Below are positions 1 through 47,737 of a stretch of DNA of 47,737 nt, one piece after another; the stretch's first letter is position 1; every line of letters starts with the position of its first letter. A program made the position numbers and the translations under genes. The stretch covers positions 1 to 47,737 of the forward strand of contig CAKZLM010000155.1 in the NCBI GenBank assembly GCA_937126915.1, in the 5' to 3' direction. The notes below the pieces were generated by a model that was not told the origin of the DNA, did not search any database, and saw only the letters and a program-made list of their open reading frames with translations. Source of the stretch: an uncultured Alphaproteobacteria bacterium. GTDB taxonomy: Bacteria > Pseudomonadota > Alphaproteobacteria > Sphingomonadales > SMXR01.

Positions 1-1257
1 AACTATGCCAAGGCTTATGCCGCCCTTGCTGTAACCATAGGTTTACAAGTTAATGGTCAATATGGTTCATACACCGCTAAAGAAGCCTATGATTTATCGC
101 TTCCCTATGCCAATAAGGCCATTGAATTAGCCCCTGACTTACCTGATGCAGTGTTGGCAAAAGCATATGCCGAATGGGGTTTCGTGGATATTGAAGAAAC
201 CGTCGCAGGGTTAGAGCGGGTGCTGCAGTTAAACCCCAATGATGCTTACGCGCTTAATTTATTAGGCAATATCCACACCGATGATTTATCTGAGTTTGAA
301 AAGGGCCATGACTATACCCTTCAAGCTTTAAGGTTAAACCCCTTATCTATTCCTGCATTGGGTAATACGGCACGCTTTTATTTTAGTATGGGTGAATATG
401 ATAAAGCCCTGCCAATGATTGAAAAAATGAAAACTTTGAGCATGCCGTTTCATGGCCTTTTAATGGCGTGGATGCAGGAAGCTCAAGGAAAGCATGACGA
501 AGCGCTGCACACGTCCCTAAAAACCATGGAATATGCCCCTAATTTTGGCCGTATCAGAAATATTATTGTGGGGGCATTATTCAATATGGATTTGCTTGAT
601 GAGGCAAAAGCATTGCTGCCTGATCATCAAATGGGTTGGTATAATTATGTTGTTGGTAATTATGAAGAAAACGTCAAGGCCGCTTATGAACGATATTTAA
701 CGGATCCTGAAAACGAACAATATCAACGTAATTATTATGGCTCAAAGGCAAGCACAGGGGACTATAAAGATTTATATAATCTCTTAGAAAAAAGTTTTAG
801 CGATTATAATGGGTTAATTGCTATCAATGCCTTCAGTCCAGGTGATTTGAACGATTTGTTGCATTATCGCCTAATGGAAAATGAAAATGCTGATTTGTCA
901 GATGTTTTTGTCTCCATGAGGGCGTATTTGAAAAAGCTAGAAACACTTAACCTTCGCCCACATGAGCAGTTAGGCATAAAACGTCACATGGCTTACTACA
1001 GCGGCGATTATGACACGGCTATGACCCTGTTGCGCCGTCAAATATTCGAAAATGGTTATCAATTCGACCCCCAAAATGGATACCTTGCAAAGCTGCAAGA
1101 TCATCCGCTTTATGAAGAAACACTGAAAATGCAGGCTGATAAAAATGCCATGTGGCGAGCAAACTTTTTAACCGTTGTGTGTGGTGATAACCCTTATAAA
1201 GCATTTTGGTCGCCGCTGCCCTCAACCTGCGAAAAGTTTTTAAGCGAAGGTGACTGA
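1..1257 (+). CDS. TPR-repeat protein, 3' part (5' end outside window)
   Basis: The reading frame is open from the first base of the window, so the N-terminus is missing; about 418 residues are visible. The visible part is helical and carries tetratricopeptide-like repeats, for example segments ending in AIELAPDLPDA, VLQLNPNDAYALNLLG and ALRLNPLSIPALGNTARFY, each with the usual A/L-P-x-x-x-A spacing. Proteins of this shape often have a winged-helix, adenylate-cyclase or TolB-like N-terminal domain followed by TPRs, but that domain lies outside the window, so the function cannot be stated. The TPR part is expected to bind protein partners. The C-terminal ~150 residues have weaker repeats. The gene ends 90 bases before the exported RidA gene and is probably transcribed separately, although no terminator is visible between them. 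Confidence 0.8.
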   Translation, partial: NYAKAYAALAVTIGLQVNGQYGSYTAKEAYDLSLPYANKAIELAPDLPDAVLAKAYAEWGFVDIEETVAGLERVLQLNPNDAYALNLLGNIHTDDLSEFEKGHDYTLQALRLNPLSIPALGNTARFYFSMGEYDKALPMIEKMKTLSMPFHGLLMAWMQEAQGKHDEALHTSLKTMEYAPNFGRIRNIIVGALFNMDLLDEAKALLPDHQMGWYNYVVGNYEENVKAAYERYLTDPENEQYQRNYYGSKASTGDYKDLYNLLEKSFSDYNGLIAINAFSPGDLNDLLHYRLMENENADLSDVFVSMRAYLKKLETLNLRPHEQLGIKRHMAYYSGDYDTAMTLLRRQIFENGYQFDPQNGYLAKLQDHPLYEETLKMQADKNAMWRANFLTVVCGDNPYKAFWSPLPSTCEKFLSEGD

Positions 1258-1347
1258 TTTATCGCTTAGCATCTAACTAGCGCTATACTTCCCTAAAAAA
1301 ATATGGAACCATACCTTTCGCAAATCTATGTGAGGGGAGAGTTATAT

Positions 1348-1902
1348 ATGAAGAATAAATTTTTAAGCATAATGGCATCAGGGCTTATATTGGTGACGTC
1401 ATTTTCATCAGTTAAGGCGCAAGACGCTGATTATGACCCAGAGGCACGCTTGGCTGAAATGGGTTTAACCCTACCAACGCCGCCAACACCTGTGGCTAAT
1501 TACGTTAATGGCGTACGCACAGGTAATCTTATTTTCTTGGCAGGTAAAGGCCCACTTTACCCTGATGGGCGTGAATTACGTGGCAAGCTTGGCAAAGATG
1601 TTACCATTGAAGAGGGCTATGACGGTGCCCGCATGACAGCCCTTAATCAACTGGCCGTTTTAAAGCAAATGTTGGGCAATCTGAACAAGGTTGTACGCGT
1701 GGTTAAGGTTTTAGGGATGGTAAACTCAGACCCTGATTTTGTCCAGCAACCTGCGGTTCTTAACGGTTTTTCTGATACCATTGTCGGCGTTTTTGGTGAA
1801 CGAGGCCGCCACGCCCGTGCAGCTGTTGGCATGGCGACCTTACCACGAGGTCAATCGGTTGAGGTTGAGATGATTGTTGAAGTAATGGATGAGGGTCAAT
1901 AA
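1348..1902 (+). CDS. RidA-family (YjgF/YER057c/UK114) protein with signal peptide
   Basis: The first ~23 residues (MKNKFLSIMASGLILVTSF, then SSVKAQ) form a signal peptide, so the mature protein should lie in the periplasm or be secreted. The rest is a complete RidA-like domain of the YjgF-endoribonuclease type, beginning at RLAEMGLTLPTPPTPVANYV and ending in EVEMIVEV. The arginine in HARAAVG aligns with the substrate-binding arginine of RidA, which deaminates reactive enamines/imines, so activity is possible. Family members of this type are usually cytosolic and ~150 residues long, so the export signal is unusual. I chose the ATG at 1348 because a strong GAGGGGAGAG ribosome-binding site precedes it; an in-frame ATG at 1303 would bury the signal peptide. 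The stop overlaps the start of the next gene (TAATG), implying translational coupling. The real substrate is unknown. Confidence 0.85.
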   Translation: MKNKFLSIMASGLILVTSFSSVKAQDADYDPEARLAEMGLTLPTPPTPVANYVNGVRTGNLIFLAGKGPLYPDGRELRGKLGKDVTIEEGYDGARMTALNQLAVLKQMLGNLNKVVRVVKVLGMVNSDPDFVQQPAVLNGFSDTIVGVFGERGRHARAAVGMATLPRGQSVEVEMIVEVMDEGQ

Positions 1903-2816
1903 TGCGGACGCTATTAACAGTTTTATTTATCTCTATGCTGGCAATTCCCACAAGTTTTGCGGCTGAGTTAAAGCTTAAATATTTTGGTGCTGCGGGTTGG
2001 GAAATCACCGATGGAAAAGTGGTGGTTTTAGTTGACCCCTATTTGACCCGTGCCAAGGTTACAGTTGGCCCATCGCACCCTGATGATACCCGCCCAGCTT
2101 ATGATCGAAACAAAGCAGCGGTTTCGGACACTAAAGTGATTGATGAGCATATCACCAAGGCTGACTTTATCTTGGTACATCACTCACATAACGACCATTT
2201 GTCTGATGTGCCTTATATCGCCAAAAAAACGGGAGCTAAGGTTATTGGCACTGAAACCACCACCACTATTTTAAAGGCTTATGGTGTTCCTGCAGATCAG
2301 CTCTACACGGTGCGGGGTGGTGAAGATTATCAGTTTGAAAACTTTTCGGTACGTGTGGTGCCTTCTATTCACTCTGCCCTTGGGGAGAAGCATTATTATG
2401 ATAGTCGCGAATATAAAAACCCGGATGAATTGGAAATTCCGTTAACCATTAATCAATTCATTGAGGGGCGCTCTTTGATGTTTTTAGCCCGTTTTGATGG
2501 TAAAAATGTTTTAACCATGGGGTCTATGAACTTCATTGAACGTGAAATGGATGGCTTAAACCCTGATGTTTTACTGGCGGGGATTAATGGCTCGCGTTTG
2601 GGGCTTTACAATTATGATGAACGCTTGGTGAGGTCTACAGGCATGCCAAAGGTTATTATTCCCACCCATTGGGATAATTTCCGCCTGCCTTATGGTTTTT
2701 CGCAAGAAGACAATGTGAAAAATAAATTGATCCCGTTTAAAGAAACGGTGGCGAAAATCTCACCCAATAGTGAAGTCATTATCCCACAACATTTAGGGAC
2801 CATCACGTTAAAATAA
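1902..2816 (+). CDS. Secreted metallo-beta-lactamase-fold (UlaG-like) hydrolase
   Basis: 304 residues starting with a signal peptide (MRTLLTVLFISMLAIPTSFA), so it is probably periplasmic. The metallo-beta-lactamase fold is shown by the opening KYFGAAGWEI..VVLVDPY strands, the metal motif HSHNDH at about residues 90-95, a further His in PSIHS and a late His in IPTHWDNF. The order resembles the UlaG-like/NAPE-PLD-like branch of MBL hydrolases. These bind one or two metal ions and cleave phosphoesters, lactones or similar bonds; the substrate here is unknown. It overlaps the exported RidA-like gene by one base and is followed by a good terminator, so the two form a bicistronic unit. Both products carry export signals, so they probably act in the same compartment and perhaps in the same pathway (inference). 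Confidence 0.85.
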   Translation: MRTLLTVLFISMLAIPTSFAAELKLKYFGAAGWEITDGKVVVLVDPYLTRAKVTVGPSHPDDTRPAYDRNKAAVSDTKVIDEHITKADFILVHHSHNDHLSDVPYIAKKTGAKVIGTETTTTILKAYGVPADQLYTVRGGEDYQFENFSVRVVPSIHSALGEKHYYDSREYKNPDELEIPLTINQFIEGRSLMFLARFDGKNVLTMGSMNFIEREMDGLNPDVLLAGINGSRLGLYNYDERLVRSTGMPKVIIPTHWDNFRLPYGFSQEDNVKNKLIPFKETVAKISPNSEVIIPQHLGTITLK

Positions 2817-2837
2817 GATTTAGTAAATCTGCGAATT

Positions 2838-2866
2838 AAGGGCTGACAGGAGTGTTGGCCCTTTTT
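2838..2866 (+). terminator. Rho-independent terminator after the RidA-MBL pair
   Basis: An 11-base-pair stem (AAGGGCTGACA paired with TGTTGGCCCTT, two G-T wobbles) closes a GGAG loop and runs straight into TTTTT. It lies 21 bases after the MBL stop. The T-tract overlaps the stop codon (2865-2867) of the convergent hydrolase gene on the minus strand, so the two convergent units share almost no spacer. Confidence 0.85.
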
Positions 2867-5129
2867 ATACCAAGTTACGTTTGATGGTTTCGCGCCATGT
2901 TTTTTCACGCACCGTTCTGCCCTTTTTTTGCAGGCTGGTTTCGACGGTCACATAAAAATTGTTTGCATCACTGCTGACCGATCCTTTGGCAACAGCGTTT
3001 AATTGCCCATTTGGGGTTTGGATGCGGCGATCCCCCACTAATGACATAGAGGTGTTGGCAGGGGTGTCTTTTGAAACCCGTGTTTCCATAATATCTAAAA
3101 ACTCGCGGCTAATACCATGGGGCATTTTGGTGATATAGCGACCATCGGTGTTAAACTTAATGATGTCTTCTTTTGTGTGATCATCAAAGCTGTGTTGATA
3201 GCTAACATCGGGCCATGTGCCAATTTTATAAGTCACGCCGGTATTAGGTTTTGGCGCGTTAATGGGGGCTTGGTGGAAGTTAAGGTTTTGCTCTTCACTC
3301 ACCATCGCATCGTGCCCTGTTGGTAATTCTATATAGCTTGCGTTATCACCGCCTGTATAAAGCGTGGTTAACATAGGGTATGGCGAAGGCCAAATATGCG
3401 GCCAGTCACCATTCACCACAACGACACGCAATTTATGCCCCGCTTTTAACTCATAAGCATTGGCGTTGAGGGTAATATCAAGCTGATAAATTTCACCAGG
3501 TGTCAAGGCAGTGGGGTTTTCGTGGCCCATGCGATGGGTGCCGTTTAATACGCCCTTAGAAATATAATGCGAGGTGCCATCAGGGGCGACATCACAAAGG
3601 CGCACAATCCATGTGGCAACAGGGGCTGTGGCTGCCACAAACAAGCGTGCCTTAGGATAGCCAAACAAGCGAGTTGGTTTTGATACGGGCTCGCCATCAA
3701 ACATCAGGCCCAATTGGTCAGAGGGTGTTTGGTCAAGGCCAAAAATGCCATCGCGCGATGTAGGCGCAAAAGTTTTGGTGTTAATCCCCGCTGCAGGAAT
3801 ATATCTGCGCTTTAAGGCTGAGGCCGAAAGTGGTTTTGTCTTGCCTAACCCACCACCAGTGCCAACCTCGTCATCACGGGCTTCAACATCTTTAATCGCG
3901 CGGCTTTCATCAGGGTGGAAATAATAGCGCTGTGTCGCCACCATCGCACTGTCAGGCACGCTGTTATAATAAGACCAGCTGCCCGGTATGTCGCCCGTAT
4001 AGCGAAAGCTGCGTTCATGGCTTTGGGTGGTGAATATGGTGACATCAGGTTCATCCATAACGCCGTTATCAATGCCTTTAAGCCAATAGTCAAACCAACG
4101 AACCAGTAAGTGAAATCGTAGGTCTAGTTTTGGTCCAACGGTGGCAACCCATGGCCATTGGTGAATATAGGGGCCAACAAAGGTCTTAACCGGGGCGGTC
4201 ATATGATAGGGCGCTCTAAGCGCATAATTTTGATAACCATCCATAAAACCCGTGACAATTAAGGTCGCGGCTTTGATGCTGCTATAATTGGTGTTTAGGC
4301 TACCTTCTTGCCAAAAGTCATTGCGGGTTTGTTGGCGACGCCAATTCATTATCCATGGTTCTTGGTCAAAGCGTTCAAGGGCTTCTGGCGAATGAATGTC
4401 ATACAGCGGGGTTGGTGGAAGCACATTTCGGGCATTAACCGAAATACCATACATTTCTTCCATAATTTGTGGCACTCCACCCATATAATGCACATCATCG
4501 GTATAAAGGTCATCGGTGGCATAGGCCGGAATGATGGCTTTTAAGGCAGGGGGGGCTTTCATCGCCACTTGGATGCTGTTAAATCCTGCATATGATTTGC
4601 CATACATGCCCACATTGCCATTGCACCATGGCTGTTTTGATGCCCAATCAATGATTTGAACACCGTCTTCAATTTCTTCTTTTGAATATTCTTGGGTGGC
4701 AACGCCGCTGGAGCTTCCCGTCCCCCGCACATCCACCGTCAAGGCAGCAAAACCATGATGAACCAAATAGCTATTATGATCAGCGGTATGATCAAGGCGG
4801 CGTCCATCTTTTTGATAAGGGGTTAAATCAAAAACAACAGGGATTTTTTGATCCGTGGGTAAGGTTTCTGTCAAATAAAGGCTGGCTGCTAACTTGGTTC
4901 CGTCAGGTCTGACCAGATTAAGGTAATAAATACTAATGCCTTCAATTGAGAAAGGCATTTCAAGACCAGCCGTAACTTTAATTTCAGGTGTGTCAATTAG
5001 TGCGGCATTGGTAATGTCACAGGCTTTGACCAAAGAATGTCGCTGTGCCATCAACAAAGAAGGTTGGGCGAAAGGCGAGCTAGCAATAACCCCCAGCGAC
5101 GATTTTATAAAGGAACGGCGATTAATCAT
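2865..5129 (-). CDS. CocE/NonD family alpha/beta hydrolase (S15 type) with Tat signal
   Basis: About 754 residues. The N-terminus reads INRRSFIKSSLGVIASSPFAQ, a twin-arginine signal (RRSFIK), so the folded enzyme is exported. The hydrolase domain has the nucleophile elbow GKSYAGF (Ser near residue 180), a probable catalytic Asp in TGFMDGY and His in VGPYIHQWP. A C-terminal beta-sandwich of the X-Pro dipeptidyl-peptidase/cocaine-esterase type follows, visible in RLFVAATAPVATWIVRL and HKLRVVVVNGDWP. The family hydrolyses esters, amides or glutaryl-acyl side chains; the substrate cannot be read from sequence. I place the start at the ATG ending at 5129; a TTG two codons upstream is the alternative and does not change the signal. 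No clear Shine-Dalgarno is seen. It follows rlmB on the same strand after 103 bases. Confidence 0.9.
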   Translation of the reverse strand: MINRRSFIKSSLGVIASSPFAQPSLLMAQRHSLVKACDITNAALIDTPEIKVTAGLEMPFSIEGISIYYLNLVRPDGTKLAASLYLTETLPTDQKIPVVFDLTPYQKDGRRLDHTADHNSYLVHHGFAALTVDVRGTGSSSGVATQEYSKEEIEDGVQIIDWASKQPWCNGNVGMYGKSYAGFNSIQVAMKAPPALKAIIPAYATDDLYTDDVHYMGGVPQIMEEMYGISVNARNVLPPTPLYDIHSPEALERFDQEPWIMNWRRQQTRNDFWQEGSLNTNYSSIKAATLIVTGFMDGYQNYALRAPYHMTAPVKTFVGPYIHQWPWVATVGPKLDLRFHLLVRWFDYWLKGIDNGVMDEPDVTIFTTQSHERSFRYTGDIPGSWSYYNSVPDSAMVATQRYYFHPDESRAIKDVEARDDEVGTGGGLGKTKPLSASALKRRYIPAAGINTKTFAPTSRDGIFGLDQTPSDQLGLMFDGEPVSKPTRLFGYPKARLFVAATAPVATWIVRLCDVAPDGTSHYISKGVLNGTHRMGHENPTALTPGEIYQLDITLNANAYELKAGHKLRVVVVNGDWPHIWPSPYPMLTTLYTGGDNASYIELPTGHDAMVSEEQNLNFHQAPINAPKPNTGVTYKIGTWPDVSYQHSFDDHTKEDIIKFNTDGRYITKMPHGISREFLDIMETRVSKDTPANTSMSLVGDRRIQTPNGQLNAVAKGSVSSDANNFYVTVETSLQKKGRTVREKTWRETIKRNLV

Positions 5130-5213
5130 GGACAAAACACTACAAATAAAAAGTTAAAAACCGGTTACAGTCTTATTAACAGTCAGAAAATTTTAAAGCG
5201 AAAAATTATTTGC

Positions 5214-5230
5214 GCTTGCCGAAAGCAAGC
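5214..5230 (-). other. Small hairpin downstream of rlmB
   Basis: GCTTGC paired with GCAAGC around a five-base loop, just past the rlmB stop. On the minus strand it is followed by an A/T-rich stretch (AAATAATTTTT) rather than an immediate T-run, so it may be a weak terminator or an mRNA 3'-end structure. Confidence 0.4.
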
Positions 5231-5232
5231 AG

Positions 5233-6111
5233 TTACTTGGATAGTCCTAATTGATAAAGGGCTACGGCGGCTGCATTTGAAACATTCAGGCTTTCAACGC
5301 GGTCACTGATGGGCAGTTTGGCGACAAAGTCGCATTTTTTCTTAACACCCTCACGCATGCCTTTGCCCTCAGACCCCATCACAAGGGCAACATTTTGGCC
5401 GGCGTCAATATCCGCCAAGACTTTATCGGCATAACCGTCCATGCCAACGACCCAATAACCCATCTGCTGTAACTCTTCAATGGCAGTGCTAATGTTGCCA
5501 ACCCGCACCCAGGGGATAAGGTCTAATGCACCAGAAGCTGACTTTGCCAGAACACCACTTTCCTGTGGGCTGTGACGATCCATGGTGATAATGGCCTTGG
5601 CGCCAAACGCCGCAGATGAACGTAAAATCGCGCCAATATTATGGGGGTCGGTCACTTGGTCAAGAATAAGCACAAAGTTTGTCTCACCCTCAATAAGCTC
5701 ACAAGCTTGTTCCATATGCACACCGGGCAGGCGACGGGTTTCCAGAACTAAGCCCTGATGTGGGCTGTCAGAATGCACCATTTGCTCAATCTGATCAGCG
5801 CCAACTTGATGGACATCAAGATCAGGCAGGTCTCTCAATAGCCCTTTAAGGTTATTCAGGGCATTGTCGGTGCCGTAAAGAGCGACATGATCACGCAATG
5901 GGTTTTTTAGGGCTGCTTCAATAGGGTGCCTACCAAATAAACGATAAACGTCTTTTGGTAGGGTTAACGCCACAGGTGCGGCGGTATCGGCTTTTTCAAA
6001 CGATGTTGGTTGTGCCGTCTGTTTATGATGTTTTGGCGTGCCTTTACCCTTGCGGGGTTGCTTTGGTTTTCCCGCTTTGGATTTTGCATGATTCTTTTTG
6101 TGTTTTACCAT
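5233..6111 (-). CDS. rlmB: 23S rRNA (guanosine-2251-2'-O)-methyltransferase RlmB
   Basis: SpoU/TrmH (SPOUT, trefoil-knot) methyltransferase of about 292 residues. An N-terminal substrate-binding domain (RLFGRHPIEAALKNP) is followed by the catalytic SPOUT domain with its signature blocks: LDQVTDPHNIGAILRSSAAFGA, VALVMGSEGKGMREGVKKKCD and the C-terminal RVESLNVSNAAAVALYQL (each quoted in part). It methylates the ribose of G2251 in the 23S rRNA P loop using S-adenosylmethionine. The first ~35 residues are lysine-rich and of low complexity (KHKKNHAKSKAGKPK), probably RNA-binding. I chose the ATG at 6111 because GAAGGG lies ten bases upstream; starting at 6162 would add 17 residues unlike the family. 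It is divergent from the tRNA/tuf unit, an order that is common in alphaproteobacteria. Confidence 0.93.
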   Translation of the reverse strand: MVKHKKNHAKSKAGKPKQPRKGKGTPKHHKQTAQPTSFEKADTAAPVALTLPKDVYRLFGRHPIEAALKNPLRDHVALYGTDNALNNLKGLLRDLPDLDVHQVGADQIEQMVHSDSPHQGLVLETRRLPGVHMEQACELIEGETNFVLILDQVTDPHNIGAILRSSAAFGAKAIITMDRHSPQESGVLAKSASGALDLIPWVRVGNISTAIEELQQMGYWVVGMDGYADKVLADIDAGQNVALVMGSEGKGMREGVKKKCDFVAKLPISDRVESLNVSNAAAVALYQLGLSK

Positions 6112-6289
6112 TGGAAAAATTCCCTTCATTTTTCGTCTACAGGGGAATCGATGCAGGTGCAATTAAAATCATTTCGTCGTTCGACATCGTAAGCCACTAA
6201 GTTGTTGAGTTGGTTTGTGCCTCACTTGATTAAATCAGGGCTGAAAGTGGTAAAAAAACAGATTATTTGGCTTTCTTTGTTTTTTGCGG

Positions 6290-6317
6290 TTGACACCGCC
6301 AAATATTTCAGCATATT
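6290..6317 (+). promoter_or_regulatory. Promoter of the tRNA-Tyr/tRNA-Gly/tuf unit
   Basis: Consensus -35 box TTGACA at 6290-6295, then a 16-base spacer and CATATT (4 of 6) at 6312-6317. The sequence after the -10 box is GC-rich (GCACCCCGCG), and the region upstream of -35 holds runs of A and T resembling an UP element. The predicted transcript would start near 6324, about 30 bases before tRNA-Tyr. Confidence 0.7.
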
Positions 6318-6353
6318 GCACCCCGCGTCCACCGACATTGGATTGATGAATTT

Positions 6354-6439
6354 GGAGGGGTGGCCGAGTGGTTAAAGGCACCAGACTGTAAATCTGGCCG
6401 GGTATCCGTACACTGGTTCGAATCCAGTCCCCTCCACCA
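6354..6439 (+). tRNA. tRNA-Tyr (anticodon GTA)
   Basis: 86 nucleotides with a class II cloverleaf. Acceptor stem GGAGGGG/CCCCTCC, anticodon stem CCAGA/TCTGG enclosing CTGTAAA (GTA at 6388-6390), a long variable arm, T-loop GGTTCGAATCC, and an encoded CCA at 6437-6439. It is the first product of the transcript that continues into tRNA-Gly and probably tuf. Confidence 0.97.
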
Positions 6440-6483
6440 TTATCCTTCCTAATTTGTTGTTGGATAAAATCGACCTGATCGAT

Positions 6484-6557
6484 GCGGGTGTAGCTCAATG
6501 GTAGAGCAGAAGCCTTCCAAGCTTACGACGAGGGTTCGATTCCCTTCACCCGCTCCA
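6484..6557 (+). tRNA. tRNA-Gly (anticodon TCC)
   Basis: 74 nucleotides. Acceptor stem GCGGGTG/CACCCGC, D-arm GCTC/GAGC, anticodon loop CTTCCAA (anticodon TCC), T-arm GGGTTCGATTCCC and an encoded CCA at 6555-6557. The tRNA-Tyr, tRNA-Gly, tuf order recalls the Escherichia coli tyrU-glyT-thrT-tufB unit, with the threonine tRNA missing here. Confidence 0.97.
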
Positions 6558-6592
6558 AACAGTGAAGGGCGATGTAATTGCAAAGGGTAAGC

Positions 6593-6609
6593 AATCACAT
6601 AATGTGGTT
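6593..6609 (+). other. 17-base imperfect palindrome between tRNA-Gly and tuf
   Basis: AATCACAT-A-ATGTGGTT is symmetric about its centre with one G-T exception. The left part also pairs with an upstream strand (ATGTAATTGC at 6572-6581 with GCAATCACAT at 6591-6600, one mismatch), so the region could fold in two alternative ways. It could be an operator, a tRNA 3'-processing structure or chance. Confidence 0.35.
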
Positions 6610-6727
6610 CCTTAGCCTTTTTTGTACGTTGGGGCACTTTTCGCATTATTAAGTTGTTTCAACATGTTATTGAATTCATGTGTCTGGGAAACTGGGCGCC
6701 ACGCAACCTATAGGCATTTTGGGAAAG

Positions 6728-7923
6728 ATCCATGGCTAAAGCTAAGTTTGAGCGGACTAAACCGCATTGTAACATTGGAACCATTGGTCACGTTGACCAC
6801 GGTAAAACTACTTTGACAGCAGCAATTACCAAGGTATTGGCAGATGCTGGTATGTCAGAAGCTGTTGACTTCGCGAACATTGACAAAGCTCCTGAAGAGC
6901 GTGAGCGCGGTATTACGATTTCTACAGCACACGTTGAGTATGAGACAGAAGCGCGTCACTATGCACACGTTGACTGCCCGGGCCACGCTGACTATGTTAA
7001 GAACATGATCACTGGTGCGGCACAAATGGACGGTGCTATTTTGGTTGTTAACGCTGCTGATGGTCCTATGCCTCAAACTCGCGAGCACATTTTGTTGGCT
7101 CGTCAGGTTGGTGTACCTGCGTTGGTGGTATTCTTGAACAAAGTTGACCAAGTTGACGACGAAGAGTTGTTGGAATTGGTTGAGATGGAAATTCGTGAAT
7201 TGTTGAGCGAATACGACTTCCCTGGTGATGATATTCCTATCGTTGCTGGTTCAGCTTTGGCTGCATTGGAAGGCCGTGACGAGAACATCGGCGCTGAAAA
7301 GATCATGGAATTGATGAAAGCTGTTGATGATTACATTCCACAGCCAGAGCGTGCTGTTGACGGTGCTTTCTTGATGCCAGTTGAGGACGTGTTCTCAATT
7401 TCAGGCCGTGGTACTGTATGTACTGGTCGTGTTGAGCGCGGTATTGTAAAAGTTGGTGAAGAGATCGAGATCGTTGGTATCCGTACTACTCAGAAAACGA
7501 CTGTTACAGGCGTTGAAATGTTCCGTAAGTTGCTTGACCAAGGTGAAGCAGGCGATAACATTGGTGCTCTACTTCGTGGTGTTGGTCGTGAAGATGTTGA
7601 GCGTGGTCAAGTATTGGCGCACGTTGGCTCAATCAACCCTCACACTAAATTCGAAGGCGAAGTATATGTGTTGACAAAAGACGAGGGTGGCCGTCACACG
7701 CCTTTCTTCGCTAACTATCGTCCACAGTTCTACTTCCGTACAACAGACATCACTGGTTCAGTTGAATTGCCAGCTGGTACTGAGATGGTTATGCCTGGTG
7801 ATAACGTGAAATTGACAGTTGAGTTGATCGCTCCGATCGCAATGGACGAAGGTCTTCGTTTCGCGATCCGTGAAGGTGGCCGTACCGTAGGTGCTGGCGT
7901 TGTATCAACAATCCTAGATTAAT
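6728..7923 (+). repeat. Direct repeat, copy 1 (covers tuf)
   Basis: This block matches 23787-24982 wherever I compared the two, including the whole tuf coding sequence plus four bases before the ATG and one base after the stop. The flanks differ completely beyond these limits. The two copies are in the same orientation, 17,059 bases apart. Confidence 0.9.
6732..7922 (+). CDS. tuf: Elongation factor Tu (first copy)
   Basis: 396 residues, full length. GTPase that carries aminoacyl-tRNA to the ribosomal A site. The G-domain motifs are intact: GHVDHGKT at residues 19-26, RGITI in switch I, DCPGH, NKVD and SAL; domains 2 and 3 follow. The start ATG is preceded by GGGAAAGATCC. It has the same nucleotide sequence as the second copy in the str operon. 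It follows two tRNA genes, and 174 bases separate it from tRNA-Gly. No convincing promoter of its own is visible, so it is probably co-transcribed with the tRNAs. Codon use is extremely biased: 22 of 27 leucines are TTG and none is CTG. A terminator follows. Confidence 0.98.
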
Positions 7924-7937
7924 TTTGATAATGTAAG

Positions 7938-7961
7938 AGGGGTGTTCTGGCGCCCCTTTTT
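7938..7961 (+). terminator. Rho-independent terminator after tuf
   Basis: Seven-pair stem AGGGGTG/CGCCCCT around TTCTGG, directly followed by TTTTT, 15 bases after the tuf stop. A second, looser inverted repeat (CGGTGG/CCACCG, 7981-8014) with a long loop and a following T-run lies downstream and may act as a back-up. Confidence 0.85.
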
Positions 7962-8097
7962 CATGTCTAAAGTTTAAACGCGGTGGGCGTTGATTTTATT
8001 TTCTTTGTCCACCGAGTATTTTTTTGATGAGTGGTGCGAGTTTTTTGTTGCACTTTTGCTGTTAAGGCTTTAAACCGCACATCAAATATAAGCTTGC

Positions 8098-8173
8098 AGG
8101 AGTGTAGCTCAATTGGTAGAGCACCGGTCTCCAAAACCGGGGGCTGTGGGTTCGAGTCCCTCCGCTCCTGCCA
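8098..8173 (+). tRNA. tRNA-Trp (anticodon CCA)
   Basis: 76 nucleotides. Acceptor stem AGGAGTG/CGCTCCT (one G-T pair), D-arm GCTC/GAGC, anticodon stem CCGGT/ACCGG with loop CTCCAAA (CCA at 8131-8133), T-arm TGGGTTCGAGTCCC, discriminator G and an encoded CCA at 8171-8173. tRNA-Trp immediately before secE is a widely conserved bacterial order. Confidence 0.97.
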
Positions 8174-8210
8174 CTTATACTAAGTTAATCATTGTGCCGA
8201 ACTGGCCTGA

Positions 8211-8239
8211 TTGAAAAGCAAAATTTGGTTTCTTTTCAA
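8211..8239 (+). other. Hairpin in the tRNA-Trp to secE spacer
   Basis: A perfect eight-pair inverted repeat, TTGAAAAG and CTTTTCAA, separated by 13 bases. No T-run follows, so it is unlikely to be an intrinsic terminator; it may help tRNA 3'-end processing or shape the secE leader. Confidence 0.35.
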
Positions 8240-8337
8240 AAGGCATTCAGGGAAGGCATAGTGTTTTTTATGTTTTGAAAATGGCGCGTTTCTGCCCGAT
8301 TCGGGTGGCTGCTGTGGATCAGAAAGAGAGAAGTCAT

Positions 8338-8535
8338 ATGGCAAAGACCAGCCCGGGAGCATTTGTCCGTCAGGTTCGTCAGGAAGTTAAAAAGGTTACC
8401 TGGCCAACCCGTAAGGAAGTTGTTACCACCTCTATCATGGTGTTCGTGATGGTTTTTATCATGTCACTTTTCTTTCTGGGTGTTGATTCGGTTCTATCCG
8501 GTATTGTTCAGTTGATTCTAGGGATTGGGGAATAA
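8338..8535 (+). CDS. secE: Preprotein translocase subunit SecE
   Basis: 65 residues, the short single-helix form of SecE. An amphipathic cytosolic segment (FVRQVRQEVKKVTWPTRKEV) contains the conserved VTWP turn, and one transmembrane helix follows (SIMVFVMVFIMSLFFLGVDSV). It clamps SecY in the SecYEG protein-conducting channel. The start at 8338 is chosen because AGAGAGAAG lies at normal spacing and the protein begins like family members; the frame is open further up to 8275, which would add 21 residues without homology. nusG starts five bases after the stop, so the two are translated from one mRNA. Confidence 0.95.
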   Translation: MAKTSPGAFVRQVRQEVKKVTWPTRKEVVTTSIMVFVMVFIMSLFFLGVDSVLSGIVQLILGIGE

Positions 8536-8540
8536 AAACG

Positions 8541-9080
8541 ATGGCGAAAAAACGTTGGTACATTATTCACGCCTATTCTGGTTTCGAGAAAAAGGTTGCT
8601 GAGCAAATTAAAGAACAAGCAGTGGCACAGGGCCTTGATGGCTTGGTTGAAGATGTTTTGGTTCCAACCGAAGAGATTATTGAAGTGCGCAAGGGTAAGA
8701 AAGTTACCTCTGAGCGTAAATTCTTCCCAGGCTATGTGTTGGCTAAAATGGTCTTAACGGACGATACGTTCCACCTTGTTAAAGATCACGCTAAGGTAAC
8801 TGGCTTTTTGGGTCAGCAAAATAAACCAGCACCTATCAGCGATGCTGAGGCTGCGCGTATTTTGAACCAAGTTGAAGAGGGTGTTGAGCGTCCACGTTCT
8901 ATGTTGACCTTCGAAATTGGCGAAGAAGTGCGTGTTACCGATGGTCCATTCTCGTCTTTCAATGGTGTTGTTGAGGGTGTTGATCATGAGAAAGAGCGTC
9001 TGAAAGTGTCTGTATCAATCTTTGGTCGCGCAACACCTGTTGAGCTTGACTTTAATCAGGTTGATAAAAAGGCTGATTAA
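8541..9080 (+). CDS. nusG: Transcription termination/antitermination protein NusG
   Basis: 179 residues, normal length. The N-terminal NGN domain (WYIIHAYSGFEKKVAEQI; FFPGYVLAKMVL) binds the clamp helices of RNA polymerase, and the C-terminal KOW domain (VRVTDGPFSSFNGVVEGVD) contacts Rho or ribosomal protein S10. It couples transcription to translation and modulates pausing and Rho termination. It is the second gene of the secE-nusG pair; the SD GGGG lies in the secE end. It is separated from rplK by 106 bases that carry a candidate L1-binding RNA element. Confidence 0.97.
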   Translation: MAKKRWYIIHAYSGFEKKVAEQIKEQAVAQGLDGLVEDVLVPTEEIIEVRKGKKVTSERKFFPGYVLAKMVLTDDTFHLVKDHAKVTGFLGQQNKPAPISDAEAARILNQVEEGVERPRSMLTFEIGEEVRVTDGPFSSFNGVVEGVDHEKERLKVSVSIFGRATPVELDFNQVDKKAD

Positions 9081-9105
9081 GAATTCGGGGTTCGCCCCAA
9101 AACCT

Positions 9106-9136
9106 GTGTGGGAGACTTGCCATAGTCCGACCACGC
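9106..9136 (+). promoter_or_regulatory. Candidate L1-binding leader hairpin of the rplK-rplA operon
   Basis: In the nusG-rplK spacer a six-pair outer stem (GTGTGG 9106-9111 with CCACGC 9131-9136, one wobble), a small asymmetric internal loop (GA / CGA) and an inner stem GACT/AGTC can form. A GTGGGAG..CCAC arrangement upstream of rplK is the known autoregulatory target type for ribosomal protein L1, the second gene product of this operon. A separate UUCG-capped GGGG/CCCC hairpin at 9087-9098 precedes it. Confidence 0.6.
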
Positions 9137-9186
9137 GCCCAACTAACCGGCTCTGATGAGCTATTTGAGATGTAAAGGGTAAAACA

Positions 9187-9615
9187 ATGGCAAAAAAGAT
9201 TGATGGTTACATCAAGTTGCAAGTGCCTGCTGGTGCTGCAAATCCATCTCCGCCAATTGGTCCTGCTTTGGGTCAACGCGGTGTTAATATCATGGAATTC
9301 TGTAAGGCGTTTAACGCTAAAACGGGTGACATGGAAAAGAACATGCCGATTCCAACCATTATCACGGTTTATGCGGATCGTTCGTTCACTTTCGAAACCA
9401 AAACGCCTCCTGCAAGCTTTTTGTTGAAAAAAGCCGCTAAATTGCAAAAAGGTGGTTCAACTCCTGGCCGTGAAATTGCTGGTTCTGTAACCAAAGCTCA
9501 GGTTAAGGAAATTGCTGAAATGAAAATGGTTGATTTGAATGCTGCTGATATCGACGCTGCAATGAAAATCATTGAGGGCTCTGCCCGCGCCATGGGTTTG
9601 GTAGTAGAGGGTTAA
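9187..9615 (+). CDS. rplK: 50S ribosomal protein L11
   Basis: 142 residues, full length. It binds the GTPase-associated region of 23S rRNA with its C-terminal domain and contacts elongation factors and RelA through the N-terminal domain. The N-terminal block [20 protein letters not shown] with the proline-rich [11 protein letters not shown] loop is intact, as is the RNA-binding C-terminus ending in [19 protein letters not shown] is well placed. rplA follows after four bases. RelA-dependent stringent signalling needs this protein. Confidence 0.98.
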
Positions 9616-9619
9616 GATC

Positions 9620-10309
9620 ATGTCAAAGCGTATGAGAGAAGTTTACGAAGGTCTTGACCGTGAAAAAGTTTATGGCCTTGACGAAGCAGTTGAGACTTTG
9701 ATTGCGAAATCAAAAACCAATTTTGATGAAACTTTTGAAGTTGCTATCAACTTGAATGTTGACCCGCGTCACGCTGACCAAATGGTTCGCGGCGTTGTGT
9801 CTTTGCCTAATGGTACAGGTAAAACTGTTCGTGTAGCAGTGTTTGCGCGTGGTCCTAAGGCTGAAGAAGCAACCAAAGCAGGTGCTGACATTGTTGGTGC
9901 TGAAGATCTAATGGAAAGCATTCAAAAAGGCGAAATGCCTTTTGACCGTGTGATAGCCACTCCTGATATGATGGGTGTTGTTGGTCGCTTGGGTAAAGTG
10001 CTTGGCCCTAAAGGTATGATGCCTAACCCTAAGTTGGGTACTGTAACCATGGATGTTGGTAAAGCTGTTGAAGCGGCCAAAGCTGGTCAGGTTGAGTTCC
10101 GTGTGGAAAAAGCCGGTATCATTCATGGCGGCGTTGGTAAAGTTAGCTTTGGTAAAGACAAAGTAACTGAAAACCTAAATGCTTTTGTTAAAGCGATTAT
10201 CAAAGCTAAGCCATCTGGTGTTAAAGGCAAGTACCTTGAAGGTTTGTCGCTTACCACCACAATGGGTCCAGGCTTGAAGCTTGACATTGCGGCGTTTAGC
10301 CAAGACTAA
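9620..10309 (+). CDS. rplA: 50S ribosomal protein L1
   Basis: 229 residues, the usual bacterial length. It forms the mobile L1 stalk on 23S rRNA helices 76-78, which handles deacylated tRNA at the E site. Conserved signatures include [19 protein letters not shown] near the N-terminus and [14 protein letters not shown] in the middle domain. Free L1 represses translation of its own operon in many bacteria; a matching RNA element is visible upstream of rplK. The start uses the GAGGG at the end of rplK. Confidence 0.98.
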
Positions 10310-10316
10310 GAATTTT

Positions 10317-10346
10317 GAGGTGGCCTGCTTATATGTGGGCTACCTC
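10317..10346 (+). other. Hairpin after rplA (no T-tract)
   Basis: GAGGTGGCC and GGCTACCTC form a nine-pair stem (one wobble) eight bases after the rplA stop, with a 12-base loop. A second small hairpin, TCCTCC/GGAGGA, follows near 10355-10370. Neither runs into a T-tract, so partial read-through into the rplJ leader or an RNase processing site is more likely than full termination. Confidence 0.45.
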
Positions 10347-10402
10347 AGCAAGAATTCCTCCTTTGGGAGGATTATGAAGGCGAAACAGAAATGGCTCGCT
10401 TT

Positions 10403-10484
10403 CATCTGTCCGAGACTACAGGGGCTTATCATAAGATAGGCTTAATCTGATGAAGAGATATCTTCTCCTGTATGAGACGGGGTG
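10403..10484 (+). promoter_or_regulatory. Ribosomal protein L10 leader (autoregulatory mRNA element)
   Basis: A three-way-junction fold can be drawn. The closing helix is CATCTGTC (10403-10410) with GACGGGGTG (10476-10484, one bulge); an internal loop with CGAGAC on one side follows; helix TACAGG (10417-10422) pairs with CCTGTA (10467-10472); two hairpins then stand on it, GCTTATC-ATAA-GATAGGC (10424-10441) and GAAGA-GATA-TCTTC (10452-10465). This matches the known L10 leader, where the L10(L12)4 complex represses rplJ-rplL translation. It lies ~210 bases before rplJ, inside a 382-base gene-free stretch; the remaining leader shows no further confident element. Confidence 0.85.
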
Positions 10485-10691
10485 TCGAAAAAGTTTCAAA
10501 AGCCATTTTGGTTTGAGAGGCAGCTTCGAAGTTGATGCTAAGGAACCCTTAAAGGGAAACTCAGTGCCAACCGAGATTGACGACAAAGCCCCGGGACAGA
10601 GAACGGTATGACAGCCTTGGTTGTTATATCTGGCTCAAACCCGAGGTCATATTACTGAATAAGTAGTTGTCCTCAAGATGGGAGATACAAC

Positions 10692-11207
10692 GTGGATAGA
10701 GCCCAGAAGAAAGAGCTAGTTGCTGAGCTTAATGGGATCTTCAAGTCAACTGGCGTTGTGGTTGCTGTAACATACAGCGGTCTTAACGTTGCTGACATGA
10801 CTGATCTTCGCAATAAAATGCGTGAAGCAGGCGGTAGCTTGAAAGTGGTTAAAAATAGGCTTACACGTTTGGCACTCGAAGGCACAGGCATGGAAGAGCT
10901 TGGCGATCTGTTCGTAGGACCGGTTGCTATTGGCTATTCTGATGACCCTGTTGCTGCACCAAAAGTCCTGAAAGCTTTTGCCAAAGATCACGACGTAGTT
11001 GAGATCAAAGGCGGCATGATGGAGACAACTTATCTTGACGCTAGTGGCGTTGACACGTTGGCAAGCTTGCCTTCGCTCGACGAACTTCGTGGCAAGTTGG
11101 TTGGTCTATTGCAAGCGCCTGCACAAAAAGTTGCTGCTGTTTCTGCAGCTCCTGCTGGTCAACTTGCAAGAGTGTTTGGTGCATATGGTTCCAAAGACGC
11201 TGCCTAA
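10692..11207 (+). CDS. rplJ: 50S ribosomal protein L10
   Basis: 171 residues. It anchors the L7/L12 stalk: the N-terminal domain (DRAQKKELVAELNGIFKSTG) binds 23S rRNA and the C-terminal helix binds L12 dimers. It starts with GTG, preceded by ATGGGAGATACAAC; this start is supported by family alignment from the second residue onwards. Its long structured leader carries the L10 autoregulatory site. rplL follows after 69 bases. Confidence 0.97.
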   Translation: MDRAQKKELVAELNGIFKSTGVVVAVTYSGLNVADMTDLRNKMREAGGSLKVVKNRLTRLALEGTGMEELGDLFVGPVAIGYSDDPVAAPKVLKAFAKDHDVVEIKGGMMETTYLDASGVDTLASLPSLDELRGKLVGLLQAPAQKVAAVSAAPAGQLARVFGAYGSKDAA

Positions 11208-11276
11208 TTACTATACAATATCAAACTTTTTATTGGTCAAAATAAACAAACGACCATACCATTTAGGAGACTAAAA

Positions 11277-11654
11277 ATGGCTGATCTAGAAAAAATTGCT
11301 GAAGAATTGTCTGCATTGACTGTTATGGAAGCTGCTGAACTTTCTAAAATGTTAGAAGAAAAGTGGGGCGTTTCTGCTGCTGCTCCTGTTGCTGTTGCTG
11401 CTGCTGGCGGTGCTGCTGCAGGTGGTGAAGCTGCTGCTGAGAAAGACGAGTTTGACGTGGTTCTTGCTGCTGTTGGCGACAAGAAAATCAACGTGATTAA
11501 AGAAGTACGTGGCATCACCGGTCTTGGCTTGAAAGAAGCTAAAGAAATGGTTGAAGGCGCACCTAAAGCTGTTAAAGAAGGTGCCTCTAAAGACGAAGCT
11601 GAGGAAATCAAAGCTAAGTTGGAAGCTGCCGGCGCTACTGTTGAGCTTAAGTAA
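11277..11654 (+). CDS. rplL: 50S ribosomal protein L7/L12
   Basis: 125 residues. The N-terminal dimerisation domain ([20 protein letters not shown]) is joined by an alanine/glycine-rich hinge at about residues 33-55 to the C-terminal domain ([20 protein letters not shown]), which recruits and activates translational GTPases. The hinge composition creates a GCT-rich, repeat-like DNA stretch that is normal for the family. SD TTAGGAGAC is strong, fitting the four-fold higher synthesis of L12 than of other ribosomal proteins. Confidence 0.98.
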
Positions 11655-11676
11655 GCTTAACGCTATATTCTACTGG

Positions 11677-11705
11677 AACCGAGGGAATTATGTTCCCTCG
11701 GTTTT
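11677..11705 (+). terminator. Attenuator-like terminator between rplL and rpoB
   Basis: A perfect 11-pair stem (AACCGAGGGAA / TTCCCTCGGTT) with a TTATG loop runs into TTTT. It lies 22 bases after rplL and 231 bases before rpoB. By analogy with Escherichia coli, where a partial terminator at this place keeps RNA polymerase subunits below ribosomal proteins, it is likely leaky. Confidence 0.8.
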
Positions 11706-11824
11706 GGTGCCTTAAAGCATCGCGCCATTTTTGTGGTCGGTGCTATTGCCGTGAATAAGGGGTTGAACTCTTATGAAAGGCGTTTAAAAAGGACTATTGG
11801 GAAGATTTCAATCTTTAGCTTGGG

Positions 11825-11853
11825 TTGACGTTTTCCGGTTAAAAGCCAACAAT
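11825..11853 (+). promoter_or_regulatory. Possible secondary promoter for rpoB
   Basis: TTGACG at 11825-11830 followed after 17 bases by AACAAT (4 of 6 to TATAAT) at 11848-11853, about 80 bases before the rpoB start and after the attenuator-like hairpin. The -35 box is the same as in the rpsL and rpsM promoters, but the -10 is weak. Confidence 0.3.
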
Positions 11854-11936
11854 GGCACTTATCGTGGGTAGTTTAAACTTGTTATGTAAACAAGTAATTG
11901 CCTTGAGATGATCAAAAGCTTTAACGAGGGCAAAGC

Positions 11937-14900
11937 ATGGCGACATCCTTCACCGGACGTAAAAGAGTTCGTAAGAACTTTGGTAAAATCGAAAGCGTTA
12001 CGGAAATGCCGAACCTAATCGAGGTTCAGCGTGACTCTTATGATCAATTTGTGAAATTGGGATCAACCGAAGACGAGAAAAAGGTTTCCGGCCTTGAGTC
12101 TGTTCTTCAATCAGTGTTCCCGATTCAAGACTTTTCTGGCACATCTTCTTTGGAATACGTAAAGTATGACATTGAAAAGCCTAAATATGATGTTGAAGAA
12201 TGTCAGCAGCGCGATATGACGTTTGCAGCACCTTTACGTGTGACACTTCAATTGATCGTATTTGAGGTTGACGAGGATACGGGTGCCCGTTCAGTTCTAG
12301 ATATTAAAGAACAAGACGTTTACATGGGCGATCTGCCTTTGATGACCGACAACGGTACCTTCGTTGTGAACGGCACAGAGCGTGTGATCGTTTCTCAAAT
12401 GCACCGTTCACCGGGCGTGTTCTTTGATCATGATAAAGGTAAAACCCATGCTAGTGGTAAATTCTTATTTGCTGCTCGTATTATTCCTTACCGTGGCAGC
12501 TGGTTAGACTTTGAATTTGATGCCAAAGACATTTTGCACGTGCGTATTGACCGCCGTCGTAAACTGCCTGCAACAACGTTATTGTTGGCGTTGGGTCTGT
12601 CTCCAGAAGACATTTTAAATTATTATTACGAACGCGAAACGTTAAAGCGTGTGAAAGACGGCTGGAAAGTTGCTTTCAAGGCTGAGAAGTGGCGCGGCGT
12701 AAAACCTGAATTTGACATTGTAAGTGCAGATTCAGGCGAAGTTATTATTGAAGCGGGCAAAAAAGTAACGCCTCGTTTGGCTAAAAAGCTTGAGAAGGAC
12801 GGTGTTGATTTCATCCTTCTTCCTGATGCTGAAGCCTATGGTCGTTATGCCGCTGAAGATATGATCAACGCAAAAACCGGTGAGATTTATGTCGAAGCCG
12901 GTGATGAGTTGACAGAAGAAATTATTGCCAAGCTTGATGCGGCTGGTTTTGATGAGTTAAACATTCTAGATATTGATCTGGTTAATGTTGGCCCATACAT
13001 TCGCAACACGCTTGCTGCTGATAAGGTTGAATGCACAGACGGTGCGCTTGCTGAGATTTATAAAGTAATGCGTCCGGGTGAGCCACCTACCAAAGAAACA
13101 GCTGATGCCCTCTTCTATAGCTTGTTCTTTGACCCTGAGCGTTATGACCTAAGCGATGTTGGTCGTGTGAAAATGAACATGCGTATGAACCTTGACTGTG
13201 ATGACAGTGTTCGTGTTCTTCGTCGTGACGACATCCTTTCTGTTGTTAAAACCTTGGTTGAATTAAAAGATGGCCGTGGCGAGGTTGATGATATTGACCA
13301 CCTTGGTAACCGCCGTGTTCGCTCTGTTGGCGAGTTGATGGAAAACCAATATCGCCTTGGTTTGTTGCGCATGGAGCGTGCCATTCGTGAGCGTATGAGC
13401 AGTGTTGATATTGACACCGTCATGCCACACGATTTGATCAATGCCAAACCAGCGGTTGCTGCTGTTCGTGAATTCTTTGGTTCAAGCCAATTGAGCCAGT
13501 TCATGGACCAAACCAACCCATTGTCTGAAGTAACGCACAAGCGTCGCTTGTCTGCCTTGGGCCCTGGTGGCTTAACGCGTGAGCGTGCTGGTTTTGAGGT
13601 TCGTGACGTTCACACCTCTCACTATGGTCGTATCTGTCCAATTGAAACGCCAGAGGGTCCAAACATTGGTTTGATTAACTCGCTTGCGACGTATGCCCGT
13701 GTGAATAAATATGGTTTCATTGAAACCCCTTATCGTAAAGTTGAAAACGGTAAGCCAACGTCAGACGTGATTTATCTTTCTGCTATGGAAGAGGCGCGTT
13801 ATCTGATTGCACAGGCTAACGCTGAGTTGGACAAAAAAGGCAAGTTCGTTGGTGAATTTGTTGCTTGTCGTAAGGCGGGTGAATTTACCCCAGCGCGCCC
13901 TGAAGAAGTTGAATTGATGGACGTGGCACCGAAACAGCTTGTTTCTGTGGCGGCCTCAATGATTCCTTTCTTGGAAAACGATGATGCGAACCGCGCCTTG
14001 ATGGGTTCAAACATGCAACGCCAAGCGGTGCCTTTATTGCGTGCGGAAGCGCCATTTGTTGGTACTGGTATGGAAGAGCGTGTAGCCCGCGATAGTGGTG
14101 CTGCCATTGCTGCCCGCCGTACAGGTGTGGTTGAGCAAGTGGACGCAACCCGTATCGTTATCCGCGTAACGGAAGAAATTGCTGCAGGTGAGGCGGGTGT
14201 TGATATTTACCGTTTGCGCAAGTTCCAACGCTCTAACCAAAACACCTGTATCAACCAACGTCCATTGGTGAAAGTGGGTGACCGCATTAATGCAGGTGAC
14301 ATCATTTGTGATGGTCCGTCTACTGAGTTGGGTGAATTGGCTCTTGGTAAAAACGTTCTTGTGGCCTTCATGCCATGGAATGGTTACAACTTTGAGGATT
14401 CGATCCTGATTTCAGAGCGTATCCGTAAAGAAGACACCTTCACATCAGTTCATATTGAAGAATTTGAAGTGATGGCCCGTGACACCAAGCTTGGCCCTGA
14501 AGAAATTACCCGCGATATTCCAAACGTGGGTGAAGAAGGTCTTCGCAACTTGGACGAGGCTGGTATCGTTTATGTGGGTGCTGAAATTCACCCAGGTGAC
14601 ATTCTTGTTGGTAAAATCACACCAAAAGGTGAATCGCCAATGACGCCTGAAGAAAAACTTCTTCGTGCGATCTTTGGTGAGAAAGCATCCGATGTTCGTG
14701 ATACATCTATGCGTTTACCACCGGGTGTTGCTGGTACCGTTGTTGAGGTTCGCGTCTTTAACCGTCATGGTGTTGATAAAGACGAACGTGCCATGTCAAT
14801 TGAGCGTGACGAGATTGAACGTCTCGCACAAGACCGCGAAGATGAGCGCGCCATTCTTGAACGCAGCATTTATGCTCGTTTGAGCGAGATGTTGGTTGGT

Positions 14901-16040
14901 CACAAGGTTGTTTCTGGCGTTCAAGCCATGAAAAAAGGCACTGTGATCACGGAAGAAGGTTTGGCTGAATTGAAGCGTGTTGAATGGTGGCAGCTTGCCA
15001 TTGATGATGACGCTCAGATGGCTAACATTGAAGCATTGAAGGGTCAGTTCGACCAATCAAAAGCTGAATTGCAAGCCCGCTTTGATGAGAAAATTGACAA
15101 GCTACAACGTGGTGACGAATTGCCACCTGGCGTGTTGAAAATGGTTAAAGTATTTGTTGCTGTTAAGCGTAAGCTGCAGCCGGGTGATAAAATGGCGGGT
15201 CGTCATGGTAACAAGGGTGTGATTTCACGCATTGTTCCTGAAGAAGACATGCCATACCTAGAAGACGGAACACCTGTTGATATCGTGTTGAACCCATTGG
15301 GTGTACCATCACGGATGAACGTGGGTCAGATTCTGGAAACACACCTTGGTTGGGCTGCCCGTGGTTTGGGTCGTCAAATTACCCAATCTTTGGAAGCGTG
15401 GCGCAACAAAGAAGGTGAGTTAAATGCCGTTCGTGATCATATGAAATCTATTTATTCTGAAAAAGAATATAAAGAATTGATCGAGCCATTAAGTGATGAA
15501 GAGATCATCGAAATGGCTGGCAACCTGAAAAAAGGTGTTCCAATGGGTACGCCTGTATTTGATGGTGCCCGTGAACCTGATGTTGTGACCATGCTTGAAA
15601 AAGCTGGTTTGGATTCATCTGGTCAGGTTGATCTGTATGATGGACGTACTGGTTCTAAATTCGACCGTAAAGTAACTGTGGGTTATATCTACATGCTGAA
15701 ACTGCATCACTTGGTTGATGACAAGATTCACGCACGTTCTATTGGCCCATACAGCTTGGTTACGCAGCAGCCATTGGGTGGTAAAGCCCAGTTCGGTGGT
15801 CAGCGCTTTGGTGAGATGGAGGTTTGGGCCCTACAAGCATATGGTGCCGCCTTTACCTTGCAAGAGATGCTTACCGTTAAGTCGGATGACGTTGCTGGTC
15901 GTACCAAGGTATATGAAGCGATCGTGAAAGGTGATGACAGCTTTGAGGCTGGTATCCCTGAATCGTTTAACGTTCTCGTTAAAGAGATGCGTTCGCTAGG
16001 TCTTAATGTCGAGCTGCAATCTAGCAGTAGCGGCCAGTAA
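11937..16040 (+). CDS. rpoB: DNA-directed RNA polymerase subunit beta
   Basis: 1367 residues, typical for alphaproteobacteria. It forms one pincer of the RNA polymerase core and part of the active centre. The start [18 protein letters not shown] follows an AACGAGGG ribosome-binding site. The rifampicin-binding cluster around 13470-13565 reads [15 protein letters not shown] and [10 protein letters not shown], so the residues most often changed in resistant mutants have the susceptible form. Other conserved blocks, such as [15 protein letters not shown] and [13 protein letters not shown], are complete. No frameshift is seen across the 4.1 kb. rpoC follows after a 104-base spacer with two hairpins. 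Confidence 0.98.
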
Positions 16041-16047
16041 AGCGGAA

Positions 16048-16121
16048 CCCGCGATTGGTTTGGTGCCAGTCGCGGGCCTAATTGGGAATTAACCCCCGCC
16101 TGCCGTTAACGGGTTGCAGGC
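16048..16121 (+). other. Two tandem hairpins in the rpoB-rpoC spacer
   Basis: Hairpin one pairs CCCGCGATTGG with CCAGTCGCGGG (11 pairs, one wobble, loop TTTGGTG). Hairpin two pairs GCCTGC (16098-16103) with GCAGGC (16116-16121), with an inner palindrome CCGTTAACGG. Neither has a T-tract, so they are more likely mRNA stability or processing structures than terminators; they lie directly before the rpoC ribosome-binding site. Confidence 0.55.
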
Positions 16122-16144
16122 AGCTGAATGAGGAAGTGACACTC

Positions 16145-19100
16145 ATGAATCAAGAGCTGACAAATTTTTATAATCCAGGTCAAAAGCCGGAAACATTCGA
16201 TGAGATTCAAATCTCTATCGCTAGTCCGGAAAAGATTCGGTCTTGGTCTTTTGGTGAAATCAAAAAGCCAGAAACCATTAACTATCGTACCTTTAAGCCA
16301 GAGCGTGATGGCCTTTTCTGTGCCCGCATCTTTGGCCCTGTAAAAGATTACGAATGCTTATGCGGTAAGTATAAGCGTATGAAATATAAAGGCATCACCT
16401 GTGAAAAGTGTGGTGTTGAAGTAACCTTAGCAAAAGTGCGCCGTGATCGTATGGGTCACATTGAATTGGCGGCACCTGTTGCTCACATTTGGTTCTTAAA
16501 GTCATTGCCAAGCCGCATCGGTTTGTTGCTAGACATGACTTTGAAAGATCTAGAGCGTGTTCTTTATTTTGAATATTATGTGGTTGTTGAACCGGGCTTG
16601 ACCTCGTTGAAACAATTCCAATTATTGTCAGAAGAAGATTATCTTCGTGCTCAAGACGAGTTTGGCGAAGACAGTTTCACGGCTGACATTGGCGCAGAAG
16701 CCATTCAAAAACTTCTAATCGCCATGGATTTGGAAGACGAGCGTGAAAAGTTATTGGTTGAATTGGCTGAGACTAAGTCTGAGCTTAAACCAAAGAAAAT
16801 TGTTAAACGCTTAAAAGTAATTGAAGCGTTCATTGAATCAGGCAACCGCCCTGAGTGGATGATCATGGAAGTTATTCCTGTGATCCCACCTGAGTTGCGT
16901 CCGTTGGTACCACTAGATGGTGGTCGTTTTGCGACATCTGATTTGAACGATTTGTATCGCCGTGTGATCAACCGTAACAACCGTTTGAAGCGTTTGATCG
17001 AATTACGCGCCCCTGATATTATTGTTCGTAACGAGAAGCGTATGCTGCAAGAAGCAGTTGACGCCTTGTTTGACAATGGTCGTCGTGGTCGCACCATTAC
17101 TGGTGCTAACAAGCGTCCGTTGAAATCTTTGAGCGATATGCTTAAAGGTAAGCAAGGTCGTTTCCGTCAAAACTTGCTTGGTAAGCGTGTTGACTATTCT
17201 GGTCGTTCTGTGATCGTGGTTGGCCCTGAATTGATGTTGCATCAATGTGGTTTGCCTAAGAAAATGGCCTTGGAATTGTTCAAGCCATTTATCTATGCGC
17301 GTCTTGACCAAAAAGGTATTGCTAACACCATTAAGCACGCCAAGAAATTTGTTGAGCGTGAGCACCGCGAAGTTTGGGACATTCTTGATGAAGTGATCCG
17401 CGAACATCCGGTTATGCTTAACCGCGCACCAACACTTCACCGCTTAGGCATTCAGGCATTTGAACCTGTGTTGATTGAAGGTAAAGCCATTCAATTGCAT
17501 CCATTGGTTTGTTCTGCCTTTAACGCTGACTTTGATGGTGACCAAATGGCGGTACACGTTCCGTTGAGCCTTGAGGCACAATTGGAAGCGCGTGTATTGA
17601 TGATGTCAACCAACAACATTTTGAGCCCATCAAACGGTAAGCCTATTATCGTTCCGTCTCAGGATATTGTTTTGGGTATTTACTATCTAACCTTGGACCG
17701 CGAAGGCGAGCCGGGTGAGGGCATGGCCTTCTCAAGCCTTGATGAAATTCACATGGCTTTGGATAATGGTGACATTACCTTGCAATCTAAAATTATTGGT
17801 CGTTTTGATACGGTAGATGCTGAGGGTAACTCGATCGTTCAACGTGTTGAAACCACTCCGGGTCGTATGTTGCTTTCTGAGCATTTACCGCGCAATGCCA
17901 ACATCAGCTTTGATCTGATCAACCGCGTTTTGACCAAGAAAGACGTGTCTGACGTTATTGACGTTGTCTATCGTCACTGTGGTCAGAAAGAAACCGTAAT
18001 TTTCTGTGATCACATCATGGGGTTAGGTTTCAAACGTGCGGCGATGGCGGGTATTTCGTTCGGTAAGGATGACATGGTTATTCCTGAGGCTAAAGAAGCC
18101 TTGGTTAACGAAACCCGTGAATTGACCAAAGAATATGAAGAGCAGTATCAAGAAGGTTTGATCACCCAGGGTGAGAAATACAACAAAGTTGTAGACGCTT
18201 GGGCTCAATGTACCGATAAAGTCGCTGACGAAATGATGAAGAAAATTTCATCTGCAGCGGTTGACGAAAACGGTCGTGAAGGTCAGATCAACTCAATTTA
18301 CATGATGGCACACTCTGGTGCTCGTGGTTCTGCGGCGCAAATGAAACAGCTTGCTGGTATGCGTGGTTTGATGGCGAAACCAAGTGGTGAGATTATTGAG
18401 ACACCGATTATTTCTAACTTTAAAGAAGGTCTATCGGTTCTAGAATACTTTAACTCGACCCACGGTGCCCGTAAGGGTCTGGCTGATACGGCGTTGAAAA
18501 CAGCAAACTCTGGTTATCTAACCCGTCGTTTGGTTGACGTTGCCCAAGACTGTGTTGTGATCGAAGACGATTGTGGTACCGAGCGTGGTATTACTGTTGC
18601 TGAGGTTGCAGATGGTGGTGATGTGATTGTGCCTTTGGCTGATCGTATCTTGGGTCGCAGCGCTGCTGTTGATGTTAAGCACCCATTGACTGGTGATGTA
18701 ATTGTTCCTGCTGGTCGCACCATGGATGAAGTGGAAGTTCAAGCCATCGAAACCGCGGGTGTTTCTCAAGTGTTGATCCGTTCGGTTCTAACCTGTGAAA
18801 CCCGTCACGGTGTGTGTGGTACCTGTTACGGTCGTGACTTGGCCCGTGGTACACCAGTTAACGTTGGTGAGGCTGTTGGTGTTATTGCTGCCCAATCAAT
18901 TGGTGAACCTGGTACTCAGTTGACCATGCGTACGTTCCACATTGGTGGTACAGCAACGGTTAACGAGCAGTCTTCAATTGAATCATCTGTTGATGCGGTT
19001 GTTGAATATCGCAACGCCAATGTTGTTGAAAATACCAATGGTCGTTTGGTTGTGATGAGCCGTAACATGGAAGTTGCTTTGATGGATGAAGAAGGCCGCG

Positions 19101-20371
19101 AGCGTGGCGTTCACCGTATTCCTCATGGTGCACACTTGCATGTATCCGATGGTCAGAAAATTGAAAAAGGCACCAAAATCTGTGAATGGGATCCATACAC
19201 TATTCCTATTATCACCGAGCATTCTGGTGTGGCTCACTTTGTTGACTTGATTGATGGTGTTTCTGTTAAAGAAACCACCGATGAAACAACAGGTATTACC
19301 AGTAAAGTGGTTTCTGACTGGCGTTCTAACCCTAAAGGTGCAGACCTTCGTCCGCGCATTACCCTACGTGATGATAAAGACGACGTTGTTACCTTGGCAA
19401 ATGGAACAGAAGCTCGTTACTTCATGTCTGTGGATGCGATTCTATCAGTTGCTGATGGTGCCCGCGTTTCTGCAGGTGACGTGATTGCGCGTATTCCTCG
19501 TGAAGCGGCGAAAACCCGTGATATTACCGGTGGTCTACCACGTGTGGCGGAATTGTTTGAAGCGCGTCGTCCAAAAGATCATGCTATTATCGCTGAGATT
19601 GATGGTGTGGTTGAATTTGGCCGCGATTATAAGAATAAGCGTCGCATTGTGATCCGTCCAAAGGAAGAAGATAAAGAGCCAATGGAATATTTGGTTCCTA
19701 AGGGTAAGCACATTACCATTCAAGAAGGTGAGTTCATCCGCCGTGGTGAATATCTGATTGATGGTCACCCTGCACCACAAGATATTCTTGCTGCTATGGG
19801 TATTGAAGCTTTGGCTGCTTACTTGGTTCAAGAGGTTCAAGAAGTTTACCGCCTACAAGGTGTGAAAATCAACGACAAGCACATTGAAGTGATCGTACGT
19901 CAAATGTTGCAGAAAATTGAGATTACGCATCCGGGTGAATCAACCTTCCTAATTGGCGAGCAAGTGGATCGTGAAGAGTTCCGCGCTGTTAATGAGAAAT
20001 TAGCTGAGGAAAGCAAAGTGGAAGCAAAAGGTAACCCAGTTCTATTGGGTATTACCAAAGCGTCACTGCAAACACGCTCATTCATCTCAGCGGCATCGTT
20101 CCAGGAAACAACCCGCGTTCTAACAGAAGCGGCTGTTGCTGGTAAGAGCGATGACTTGATCGGCTTGAAAGAGAACGTCATTGTTGGTCGCTTGATCCCA
20201 GCTGGTACAGGCGCGATGATGAATCGTTTGCGCATGGAAGCCAATGCCCGCGATATGGCTTTGGAAGAAGTGAACACTGATGAAGAGCCTGTGCCGGATA
20301 TCTTCTTGTCAGATGCTTTGTCATCTGAAGGTGTTTCCAACGAAAGCTTGGAAAAACCAACTGAAGAATAA
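16145..20371 (+). CDS. rpoC: DNA-directed RNA polymerase subunit beta'
   Basis: 1408 residues. It contributes the catalytic magnesium loop NADFDGDQM at residues 460-468 (Asp462, 464, 466). The N-terminal zinc ribbon (Cys71, 73, 86, 89) and the second zinc site ([15 protein letters not shown]) are intact. The start at 16145 follows GAGGAAG and matches [10 protein letters not shown] of relatives; an in-frame ATG at 16082 would add 21 unrelated residues and lies inside the hairpin spacer. The tail ([19 protein letters not shown]) is acidic and lineage-variable. A strong terminator follows, ending the rif unit. Confidence 0.98.
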
Positions 20372-20431
20372 GCAATGCTTGTGACTCGCCTATATGCCCT
20401 TTGCGTCATTATGGCTGAGTGAGAATCAAAT

Positions 20432-20471
20432 AAAAGGCCCACTTTCTGATAGTCAGAAGGTGGGCCTTTTT
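20432..20471 (+). terminator. Strong Rho-independent terminator after rpoC
   Basis: A long stem: AAAGGCCCAC plus TTTCTGA pair with TCAGAAG plus GTGGGCCTTT (17 pairs, one wobble) around a three-base loop, ending in TTTTT. The A-run on the 5' side also makes it a candidate bidirectional terminator. Confidence 0.92.
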
Positions 20472-20558
20472 CATTAAGCCTATATTTAGTATGTTTTGTG
20501 TAATTAACCACTAAATATGATTTGATGTGCGATATATTATTACAATCATATTTTTTGG

Positions 20559-20587
20559 TTGACGCGGCTAAGGTCGATGCATATATT
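20559..20587 (+). promoter_or_regulatory. str operon promoter (rpsL-rpsG-fusA-tuf)
   Basis: TTGACG (-35), 17-base spacer, TATATT (-10, 5 of 6). The discriminator is strongly GC-rich (GCGCGCAC), as in promoters under stringent control. The 25 bases upstream of -35 are nearly all A and T, like an UP element. The predicted start is near 20594. Confidence 0.8.
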
Positions 20588-20593
20588 GCGCGC

Positions 20594-20777
20594 ACGCTTG
20601 GGTACAGGTGGTAGCAGATCTCGCTAAACGCTGTACTGAACAAGCCAAATGAAAATGAGAGTTTGTTTGCCGGATGACTTTCTTAGGACCCAAGGGTTGG
20701 GATCCTTAGGATGCTTTTGCATTTTTAGTCATGTGGCTGGTTTATGCTGTTAATGAAACAGAAATTTAGGAAAACGC
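20594..20777 (+). promoter_or_regulatory. 5' untranslated leader of rpsL
   Basis: About 184 bases between the predicted transcription start and the rpsL ATG, long for a bacterial leader. A hairpin can form at 20685-20707 (AGGACCCA with TGGGATCCT, one bulged A). No known riboswitch or r-protein site was recognised with confidence. Together with the rpoC terminator and the promoter this accounts for the 406-base gene-free stretch. Confidence 0.45.
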
Positions 20778-21149
20778 ATGCCTACCATTAACCAATTGGT
20801 GCGAAAGCCACGTAAAAAGCCTGCTGTCCGCAACAAGGTACCAGCGCTTGAGGCTTGCCCACAAAAACGTGGAGTTTGTACTCGCGTATATACAACTACA
20901 CCTAAGAAGCCTAACTCAGCGATGAGAAAGGTAGCTCGTGTTCGCTTGACCAACGGTCAAGAAGTAACCAGCTATATTCCTGGTGAAGGTCACAATTTGC
21001 AAGAACACAGTGTTGTTCTTATCCGCGGCGGTCGTGTAAAAGATTTGCCCGGTGTTCGTTATCATGTTCTGCGCGGTACTTTGGATACACAAGGTGTGTC
21101 TGATCGCCGTCAGGGTCGTTCTAAATATGGCGCTAAGCGTCCTAAGTAA
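20778..21149 (+). CDS. rpsL: 30S ribosomal protein S12
   Basis: 123 residues, full length. It lies at the decoding centre and controls accuracy. The loop [13 protein letters not shown] (lysines 43 and 44) and [14 protein letters not shown] carry the wild-type lysines whose replacement gives streptomycin resistance elsewhere. The conserved aspartate in VKDLPG is the usual site of beta-methylthiolation. SD TTAGGAAAA precedes the ATG. It is the first gene of the str operon, with rpsG 12 bases downstream. Confidence 0.98.
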
Positions 21150-21155
21150 GGCTAG

Positions 21156-21632
<477 letters not shown>

Positions 21633-21659
21633 TTTTTTAAGTCCAAGGGAATTAGGATA

Positions 21660-23738
21660 ATGGCTCGCAAAACTCCATTAGACCGCTATCGCAATATTGG
21701 TATTATGGCGCACATTGACGCTGGTAAAACCACAACTACTGAACGTGTTCTGTATTATACAGGTCGTTCGCACAAAATCGGTGAAGTGCATGATGGCGCT
21801 GCCACCATGGACTGGATGGAGCAAGAGCAAGAGCGTGGTATTACAATTACCTCTGCTGCGACCACCTGTTTCTGGAATGACCACCGCATTAACATCATTG
21901 ACACCCCAGGTCACGTTGACTTCACTATTGAGGTTGAGCGTTCTTTGCGTGTGTTGGATGGTGCTGTTGCTGTATTTGACTCGGTTGCTGGTGTTGAGCC
22001 TCAATCTGAGACTGTGTGGCGTCAGGCTGACAAATACGGTGTTCCTCGTATGTGTTTCGTCAACAAAATGGACCGTACCGGTGCTGACTTTGATCGTTGT
22101 GTAGACATGATCAAAAAGCGTTTGGGTGCGACCGCTCTTGTTGTTCAGTTGCCAATTGGTGCCGAAGCTGAATACGAAGGTCTTATCGACTTGATTAAAA
22201 ACAAAGAGATCATCTGGAAAGGTGAAGACCTTGGTGCTTCTTATGAGTATCTTGATATTCGCCCTGAATTGGCTGACGCTGCTGAATTAGCGCGCACCGA
22301 GATGATTGAAATGGCTGTTGAAGCTGATGAAGACTTGATGGAAAAATACCTTGAAGGCGAAGAGTTAACCGAAGAAGAGTTGATCGCTGCCATCCGTAAA
22401 GGTACCATCGCTGGTAACTTCGTTCCTGTCTTGAACGGTACGGCCTTTAAAAACAAAGGTGTTCAGCCATTGCTTGACGCTGTTGTTAATTTCATGCCGT
22501 CTCCACTAGACTTGCCTGACATGAATGGTGTTTCTGTTGATGATGAGGAAAAGGAATTGTTCCGCGCTCCTTCTGATGAAGAGCCGTTCTCAGCTCTTGC
22601 CTTCAAAATCATGACTGACCCGTTTGTAGGTTCTTTGACTTTCGTGCGAATTTACTCTGGTGTTCTAGAAGCTGGTTCTTCTGTATTGAACTCAGTAAAA
22701 GGCAAGAAAGAAAAGGTTGGTCGTATGTTGGAGATGCACTCTAACAATCGTGAAGACATTAAAGAAGCTCGTGCTGGTGACATCGTTGCATTGTGTGCAA
22801 TGAAAGAAACCACTACTGGTGACACTTTGTGTGCTTCTACCAAGCCAATTATTCTAGAGCGTATGGAATTCCCTGATCCAGTGATCGAGGTTGCTGTTGA
22901 GCCTAAGACCAAAGCTGACCAAGAAAAAATGGGTATCGCTTTGGCTCGTTTGGCACAGGAAGATCCAAGCTTCCGTGTAACCACCGACCATGAAAGCGGT
23001 CAAACCGTTATTAAAGGTATGGGTGAATTACACCTTGATATCATTGTTGACCGTCTACGTCGTGAATTTAAAGTTGACGCAAACGTAGGTGCCCCTCAAG
23101 TTGCTTACCGTGAGAGCTTGGCTCGTGAAGTTGAAGTTGACTACACTCACAAGAAACAATCTGGTGGTTCTGGTCAATTTGGTCGCGTTAAAATGGTTGT
23201 AACACCTGGTGAGCGCGGTACAGGTATCGAATTTGTTGATGAAATTAAAGGTGGTAACATTCCTCGTGAATATATTCCTTCAATTGACAAAGGTATCCGT
23301 GATGTGGCTGACAGTGGTCATATGATCGGCTTCCCAATTATCGACTTTAATGTTCGTGTTATTGACGGTGCTTATCACGATGTTGACTCTAGCGCGATGG
23401 CGTTTGAGATTGCGGGTCGTGGCGCTATGCGTGAAGCTTGTGAAAAAGCTGGCATCCGTCTTCTTGAGCCGATGATGAAGGTTGAGGTTGTTACACCTGA
23501 AGAGTATATGGGTGACTGTATTGGTGACTTGAATTCACGTCGTGGTCAAGTTAATGGTACTGAAATCCGTGGTAATGCAAACGTAATTGATGCGTTTGTT
23601 CCACTTGCCAACATGTTTGGTTACGTTAACGATTTGCGTTCGTTCTCACAAGGTCGCGCGCAGTTCAGCATGGTATTCTCTCACTATGAAGAAGTTCCGA
23701 AGGCAGTAGCTGAGGAAGTTAAAGAGAAGCTTGCTTAA
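21660..23738 (+). CDS. fusA: Elongation factor G
   Basis: 692 residues, full length. Translational GTPase that drives translocation and, with RRF, ribosome recycling. The G domain shows [15 protein letters not shown] (P-loop), [10 protein letters not shown] (switch I), DTPGHVDF (G3) and NKMDR (G4); domains II-V follow, with the domain IV loop [13 protein letters not shown] region (as [11 protein letters not shown]). SD AAGGGAATTAGGA is strong. It sits in the standard rpsL-rpsG-fusA-tuf order. A second, mitochondrial-like EF-G is not seen in the window. Confidence 0.98.
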
Positions 23739-23747
23739 AGGGATATC

Positions 23748-23761
23748 GGCGGATATCCGCC
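23748..23761 (+). other. Perfect 14-base palindrome between fusA and tuf
   Basis: GGCGGATATCCGCC lies 10 bases after fusA and ~30 before the tuf ATG; a partly repeated GGATATC is just upstream. In RNA it gives a five-pair GC stem with an ATAT loop. It may separate fusA and tuf translation or adjust tuf mRNA stability; an operator cannot be excluded. Confidence 0.45.
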
Positions 23762-23786
23762 AAGGAAATATTTGAAGAAAGGATTT

Positions 23787-24982
23787 ATCCATGGCTAAAG
23801 CTAAGTTTGAGCGGACTAAACCGCATTGTAACATTGGAACCATTGGTCACGTTGACCACGGTAAAACTACTTTGACAGCAGCAATTACCAAGGTATTGGC
23901 AGATGCTGGTATGTCAGAAGCTGTTGACTTCGCGAACATTGACAAAGCTCCTGAAGAGCGTGAGCGCGGTATTACGATTTCTACAGCACACGTTGAGTAT
24001 GAGACAGAAGCGCGTCACTATGCACACGTTGACTGCCCGGGCCACGCTGACTATGTTAAGAACATGATCACTGGTGCGGCACAAATGGACGGTGCTATTT
24101 TGGTTGTTAACGCTGCTGATGGTCCTATGCCTCAAACTCGCGAGCACATTTTGTTGGCTCGTCAGGTTGGTGTACCTGCGTTGGTGGTATTCTTGAACAA
24201 AGTTGACCAAGTTGACGACGAAGAGTTGTTGGAATTGGTTGAGATGGAAATTCGTGAATTGTTGAGCGAATACGACTTCCCTGGTGATGATATTCCTATC
24301 GTTGCTGGTTCAGCTTTGGCTGCATTGGAAGGCCGTGACGAGAACATCGGCGCTGAAAAGATCATGGAATTGATGAAAGCTGTTGATGATTACATTCCAC
24401 AGCCAGAGCGTGCTGTTGACGGTGCTTTCTTGATGCCAGTTGAGGACGTGTTCTCAATTTCAGGCCGTGGTACTGTATGTACTGGTCGTGTTGAGCGCGG
24501 TATTGTAAAAGTTGGTGAAGAGATCGAGATCGTTGGTATCCGTACTACTCAGAAAACGACTGTTACAGGCGTTGAAATGTTCCGTAAGTTGCTTGACCAA
24601 GGTGAAGCAGGCGATAACATTGGTGCTCTACTTCGTGGTGTTGGTCGTGAAGATGTTGAGCGTGGTCAAGTATTGGCGCACGTTGGCTCAATCAACCCTC
24701 ACACTAAATTCGAAGGCGAAGTATATGTGTTGACAAAAGACGAGGGTGGCCGTCACACGCCTTTCTTCGCTAACTATCGTCCACAGTTCTACTTCCGTAC
24801 AACAGACATCACTGGTTCAGTTGAATTGCCAGCTGGTACTGAGATGGTTATGCCTGGTGATAACGTGAAATTGACAGTTGAGTTGATCGCTCCGATCGCA
24901 ATGGACGAAGGTCTTCGTTTCGCGATCCGTGAAGGTGGCCGTACCGTAGGTGCTGGCGTTGTATCAACAATCCTAGATTAAT
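23787..24982 (+). repeat. Direct repeat, copy 2 (covers second tuf)
   Basis: Partner of 6728-7923. Identity starts at the ATCC before the ATG and stops one base after the TAA, so exactly the gene and almost nothing else is shared. Confidence 0.9.
23791..24981 (+). CDS. tuf: Elongation factor Tu (second copy, str operon)
   Basis: 396 residues, the same protein and, as far as I compared, the same nucleotide sequence as the copy at 6732. It is the fourth gene of the str operon, 52 bases after fusA, with its own ribosome-binding site AAGAAAGGA. Two tuf genes, one near secE and one behind fusA, is the ancestral proteobacterial arrangement. The complete lack of silent differences, against different flanks, points to gene conversion. 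A hairpin with a T-run separates it from rpsJ. Confidence 0.98.
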
Positions 24983-25006
24983 CAACTTGAGATAGGTTTA
25001 ATTGGT

Positions 25007-25033
25007 CGCCCCCATTACGGGGGCGCCATTTTT
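25007..25033 (+). terminator. Attenuator-like hairpin between tuf and rpsJ
   Basis: CGCCCCC and GGGGGCG form a seven-pair GC stem around ATTAC; three bases later comes TTTTT. It lies 25 bases after tuf and ends 13 bases before the rpsJ ATG. No separate S10-operon promoter is visible in the short gap, so the hairpin is probably a leaky terminator that lowers read-through from tuf into the S10 operon. Confidence 0.6.
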
Positions 25034-25046
25034 GGAAAGAAGACTG

Positions 25047-25361
25047 ATGGAAACTCAAAACATCCGTATTCGTTTAAAAGCGTTCGATCATCGCATTCTT
25101 GATACTGCGACGACTGAAATCGCTGGTACGGCGAAACGTACAGGTGCTATGGTTCGTGGCCCAATTCCGCTACCAACCAAAATTGAAAAGTACACTGTAT
25201 TGCGTTCTCCGCACGTAAACAAAAAGTCGCGTGAACAGTTTGAAACTCGTACTCACAAACGTCTATTAGACATTGTTGAGCCGACTCCTCAAACAATTGA
25301 CGCATTGATGAAACTCGACCTCGCCGCTGGCGTTGATGTCGAAATTAAATTACAAGGGTAA
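25047..25361 (+). CDS. rpsJ: 30S ribosomal protein S10
   Basis: 104 residues. It is part of the 30S head and, as NusE, binds NusB and NusG in antitermination and transcription-translation coupling. The sequence [19 protein letters not shown] and the loop [20 protein letters not shown] (quoted up to 20 residues) are typical. The start at 25047 is used because GGAAAGAAG precedes it; a possible upstream start at 25002 would translate through the terminator-like hairpin. It opens the S10 operon, with rplC five bases downstream. Confidence 0.97.
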
Positions 25362-25366
25362 GTGAC

Positions 25367-26113
25367 ATGCGAACCGGTGTAATCGGTAAGAAGGTAGGCA
25401 TGACTCGCCTGTTTGATGACAGTGGTAATCACGTTCCTGTAACCGTGGTACAGCTTGAGGGCTGTCAGGTTGTTTCTCAGCGTACTGTTGAGAAAGATGG
25501 ATACGCTGCTGTTCAGTTGGGCGCGGGTGTCAAAAAAGCCAAAAATACAACGGCTGCTCTGCGTGGTCATTTTGCAAAAGCTCAAGTTGAGCCAAAAGCA
25601 AAATTGGTAGAATTCCGTGTTAGCGACGACAACCTAGTTGACGTTGGTGCAGAAATTTCTGCTGACCACTTCGTAGATGGTCAATTTGTGGACGTGGCGG
25701 GTACCAGCATCGGTAAAGGCTTCGCGGGTGGAATGAAACGCCATAACTTTGGCGGTCTTCGTGCTACTCACGGTGTCTCTATTTCCCACCGCTCTCATGG
25801 TTCTACGGGTCAGTGTCAAGATCCAGGCCGCGTTTTCAAAGGTAAGAAAATGGCTGGTCATATGGGTGACGTTCGCGTTACCACGCAAAACTTGGCAATT
25901 GCTCGCACCATGCCGGAAGAAGGTCTTGTGTTGATCAAGGGTTCTGTTCCGGGTTCAAAAGGCGGTTGGGTAATGATTACCGACGCTGTCAAGAAACAGC
26001 TTCCTGAAAGTGCGCCATTCCCGGCGTCAATCGTGAAGCGCGATGAGGTTAAAGCAGCTGCTCCTGCAGAGGAAGCTCCTGTTGAAACCGTTAACGAAGA
26101 AACGCAAGGATAA
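25367..26113 (+). CDS. rplC: 50S ribosomal protein L3
   Basis: 248 residues, slightly long because of an acidic C-terminal tail ([17 protein letters not shown]) common in alphaproteobacteria. It is an early assembly protein near the peptidyl-transferase centre. The central block [20 protein letters not shown] followed by [20 protein letters not shown] contains the glutamine that PrmB methylates in relatives. SD CAAGGG. rplD follows after four bases. Confidence 0.97.
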
Positions 26114-26117
26114 GGGC

Positions 26118-26738
26118 ATGAAGCTGGATGTCATTACATTAGATGGCAAAAAAGCTGGCGACATTGAAGTCAGCGACGCTATCTTCGGCTTGGAAAAAAG
26201 AGCCGACATCCTGCATCGGGTAATTACCTGGCAGTTGGCTAAACGCCGCGCCGGTACCCATGCGGTACAATTCCGGAGTGATGTCTCCGGTACAACTAAA
26301 CGGATTGGTCGTCAAAAAGGTGGTGGTACTGCCCGTCACGGTGCTGGTAAAGTTAGCCAGTTCCGCAGCGGTGGTCGCGCTTTTGGTCCGATCCCTCGCG
26401 ATCACGGTTTTAAATTGCCGAAAAAAGTTCGTGCTTTGGGCTTGAAAACAGCTCTAAGCAGCAAACAAGCTGATCAAAAACTTATCATCATTGATGACTT
26501 TGCTATGAAAGAAGCTAAAACTTCTGCCATGGTTGCAAAGCTAGCCAAATTGGGCCTAAGCAATGCTCTATTCATTGATGGTGCTGACGTAAACGATCAG
26601 TTTGCTAACTCTATTCGCAATATTCCAAACATCGACGCGTTGCCGACACAGGGCGCTAACGTATACGACATTCTTCGTCGTGATACTTTGGTTCTGTCTA
26701 AAGCAGCCGTTGCTAAGCTTGAGGAGCGCCTATCATGA
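26118..26738 (+). CDS. rplD: 50S ribosomal protein L4
   Basis: 206 residues. It lines the peptide exit tunnel with its long loop ([20 protein letters not shown]) and binds 23S rRNA domain I. In Escherichia coli it represses the S10 operon through a leader hairpin; here the leader is too short to hold an equivalent. The start at 26118 follows CAAGGATAAGGGC; an in-frame ATG at 26043 would overlap rplC by 71 bases and add unrelated residues. The stop overlaps rplW (ATGA). Confidence 0.97.
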
Positions 26739-27028
26739 CCTCTGAAAAGCACTATAACACTATTCTAACCCCAGTGATTACAGAGAAATCTACACTGGGT
26801 GGTGAGCAAAACAAGGTTACCTTTAAGGTTCCGTTGAGCGCATCTAAGCCTGAGATTAAAGCAGCCGTAGAAGGTTTGTTTGATGTTAAGGTTGAAGCTG
26901 TTAATACCATCCGTCAGGCTGGTAAGCAAAAACGTTTCCGTGGCAAAATGGGTCAACGCTCTGATTATAAAAAAGCGATTGTTACCCTTGCTGAAGGTCA
27001 ATCTATCGACGTGACGACGGGAGTATAA
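26735..27028 (+). CDS. rplW: 50S ribosomal protein L23
   Basis: 97 residues. It sits at the exit of the peptide tunnel and forms the docking site for trigger factor and SRP. The opening [20 protein letters not shown] and the RNA-binding extension [20 protein letters not shown] are conserved. It overlaps rplD by four bases and is followed one base later by rplB, so it is translationally coupled on both sides. Confidence 0.97.
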
Positions 27029-27029
27029 A

Positions 27030-27866
27030 ATGGCCTTAAAGCAATATAAACCCGTAACCAATTCACAGCGTGGTCTTGTTCTTGTTGACCGTTCTGAATT
27101 GCACAAAGGTAAGCCGGTTAAGAAATTGACCGAAGGTTTGACCAAATCTGGTGGTCGCAACAACATGGGCCGTATTACATCACGTCGTCGTGGTGGTGGT
27201 CACAAGCGTACCTACCGTTTGATCGATTTTAAACGTCAAAAGTGGGATGTTGAAGCAACTGTTGAGCGTCTAGAGTACGATCCTAACCGTACTGCGTTCA
27301 TCGCGTTGGTTACCTACACTGATGGTGAACAAGCATACATCATTGCTCCACAGCGTTTAGCTGTTGGCGATAAAATTATCGCTGGTGAGAAGGTTGACAT
27401 TCAGCCTGGTAACGCCATGCCAATGAAAAGCATGCCTGTTGGAACGATTATTCATAACATTGAGATGAAGCCAGGTAAGGGCGCGCAAATCGCTCGTTCT
27501 GCTGGTACCTATGCTCAACTTGTTGGTCGTGACCGTGGATACGCTATCATCCGTCTAAGCTCTGGCGAAACTCGTTTGATTCGCGCTGAGTGTATGGCAA
27601 CTGTTGGTGCTGTATCTAACCCTGACAACCAAAACACGACTTTAGCGAAAGCTGGTCGTAACCGTTGGTTAGGTCGTCGTCCGAGTGTTCGTGGTGTTGC
27701 TATGAACCCGGTAGATCACCCGCACGGTGGTGGTGAGGGTCGTACGTCTGGTGGTCGTCACCCAGTGACACCATGGGGCAAACCGACTAAAGGTAAACGT
27801 ACCCGTTCTAATAAAGCGAGCGATAAATATATTTTACGTTCGCGTCATGAACGCAAGAAGAGATAG
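27030..27866 (+). CDS. rplB: 50S ribosomal protein L2
   Basis: 278 residues. It is one of the proteins closest to the peptidyl-transferase centre and needed for subunit association. The near-C-terminal loop [20 protein letters not shown] contains the conserved histidine next to the catalytic centre. The basic N-terminal [20 protein letters not shown] and arginine-rich C-terminus are normal. SD ACGGGAG. rpsS starts 13 bases later. Confidence 0.98.
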
Positions 27867-27879
27867 GGGGCTTTAAACA

Positions 27880-28158
27880 ATGGCTCGTTCAATTTGGAAA
27901 GGTCCCTTTGTTGATCTCTACCTGCTTAAGAAAGCAGAAGAAGCTCAATCTGGAGGGAAGAAGGCACCGATTAAGACATGGTCTCGTCGATCAACTATCG
28001 TGCCTCAATTCGTCGGTCTAACTTTTAATGTATACAACGGCAAGCAGTTCATTCCTGTGTTGGTTGTTGAAGACATGGTTGGCCATAAACTTGGTGAATT
28101 TGCACCGACTCGTACCTACTATGGTCACGGTGTCGACAAAAAAGCGAAGAGAAAATAA
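27880..28158 (+). CDS. rpsS: 30S ribosomal protein S19
   Basis: 92 residues. It forms part of the 30S head with S13 and touches the A-site finger of the large subunit. [20 protein letters not shown], the [15 protein letters not shown] block and [20 protein letters not shown] are all recognisable. The SD AGGGGGC is strong. rplV begins two bases after the stop. Confidence 0.98.
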
Positions 28159-28160
28159 CC

Positions 28161-28541
28161 ATGGGTAAGAAATCTGCACCTCGTAAAGTGGCTGAAACTG
28201 AAGCCTTTGCCGTGGGCCGCATGCTGCGCGGCTCTCCGCAGAAATTGAACCTGGTTGCTGCTTCTATTCGCGGCAAAAAGGTAGAACGTGCGTTAACAGA
28301 GCTTGAATTCTCTAAGAAAAAAGCTGCTGAAGACGTAAGAAAAGTCCTGCAATCTGCAATTGCTAATGCTGAAAACAACCATAATTTGGATGTTGATAGC
28401 TTGGTGGTTTCTGAGGCAACTGTTGGCAAGAACTTGGTTATGAAGCGTTTCCGCGCTCGTGCCCGTGGTCGTGTTGGCAAGATCTTGAAGCCATTTAGTC
28501 AAATTCGCATTGTAGTACGTGAGCATGAGGAGAACGCATAA
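28161..28541 (+). CDS. rplV: 50S ribosomal protein L22
   Basis: 126 residues. Its long beta-hairpin ([20 protein letters not shown]) reaches the tunnel constriction, where macrolides and stalling peptides act. The globular part begins [20 protein letters not shown]. No deletion in the hairpin is evident. Its stop shares one base with the rpsC start (TAATG). Confidence 0.97.
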
Positions 28542-29245
28542 TGGGACAGAAAGTTAACCCCATTGGATTACGCGTGGGTATCAACCGTACGTGGGACTCC
28601 CGCTGGTACGCAGGCAAGAAAGATTATGCTGACAATTTGCACGAAGATTTAAAAATTCGTGAATTTTTGTTGAAAGAGCTAAAGCAAGGTGCTATTAGCC
28701 GCGTGATCATTGAGCGTCCTGCCAAAAAAGCCAATGTGACGATCTATTCAGCTCGTCCTGGTGTGATTATTGGTAAAAAAGGCGCTGATATCGAAAAATT
28801 AAAGCGGAAAATTGCTTCCATGACATCTGCTGGTGAAGTGGGCCTCAACATTGTTGAAGTTCGCAAGCCTGAACTTGACGCACAATTGATTGCCGATGGT
28901 ATCGCACAGCAGCTAGAGCGTCGTGTTGCTTTCCGTCGTGCCATGAAGCGTGCTGTACAATCAGCAATGCGTTTGGGCGCTGGCGGTATCCGTATTAACT
29001 GTGCTGGTCGTTTGGGCGGCGCAGAGATTGCTCGGACCGAATGGTATCGTGAAGGCCGTGTGCCTCTACATACACTTCGTGCCGATATCGACTATGCAGA
29101 GTCTGAGGCTCTAACAGCATACGGTATCACCGGCATTAAAACATGGGTGTTCAAAGGCGAGATTATGGCCCACGACCCTATGGCCCACGAGAACCGTATG
29201 AAAGAAGTACAAAGCACTGGCGCGGGACGCTCTCGCAAAGGTTAA
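28541..29245 (+). CDS. rpsC: 30S ribosomal protein S3
   Basis: 234 residues. It forms the mRNA entry channel with S4 and S5 and contributes to helicase activity. A type II KH domain is visible in [20 protein letters not shown], and the C-terminal domain has [20 protein letters not shown] and [20 protein letters not shown]-like residues (here [20 protein letters not shown]). It overlaps rplV by one base; rplP follows after 34 bases. Confidence 0.98.
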
Positions 29246-29279
29246 TATTAACAAGAGTAGGTAGATGAAGGATATCTAA

Positions 29280-29693
29280 ATGCTTCAACCGAAACGTACC
29301 AAATTCCGTCGTGCGCATAAAGGCCGTATTCGCGGTAATGCAAAAGGCGGAACCGATCTGAACTTCGGTTCAGTTGGCTTGAAAGCTACTCAACCTGGCC
29401 GTATTACGGCTCGTCAAATTGAGGCCGCTCGTCGGGCCATGACACGTCACATCAAACGTACCGGTAAAATCTGGATTCGTATTTTCCCTGATGTGCCTGT
29501 TTCATCAAAACCAGCCGAAGTCCGGATGGGTAAAGGTAAAGGTGCGCCTGAATTTTGGGCTTGCCGTGTTAAACCTGGTCGCATCATGTTCGAAATGGAC
29601 GGTGTTGCAACTCCTATCGCGCGCGAAGCGATGTCATTGGCGGCTGCTAAGCTTCCAATCGGCACTCGTATCGTTGTTCGTGACGGCGAATAG
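29280..29693 (+). CDS. rplP: 50S ribosomal protein L16
   Basis: 137 residues. It binds helices 38 and 89 of 23S rRNA and helps place A-site t[23 protein letters not shown] and [20 protein letters not shown] are the family signatures; the latter contains the arginine/tryptophan region hydroxylated in some species. SD GAAGGATATC. rpmC begins 17 bases later. Confidence 0.98.
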
Positions 29694-29710
29694 ATCTTTG
29701 GAGATTTGAC

Positions 29711-29902
29711 ATGAATGCAAATGAACTAAGGTCTAAGACCGTTGAAGAATTAAAGACTGAACTTTTGGACCTTAAAAAGGAACAATTTAACCTGCGCTTC
29801 CAAAGTGCAAGTGGTCAGTTAGAAAACACAGCACGTGTTCGTCAAATCCGTCGCGATATTGCTCGCATTAAGACGGTTCTTGGCCAACAAGCTGAAGCGT
29901 AA
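29711..29902 (+). CDS. rpmC: 50S ribosomal protein L29
   Basis: 63 residues. A small two-helix protein at the tunnel exit beside L23. The sequence [20 protein letters not shown] and [20 protein letters not shown] match the family along its whole length. SD TTGGAG is followed by ATG at good spacing. It lies between rplP and rpsQ as in most bacteria. Confidence 0.96.
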
Positions 29903-29913
29903 GGAGCTGATTA

Positions 29914-30144
29914 ATGCCTAAACGTATTCTGCAAGGTGTCGTGGTAAGCGATAAATGCGACAAAACTGTTGTTGTCAACGTTGAGCGTCGTTTTAAGCAC
30001 CCATTGCTACAAAAAATTGTGCGTCGTACTAAAAAGTACCATGCTCATGATGAAGCAAACACCTTTAAAACCGGAGATACTGTTCGTATTGAAGAGTGTC
30101 GTCCTATTTCCAAGAAAAAGAGTTGGCGCGTCATTGACGGTTAA
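29914..30144 (+). CDS. rpsQ: 30S ribosomal protein S17
   Basis: 76 residues. A primary 16S rRNA-binding protein with an OB-fold. The signature [20 protein letters not shown] and [20 protein letters not shown] are intact. SD TAAGGAG. A gap of 44 bases to rplN is the first sizeable one after rplP; it holds only the rplN ribosome-binding site (AGAGAAGG). Confidence 0.97.
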
Positions 30145-30188
30145 TCCCGTTTGATGATGTCCGGATTATTCAGAGAAGGATATTCGAA

Positions 30189-30557
30189 ATGATCCAGATG
30201 CAAACAAATCTCGATGTCGCTGACAACTCTGGCGCTAAACGCGTACAGTGCATCAAAGTACTGGGCGGTTCTAAGCGTAAGACTGCAGGTGTTGGTGATA
30301 TCATCGTTGTTAGCGTAAAAGAAGCTATCCCTCGTGGTAAAGTTTCTAAAGGTGCTGTGCACCGCGCTGTTATCGTACGTACGGCTAAAGAGATTCGCCG
30401 TAAAGACGGTAGCGTAATTCGTTTTGACCGCAATGCAGCGGTTTTGGTTAATAATAACATGGAGCCAATTGGCACTCGTATCTTCGGCCCTGTTTGCCGT
30501 GAGTTGCGCGCTAAGAAGCACATGAAAATTGTTTCCCTTGCTCCGGAGGTGCTATAA
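30189..30557 (+). CDS. rplN: 50S ribosomal protein L14
   Basis: 122 residues. It binds helix 95 of 23S rRNA, forms bridges to the small subunit and is the docking site of the silencing factor Rsf[21 protein letters not shown] and the C-terminal [11 protein letters not shown] are canonical. In other bacteria it opens the spc operon; here no separate promoter is obvious. Its stop shares one base with rplX. Confidence 0.98.
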
Positions 30558-30871
30558 TGGCTGCCCAATTGCAAAAAGGCGACAAGGTCGTTGTGCTTGC
30601 CGGTAAAGACAAAGGTAAGCGTGGAGAGATCCAGTCTGTGAACCCTGAGAAAGCTACGGCTATCGTTGGTGGTGTGAACATGGTTTCACGTCACACCAAG
30701 CCAAGCCAGGTTGATGCAGGTGGTATCAAATCAAAAGAAGCTGCAATCGCTCTTTCAAACCTAGCTATTGAAGACCCTAAAGACGGCAAACCTAGTCGTG
30801 TTGGTTTTAAAATGGTTGATGGTAAGAAAGTTCGTTTTGCGAAAAAATCTGGGGAAGTGATCGATGGCTAA
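30557..30871 (+). CDS. rplX: 50S ribosomal protein L24
   Basis: 104 residues with an N-terminal KOW motif ([20 protein letters not shown]). It is an assembly initiator that binds the 5' end of 23S rRNA. The body [19 protein letters not shown] is standard. It starts at a TAATG overlap with rplN behind CCGGAGG, and its end overlaps rplE by eight bases, so the three genes are tightly coupled. Confidence 0.97.
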
Positions 30872-31421
30872 AGATACTTATATCCCTCGTCTTCGTAAAC
30901 ATTATGACGAAGTTGTTACTCCTGCTATGCAAGAGAAGTTTAACTACAGCAACGTCATGGAACTTCCGAAGCTAGAAAAAATTGTATTGAACGTTGGTGT
31001 TGGTGAAGCATCTCAAGACAAGAAAAAAGCTGCCAAAGTACAGGAAGAACTGTCTTTGATCGCTGGTCAACGAGCTGTTATTACCAAAGCTAAGAAATCC
31101 ATCGCGGGCTTTAAGCTTCGTGAGGGCGTTCCAGTAGGTGTTAAAGTTACATTGCGCGGCGTACGCATGTATGAGTTTCTTGACCGTTTGGTTAATATTG
31201 CTCTTCCACGTGTACGTGACTTCCGCGGAGTGAACCCAAAAAGCTTTGATGGCCGTGGTAACTATACCATGGGCTTGAAAGAGCAAATCGTGTTCCCTGA
31301 AATCGACTATGATAGCGTTGAAACGGTTCGGGGTATGGATATTGTCATCTGCACGACTGCTAAAACGGACGATGAAGCCCGTGAGTTGCTATCAAACTTC
31401 CATATGCCTTTCTGGAAATAG
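30864..31421 (+). CDS. rplE: 50S ribosomal protein L5
   Basis: 185 residues. It binds 5S rRNA and contacts P-site tRNA. Conserved segments are [36 protein letters not shown] and the C-terminal [20 protein letters not shown]. The ATG lies inside the last codons of rplX behind GGGGAAGTG. The next gene, rpsN, follows after 34 bases. Confidence 0.98.
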
Positions 31422-31455
31422 CAGTTCGTGAGTATGGACAACGGAGAAAAGACAC

Positions 31456-31761
31456 ATGGCTAAAGTTAGCGCCATTCAGAAGAATAAAAATCGTGAGCGT
31501 TTGGTAAAGAAATTTGCCGCTAAACGCGAGCGTCTTAAAGCGATCGCGAATGACAAGAGCTTGGATGAAGATGAGCGTTTAATTGCTCGTTTGAAACTTG
31601 CTGAATTGCCTCGTAACTCGTTGCCAATTCGTTTGCGCAACCGTTGCGAAGTAACTGGTCGTCCTCGTGGTTACCATCGTAAATTCAAAATGTCTCGTAT
31701 TGCTTTGCGTGATTTGGCCTCTGAGGGCAAATTACCTGGCGTTACGAAATCTAGCTGGTAG
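31456..31761 (+). CDS. rpsN: 30S ribosomal protein S14 (zinc-independent form)
   Basis: 101 residues, the long form without the CxxC zinc motifs; only one Cys (in [17 protein letters not shown]) is present. It is part of the 30S head beside S3 and S10. The C-terminal [20 protein letters not shown] is canonical. SD ACGGAGAAAAG. A single zinc-free S14 removes one zinc demand from the ribosome. Confidence 0.97.
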
Positions 31762-31776
31762 GAAGGGATATAGATT

Positions 31777-32175
31777 ATGTCTATGACTGATCCATTAGGT
31801 GATATGCTCACCCGTATCCGTAACGGCCTACAAGCTGGTAAGGATACCATTGTTGCTCCTGCATCTAACAACCGCGAGCGTGTTCTTGCTGTGTTAGAGC
31901 GTGAGGGCTACATTCACGGTTTCGAACGTGTTGCTCTTGATAATAACAAGAGCGAGCTACAAATTACATTGAAGTACCACGAAGGTCTTCCTGTAATTCG
32001 TAACTTGACCCGCGTTTCTAAGCCTGGTCGTCGCGTATATTCATCAGTTGCTGACTTGCCGCGCGTTCAAAACGGTCTTGGTATTTCGATTGTATCTACC
32101 CCTAAGGGTGTACTTTCAGATGCTGAAGCTCGTGAACAGAACGTTGGTGGCGAAGTTATCTGCACCGTATTCTAA
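31777..32175 (+). CDS. rpsH: 30S ribosomal protein S8
   Basis: 132 residues. A central 16S rRNA-binding protein, and in Escherichia coli the repressor of the spc operon through a site at the rplE start. [40 protein letters not shown] and the terminal [11 protein letters not shown] are typical. SD GGAAGGG. I could not identify an S8 mRNA target near rplE with confidence. Confidence 0.98.
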
Positions 32176-32192
32176 ACAGGAAGGATTAGATT

Positions 32193-32726
32193 ATGTCCCG
32201 TATTGGTCGTAAACCAGTCGAAATTCCTGGCGGTGTTTCCGTTGATATGAACGGTTCAGAGCTGTCAGTGAAAGGCCCTAAAGGCCTCTTGTCCATGATG
32301 GTCATGGATGAGGTTGAAGTTAACGTTGCCGAAAACGAAGTTGTTGTTAGCCCTGTGGGTGAATCTAAGCGTGCTCGTTCTTTCTGGGGTATGCACCGTA
32401 CAATGATCGCTAATATGATCACTGGTGTTACAGAAGGTTATAGCAAGAAGCTTGAAATCAACGGCGTTGGTTACCGTGCTCAAATGAAGGGCACAGACGT
32501 TAACCTTCAATTGGGTTTCTCTCATGATGTACTTTTCGAAGTACCTGAAGGCATTAAGGTAGAATGTCCTGACCAGACCACGATTGTGATCTCAGGCATT
32601 GACAAGCAGTTGGTTGGCCAAGTTGCCGCTAACATTCGCGAGTACCGTAAGCCAGAGCCTTATAAAGGTAAGGGTATTAAGTACGAAGGTGAATATATCT
32701 TCCGCAAAGAAGGTAAGAAGAAGTAA
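32193..32726 (+). CDS. rplF: 50S ribosomal protein L6
   Basis: 177 residues made of two related domains. It lies near the sarcin-ricin loop and the factor-binding site. [20 protein letters not shown] and the C-terminal signature [20 protein letters not shown] are intact. SD GGAAGG. rplR begins 12 bases after the stop. Confidence 0.98.
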
Positions 32727-32738
32727 GGGGTGGCTGTT

Positions 32739-33092
32739 ATGGCATCGAAAAATTTATTTGAGCGTCGTCGCCAAAGAGTTCGTACTAAGCTGTCTAATAG
32801 GGCAGAAGGCCGTGCTCGCCTCAGCGTTCACCGTACGTCTCAGCATATCTATGCACAGATCATTGATGATGTTGAAGGTAAAACCGTTGCTTCTGCTTCT
32901 ACGTTGGAAAAAGACCTTCGTGAAGCAAACGGAAGCAATATAAACGCCGCTTCTGCGGTTGGTAAGTTGATTGCTGAACGCTCTAAAGCAGCTGGCGTCG
33001 ACAAGGTCGTCTTTGACCGTGGTGGTTTCTTGTATCATGGCCGTATTAAGGCCTTGGCGGAAGCTGCGCGTGAAGGCGGTTTGGAATTCTAA
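32739..33092 (+). CDS. rplR: 50S ribosomal protein L18
   Basis: 117 residues. It binds 5S rRNA and delivers it, with L5, to the central protuberance. [20 protein letters not shown] and the C-terminal [20 protein letters not shown] are canonical. I use the ATG at 32739, eight bases behind AAGGGG; a GTG three codons earlier is in frame but would sit on top of the ribosome-binding site. Confidence 0.96.
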
Positions 33093-33109
33093 TTAAGGTA
33101 GGAAGTCCC

Positions 33110-33649
33110 ATGGCACGACCTGAAAGTGTACAAAAAGAAGGTAGTGAACTAGTCGAAAGATTAGTACACATTAACCGAGTAGCTAAAGTTGTTAAAGGTG
33201 GCCGTCGTTTCGGTTTCGCAGCCCTAGTGGTTGTGGGCGATGGACGTGGTCGCGTTGGTTTCGGACACGGTAAAGCCCGTGAGGTTCCTGAAGCCATTCA
33301 AAAAGCAACAGAAGCTGCGAAAAAATCAATGATCCGTGTTCCGCTTCGTCAAGGACGGACCCTGCATCACGATATTAAAGGCCGTCACGGCGCCGGTAAG
33401 GTGTTGTTGCGTACTGCCGTTCAAGGTACTGGTATTATTGCTGGTGGCCCGATGCGTGCTGTCTTTGAATGCTTGGGTGTACAGGATGTTGTTACCAAAT
33501 CAATGGGTTCAGCAAATCCTTACAACATGATCCGTGCAACATTTGATGCTTTGAAACGTCAAGTTTCTCCGCGTCACGTTGCAACCATTCGCGGTAAAAA
33601 GATCTCTGACATTGTTGCCCGTCGCGGTGACAAAGCCACAGATCAATAA
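33110..33649 (+). CDS. rpsE: 30S ribosomal protein S5
   Basis: 179 residues. It takes part in decoding accuracy and the mRNA entry channel. The N-terminal dsRBD-like domain holds [20 protein letters not shown], the loop whose mutation gives spectinomycin resistance elsewhere (wild-type KVVKGGR here), and [20 protein letters not shown]; the C-terminal domain follows. The N-terminal tail is short for an alphaproteobacterium. SD TAGGAAG. Confidence 0.97.
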
Positions 33650-33673
33650 CGGCTGAGATCAGGAGTAAGTCAC

Positions 33674-33859
33674 ATGGCTAAAAAACAAACGATCAAAGTA
33701 ACGCAGATCGGTTCACCGATCCGCCGCCGTGAAGACCAGCGTCAAACACTGGTTGGATTGGGTCTAAACAAGATGCACAAAACACGTGAACTAGAAGATA
33801 CACCTGCTGTTCGTGGTATGATCAGCAAAGTATCTCACCTTGTTCGTGTTGAAGACTAA
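33674..33859 (+). CDS. rpmD: 50S ribosomal protein L30
   Basis: 61 residues. A small protein on the solvent side of the large subunit. [20 protein letters not shown] and [20 protein letters not shown] match the family from end to end. SD CAGGAG lies at normal distance. It sits between rpsE and rplO as expected. Confidence 0.96.
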
Positions 33860-33879
33860 GCATTAGAAGGTGATATGAG

Positions 33880-34362
33880 ATGAAACTTAATGAATTAAGA
33901 GACGGCGAAGGCGCTCGCAAAGGTCGCACCCGTGTCGGCCGTGGTATCGGTTCTGGCAAAGGTAAGACTGGCGGCCGTGGTGTCAAAGGTCAAAAGTCAC
34001 GTTCTGGTGTTGCGATTAAAGGTTTTGAGGGTGGTCAAATGCCAATTTACCGCCGTCTACCTAAGCGCGGCTTTAACAACATCTTTGCCAAGAAGTTTGC
34101 TGAAGTGAACCTAGGTGTTCTTCAAAAAGCTATCGATGCCAAGCGCATTGACGCGAAGAAGCCAATCACGATTGAAGTACTTCAAGCTGGTGGCGTTGTT
34201 GGTAAAGTGAAAGACGGTGTGCGTCTTTTGGCCAAAGGTGAATTGAAGTCTAAGATTGATATCGAAGTAACAGGTGCTTCTAAAGCAGCTGTTGCAGCAG
34301 TGGAAGCTGCTGGCGGTACAATCAAGCTTGCTGCGGCTGAAGCTGCTGCAAGTGCAGAGTAA
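33880..34362 (+). CDS. rplO: 50S ribosomal protein L15
   Basis: 160 residues. A late-binding assembly protein with a glycine/arginine-rich N-terminus ([15 protein letters not shown]) that threads into 23S rRNA, then a globular domain ([17 protein letters not shown]). An alanine-rich C-terminal end ([10 protein letters not shown]) is lineage-specific. The 34 bases before secY hold GCGGAG as its ribosome-binding site. Confidence 0.97.
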
Positions 34363-34396
34363 TTGATATTAGGGCGTCTAGCGGAGTTACTATTTT

Positions 34397-35746
34397 ATGG
34401 CATCTGCAGCTGAACAATTAGCAGCTAATTTTAATTTCGGTTCTTTTAAAAAGGCCGATGAGCTGAAAAAGCGTATCTGGTTTACCCTGGGCGCCCTAAT
34501 CGTCTATCGTTTGTGTACCTATGTCCCACTACCGGGCATTGATCCTGTTATTTTGTCTGATATTTTCGGACAATTACAAGGCAGCGGCTTGGTTGACATG
34601 TTGAACATGTTCTCAGGTGGTGCCTTAGAGCGTATGTCTATCATTGCGCTTAATATTATGCCTTACATTTCGGCCTCAATTATTATGCAATTACTGACCA
34701 GCATGTCACCGACACTGGGCGCATTGAAGAAAGAGGGCGAATCTGGCCGTAAAAAGATTAACCAATATACCCGTTATGGTACGGTTCTATTAACTGCTGT
34801 TCAAGGCTATGGTCTTGCTGTTGGCTTAGAAGCGATGACCGCATCAAGTGGCATGAGCGCCGTAATTGATCCGGGCATGTTCTTCCGTACAACCACTGTG
34901 ATTACCCTAATTGGCGGTACCATGTTCCTTATGTGGCTTGGTGAGCAAGTGACCTCTCGCGGTGTTGGTAATGGTATTTCCTTGATTATTTTCGCCGGTA
35001 TTGTGGCTGAATTGCCGCGTGCTTTGGTTCAAACCTTGGAATTGGGTAGCACAGGCACTCTTTCTCCAATGATCATCATGGGTCTTTTGGCTCTAGCCAT
35101 CGCGTTGATCTACGGTATCGTTTACATGGAACGTGCTCAACGTCGCTTGTTGGTTCAATATCCTAAGCGTCAAGTTGGTAACAAAATGTTCCAAGGCGAT
35201 ACCTCTCACCTGCCTTTGAAATTAAACACTGCTGGTGTGATCCCACCAATTTTTGCAAGCTCACTTTTGGTGATGCCTGCAACAGTGGCTAGCTTCCAAC
35301 AAGGAACGTCTGTTGGTTTCTTGGCTGATATGGCTGCTGTTCTTGGCCCGGGTCAACCGCTTTATATCGCTCTTTATGTTGCTGGTATTGTTTTCTTCGC
35401 TTTCTTCTACACAGCGATTGTTTTCAATCCTGAAGAAACCGCAGATAACTTGAAAAAATTTGGTGGCTTTATCCCAGGCATTCGTCCCGGTGAAAAAACC
35501 ACTGAATATTTAGATTATGTGCTAACCCGCTTGACGGTTGTTGGTGCCGCATACCTCAGCATTGTTTGTATCATCCCTGAATTGTTGATCGCGAACCTCT
35601 CTGTTCCTTTCTACTTAGGTGGTACCAGCTTGCTGATTATTGTGAACGTGACCATGGATACCGTTGGTCAAATTCACAGTCACCTTATGGCGCACCAATA
35701 TGAAGGGCTGATTAAAAAGTCTAAGTTAAGAGGGGGTCGTAAATGA
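34397..35746 (+). CDS. secY: Preprotein translocase subunit SecY
   Basis: 449 residues with ten predicted membrane helices. It is the pore of the SecYEG channel. Recognisable parts are the plug/TM2 region (GGALERMSIIALNIMPYISA), TM3-TM4, and the cytosolic loop PKRQVGNKMFQGDTSHLPLK that contacts SecA and the ribosome. No truncation is seen. The final codons overlap adk by four bases (ATGA), so the two are translationally coupled. Confidence 0.98.
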   Translation: MASAAEQLAANFNFGSFKKADELKKRIWFTLGALIVYRLCTYVPLPGIDPVILSDIFGQLQGSGLVDMLNMFSGGALERMSIIALNIMPYISASIIMQLLTSMSPTLGALKKEGESGRKKINQYTRYGTVLLTAVQGYGLAVGLEAMTASSGMSAVIDPGMFFRTTTVITLIGGTMFLMWLGEQVTSRGVGNGISLIIFAGIVAELPRALVQTLELGSTGTLSPMIIMGLLALAIALIYGIVYMERAQRRLLVQYPKRQVGNKMFQGDTSHLPLKLNTAGVIPPIFASSLLVMPATVASFQQGTSVGFLADMAAVLGPGQPLYIALYVAGIVFFAFFYTAIVFNPEETADNLKKFGGFIPGIRPGEKTTEYLDYVLTRLTVVGAAYLSIVCIIPELLIANLSVPFYLGGTSLLIIVNVTMDTVGQIHSHLMAHQYEGLIKKSKLRGGRK

Positions 35747-36390
35747 TACTGATTTTGCTAGGCGCACCCGGTGCAGGTAAAGGCACACAGGCGCAGCGCT
35801 TGATGAATGAACATGGTCTTGTGCAACTGTCTACTGGTGACATGTTGCGTGAGGCGGTTGCTAATAAAACTGAGTATGGTATCAAGGCGAAAGCTGCGAT
35901 GGATGCTGGTGAGTTGGTAACAGACGAAATTGTTGTGAACATCATTGCTGACCGCATTGGTCATGATGATTGCAAGAATGGATTTATCCTTGATGGCTTT
36001 CCGCGGAATGTCCCACAAGCTGAAGCATTGGATGCAATGTTATCAGAAAAGGGTTTAAAGTTAGACCATGTGGTTCTAATGACCGTGGATGAAGAAGAAC
36101 TAACCAAGCGAATTATTGGTCGTTTTACCTGTTCTTCTTGTAATGAAGGCTATCATGATGAATTTAAACGTCCTGCTGTGGATAATGTGTGTGACAAATG
36201 TGGTGGCACAGACTTTACCCGTCGTAAGGATGATAATATTGAGACGGTTCAAGCTCGTTTTGAGACCTACCGTTCTCAGACTGAACCGCTTCTGCCTTAC
36301 TATGAGAGCAAGGGCGTGTTGAGTAAAGTAAATGGAATGTCAGCAATTGAAGAAGTTGCTGGCGAAATTAAAGCCGTCCTCGGCGTCTGA
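35743..36390 (+). CDS. adk: Adenylate kinase (zinc-lid form)
   Basis: 215 residues. Converts ATP + AMP into two ADP. P-loop GAPGAGKGT at residues 7-15, AMP-binding TGDMLREAV and DGFPRNVPQA. The lid domain carries four cysteines (130, 133, 150, 153; CSSC and CDKC), so it probably binds structural zinc, unlike the enterobacterial enzyme. adk between secY and rpsM is common in alphaproteobacteria. A 110-base gap with a strong promoter follows. Confidence 0.97.
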   Translation: MILILLGAPGAGKGTQAQRLMNEHGLVQLSTGDMLREAVANKTEYGIKAKAAMDAGELVTDEIVVNIIADRIGHDDCKNGFILDGFPRNVPQAEALDAMLSEKGLKLDHVVLMTVDEEELTKRIIGRFTCSSCNEGYHDEFKRPAVDNVCDKCGGTDFTRRKDDNIETVQARFETYRSQTEPLLPYYESKGVLSKVNGMSAIEEVAGEIKAVLGV

Positions 36391-36409
36391 AAAAAAATGT
36401 GATTAATTG

Positions 36410-36437
36410 TTGACGGCAAGCGCCAAATACATATAAT
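36410..36437 (+). promoter_or_regulatory. Strong promoter for rpsM-rpsK-rpoA-rplQ
   Basis: TTGACG at 36410-36415, a 16-base spacer and a perfect TATAAT at 36432-36437. The discriminator is CGCGCGG. An A-run lies upstream of the -35 box. The predicted start is near 36444, giving a ~57-base leader with GGGAGAAACGATC before rpsM. Confidence 0.85.
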
Positions 36438-36500
36438 CGCGCGGTTTCAGGCGAGGGGTCGTTTGAACTTGTTTTTATTTTTTGATCGGGAGAAACGATC

Positions 36501-36869
36501 GTGGCACGTATTGCAGGTGTAAACATTCCGACCAACAAGCGGGTTGAGATTGCACTCACTTATATCACTGGCATTGGTCCAGCGAAAGCTAAAGAAATCT
36601 GTGGCGCTGTTGGCCTTGACGCCGCTCGTCGCGTTCATGAATTGAGCGATGCAGAAGTTATCCAAATCCGTGAGATCATTGACCGTGATCACTTGGTAGA
36701 GGGTGATCTGCGCCGTGAAGTAGCGATGAACATTAAACGTTTGATGGACCTTAAGACCTACCGTGGTTTGCGTCACCGCGCTAAACTACCTGTGCGTGGT
36801 CAGCGTACATCAACAAATGCCCGTACCCGTAAGGGTAAGGCTGTTCCTATCGCCGGTAAGAAAAAATAA
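36501..36869 (+). CDS. rpsM: 30S ribosomal protein S13
   Basis: 122 residues. It forms inter-subunit bridges B1a/B1b from the top of the 30S head. [20 protein letters not shown] with a helix-two-turn-helix and the C-terminal [19 protein letters not shown] are canonical. It starts with GTG at 36501 behind GGGAGAAAC; the second residue onward fits family alignments. It opens the alpha-operon part of the cluster. rpmJ and infA, found here in many bacteria, are absent. Confidence 0.97.
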
Positions 36870-36922
36870 GGCTTAATAGGTGACTGGTTTTCGTCACCAT
36901 TGAAGAATAAGGTATTCGTCTA

Positions 36923-37312
36923 ATGGCTAAAGCAGCGAATCGCGTAAAGCGTAGAGAGCGTAAAAATATTGCAAATGGTGTGGCGCACGTAAATGCGACA
37001 TTCAATAACACCATGGTAACTATCACAGACACCCAAGGTAATGCTATTTCTTGGTCATCTGCTGGTTCATTGGGTTTTAAGGGTTCACGTAAGTCAACTC
37101 CTTATGCTGCCCAGATGGCTGCAGAAGATGCAGGCCGCAAGGCACAAGAACATGGTATGAAAAACCTAGACGTAGAAGTTAAAGGTCCGGGTTCTGGTCG
37201 TGAATCAGCCTTGCGTGCTTTGCAAGCTATCGGCTATACCATTAATTCTATTCGTGACGTATCTGGCATTCCGCACAACGGTTGTCGTCCGCCAAAAGCA
37301 CGTCGCGTATAA
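36923..37312 (+). CDS. rpsK: 30S ribosomal protein S11
   Basis: 129 residues. It lies on the 30S platform and helps select the correct codon-anticodon pair. Conserved [39 protein letters not shown] and the C-terminal [14 protein letters not shown] are present. Its 5' spacer carries AATAAGG as a modest ribosome-binding site. rpsD, which follows rpsK in enterobacteria, is missing, so rpoA comes next. Confidence 0.98.
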
Positions 37313-37333
37313 TTTTATTGGTGACATTTCATG

Positions 37334-37367
37334 TGATGCTGTCATAGTACGGCATCATGTTATTTTT
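37334..37367 (+). terminator. Attenuator-like hairpin between rpsK and rpoA
   Basis: TGATGCTGT pairs with ACGGCATCA (nine pairs, one wobble) around CATAGT; TGTTA and then TTTTT follow. It lies 22 bases after rpsK and 27 before rpoA. A leaky terminator here would lower alpha-subunit synthesis relative to S13 and S11. Confidence 0.5.
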
Positions 37368-37393
37368 AATTGTTTAAAACGCGAGGACAGGTC

Positions 37394-38410
37394 GTGATCC
37401 AGAAAAACTGGCAAGAACTTATTAAACCTGCATCACTGGAAATCCAGTCTGGTGCTGACCCATTGCGTAAAGCGAAAATCGTTGCTGAGCCATTAGAGCG
37501 CGGCTTTGGTATGACGCTTGGTAATGCGCTACGTCGGATTTTGTTGTCTTCTTTGCAGGGTGGTGCTGTTACTAGCATACAAATTGAAGGTGTATTGCAC
37601 GAGTTTTCATCCATTCAGGGTGTTCGTGAAGACGTGACTGACATCGTTTTGAACATTAAAAAAGTTCCGATTAAAATGATGGCAGAACAGCCTGTAAAAG
37701 TTCACCTAACCGCTACTGGTCCTGGTGAGGTTACTGCTGGGCAAATCAGTGAAACCGCTGATGTTGAGATCATGGACAAAGATCTGGTTATCTGTCACTT
37801 GGATGATGGCGCCACTTTGAATATGGAATTGACCGTTGAATCAGGCAAAGGTTATGTTGCAGCTGATCGCAACCGTCCTACTGATGCGCCAATTGGTTTG
37901 GTACCCGTTGATGCCATCTTTAGCCCTGTGACCAACGTCGCTTACAAAGTTGAGAACACCCGTGAAGGTCAAGTTCTTGACTATGATAAGTTGACCATGG
38001 AAATCGAAACTGATGGTTCTGTGACCCCTGAAGATGCGATCGCATTTGCTGCTCGTATCATGCAAGATCAATTATCTTTGTTCGTTAACTTTGAAGAGCC
38101 TGAAGATGCTCGCAGCAACGAAGATGATGACACGCCAAAAATTAATCCTAACTTCTTACGTAAAGTGGAAGAGTTGGAATTGTCTGTACGTTCTGCAAAT
38201 TGCTTGAAAAACGATAACATCGTTTACATCGGTGATTTAGTACAGAAAACAGAAGCAGAAATGCTTCGTACCCCGAACTTTGGTCGTAAGTCTTTGAATG
38301 AGATCAAAGAAGTACTTTCGCAAATGGACTTGCGTTTGGGTATGGAATTAACCAGTTGGCCGCCTGAGAATATCGAAGACTTGGCCAAGAAACTTGAAAA
38401 CGAATATTAA
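37394..38410 (+). CDS. rpoA: DNA-directed RNA polymerase subunit alpha
   Basis: 338 residues. The N-terminal domain dimerises and starts core assembly ([20 protein letters not shown]); a flexible linker leads to the C-terminal domain ([32 protein letters not shown]), which binds UP elements and activators. I choose the GTG at 37394 because GAGGACAGG precedes it and relatives begin with IQKNWQELI-like residues; an upstream ATG at 37370 lies in the hairpin spacer. rplQ follows after 53 bases. Confidence 0.97.
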
Positions 38411-38463
38411 GTTTTAATTTTATCGCTCATGCCGGGAAGGCAGTAGCAAATTAGGAGAAGACG

Positions 38464-38928
38464 ATGCGTCACGGTAAATCAGGTCGCAAATTAAATCGCA
38501 CCAGCACCCACCGTAAAGCGATGTTCATGAACATGGCCAAAGCTTTGATCAAACACGAGCAAATCATCACAACGTTGCCAAAAGCAAAAGATTTGCGTCC
38601 TGTTGTTGAGAAATTGATCACTTTGGGTAAAAAAGGTGGTTTGCACAACCGTCGCCAAGTGATGTCTAAATTGCAAGACGTCGAAGTTGTTAAGGAAACT
38701 GGCGAGAAGAAGAAAAACCTTCTTGTTGAGAAGCTTTTTGGTGAATTGGCTGAGCGTTATGCTGACCGTCAAGGTGGTTATGTTCGTGTTTTGAAAGCTG
38801 GCTTCCGTAAAGGTGACGCTGCTCCTATGGCTGTTATTGAGCTTGTTGACCGTAATGAAGACGCTCGTGGTCAAGACAGTGGCCCAGTTGTTATTAATGA
38901 AGCTGCTGGTGAAGACGAAGCGGCCTAA
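38464..38928 (+). CDS. rplQ: 50S ribosomal protein L17
   Basis: 154 residues. The core ([20 protein letters not shown] and [20 protein letters not shown]) is standard; the C-terminal ~30 residues ([19 protein letters not shown]) are an acidic extension seen in alphaproteobacteria and absent from the 127-residue enterobacterial protein. It lies near the tunnel exit. SD TTAGGAGAAG. It is the last gene of the ribosomal cluster, and a terminator follows. Confidence 0.97.
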
Positions 38929-38956
38929 TAACACGCCTAACTTTTTTATACGATTT

Positions 38957-38987
38957 AACCCTGTCAGGCTTGCTTGGCAGGGTTTTT
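38957..38987 (+). terminator. Terminator of the ribosomal protein cluster
   Basis: AACCCTGTC pairs with GGCAGGGTT (nine pairs, one wobble) around a ten-base loop and runs into TTTTT. It lies 28 bases after rplQ and marks the end of the long ribosomal-protein cluster. Confidence 0.88.
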
Positions 38988-39098
38988 CTTTATCTTACTT
39001 GTGTCAGCGCCTTTCTACTTGAAAACATTGGCATATCTGCTTAAATCCCTTACAGTGGTTTAGAAATTAAGAATGCTTGATAAAAACGGGAAGTAACC

Positions 39099-40559
39099 AT
39101 GCGGATCAATCAGTTATATCGCCTCACGCTTATGAAATTTGTTGGCTTACTAGTGGTTAGTGCTGCCATTATGGCCTCTGGACTGGCCAACGCACAGCAA
39201 CGCCAAGTGCCGCAAAGCCAAACGGAGGTATTGTTATCCTATAGTCCTGTGGTGAAAGAGGTGGCTCCTGCGGTTGTGAATATTTTTACCAAACGTGTTA
39301 TTCGCCAGCGCACCTCGCCGATGATGGATGATCCTTTTTTTAACTTTTTCTTTGGAGGTGGTCGTGGCGGTGTGCCGCAAGAACGCATTCAAGGGTCGCT
39401 TGGTTCTGGGGTTATTGTGACAGCGGAAGGCACGATCATCACGAATTATCACGTCATAAAGGGGGCTGAGCGTATTGAGGTGGTGCTTGCTGACAGACGT
39501 GAGTTTGATGCCACAGTTGAACTGGTGGATGAGCGAACTGACCTTGCCGTTCTTCGCATCAATTCAGGAGATGAAGACCTGCCGTTTGTGCCGCTTGCTA
39601 ATTCTGACGATATTGAGGTGGGTGATATTGCCTTGGCGATTGGTAATCCCTTTGGTGTAGGCCAAACCGTGACGTCAGGTATCGTTTCTGCCACGGCACG
39701 TACCACAGGCGGTGTCAATGATTTAAACTTTTTCCTTCAAACCGATGCAGCTGTGAACCCTGGTAATTCTGGCGGGGCGCTTGTTGGTCTTGATGGTCGC
39801 TTAATTGGTATTAACACAGCGATTTTCTCACGTTCAGGCGGTTCCAATGGTATTGGTTTTGCTGTTCCATCAAATATGGTTGCCAGTGTTTTAAATGCTC
39901 TAGAAACCTCAGGTGAGATTGTGCGCCCGTGGATTGGAATTGCGGGTCAAACCGTTGATGGCATTACAGCTGAAAGCTTAGGTTTAAGCCGTCCTGGTGG
40001 CGTGGTCATCGATGATGTTTATCCGGGTAGTCCCGCTTTTGAAGCAGGCTTAATGCCCAGCGATGTTATCTTGATGGTTGCAAACCGTGAGGTGAATGAT
40101 CTGCAAGCCTTCAACTTTCGCATTGCTACTCAAGACCCCACTGACAGTGTGCGCTTAACAGTGTTTAGAAATGGTACCAATCAACTGGTAGAGGTGCAAT
40201 TAACGCCGTTACCAGAAGACCCGCCCCGTAATATTACTCGTATGGATGGTGAGCATTTCTTCCGGGATGTGAGTTTTGGTAACTTATCCCCCAAATTTGC
40301 CGATGAGTTAGGGTTAGACCCCATGACCCGTGGTGTGATTGTCACTGATGTGCCTGTACGCAGCCCTGCGGCACGTCGCGGTCTGTTACGTCCCGGTGAT
40401 ATTTTACTCACCATTAACAGTGAGCCTGTCACCAATGTGAACCAACTTCGGGCGCGCTTAGTGGGGCCGTTTGATCGCTTCGTTTATCGTTTGCGCCGTG
40501 CGGGCCGTATCACTGAATGTATCATTCTAGGGCTTCGCTCTTTCACCTGCCGCAGCTAG
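39099..40559 (+). CDS. Do-family periplasmic serine protease (DegP/DegQ/MucD type)
   Basis: 486 residues. A signal peptide ends near residue 32 (ASGLANA). The chymotrypsin-like domain has the full triad: His118 in NYHVIKG, Asp148 in DERTDLAVL and Ser224 in NPGNSGGA. Two PDZ domains follow, at about 265-365 (GGVVIDDVYPGSPAFEAGL) and 385-475 (RGVIVTDVPVRSPAARRGLL). The enzyme degrades or refolds damaged envelope proteins as a homo-oligomer. Start ATG at 39099 follows GGGAAG. A possible TTGAAA-16-TTAAAT promoter lies near 39019. rarA follows after 21 bases, an order conserved in alphaproteobacteria. Confidence 0.95.
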   Translation: MRINQLYRLTLMKFVGLLVVSAAIMASGLANAQQRQVPQSQTEVLLSYSPVVKEVAPAVVNIFTKRVIRQRTSPMMDDPFFNFFFGGGRGGVPQERIQGSLGSGVIVTAEGTIITNYHVIKGAERIEVVLADRREFDATVELVDERTDLAVLRINSGDEDLPFVPLANSDDIEVGDIALAIGNPFGVGQTVTSGIVSATARTTGGVNDLNFFLQTDAAVNPGNSGGALVGLDGRLIGINTAIFSRSGGSNGIGFAVPSNMVASVLNALETSGEIVRPWIGIAGQTVDGITAESLGLSRPGGVVIDDVYPGSPAFEAGLMPSDVILMVANREVNDLQAFNFRIATQDPTDSVRLTVFRNGTNQLVEVQLTPLPEDPPRNITRMDGEHFFRDVSFGNLSPKFADELGLDPMTRGVIVTDVPVRSPAARRGLLRPGDILLTINSEPVTNVNQLRARLVGPFDRFVYRLRRAGRITECIILGLRSFTCRS

Positions 40560-40580
40560 TTTTCTGCTGGTGGTGGTGTG

Positions 40581-41909
40581 ATGACATCTCTTTTTGAAAA
40601 TGCTGGTATGGAAGAGGGGGTTAAACGCCCCCTTGCTGACCGTTTGCGGCCTAAATCCCTTGAACAGGTGATAGGCCAAGATCATTTATTGGCAGCCGAT
40701 GCGCCGTTGGGTCGTATGCTGGAAAGTGGCAGTTTTTCATCGATTGTGTTTTGGGGGCCACCGGGAACTGGCAAAACCACCATTGCGCGCTTGCTTGCTG
40801 ATCATTCAGGATTGGCGTTTGAGCAAATATCAGCGATATTTTCTGGCGTGGCTGATTTGCGTAAAGTGTTTGAAAAGGCCAAACAACGCCGCCTAACGGG
40901 ACAAGGCACCCTGTTGTTTGTCGATGAGATACATCGCTTCAATCGTTCGCAACAAGATAGCTTTTTGCCCTATGTGGAAGATGGCACCATCATTTTGGTT
41001 GGGGCCACCACCGAAAACCCCTCTTTTGAATTAAATGCCGCACTTTTATCACGGGTGCAGGTGTTGGTGTTAGAGCGCCTTGCAGAACCTGCATTGGAAA
41101 CATTGTTAAAACGCGCAGAGGATGAGTTGGGTAAGCCATTACCCCTAAGCGATGATGCTCGCATGATGGTGAAGGCGATGGCTGATGGTGATGGCCGTTA
41201 TTTGCTTAATTCAGCCGAAATACTGCACAGTGCCAACATCAAAGGATCTTTGAATAGCGATGATTTGCCGCGGGTCTTACAACAACGCGCCGCCCATTAT
41301 GATAAAGATCGTGAAGGTCATTATAACCTTATTTCGGCCTTGCATAAATCATTGCGCGGGTCGGATGTAGATGCCGCCCTTTATTGGTTGTCGCGCATGT
41401 TGGTTGCGGGCGAGGACCCCTTGTATATCACCCGCCGTTTGGTGCGCTTTGCCAGTGAAGACATTGGCTTGGCTGACCCCTTGGCGCTAAAACAGGCCCT
41501 TGCGGCGAAGGAAGCCTTTGATTTTCTTGGCAGTCCTGAAGGCGAGTTGGCGATTGTCCAAGCCACCATTTATTTAGCCACGGCCCCTAAATCAAACGCC
41601 GCTTATAAAGCTGAAAAGGCTGCTAAAAGTGTGGCAAAGGAAACGGGGTCGGTAATGCCACCAGCACACATTCTTAATGCACCAACACATTTGATGAAAG
41701 ATTTGGGGTATGGAAAAGGTTATCAATATGACCATGATGCCCAAGATGGCTTTTCAGGACAAAACTATTTCCCTAATGATTTGGAACGACAAAGCTTTTA
41801 CCAACCAAAAGAGCGTGGCTTTGAGCGTGATGTCAAAAAACGCATGGACTATTGGCAAAAGCTACGGGATGACCGTCAGGCCCGCTTGGATGATGGGACC
41901 GAAGATTAA
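40581..41909 (+). CDS. rarA: Replication-associated recombination protein A (RarA/MgsA), AAA+ ATPase
   Basis: 442 residues, related to clamp-loader subunits and eukaryotic WRNIP1/Mgs1. Walker A GPPGTGKTT at residues 59-67 and Walker B LLFVDEIHRF at 111-120 are intact, followed by sensor 1 VGATTENPSF and the C-terminal tetramerisation region (RMLVAGEDPLYITRRLVRFA). It acts at stalled replication forks and single-strand/duplex junctions. I use the ATG at 40581; a GTG directly before it is in frame. The stop overlaps the start of the next gene by one base (TAATG), so that uncharacterised gene is co-translated. Confidence 0.96.
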   Translation: MTSLFENAGMEEGVKRPLADRLRPKSLEQVIGQDHLLAADAPLGRMLESGSFSSIVFWGPPGTGKTTIARLLADHSGLAFEQISAIFSGVADLRKVFEKAKQRRLTGQGTLLFVDEIHRFNRSQQDSFLPYVEDGTIILVGATTENPSFELNAALLSRVQVLVLERLAEPALETLLKRAEDELGKPLPLSDDARMMVKAMADGDGRYLLNSAEILHSANIKGSLNSDDLPRVLQQRAAHYDKDREGHYNLISALHKSLRGSDVDAALYWLSRMLVAGEDPLYITRRLVRFASEDIGLADPLALKQALAAKEAFDFLGSPEGELAIVQATIYLATAPKSNAAYKAEKAAKSVAKETGSVMPPAHILNAPTHLMKDLGYGKGYQYDHDAQDGFSGQNYFPNDLERQSFYQPKERGFERDVKKRMDYWQKLRDDRQARLDDGTED

Positions 41910-42847
41910 TGCCGCCTGTGCCACCACCTGTGTCAACGACAGAAATGGGTTTTGATCAAACCATCGCCATTGACTGGTCAGGTGCCAAGGGCAAAACCCA
42001 AAAAGGCATTGCTGTTGCCCTGTGTGAAAGGCGGGATGAGGGCGTTCACCATGTTTCTTTAATTGTGCCCCCTGAGGGTGCTTTATGGTCAAGATCAAGC
42101 TTGCTTATTTGGTTGCAGCACCATTTAAGTCAGCATAGGGCCTTGGTGGGGTTCGATTTTTCTTTTTCGTTACCCTATGTCGATTATGATGATTATTTAC
42201 CGGGAACGGCCCTTAGGGCGCGATCTGTGTTTGATCTGTGGCATGAGATTGAAGGCTTATGTAAAAACGCCCCTAACTATGAAGGTCATAATTTTGTTGA
42301 GCGTCATAGCGATTGCTTTCTTCAGACATCTGGGCGTGTTGGAGATTTGTTTGTGCAATATGGTCCGCGCCTAAGGGTCTGTGAAGAAGAATGTATGCTA
42401 CAAGGTCATGGCAGGGCAGAAAGCAACTTTCATCTGATAGGCCCCACCCAAGTGGGTTTATCATCCTTTTCAGGGATGCGGGTTTTGAAGCAATTGTGCC
42501 GCACGTCTAACGTATGTGTTTGGCCGTTTGACCTACCAGCTAAGCAACAATCTGTGATCGTTGAGATGTATACACGGCTTTTCTTGACCATGGCGGGCGT
42601 GGGGCGGCAAAAGATTCGTAGCCGAAATGACTTGGATAGGTCCTTGGATGCCTTAAGGGCAAAGATGTCACCTTCGATGGTAGCGATGAAAAACAATGAC
42701 ATAACAGTATTTGATGATCATGTCAGTGATGCCCTTGTTTCAGCGGCGGGTATGATGATGTTGGCTGATCAAAGCAAGGTTTGGACACCAGCAAAATTAT
42801 CCGATAAAGTAAGAAAAACAGAGGGCTGGACCTTTGGTGTTTTATAA
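41909..42847 (+). CDS. Uncharacterised protein, probable RNase H-like fold (DUF429-like)
   Basis: 312 residues, not a family I can name with certainty. Four acidic positions occur in the order and context of DUF429/RNase H-like nucleases: Asp22 in AIDWSGA (first strand), Asp83 in VGFDFSFSLP, Glu219 in VIVEMYTRL and Asp270/Asp274 in DDHVSDALVSAAG. Such residues usually hold two catalytic metal ions. A Cys/His-containing middle (residues 112-175) could bind metal but has no classic motif. The N-terminus PPVPPPVSTTE is odd; Met13 is an alternative start. There is no signal peptide or membrane helix. The gene overlaps rarA by one base and precedes alaX by 32 bases, so a nucleic-acid-related role with RarA is an inference only. 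Confidence 0.75.
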   Translation: MPPVPPPVSTTEMGFDQTIAIDWSGAKGKTQKGIAVALCERRDEGVHHVSLIVPPEGALWSRSSLLIWLQHHLSQHRALVGFDFSFSLPYVDYDDYLPGTALRARSVFDLWHEIEGLCKNAPNYEGHNFVERHSDCFLQTSGRVGDLFVQYGPRLRVCEEECMLQGHGRAESNFHLIGPTQVGLSSFSGMRVLKQLCRTSNVCVWPFDLPAKQQSVIVEMYTRLFLTMAGVGRQKIRSRNDLDRSLDALRAKMSPSMVAMKNNDITVFDDHVSDALVSAAGMMMLADQSKVWTPAKLSDKVRKTEGWTFGVL

Positions 42848-42879
42848 AGTTTAAGTCCAAAAATCTGGGAGGAAAAGCA

Positions 42880-43587
42880 ATGAAATTATTATTCCAAGAA
42901 GATGCATATTTAAAAGAATGCACGGCTGAGGTCATGAGTGTCGATGAAAAAGGCGTTCGTCTTGATCAAACAGTTTTTTACCCCATGGGTGGAGGTCAAC
43001 CCGGTGATAGCGGCACCATGACCCTTGCTGATGGTAGTGAGGTTGCCATTGTTGACACAGTTAAAGGCGATGACCATCTTGATGTGGTTCATGTGTTAGC
43101 AGATGATGCGCTACGCCCAAAGGTGGGGGATAAAGTAACTGTTACTTTAGATTGGGACCGTCGTTATCGCCATATGCGTTTCCATACTGCTATGCATGTT
43201 TTATGTTCATTGATCGATGGGGATGTCACAGGTGGTAATTTAACCGATCAAAAAGCAAGGCTTGATTTTAACTTGCCCGATGGAGTGCCGGATAAGGTTG
43301 AGTTGAACGAAAAGTTAGCGGCGGTTGTGGCTGCCAATAAATCCTCTAAAACCATTTGGATTACCGATGAAGAAATGGCCAAACAGCCAGACCTGATCCG
43401 TACCATGTCGGTAAAGCCACCCAGTGGCGCTGGGCGTGTGCGCTTATTAGAAATTGAAGATACTGATCTACAGCCATGCGGTGGGACGCATTTAAAAAGC
43501 ACCGGTGAAATTGGTGATATTGTGGTGGGTAAGGTTGAAAACAAAGGCAAGATGAACCGCCGCTTTAACCTGAAATTTGCGTCTTAA
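42880..43587 (+). CDS. Alanyl-tRNA editing protein AlaX
   Basis: 235 residues, AlaX-M type. A stand-alone relative of the AlaRS editing domain that hydrolyses Ser- or Gly-tRNA(Ala). The N-terminal barrel has the glycine motif FYPMGGGQPGDSG; the editing domain has the zinc ligands His102 and His106 (FHTAMH) and Cys200/His204 (CGGTH). SD GGGAGGAAAAG is strong. It sits in a run of small same-strand genes; in related genomes crcB normally follows rarA directly, so alaX and the preceding gene look like a local insertion. crcB starts 10 bases after the stop. Confidence 0.93.
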   Translation: MKLLFQEDAYLKECTAEVMSVDEKGVRLDQTVFYPMGGGQPGDSGTMTLADGSEVAIVDTVKGDDHLDVVHVLADDALRPKVGDKVTVTLDWDRRYRHMRFHTAMHVLCSLIDGDVTGGNLTDQKARLDFNLPDGVPDKVELNEKLAAVVAANKSSKTIWITDEEMAKQPDLIRTMSVKPPSGAGRVRLLEIEDTDLQPCGGTHLKSTGEIGDIVVGKVENKGKMNRRFNLKFAS

Positions 43588-43597
43588 GGGTGGGCAC

Positions 43598-43984
43598 ATG
43601 TCGATGATATTTGCCATAGGGTTGGGAGGTGCCAGCGGTGCCTTGTTAAGGCACATTTTTGGCCAAATGATGCTGCGCTTGATGGGGCCAATGTCTTTTC
43701 CTGCGGCGACTATGACGATTAATATCCTTGGCTCGTTTTTAATTGGTTTATTGTTTGTGACAATGGCGCATCGATTTGATATAAGCCCCTCAATGCGCGG
43801 CTTTCTGGTTGTTGGTTTGTTGGGTGGATTTACCACTTTTTCGACCTTTTCCATGGAGGCGGTGATGTTACTTCAACGCGGCCAATTAGGCCAAGCAAGC
43901 CTCTACATCCTAGGCTCTGTTGGGTTTGGCATACTGGCCATGCTGGCGGGTGTGTGGCTTGGACGGTTAATGATGCAAGGATAA
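43598..43984 (+). CDS. crcB: Fluoride channel CrcB/FluC
   Basis: 128 residues with four membrane helices. It works as a dual-topology homodimer that lets fluoride leave the cytoplasm. The family signatures are GGASGALLRH near the N-terminus, the pore asparagine in TINILGSFLIG (Asn42) and GGFTTFSTFS at 76-85, which holds the pore phenylalanines and the sodium site. Start ATG at 43598 follows AAGGGTGGG; the upstream in-frame ATG at 43577 overlaps alaX. No fluoride riboswitch is visible, which fits expression from an upstream promoter of the run. rluC follows after eight bases. Confidence 0.95.
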   Translation: MSMIFAIGLGGASGALLRHIFGQMMLRLMGPMSFPAATMTINILGSFLIGLLFVTMAHRFDISPSMRGFLVVGLLGGFTTFSTFSMEAVMLLQRGQLGQASLYILGSVGFGILAMLAGVWLGRLMMQG

Positions 43985-43992
43985 TCAAAGCT

Positions 43993-44994
43993 ATGAGTGG
44001 CGTTCAAAATATTACCGTGCTTGAGGCAGATGACGATATTCGCCTTGATAAATGGTTTAAAAGACATTTTCCTGCTGTCGCTTTTGGTCGCTTGTCCAAA
44101 TTAATGCGCACTGGACAAGTTCGTTTGGATGGTAAGCGCGTTAAGGTGTCAGACCGTGTTCAAGCAGGGCAAGTAGTGCGTGTGCCGCCATTGGGTGAGG
44201 AAGAGCGCAGCAAAACCGCTCCGAAAAAAGTCCATCGCAAAGAATTAAATGCCGAAGACGTTCAGCGTATGCAAAACATGATTTTGTTTGAAGATGATCA
44301 TGTGATTGTGCTGAACAAAGAACCGGGCATTCCTGTGCAAGGTGGCACCAACACCCATAAGCATATTGACGGTATGTTAGAAGCTTTGATGCGCCCCGGT
44401 GACACTGAACGCCCTAAGTTAGTGCATCGCTTGGATAAAGATACCAGCGGCGTGTTGCTGCTGGCGCGCACTAGTAAAATTGCCAAATCACTGGCAGGTG
44501 CCTTTAAAACCCGTGATACAGAAAAGCTATATTGGGCCTTGTTAAAAGGGGTACCGCAATGGTGGGATGGTAAGATTGACAACCATATGACCAAAGCCCC
44601 TGGTGCCCACGGCGAAAAAATGATTGAATGCGACCAACATGAAGACGGGGCAAAGCGCGCCATTACGTATTTTCGCGTGGTGGAAGCGGCGAATAAACAA
44701 GCAGCGTGGATTGTTTTCCAGCCGCGAACGGGTCGTACCCACCAGTTGCGCCTACATGCCACCTGCATAGAAACCCCGATTGTGGGTGATGGTAAATATG
44801 GGGGCCAAGAAGCTTTTTTAGGCGGGCTAATTTCCAACAAGTTGCACCTTCACGCCAGAAGTTTAACCTTCCCCCATCCAGCGGGTGGCGATATGACCGT
44901 CACGGCCCCGCTGCCACGCCACATGAAAAACAGCTGGGATGTTTTAGGCTTTGATGAAAGCCAGCATGTTAATCCCTTTGAAGAAGAGTTTTAA
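43993..44994 (+). CDS. rluC: Ribosomal large-subunit pseudouridine synthase C (RluA family)
   Basis: 333 residues. An N-terminal S4 RNA-binding domain (IRLDKWFKRHFPAVAFGRLS) is followed by the RluA catalytic domain with Asp148 in LVHRLDKDTSGVLLLA and RTGRTHQLRLH further on. It isomerises uridines in 23S rRNA (positions 955, 2504 and 2580 for RluC). The subfamily call rests on the S4 form and neighbourhood; RluD-like specificity cannot be fully excluded. The ATG at 43993 is preferred over 43954, which lies inside crcB. The HAD gene follows after four bases. Confidence 0.92.
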   Translation: MSGVQNITVLEADDDIRLDKWFKRHFPAVAFGRLSKLMRTGQVRLDGKRVKVSDRVQAGQVVRVPPLGEEERSKTAPKKVHRKELNAEDVQRMQNMILFEDDHVIVLNKEPGIPVQGGTNTHKHIDGMLEALMRPGDTERPKLVHRLDKDTSGVLLLARTSKIAKSLAGAFKTRDTEKLYWALLKGVPQWWDGKIDNHMTKAPGAHGEKMIECDQHEDGAKRAITYFRVVEAANKQAAWIVFQPRTGRTHQLRLHATCIETPIVGDGKYGGQEAFLGGLISNKLHLHARSLTFPHPAGGDMTVTAPLPRHMKNSWDVLGFDESQHVNPFEEEF

Positions 44995-44998
44995 GCCC

Positions 44999-45667
44999 AT
45001 GAAGCTGGTGGTGTTTGACTGTGATGGAACCTTGGTTGATAGCCAATATATGATTCATGAAGCCATGAACCGTGCTGCCACCACCATCAATGTTGAAAGC
45101 CCCGATATATCTGTGGTGCGCCGCGTGGTTGGCCTGTCATTGGATGAGGCAATGGCACGTTTGTTTCCTTATATAGAACCCGAACAGCTATTTCATTTGG
45201 TTGAGGGTTATAAGGGTGCCTTTCAAACCCTACGTGATGAAATGGGCGAACGGGAAATGCTTTATCCCGGTATTAAGCGGCTTGTGAATCGCTTGGATAA
45301 AGAGGGATATTTGCTGGCAGTTGCAACGGGTAAATCAATGCGGGGTTTAACCCGAACGTTGGATCATCACGGCATGTCTGATCTGTTTATCTCACTGCAA
45401 ACCGCTGATCACCACCCCGGTAAGCCACACCCATCAATGATTGAAAAGGCCATGAATGATGCAGGGGCCAGCTATGATCAAACGGTGATGATTGGCGATA
45501 CCAGCTTTGATATGCAAATGGCGCAAAACGCTCGTGTAGGCGGCATTGGGGTAAATTGGGGCTATCATGATGATCATGAGTTATTAAACCATGGCGCCCG
45601 CAGTGTCGTAAAAGACAGTGACCATTTACGGCAAGAGATTGAGCAATTTTTTGCAAAGGGGAGATAA
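44999..45667 (+). CDS. HAD-IA family phosphatase (phosphoglycolate phosphatase-like)
   Basis: 222 residues. All four haloacid-dehalogenase motifs are present: DCDGTLVDS (nucleophile Asp7, acid Asp9), VATGKS (motif II), GKPHPSM (motif III lysine) and MIGDTSFDMQMAQNA (motif IV). The cap is the helical C1 type, as in Gph-like enzymes. The substrate is probably a small phosphate ester, not identifiable here. It is locked between rluC and a small membrane-protein gene with four-base gaps on both sides. In alphaproteobacteria a HAD gene between rluC and ATP12 is a common order. Confidence 0.92.
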   Translation: MKLVVFDCDGTLVDSQYMIHEAMNRAATTINVESPDISVVRRVVGLSLDEAMARLFPYIEPEQLFHLVEGYKGAFQTLRDEMGEREMLYPGIKRLVNRLDKEGYLLAVATGKSMRGLTRTLDHHGMSDLFISLQTADHHPGKPHPSMIEKAMNDAGASYDQTVMIGDTSFDMQMAQNARVGGIGVNWGYHDDHELLNHGARSVVKDSDHLRQEIEQFFAKGR

Positions 45668-45671
45668 CCTG

Positions 45672-46160
45672 ATGGCATCACGCTTTGATAAATATTTACG
45701 CGAAGATAAAACCAAAAAAGAAAATTTTGACACCGTGGCAAGTACGGATGATAAGCCTTGGCAATCAAAAATTTTCTTAATTTTATCATTTGTGATGATC
45801 GCCATGGCGGTGCTGGTTTATTTACTTGAAAGTTCGCTGTTGTGGCTTAGTCAATCAAGCACCACTTATATGTTTTTGTTGGGCTTTTTTGTGCTGGGGG
45901 CGTTGTTTTTCTTATCAGCCTACCGCATGCCTAAAATTGGCCTATGGTTAATGGGGCGTGTTGTCGACATGAAAGAAGACCCGCAAGCCAAGGTTAAAGG
46001 AACCCGCTTCAACATTTTTGAGGGCGAAAGCGGCAGTGAAGTTGCGCTGCATCAAAGCAAGGTAAAGTCAGCCAGACGGGCGCGCAAAAAATATGGCAAG
46101 GGTCAAAAAATTAACGAGGTAAAACCTCTTGAAGATAATGATAAAAGTGACGAAACGTAG
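45672..46160 (+). CDS. Uncharacterised two-helix membrane protein
   Basis: 162 residues, no family recognised. A charged N-terminal ~38 residues (ASRFDKYLREDKTKKENFD) precede two hydrophobic segments, IFLILSFVMIAMAVLVYLLE (about 38-57) and TYMFLLGFFVLGALFFLSAY (about 67-90). The C-terminal half is polar, with a basic stretch (KSARRARKKYGKGQK) and an acidic end (PLEDNDKSDET). The start at 45672 follows AAGGGGAGA. Its place directly before the ATP12 gene (five-base gap) allows a role in ATP synthase assembly or membrane anchoring, but nothing in the sequence proves it. Confidence 0.8.
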   Translation: MASRFDKYLREDKTKKENFDTVASTDDKPWQSKIFLILSFVMIAMAVLVYLLESSLLWLSQSSTTYMFLLGFFVLGALFFLSAYRMPKIGLWLMGRVVDMKEDPQAKVKGTRFNIFEGESGSEVALHQSKVKSARRARKKYGKGQKINEVKPLEDNDKSDET

Positions 46161-46165
46161 GTATC

Positions 46166-46858
46166 ATGAAAAAGTTTTATAAAGACGTGTCGGTTGTAGA
46201 GGAAGATGGTGGCTTTGCTGTTGCCCTTGATGGTCGCAAGGTTAAAACCCCCGCCAAGGCAGCACAAATTGTTCCAACCAAGGCTGCGGCGCAATTGATG
46301 GCCAATGAATGGGTGACGCAAGGTGATGAAATTTCACCCGATACCATGCCTGTGACCCGTATGGTGAACAGCAGCATTGACAGCATTGCCAAAAACCGGT
46401 CCCATGTTGTGGATGAGATTGCCGCGTTTGGTGGCTCTGACCTTATTTGTTACCGCGCCGATGAACCAGACGAATTGGTAAATCGTCAAAATGAAGCGTG
46501 GGACCGTTTTCACATTTGGTTGGCTGAAACATGGGGCGTTAAGCTAGCCATGACCACTGGCGTTATGCCTGTTAGTCAACGCGATGAAGACTTGTTAATT
46601 TTGCGTCAAGCAGTTGATAAACAGAATGATTTTATACTTTCAGGCCTACATACGGTGGTGACCATATCGGGGTCACTGGTGATGGGTTTGGCTTTTCTTT
46701 CAGGTGATTTTGACATTGATGATATTTGGCAAGCCAGCCGTGTTGATGAGGTTTATCAAGCCGAGGAATGGGGCGAAGACTGGGAAGCCAAAGACCGCTG
46801 GGAGAAAAAGAATGCAGAATTACGTGCGGCAGCTGTTTATATCGATGCTTTGAAATAA
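46166..46858 (+). CDS. ATP12-family F1-ATPase assembly chaperone
   Basis: 230 residues. Homologue of mitochondrial Atp12, which binds the F1 alpha subunit during assembly of ATP synthase. Conserved parts are FYKDVSVVEEDGGFAVALDG, RKVKTPAK, the MPVTRMVNSSIDSIA block, ICYRADEPDELVNRQNEAWD and the C-terminal VDEVYQAEEWGEDWEAKDRW. No signal peptide. In bacteria the family is essentially confined to Alphaproteobacteria, which supports the taxonomic call. It appears to be the last gene of the same-strand run that starts at rarA; a 115-base gap follows. Confidence 0.95.
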   Translation: MKKFYKDVSVVEEDGGFAVALDGRKVKTPAKAAQIVPTKAAAQLMANEWVTQGDEISPDTMPVTRMVNSSIDSIAKNRSHVVDEIAAFGGSDLICYRADEPDELVNRQNEAWDRFHIWLAETWGVKLAMTTGVMPVSQRDEDLLILRQAVDKQNDFILSGLHTVVTISGSLVMGLAFLSGDFDIDDIWQASRVDEVYQAEEWGEDWEAKDRWEKKNAELRAAAVYIDALK

Positions 46859-46870
46859 GCCTAAAGTGAC

Positions 46871-46899
46871 TTGAGGCAAAGAGAATTAGAGGCTATAGA
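46871..46899 (+). promoter_or_regulatory. Possible promoter before the carboxylase gene
   Basis: TTGAGG, 17-base spacer, TATAGA (4 of 6), followed by an A/T-rich stretch. It lies 75-103 bases before the pccB ATG in the only sizeable gap of this part of the window. Weak on its own. Confidence 0.35.
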
Positions 46900-46973
46900 A
46901 ATAGCCAACTAAGTTTATGACGATATAACAATGACCAATCTTAGGGATGTACTGTTAAAGAGGGGCCAAAAAC

Positions 46974-47737
46974 ATGCAAGAAATATTACAACAATTGGAA
47001 GATAAGCGCGCCCGTGCCCGCTTGGGCGGCGGTGAAAAACGCATTGCGTCACAGCACGCCAAAGGTAAGCTAACGGCACGTGAACGCATTGATGTGTTGT
47101 TGGACCCCGGTTCCTTTGAAGAATTTGATACCTTTGTTGAACACCGTTGTGTTGATTTTGGTATGGAAGACACCAAAACACCGGGTGATGGCGTGGTTAT
47201 TGGCCATGGCACCATCAATGGTCGATTGGTTTATGTGTTTAGCCAAGATTTCACCGTGTTTGGCGGGTCATTATCAGAAACCCACGCGCAGAAAATTTGT
47301 AAAATCATGGATATGGCGATGAAAAATGGCGCCCCTGTGATTGGTCTGAACGACAGTGGCGGTGCCCGCATTCAAGAAGGTGTGGCGTCATTGGGTGGTT
47401 ATGCTGATGTGTTCCAAAAGAATGTTCTGGCCTCGGGCGTTGTGCCGCAAATTAGTGTGATCATGGGGCCATGTGCCGGTGGCGCGGTTTATTCCCCTGC
47501 CATGACTGATTTTATCTTCATGGTAAAAGACACGTCTTATATGTTTGTGACAGGCCCTGATGTTGTGAAAACAGTTACCAACGAAGTGGTGACACAGGAA
47601 GAATTAGGCGGTGCCTCGACCCATACCACCAAATCATCGGTGGCGGATGGTGCCTTTGATAATGATATCGAAACCTTGATGCAGATGCGCCGTTTGTATG
47701 ATTTCTTACCCTTGAATAACCGCGAAAAAGCACCTGT
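46974..47737 (+). CDS. pccB: Propionyl-CoA (acyl-CoA) carboxylase beta subunit, 5' part
   Basis: The first 254 residues are visible; the gene runs past the window end. It is the carboxyltransferase subunit that moves CO2 from biotin to propionyl-CoA in the methylmalonyl pathway. Typical segments are [20 protein letters not shown], the [17 protein letters not shown] block and the oxyanion-hole motifs [13 protein letters not shown] and [25 protein letters not shown] precedes the ATG. Acetyl- versus propionyl-CoA preference depends on a residue further downstream and cannot be judged, but the neighbourhood fits PccB. Unlike the ribosomal genes it uses mixed codons. Confidence 0.93.

Follow-up and report, generated by a model that had tools for sequence, protein, structure and literature searches.

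Rid proteins are seen as a defence against damage by imines, which PLP and FAD enzymes produce, and it is not known on which substrates Rid1-3 act in vivo, as stated in the part of PMC4433059 available to us; signal peptides, the periplasm, secreted proteins and the term metallo are not mentioned in that part. PA0814 and ACIAD3089 are assigned to Rid1, and both deaminate 2-aminoacrylate and other imines in vitro (PMC5619798, available part). OngD, a RidA of 127 residues, is needed in a catabolic cluster that also contains a D-aminoacylase-type deacetylase (PMC9537276, available part). Here we compare with these systems a locus in which a predicted exported Rid is encoded beside an MBL-fold hydrolase (MBL). 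Like OngD, this Rid would stand in a pathway with an amide hydrolase-type enzyme; unlike OngD, whose pathway is cytoplasmic (PMC9537276, same part), it carries a predicted export signal. Each part of the module belongs to a known fold family, and the exported Rid module as a whole is undescribed in the open-access literature searched. No exported Rid, Rid–MBL fusion or link of Rid with FG-GAP proteins was found there, a weak absence since the search covered open-access texts only.

The window, a stretch of 47,737 nucleotides, is an entire contig (C155) of a 2.79 Mb genome in 176 contigs that is 99% complete. The features around the pair are collected in Table 1. The ATG of the Rid gene is preceded by GAGGGGAGAG, and its TAA stop (1900-1902) has one base in common with the MBL start codon (1902-1904), an overlap already seen in the sequence-only reading. 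The MBL start codon is preceded by a GAGGG motif at a distance of about 8 bases. Judged from the TAATG sequence, translation of the two genes is likely to be coupled. The hairpin downstream of the MBL gene has a folding energy of -15.9 kcal/mol (z -3.9; none of 200 shuffles as good) and is likely an intrinsic terminator, although a simple terminator pattern scan does not list it. The promoter scan of the window gives no more sites than shuffled sequence and none upstream of the pair, and the repeats within the pair are only short, chance-like ones. On the 5' side lies a TPR protein gene truncated by the contig start. With the one-base overlap, the terminator-like hairpin, the TPR gene upstream and a convergent hydrolase gene downstream, the pair probably forms a unit of two genes. 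The S15/CocE-NonD hydrolase counts here as a neighbour of this unit; an S9 (DPPIV-type) peptidase is found near two of the linked loci described below (L062 and L065).

Table 1. Features of the Rid–MBL locus and its 3' flank (window coordinates)
Feature	Position	Strand	Remarks
Rid1-type RidA-family protein, 184 aa	1348..1902	+	predicted exported; signal peptide about residues 1-23; R157 and E172 conserved
MBL-fold hydrolase (UlaG/UPF0173 fold), 304 aa	1902..2816	+	predicted exported; signal peptide about residues 1-21
Conserved residues of the MBL			H94, H96, D98, H99, H157, H256
TAATG stop/start overlap, 1 base	1900..1904	+	from sequence
Hairpin followed by U run	2838..2863	+	22 bases 3' of the MBL stop; from folding
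S15/CocE-NonD family hydrolase	2865..5135	-	convergent neighbour; twin-arginine-like N-terminus (INRRSFIKS)

The window Rid matches PF14588 with 71.2 bits (cut-off 35) and PF01042 with 51.1 bits (cut-off 27.3), and its score of 40.6 bits against TIGR00004, the model of archetypal RidA, stays below the cut-off of 106.25. Its nearest solved structure is 3d01, followed by PA0814 (9bk9), with ACIAD3089 (9bkb) within the best four. PA0814 matches at 2.4e-23 and ACIAD3089 at 1.4e-16, whereas the archetypal RidA-type chains reach 3.9e-6 at best. By its sequence, the window Rid is a Rid1-type protein and not an archetypal RidA. The sequence-only reading was thus right about a complete RidA-family domain with its active arginine (R157), while the RidA type holds only at the level of the family. 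R157 and E172 align with the catalytic arginine and glutamate of RidA, which we take by this alignment to be Arg105 and Glu120 of the E. coli protein, and both are invariant in the window Rid and in all 12 MBL-linked Rid1 proteins. From these residues, the window Rid would probably deaminate imines. It resembles PA0814 and ACIAD3089 in the PF14588 match, the catalytic pair and the closeness of its sequence to 9bk9 and 9bkb. In contrast to them, Rid proteins of the window type have a signal peptide or a lipobox, and in operons or fusions they are partnered by hydrolases and not by PLP or FAD enzymes. The same genome encodes a second exported Rid1 (L194, 4954-5529, on contig C130) with 42% identity to the window Rid and no adjoining MBL. 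Tandem Rid1 gene pairs are found in one family (f8) of the same taxonomic order, in the genomes G034, G044, G047, G025, G050 and G059.

The MBL matches PF13483 with 43.5 bits (cut-off 24), and its HSHNDH motif is intact (H94-S-H96-N-D98-H99), as had been claimed. The metal-binding pattern extends beyond this motif: all 60 aligned relatives have H94, H96, D98 and H99, and of those aligned at the later positions 58 of 58 have H157 and 56 of 56 have H256 and D258. At the position of the usual GDT aspartate (208, from the alignment to TM1162), 56 of 57 aligned orthologs have serine; the metal site may work with this serine. An AlphaFold2 model built with 34 relatives has a pLDDT of 90, and its best fold match is TM1162 (3x2y), with a VIA Z of 24.5 over 214 residues at 2.2 Å. 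Igni18 and 7e3w also match, and further down stands UlaG, with 3bv6 and with 2wym and 2wyl (Z 20.5-20.8 for the latter two). The score against the curated UlaG equivalog (L-ascorbate-6-phosphate lactonase) is 31.8 bits with a cut-off of 306, and that against the UPF0173 equivalog PRK00685, a metal-dependent hydrolase, is 63.8 bits with a cut-off of 144. AHL-lactonase models of NCBIfam give no match at E up to 0.001. Since the modelled fold matches and the scores fall below the curated cut-offs, the MBL is placed by its model in the UlaG/UPF0173 fold and outside every curated equivalog tested. The earlier description of a secreted UlaG-like MBL is therefore right in fold and in the signal peptide-like N-terminus, and wrong if taken to mean UlaG itself. 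TM1162 (3x2y) and UlaG (2wyl) share with the MBL the fold, the HxHxDH motif and two further histidines. The MBL differs from both in that it is longer, is predicted to be exported, has serine for the GDT aspartate and scores below the curated cut-offs; in addition, its relatives are fused to Rid and FG-GAP domains.

Export was called from N-termini by a heuristic of hydrophobicity, charge and cleavage site. It marks the window Rid as exported, in agreement with the signal peptide noticed earlier, and finds a signal peptide or lipobox in all 12 MBL-linked Rid1 proteins as well; several Rids of Bacteroidota have a lipobox cysteine. Cytosolic Rid1 proteins of genomes in the same order mostly start within a few residues of the domain. 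The signal peptide of the window MBL, read by eye, is MRTLLTVLFISMLAIPTSFAA. Of the 58 loci in which the MBL could be tested, 52 have an N-terminus resembling a signal peptide ahead of the domain; the other 3 of the 61 loci have no room for one. The six exceptions are the three Rid1–MBL fusions, L112, L085 and L116. In the fusions a linker of 12-15 residues takes the place of the MBL signal peptide, in L112 the MBL is preceded by a propeller, and in L085 the N-terminus is hydrophobic by eye, with no Lys or Arg.

To place the pair among other genomes, we searched 84,980 species genomes for six peptide patterns of the MBL alone, which gave 61 loci. A Rid gene lies within 1.3 kb of the MBL in 26 of them, 12 with a window-type Rid1 and 14 with a PF01042-type Rid; one MBL counted as linked (L099) is split in two frames. 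In 14 loci, Rid and MBL share one open frame. Three of these fusions are of the Rid1 type, in MAGs of Bacteroidetes (L062), Gemmatimonadetes (L071) and Pyrinomonadaceae (L117, cut by the contig end). The other 11 come from the 14 loci with a PF01042-type Rid and are mostly from Gemmatimonadota. By taxon labels, linked loci occur in five phyla (Bacteroidota, Rhodothermota, Pseudomonadota, Gemmatimonadota and Acidobacteriota); many of them are MAGs, so binning errors are possible. The sequence-only reading had asked for a genome-wide search for the same pair and would have regarded its absence elsewhere as a sign of accident; the occurrence in five phyla bears out the coupling it proposed. Linkage in 26 of 61 loci together with 14 fusions argues that the pairing is not accidental, and we hold the linked, exported Rid–MBL module to be real with high confidence.

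The third partner of the module, missed by the sequence-only reading, is an exported-looking FG-GAP (integrin-like) β-propeller. An FG-GAP protein lies within 2.5 kb of the MBL or is fused to it in 33 of the 61 loci. Rid or FG-GAP is present in 45 loci, both in 14 and neither in 16, and five of these partnerless loci are near contig ends (L060, L061, L115, L118 and L119). By Pfam, triple fusions occur in two orders: FG-GAP–MBL–Rid in L112 and MBL–Rid–FG-GAP in L100. The linked bacterial FG-GAP proteins match PF13517, and a model of one of them (A3, 16 sequences) has a pLDDT of 88. The model matches LGI1, aldos-2-ulose dehydratase (4a7k), CRTAC1 (9etn) and integrin-α at tied Z values of 31-33, and such a fold, itself modelled, does not by itself tell binding from catalysis. 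The module propeller shares the β-propeller fold with CRTAC1, LGI1 and aldos-2-ulose dehydratase but differs from them in being bacterial and exported-looking and in having a GRHW stretch, which is invariant in 16 of 16 sequences. No FG-GAP gene lies beside the pair in the window. The FG-GAP protein of the same genome (L140, 1498-3015, contig C139; 45% identity) adjoins a zapA-like gene, away from the pair.

In a maximum-likelihood tree of 69 Rid1 proteins, 20 cytosolic proteins stand apart from 49 that are nearly all exported (100/88). One clade of 21 Rids (100/99) contains 13 MBL-linked proteins, including that of the window, 5 linked to an amidohydrolase and 3 others; a creatininase-linked Rid is one of its members. 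MBL linkage needs six changes on the tree, so it has been gained or lost repeatedly. We clustered the neighbourhoods of the 49 exported-Rid regions (48 loci and the window). Five loci encode an exported amidohydrolase of about 690 residues and 7 of the 49 regions an M19 dipeptidase, and carboxylate or amino-acid transporters are among the recurrent neighbours. For example, the genes for M19, exported amidohydrolase, Rid, MBL, FG-GAP and a Na+/carboxylate symporter stand in a row in Paraglaciecola marina (L093). L169 has the symporter, Rid (here with no signal peptide), amidohydrolase, FG-GAP and M19. In Arenibacter aquaticus (L095), M19 (by cluster), two amidohydrolases, FG-GAP and MBL are accompanied by a creatininase, an Asp/Glu/hydantoin racemase and a symporter of the same cluster as in the other loci. 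An exported Rid1 is fused to a creatininase-family domain in L126 (1465-2880), from the alphaproteobacterial genome G443, which has its MBL elsewhere. In the genome of the window, the large amidohydrolase has no close copy (best 28% identity over most of the domain), and M19 peptidase matches over the cut-off are unlinked to the pair. A sister set of five loci (L162, L164, L175, L176 and L184) combines an exported Rid1 with a twin-arginine DgaE-like PLP ammonia-lyase, a second exported RidA (PF01042), a deacetylase-type amidohydrolase and an RraA-like protein, joined in L162 and L164 by a TRAP-type transporter. This set is apparently another extracytoplasmic imine pathway.

We propose that the MBL would act outside the cytoplasm on an external metabolite and cleave a bond of the amide, lactam or lactone kind, with the FG-GAP propeller as its probable binding or docking partner. 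Cleavage would release an unstable enamine or imine. The exported Rid1 would hydrolyse this intermediate where it arises, giving ammonia and a carbonyl product resembling a 2-oxo acid, and the products would be taken up through carboxylate or amino-acid carriers. Both enzymes may be active, the MBL making the substrate of the Rid. We regard this relay, an exported hydrolase–deaminase module, as having somewhat less than an even chance. It is an economical reading since the partners in several settings (MBL, creatininase-type, amidohydrolase and M19) are exported metal-dependent amide or lactone hydrolases. The DgaE-like setting bears on it in two ways. The class of DgaE-like PLP lyases itself makes enamines, which fits enamine release outside the cytoplasm; as a counterpoint, the Rid1 proteins there adjoin the lyase and no hydrolase. 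The M19 peptidases include the mammalian dehydropeptidase, which frees enamines from dehydropeptides, and this chemistry is a lead for the substrate and not a test. We infer that the substrate may be a dehydro-amino acid or a cyclic amide and that the propeller may act as proposed. More tentatively, MBL, Rid and FG-GAP could form a horizontally spread extracytoplasmic complex that degrades enamide-type compounds such as dehydropeptides or cyclic amides. If true, this would be the first case in which Rid chemistry has been transferred to the cell surface and fused to its substrate-making enzyme, the Rid–hydrolase fusion would have been reached twice, from two Rid subfamilies, and marine and soil bacteria would carry out enamine chemistry beyond the cytoplasm. 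An exported Rid1 clade with hydrolase operons and a fusion would also give a handle on the physiological Rid substrate, namely the product of the fused hydrolase.

Other explanations account for parts of these data. In one of them the Rid domain has no catalytic role, and its trimer might serve as a scaffold on which the exported MBL and propeller oligomerise or are stabilised. Rid proteins are trimeric (PMC4433059, available part), and the fusion of two different Rid types to the same MBL would be expected if the trimer alone matters. However, all 12 linked Rid1 proteins retain R157 and E172, a matching arginine is seen by eye in the PF01042-type partners, and most Rid1 loci encode the Rid in a gene of its own, which makes a scaffold unlikely. 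A little less likely is a periplasmic lactonase, active in AHL quenching or sugar lactone opening, with the Rid acting on another product. UlaG, the closest characterised fold relative, is an ascorbate-6-phosphate lactonase, so a lactone substrate is conceivable for the MBL. Against this stand the score far below the UlaG cut-off, the amide and peptide hydrolases among the neighbours and the fact that lactone opening by itself yields no imine. The sequence-only reading had offered lactone hydrolysis or signal quenching as examples; its exported, coupled pair stands, but these functions find no backing in the recurring M19 dipeptidase, amidohydrolase and creatininase partners. Quorum quenching in particular was set aside as unsupported, with no AHL-lactonase model match at E up to 0.001, no luxI/luxR pattern among the annotated neighbours and no fitting gene context.

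A protective role is about as improbable as the lactonase. The module would then serve protection and not nutrition, by detoxifying natural products that contain nitrogen (dehydropeptides or compounds resembling beta-lactams or hydantoins), as the MBL fold, the dehydropeptidase in the M19 family and the creatininase-type and Asp/Glu/hydantoin racemase genes of L095 would allow. The adjoining Na+/carboxylate and amino-acid carriers fit catabolism better, and no resistance context is seen among the neighbours. Finally, the pair is absent from the 60 same-order relatives searched, as would be the case for an accidental neighbourhood. By chance, however, about 0.6% of loci would have a Rid gene in the 1.3 kb to either side (6 Rid genes in the 2.79 Mb of the window's own genome), compared with the 26 linked and 14 fused loci observed. 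We reject an accidental overlap on the linkage and fusions in other genomes, and its probability is close to nil.

The proposed relay has to be read against the distribution of its parts. In the 60 same-order relatives, exported Rid1 is present without the MBL, for which no other genome gives a match better than E 1.6e-6. The search of the class found one clear MBL relative (G428, 45% identity) and six more at 27-32%, and the plasmid collection gave 17 records with distant MBLs only, all below 60% identity. The MBL is rare in the order and class, so the pair is sporadic. Conversely, a close Rid1 (at least 58% identity) is found in only 10 of the 29 MBL genomes searched, and an MBL-linked PF01042 Rid in 5 further genomes. 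In 13 of the remaining 14 genomes we looked for another exported-looking Rid, which is present in 8 (7 by the heuristic and G441 by eye); G449 encodes a Rid1 of 49% identity that starts in a Tat-like manner. An exported Rid was not seen in G453, G456, G460 and G461, about half of the matches having been examined as loci, which suggests that the MBL can occur without one. The Rid is a frequent but not obligate partner of the MBL, and the propeller is the more frequent one. In four MBL genomes (L220, L221, L223 and L232), another exported RidA adjoins a conserved queE-like gene of about 210 residues, by eye. The genome of L060 also encodes a triple-RidA protein (L229, 802-2259) with a twin-arginine-like N-terminus by eye.
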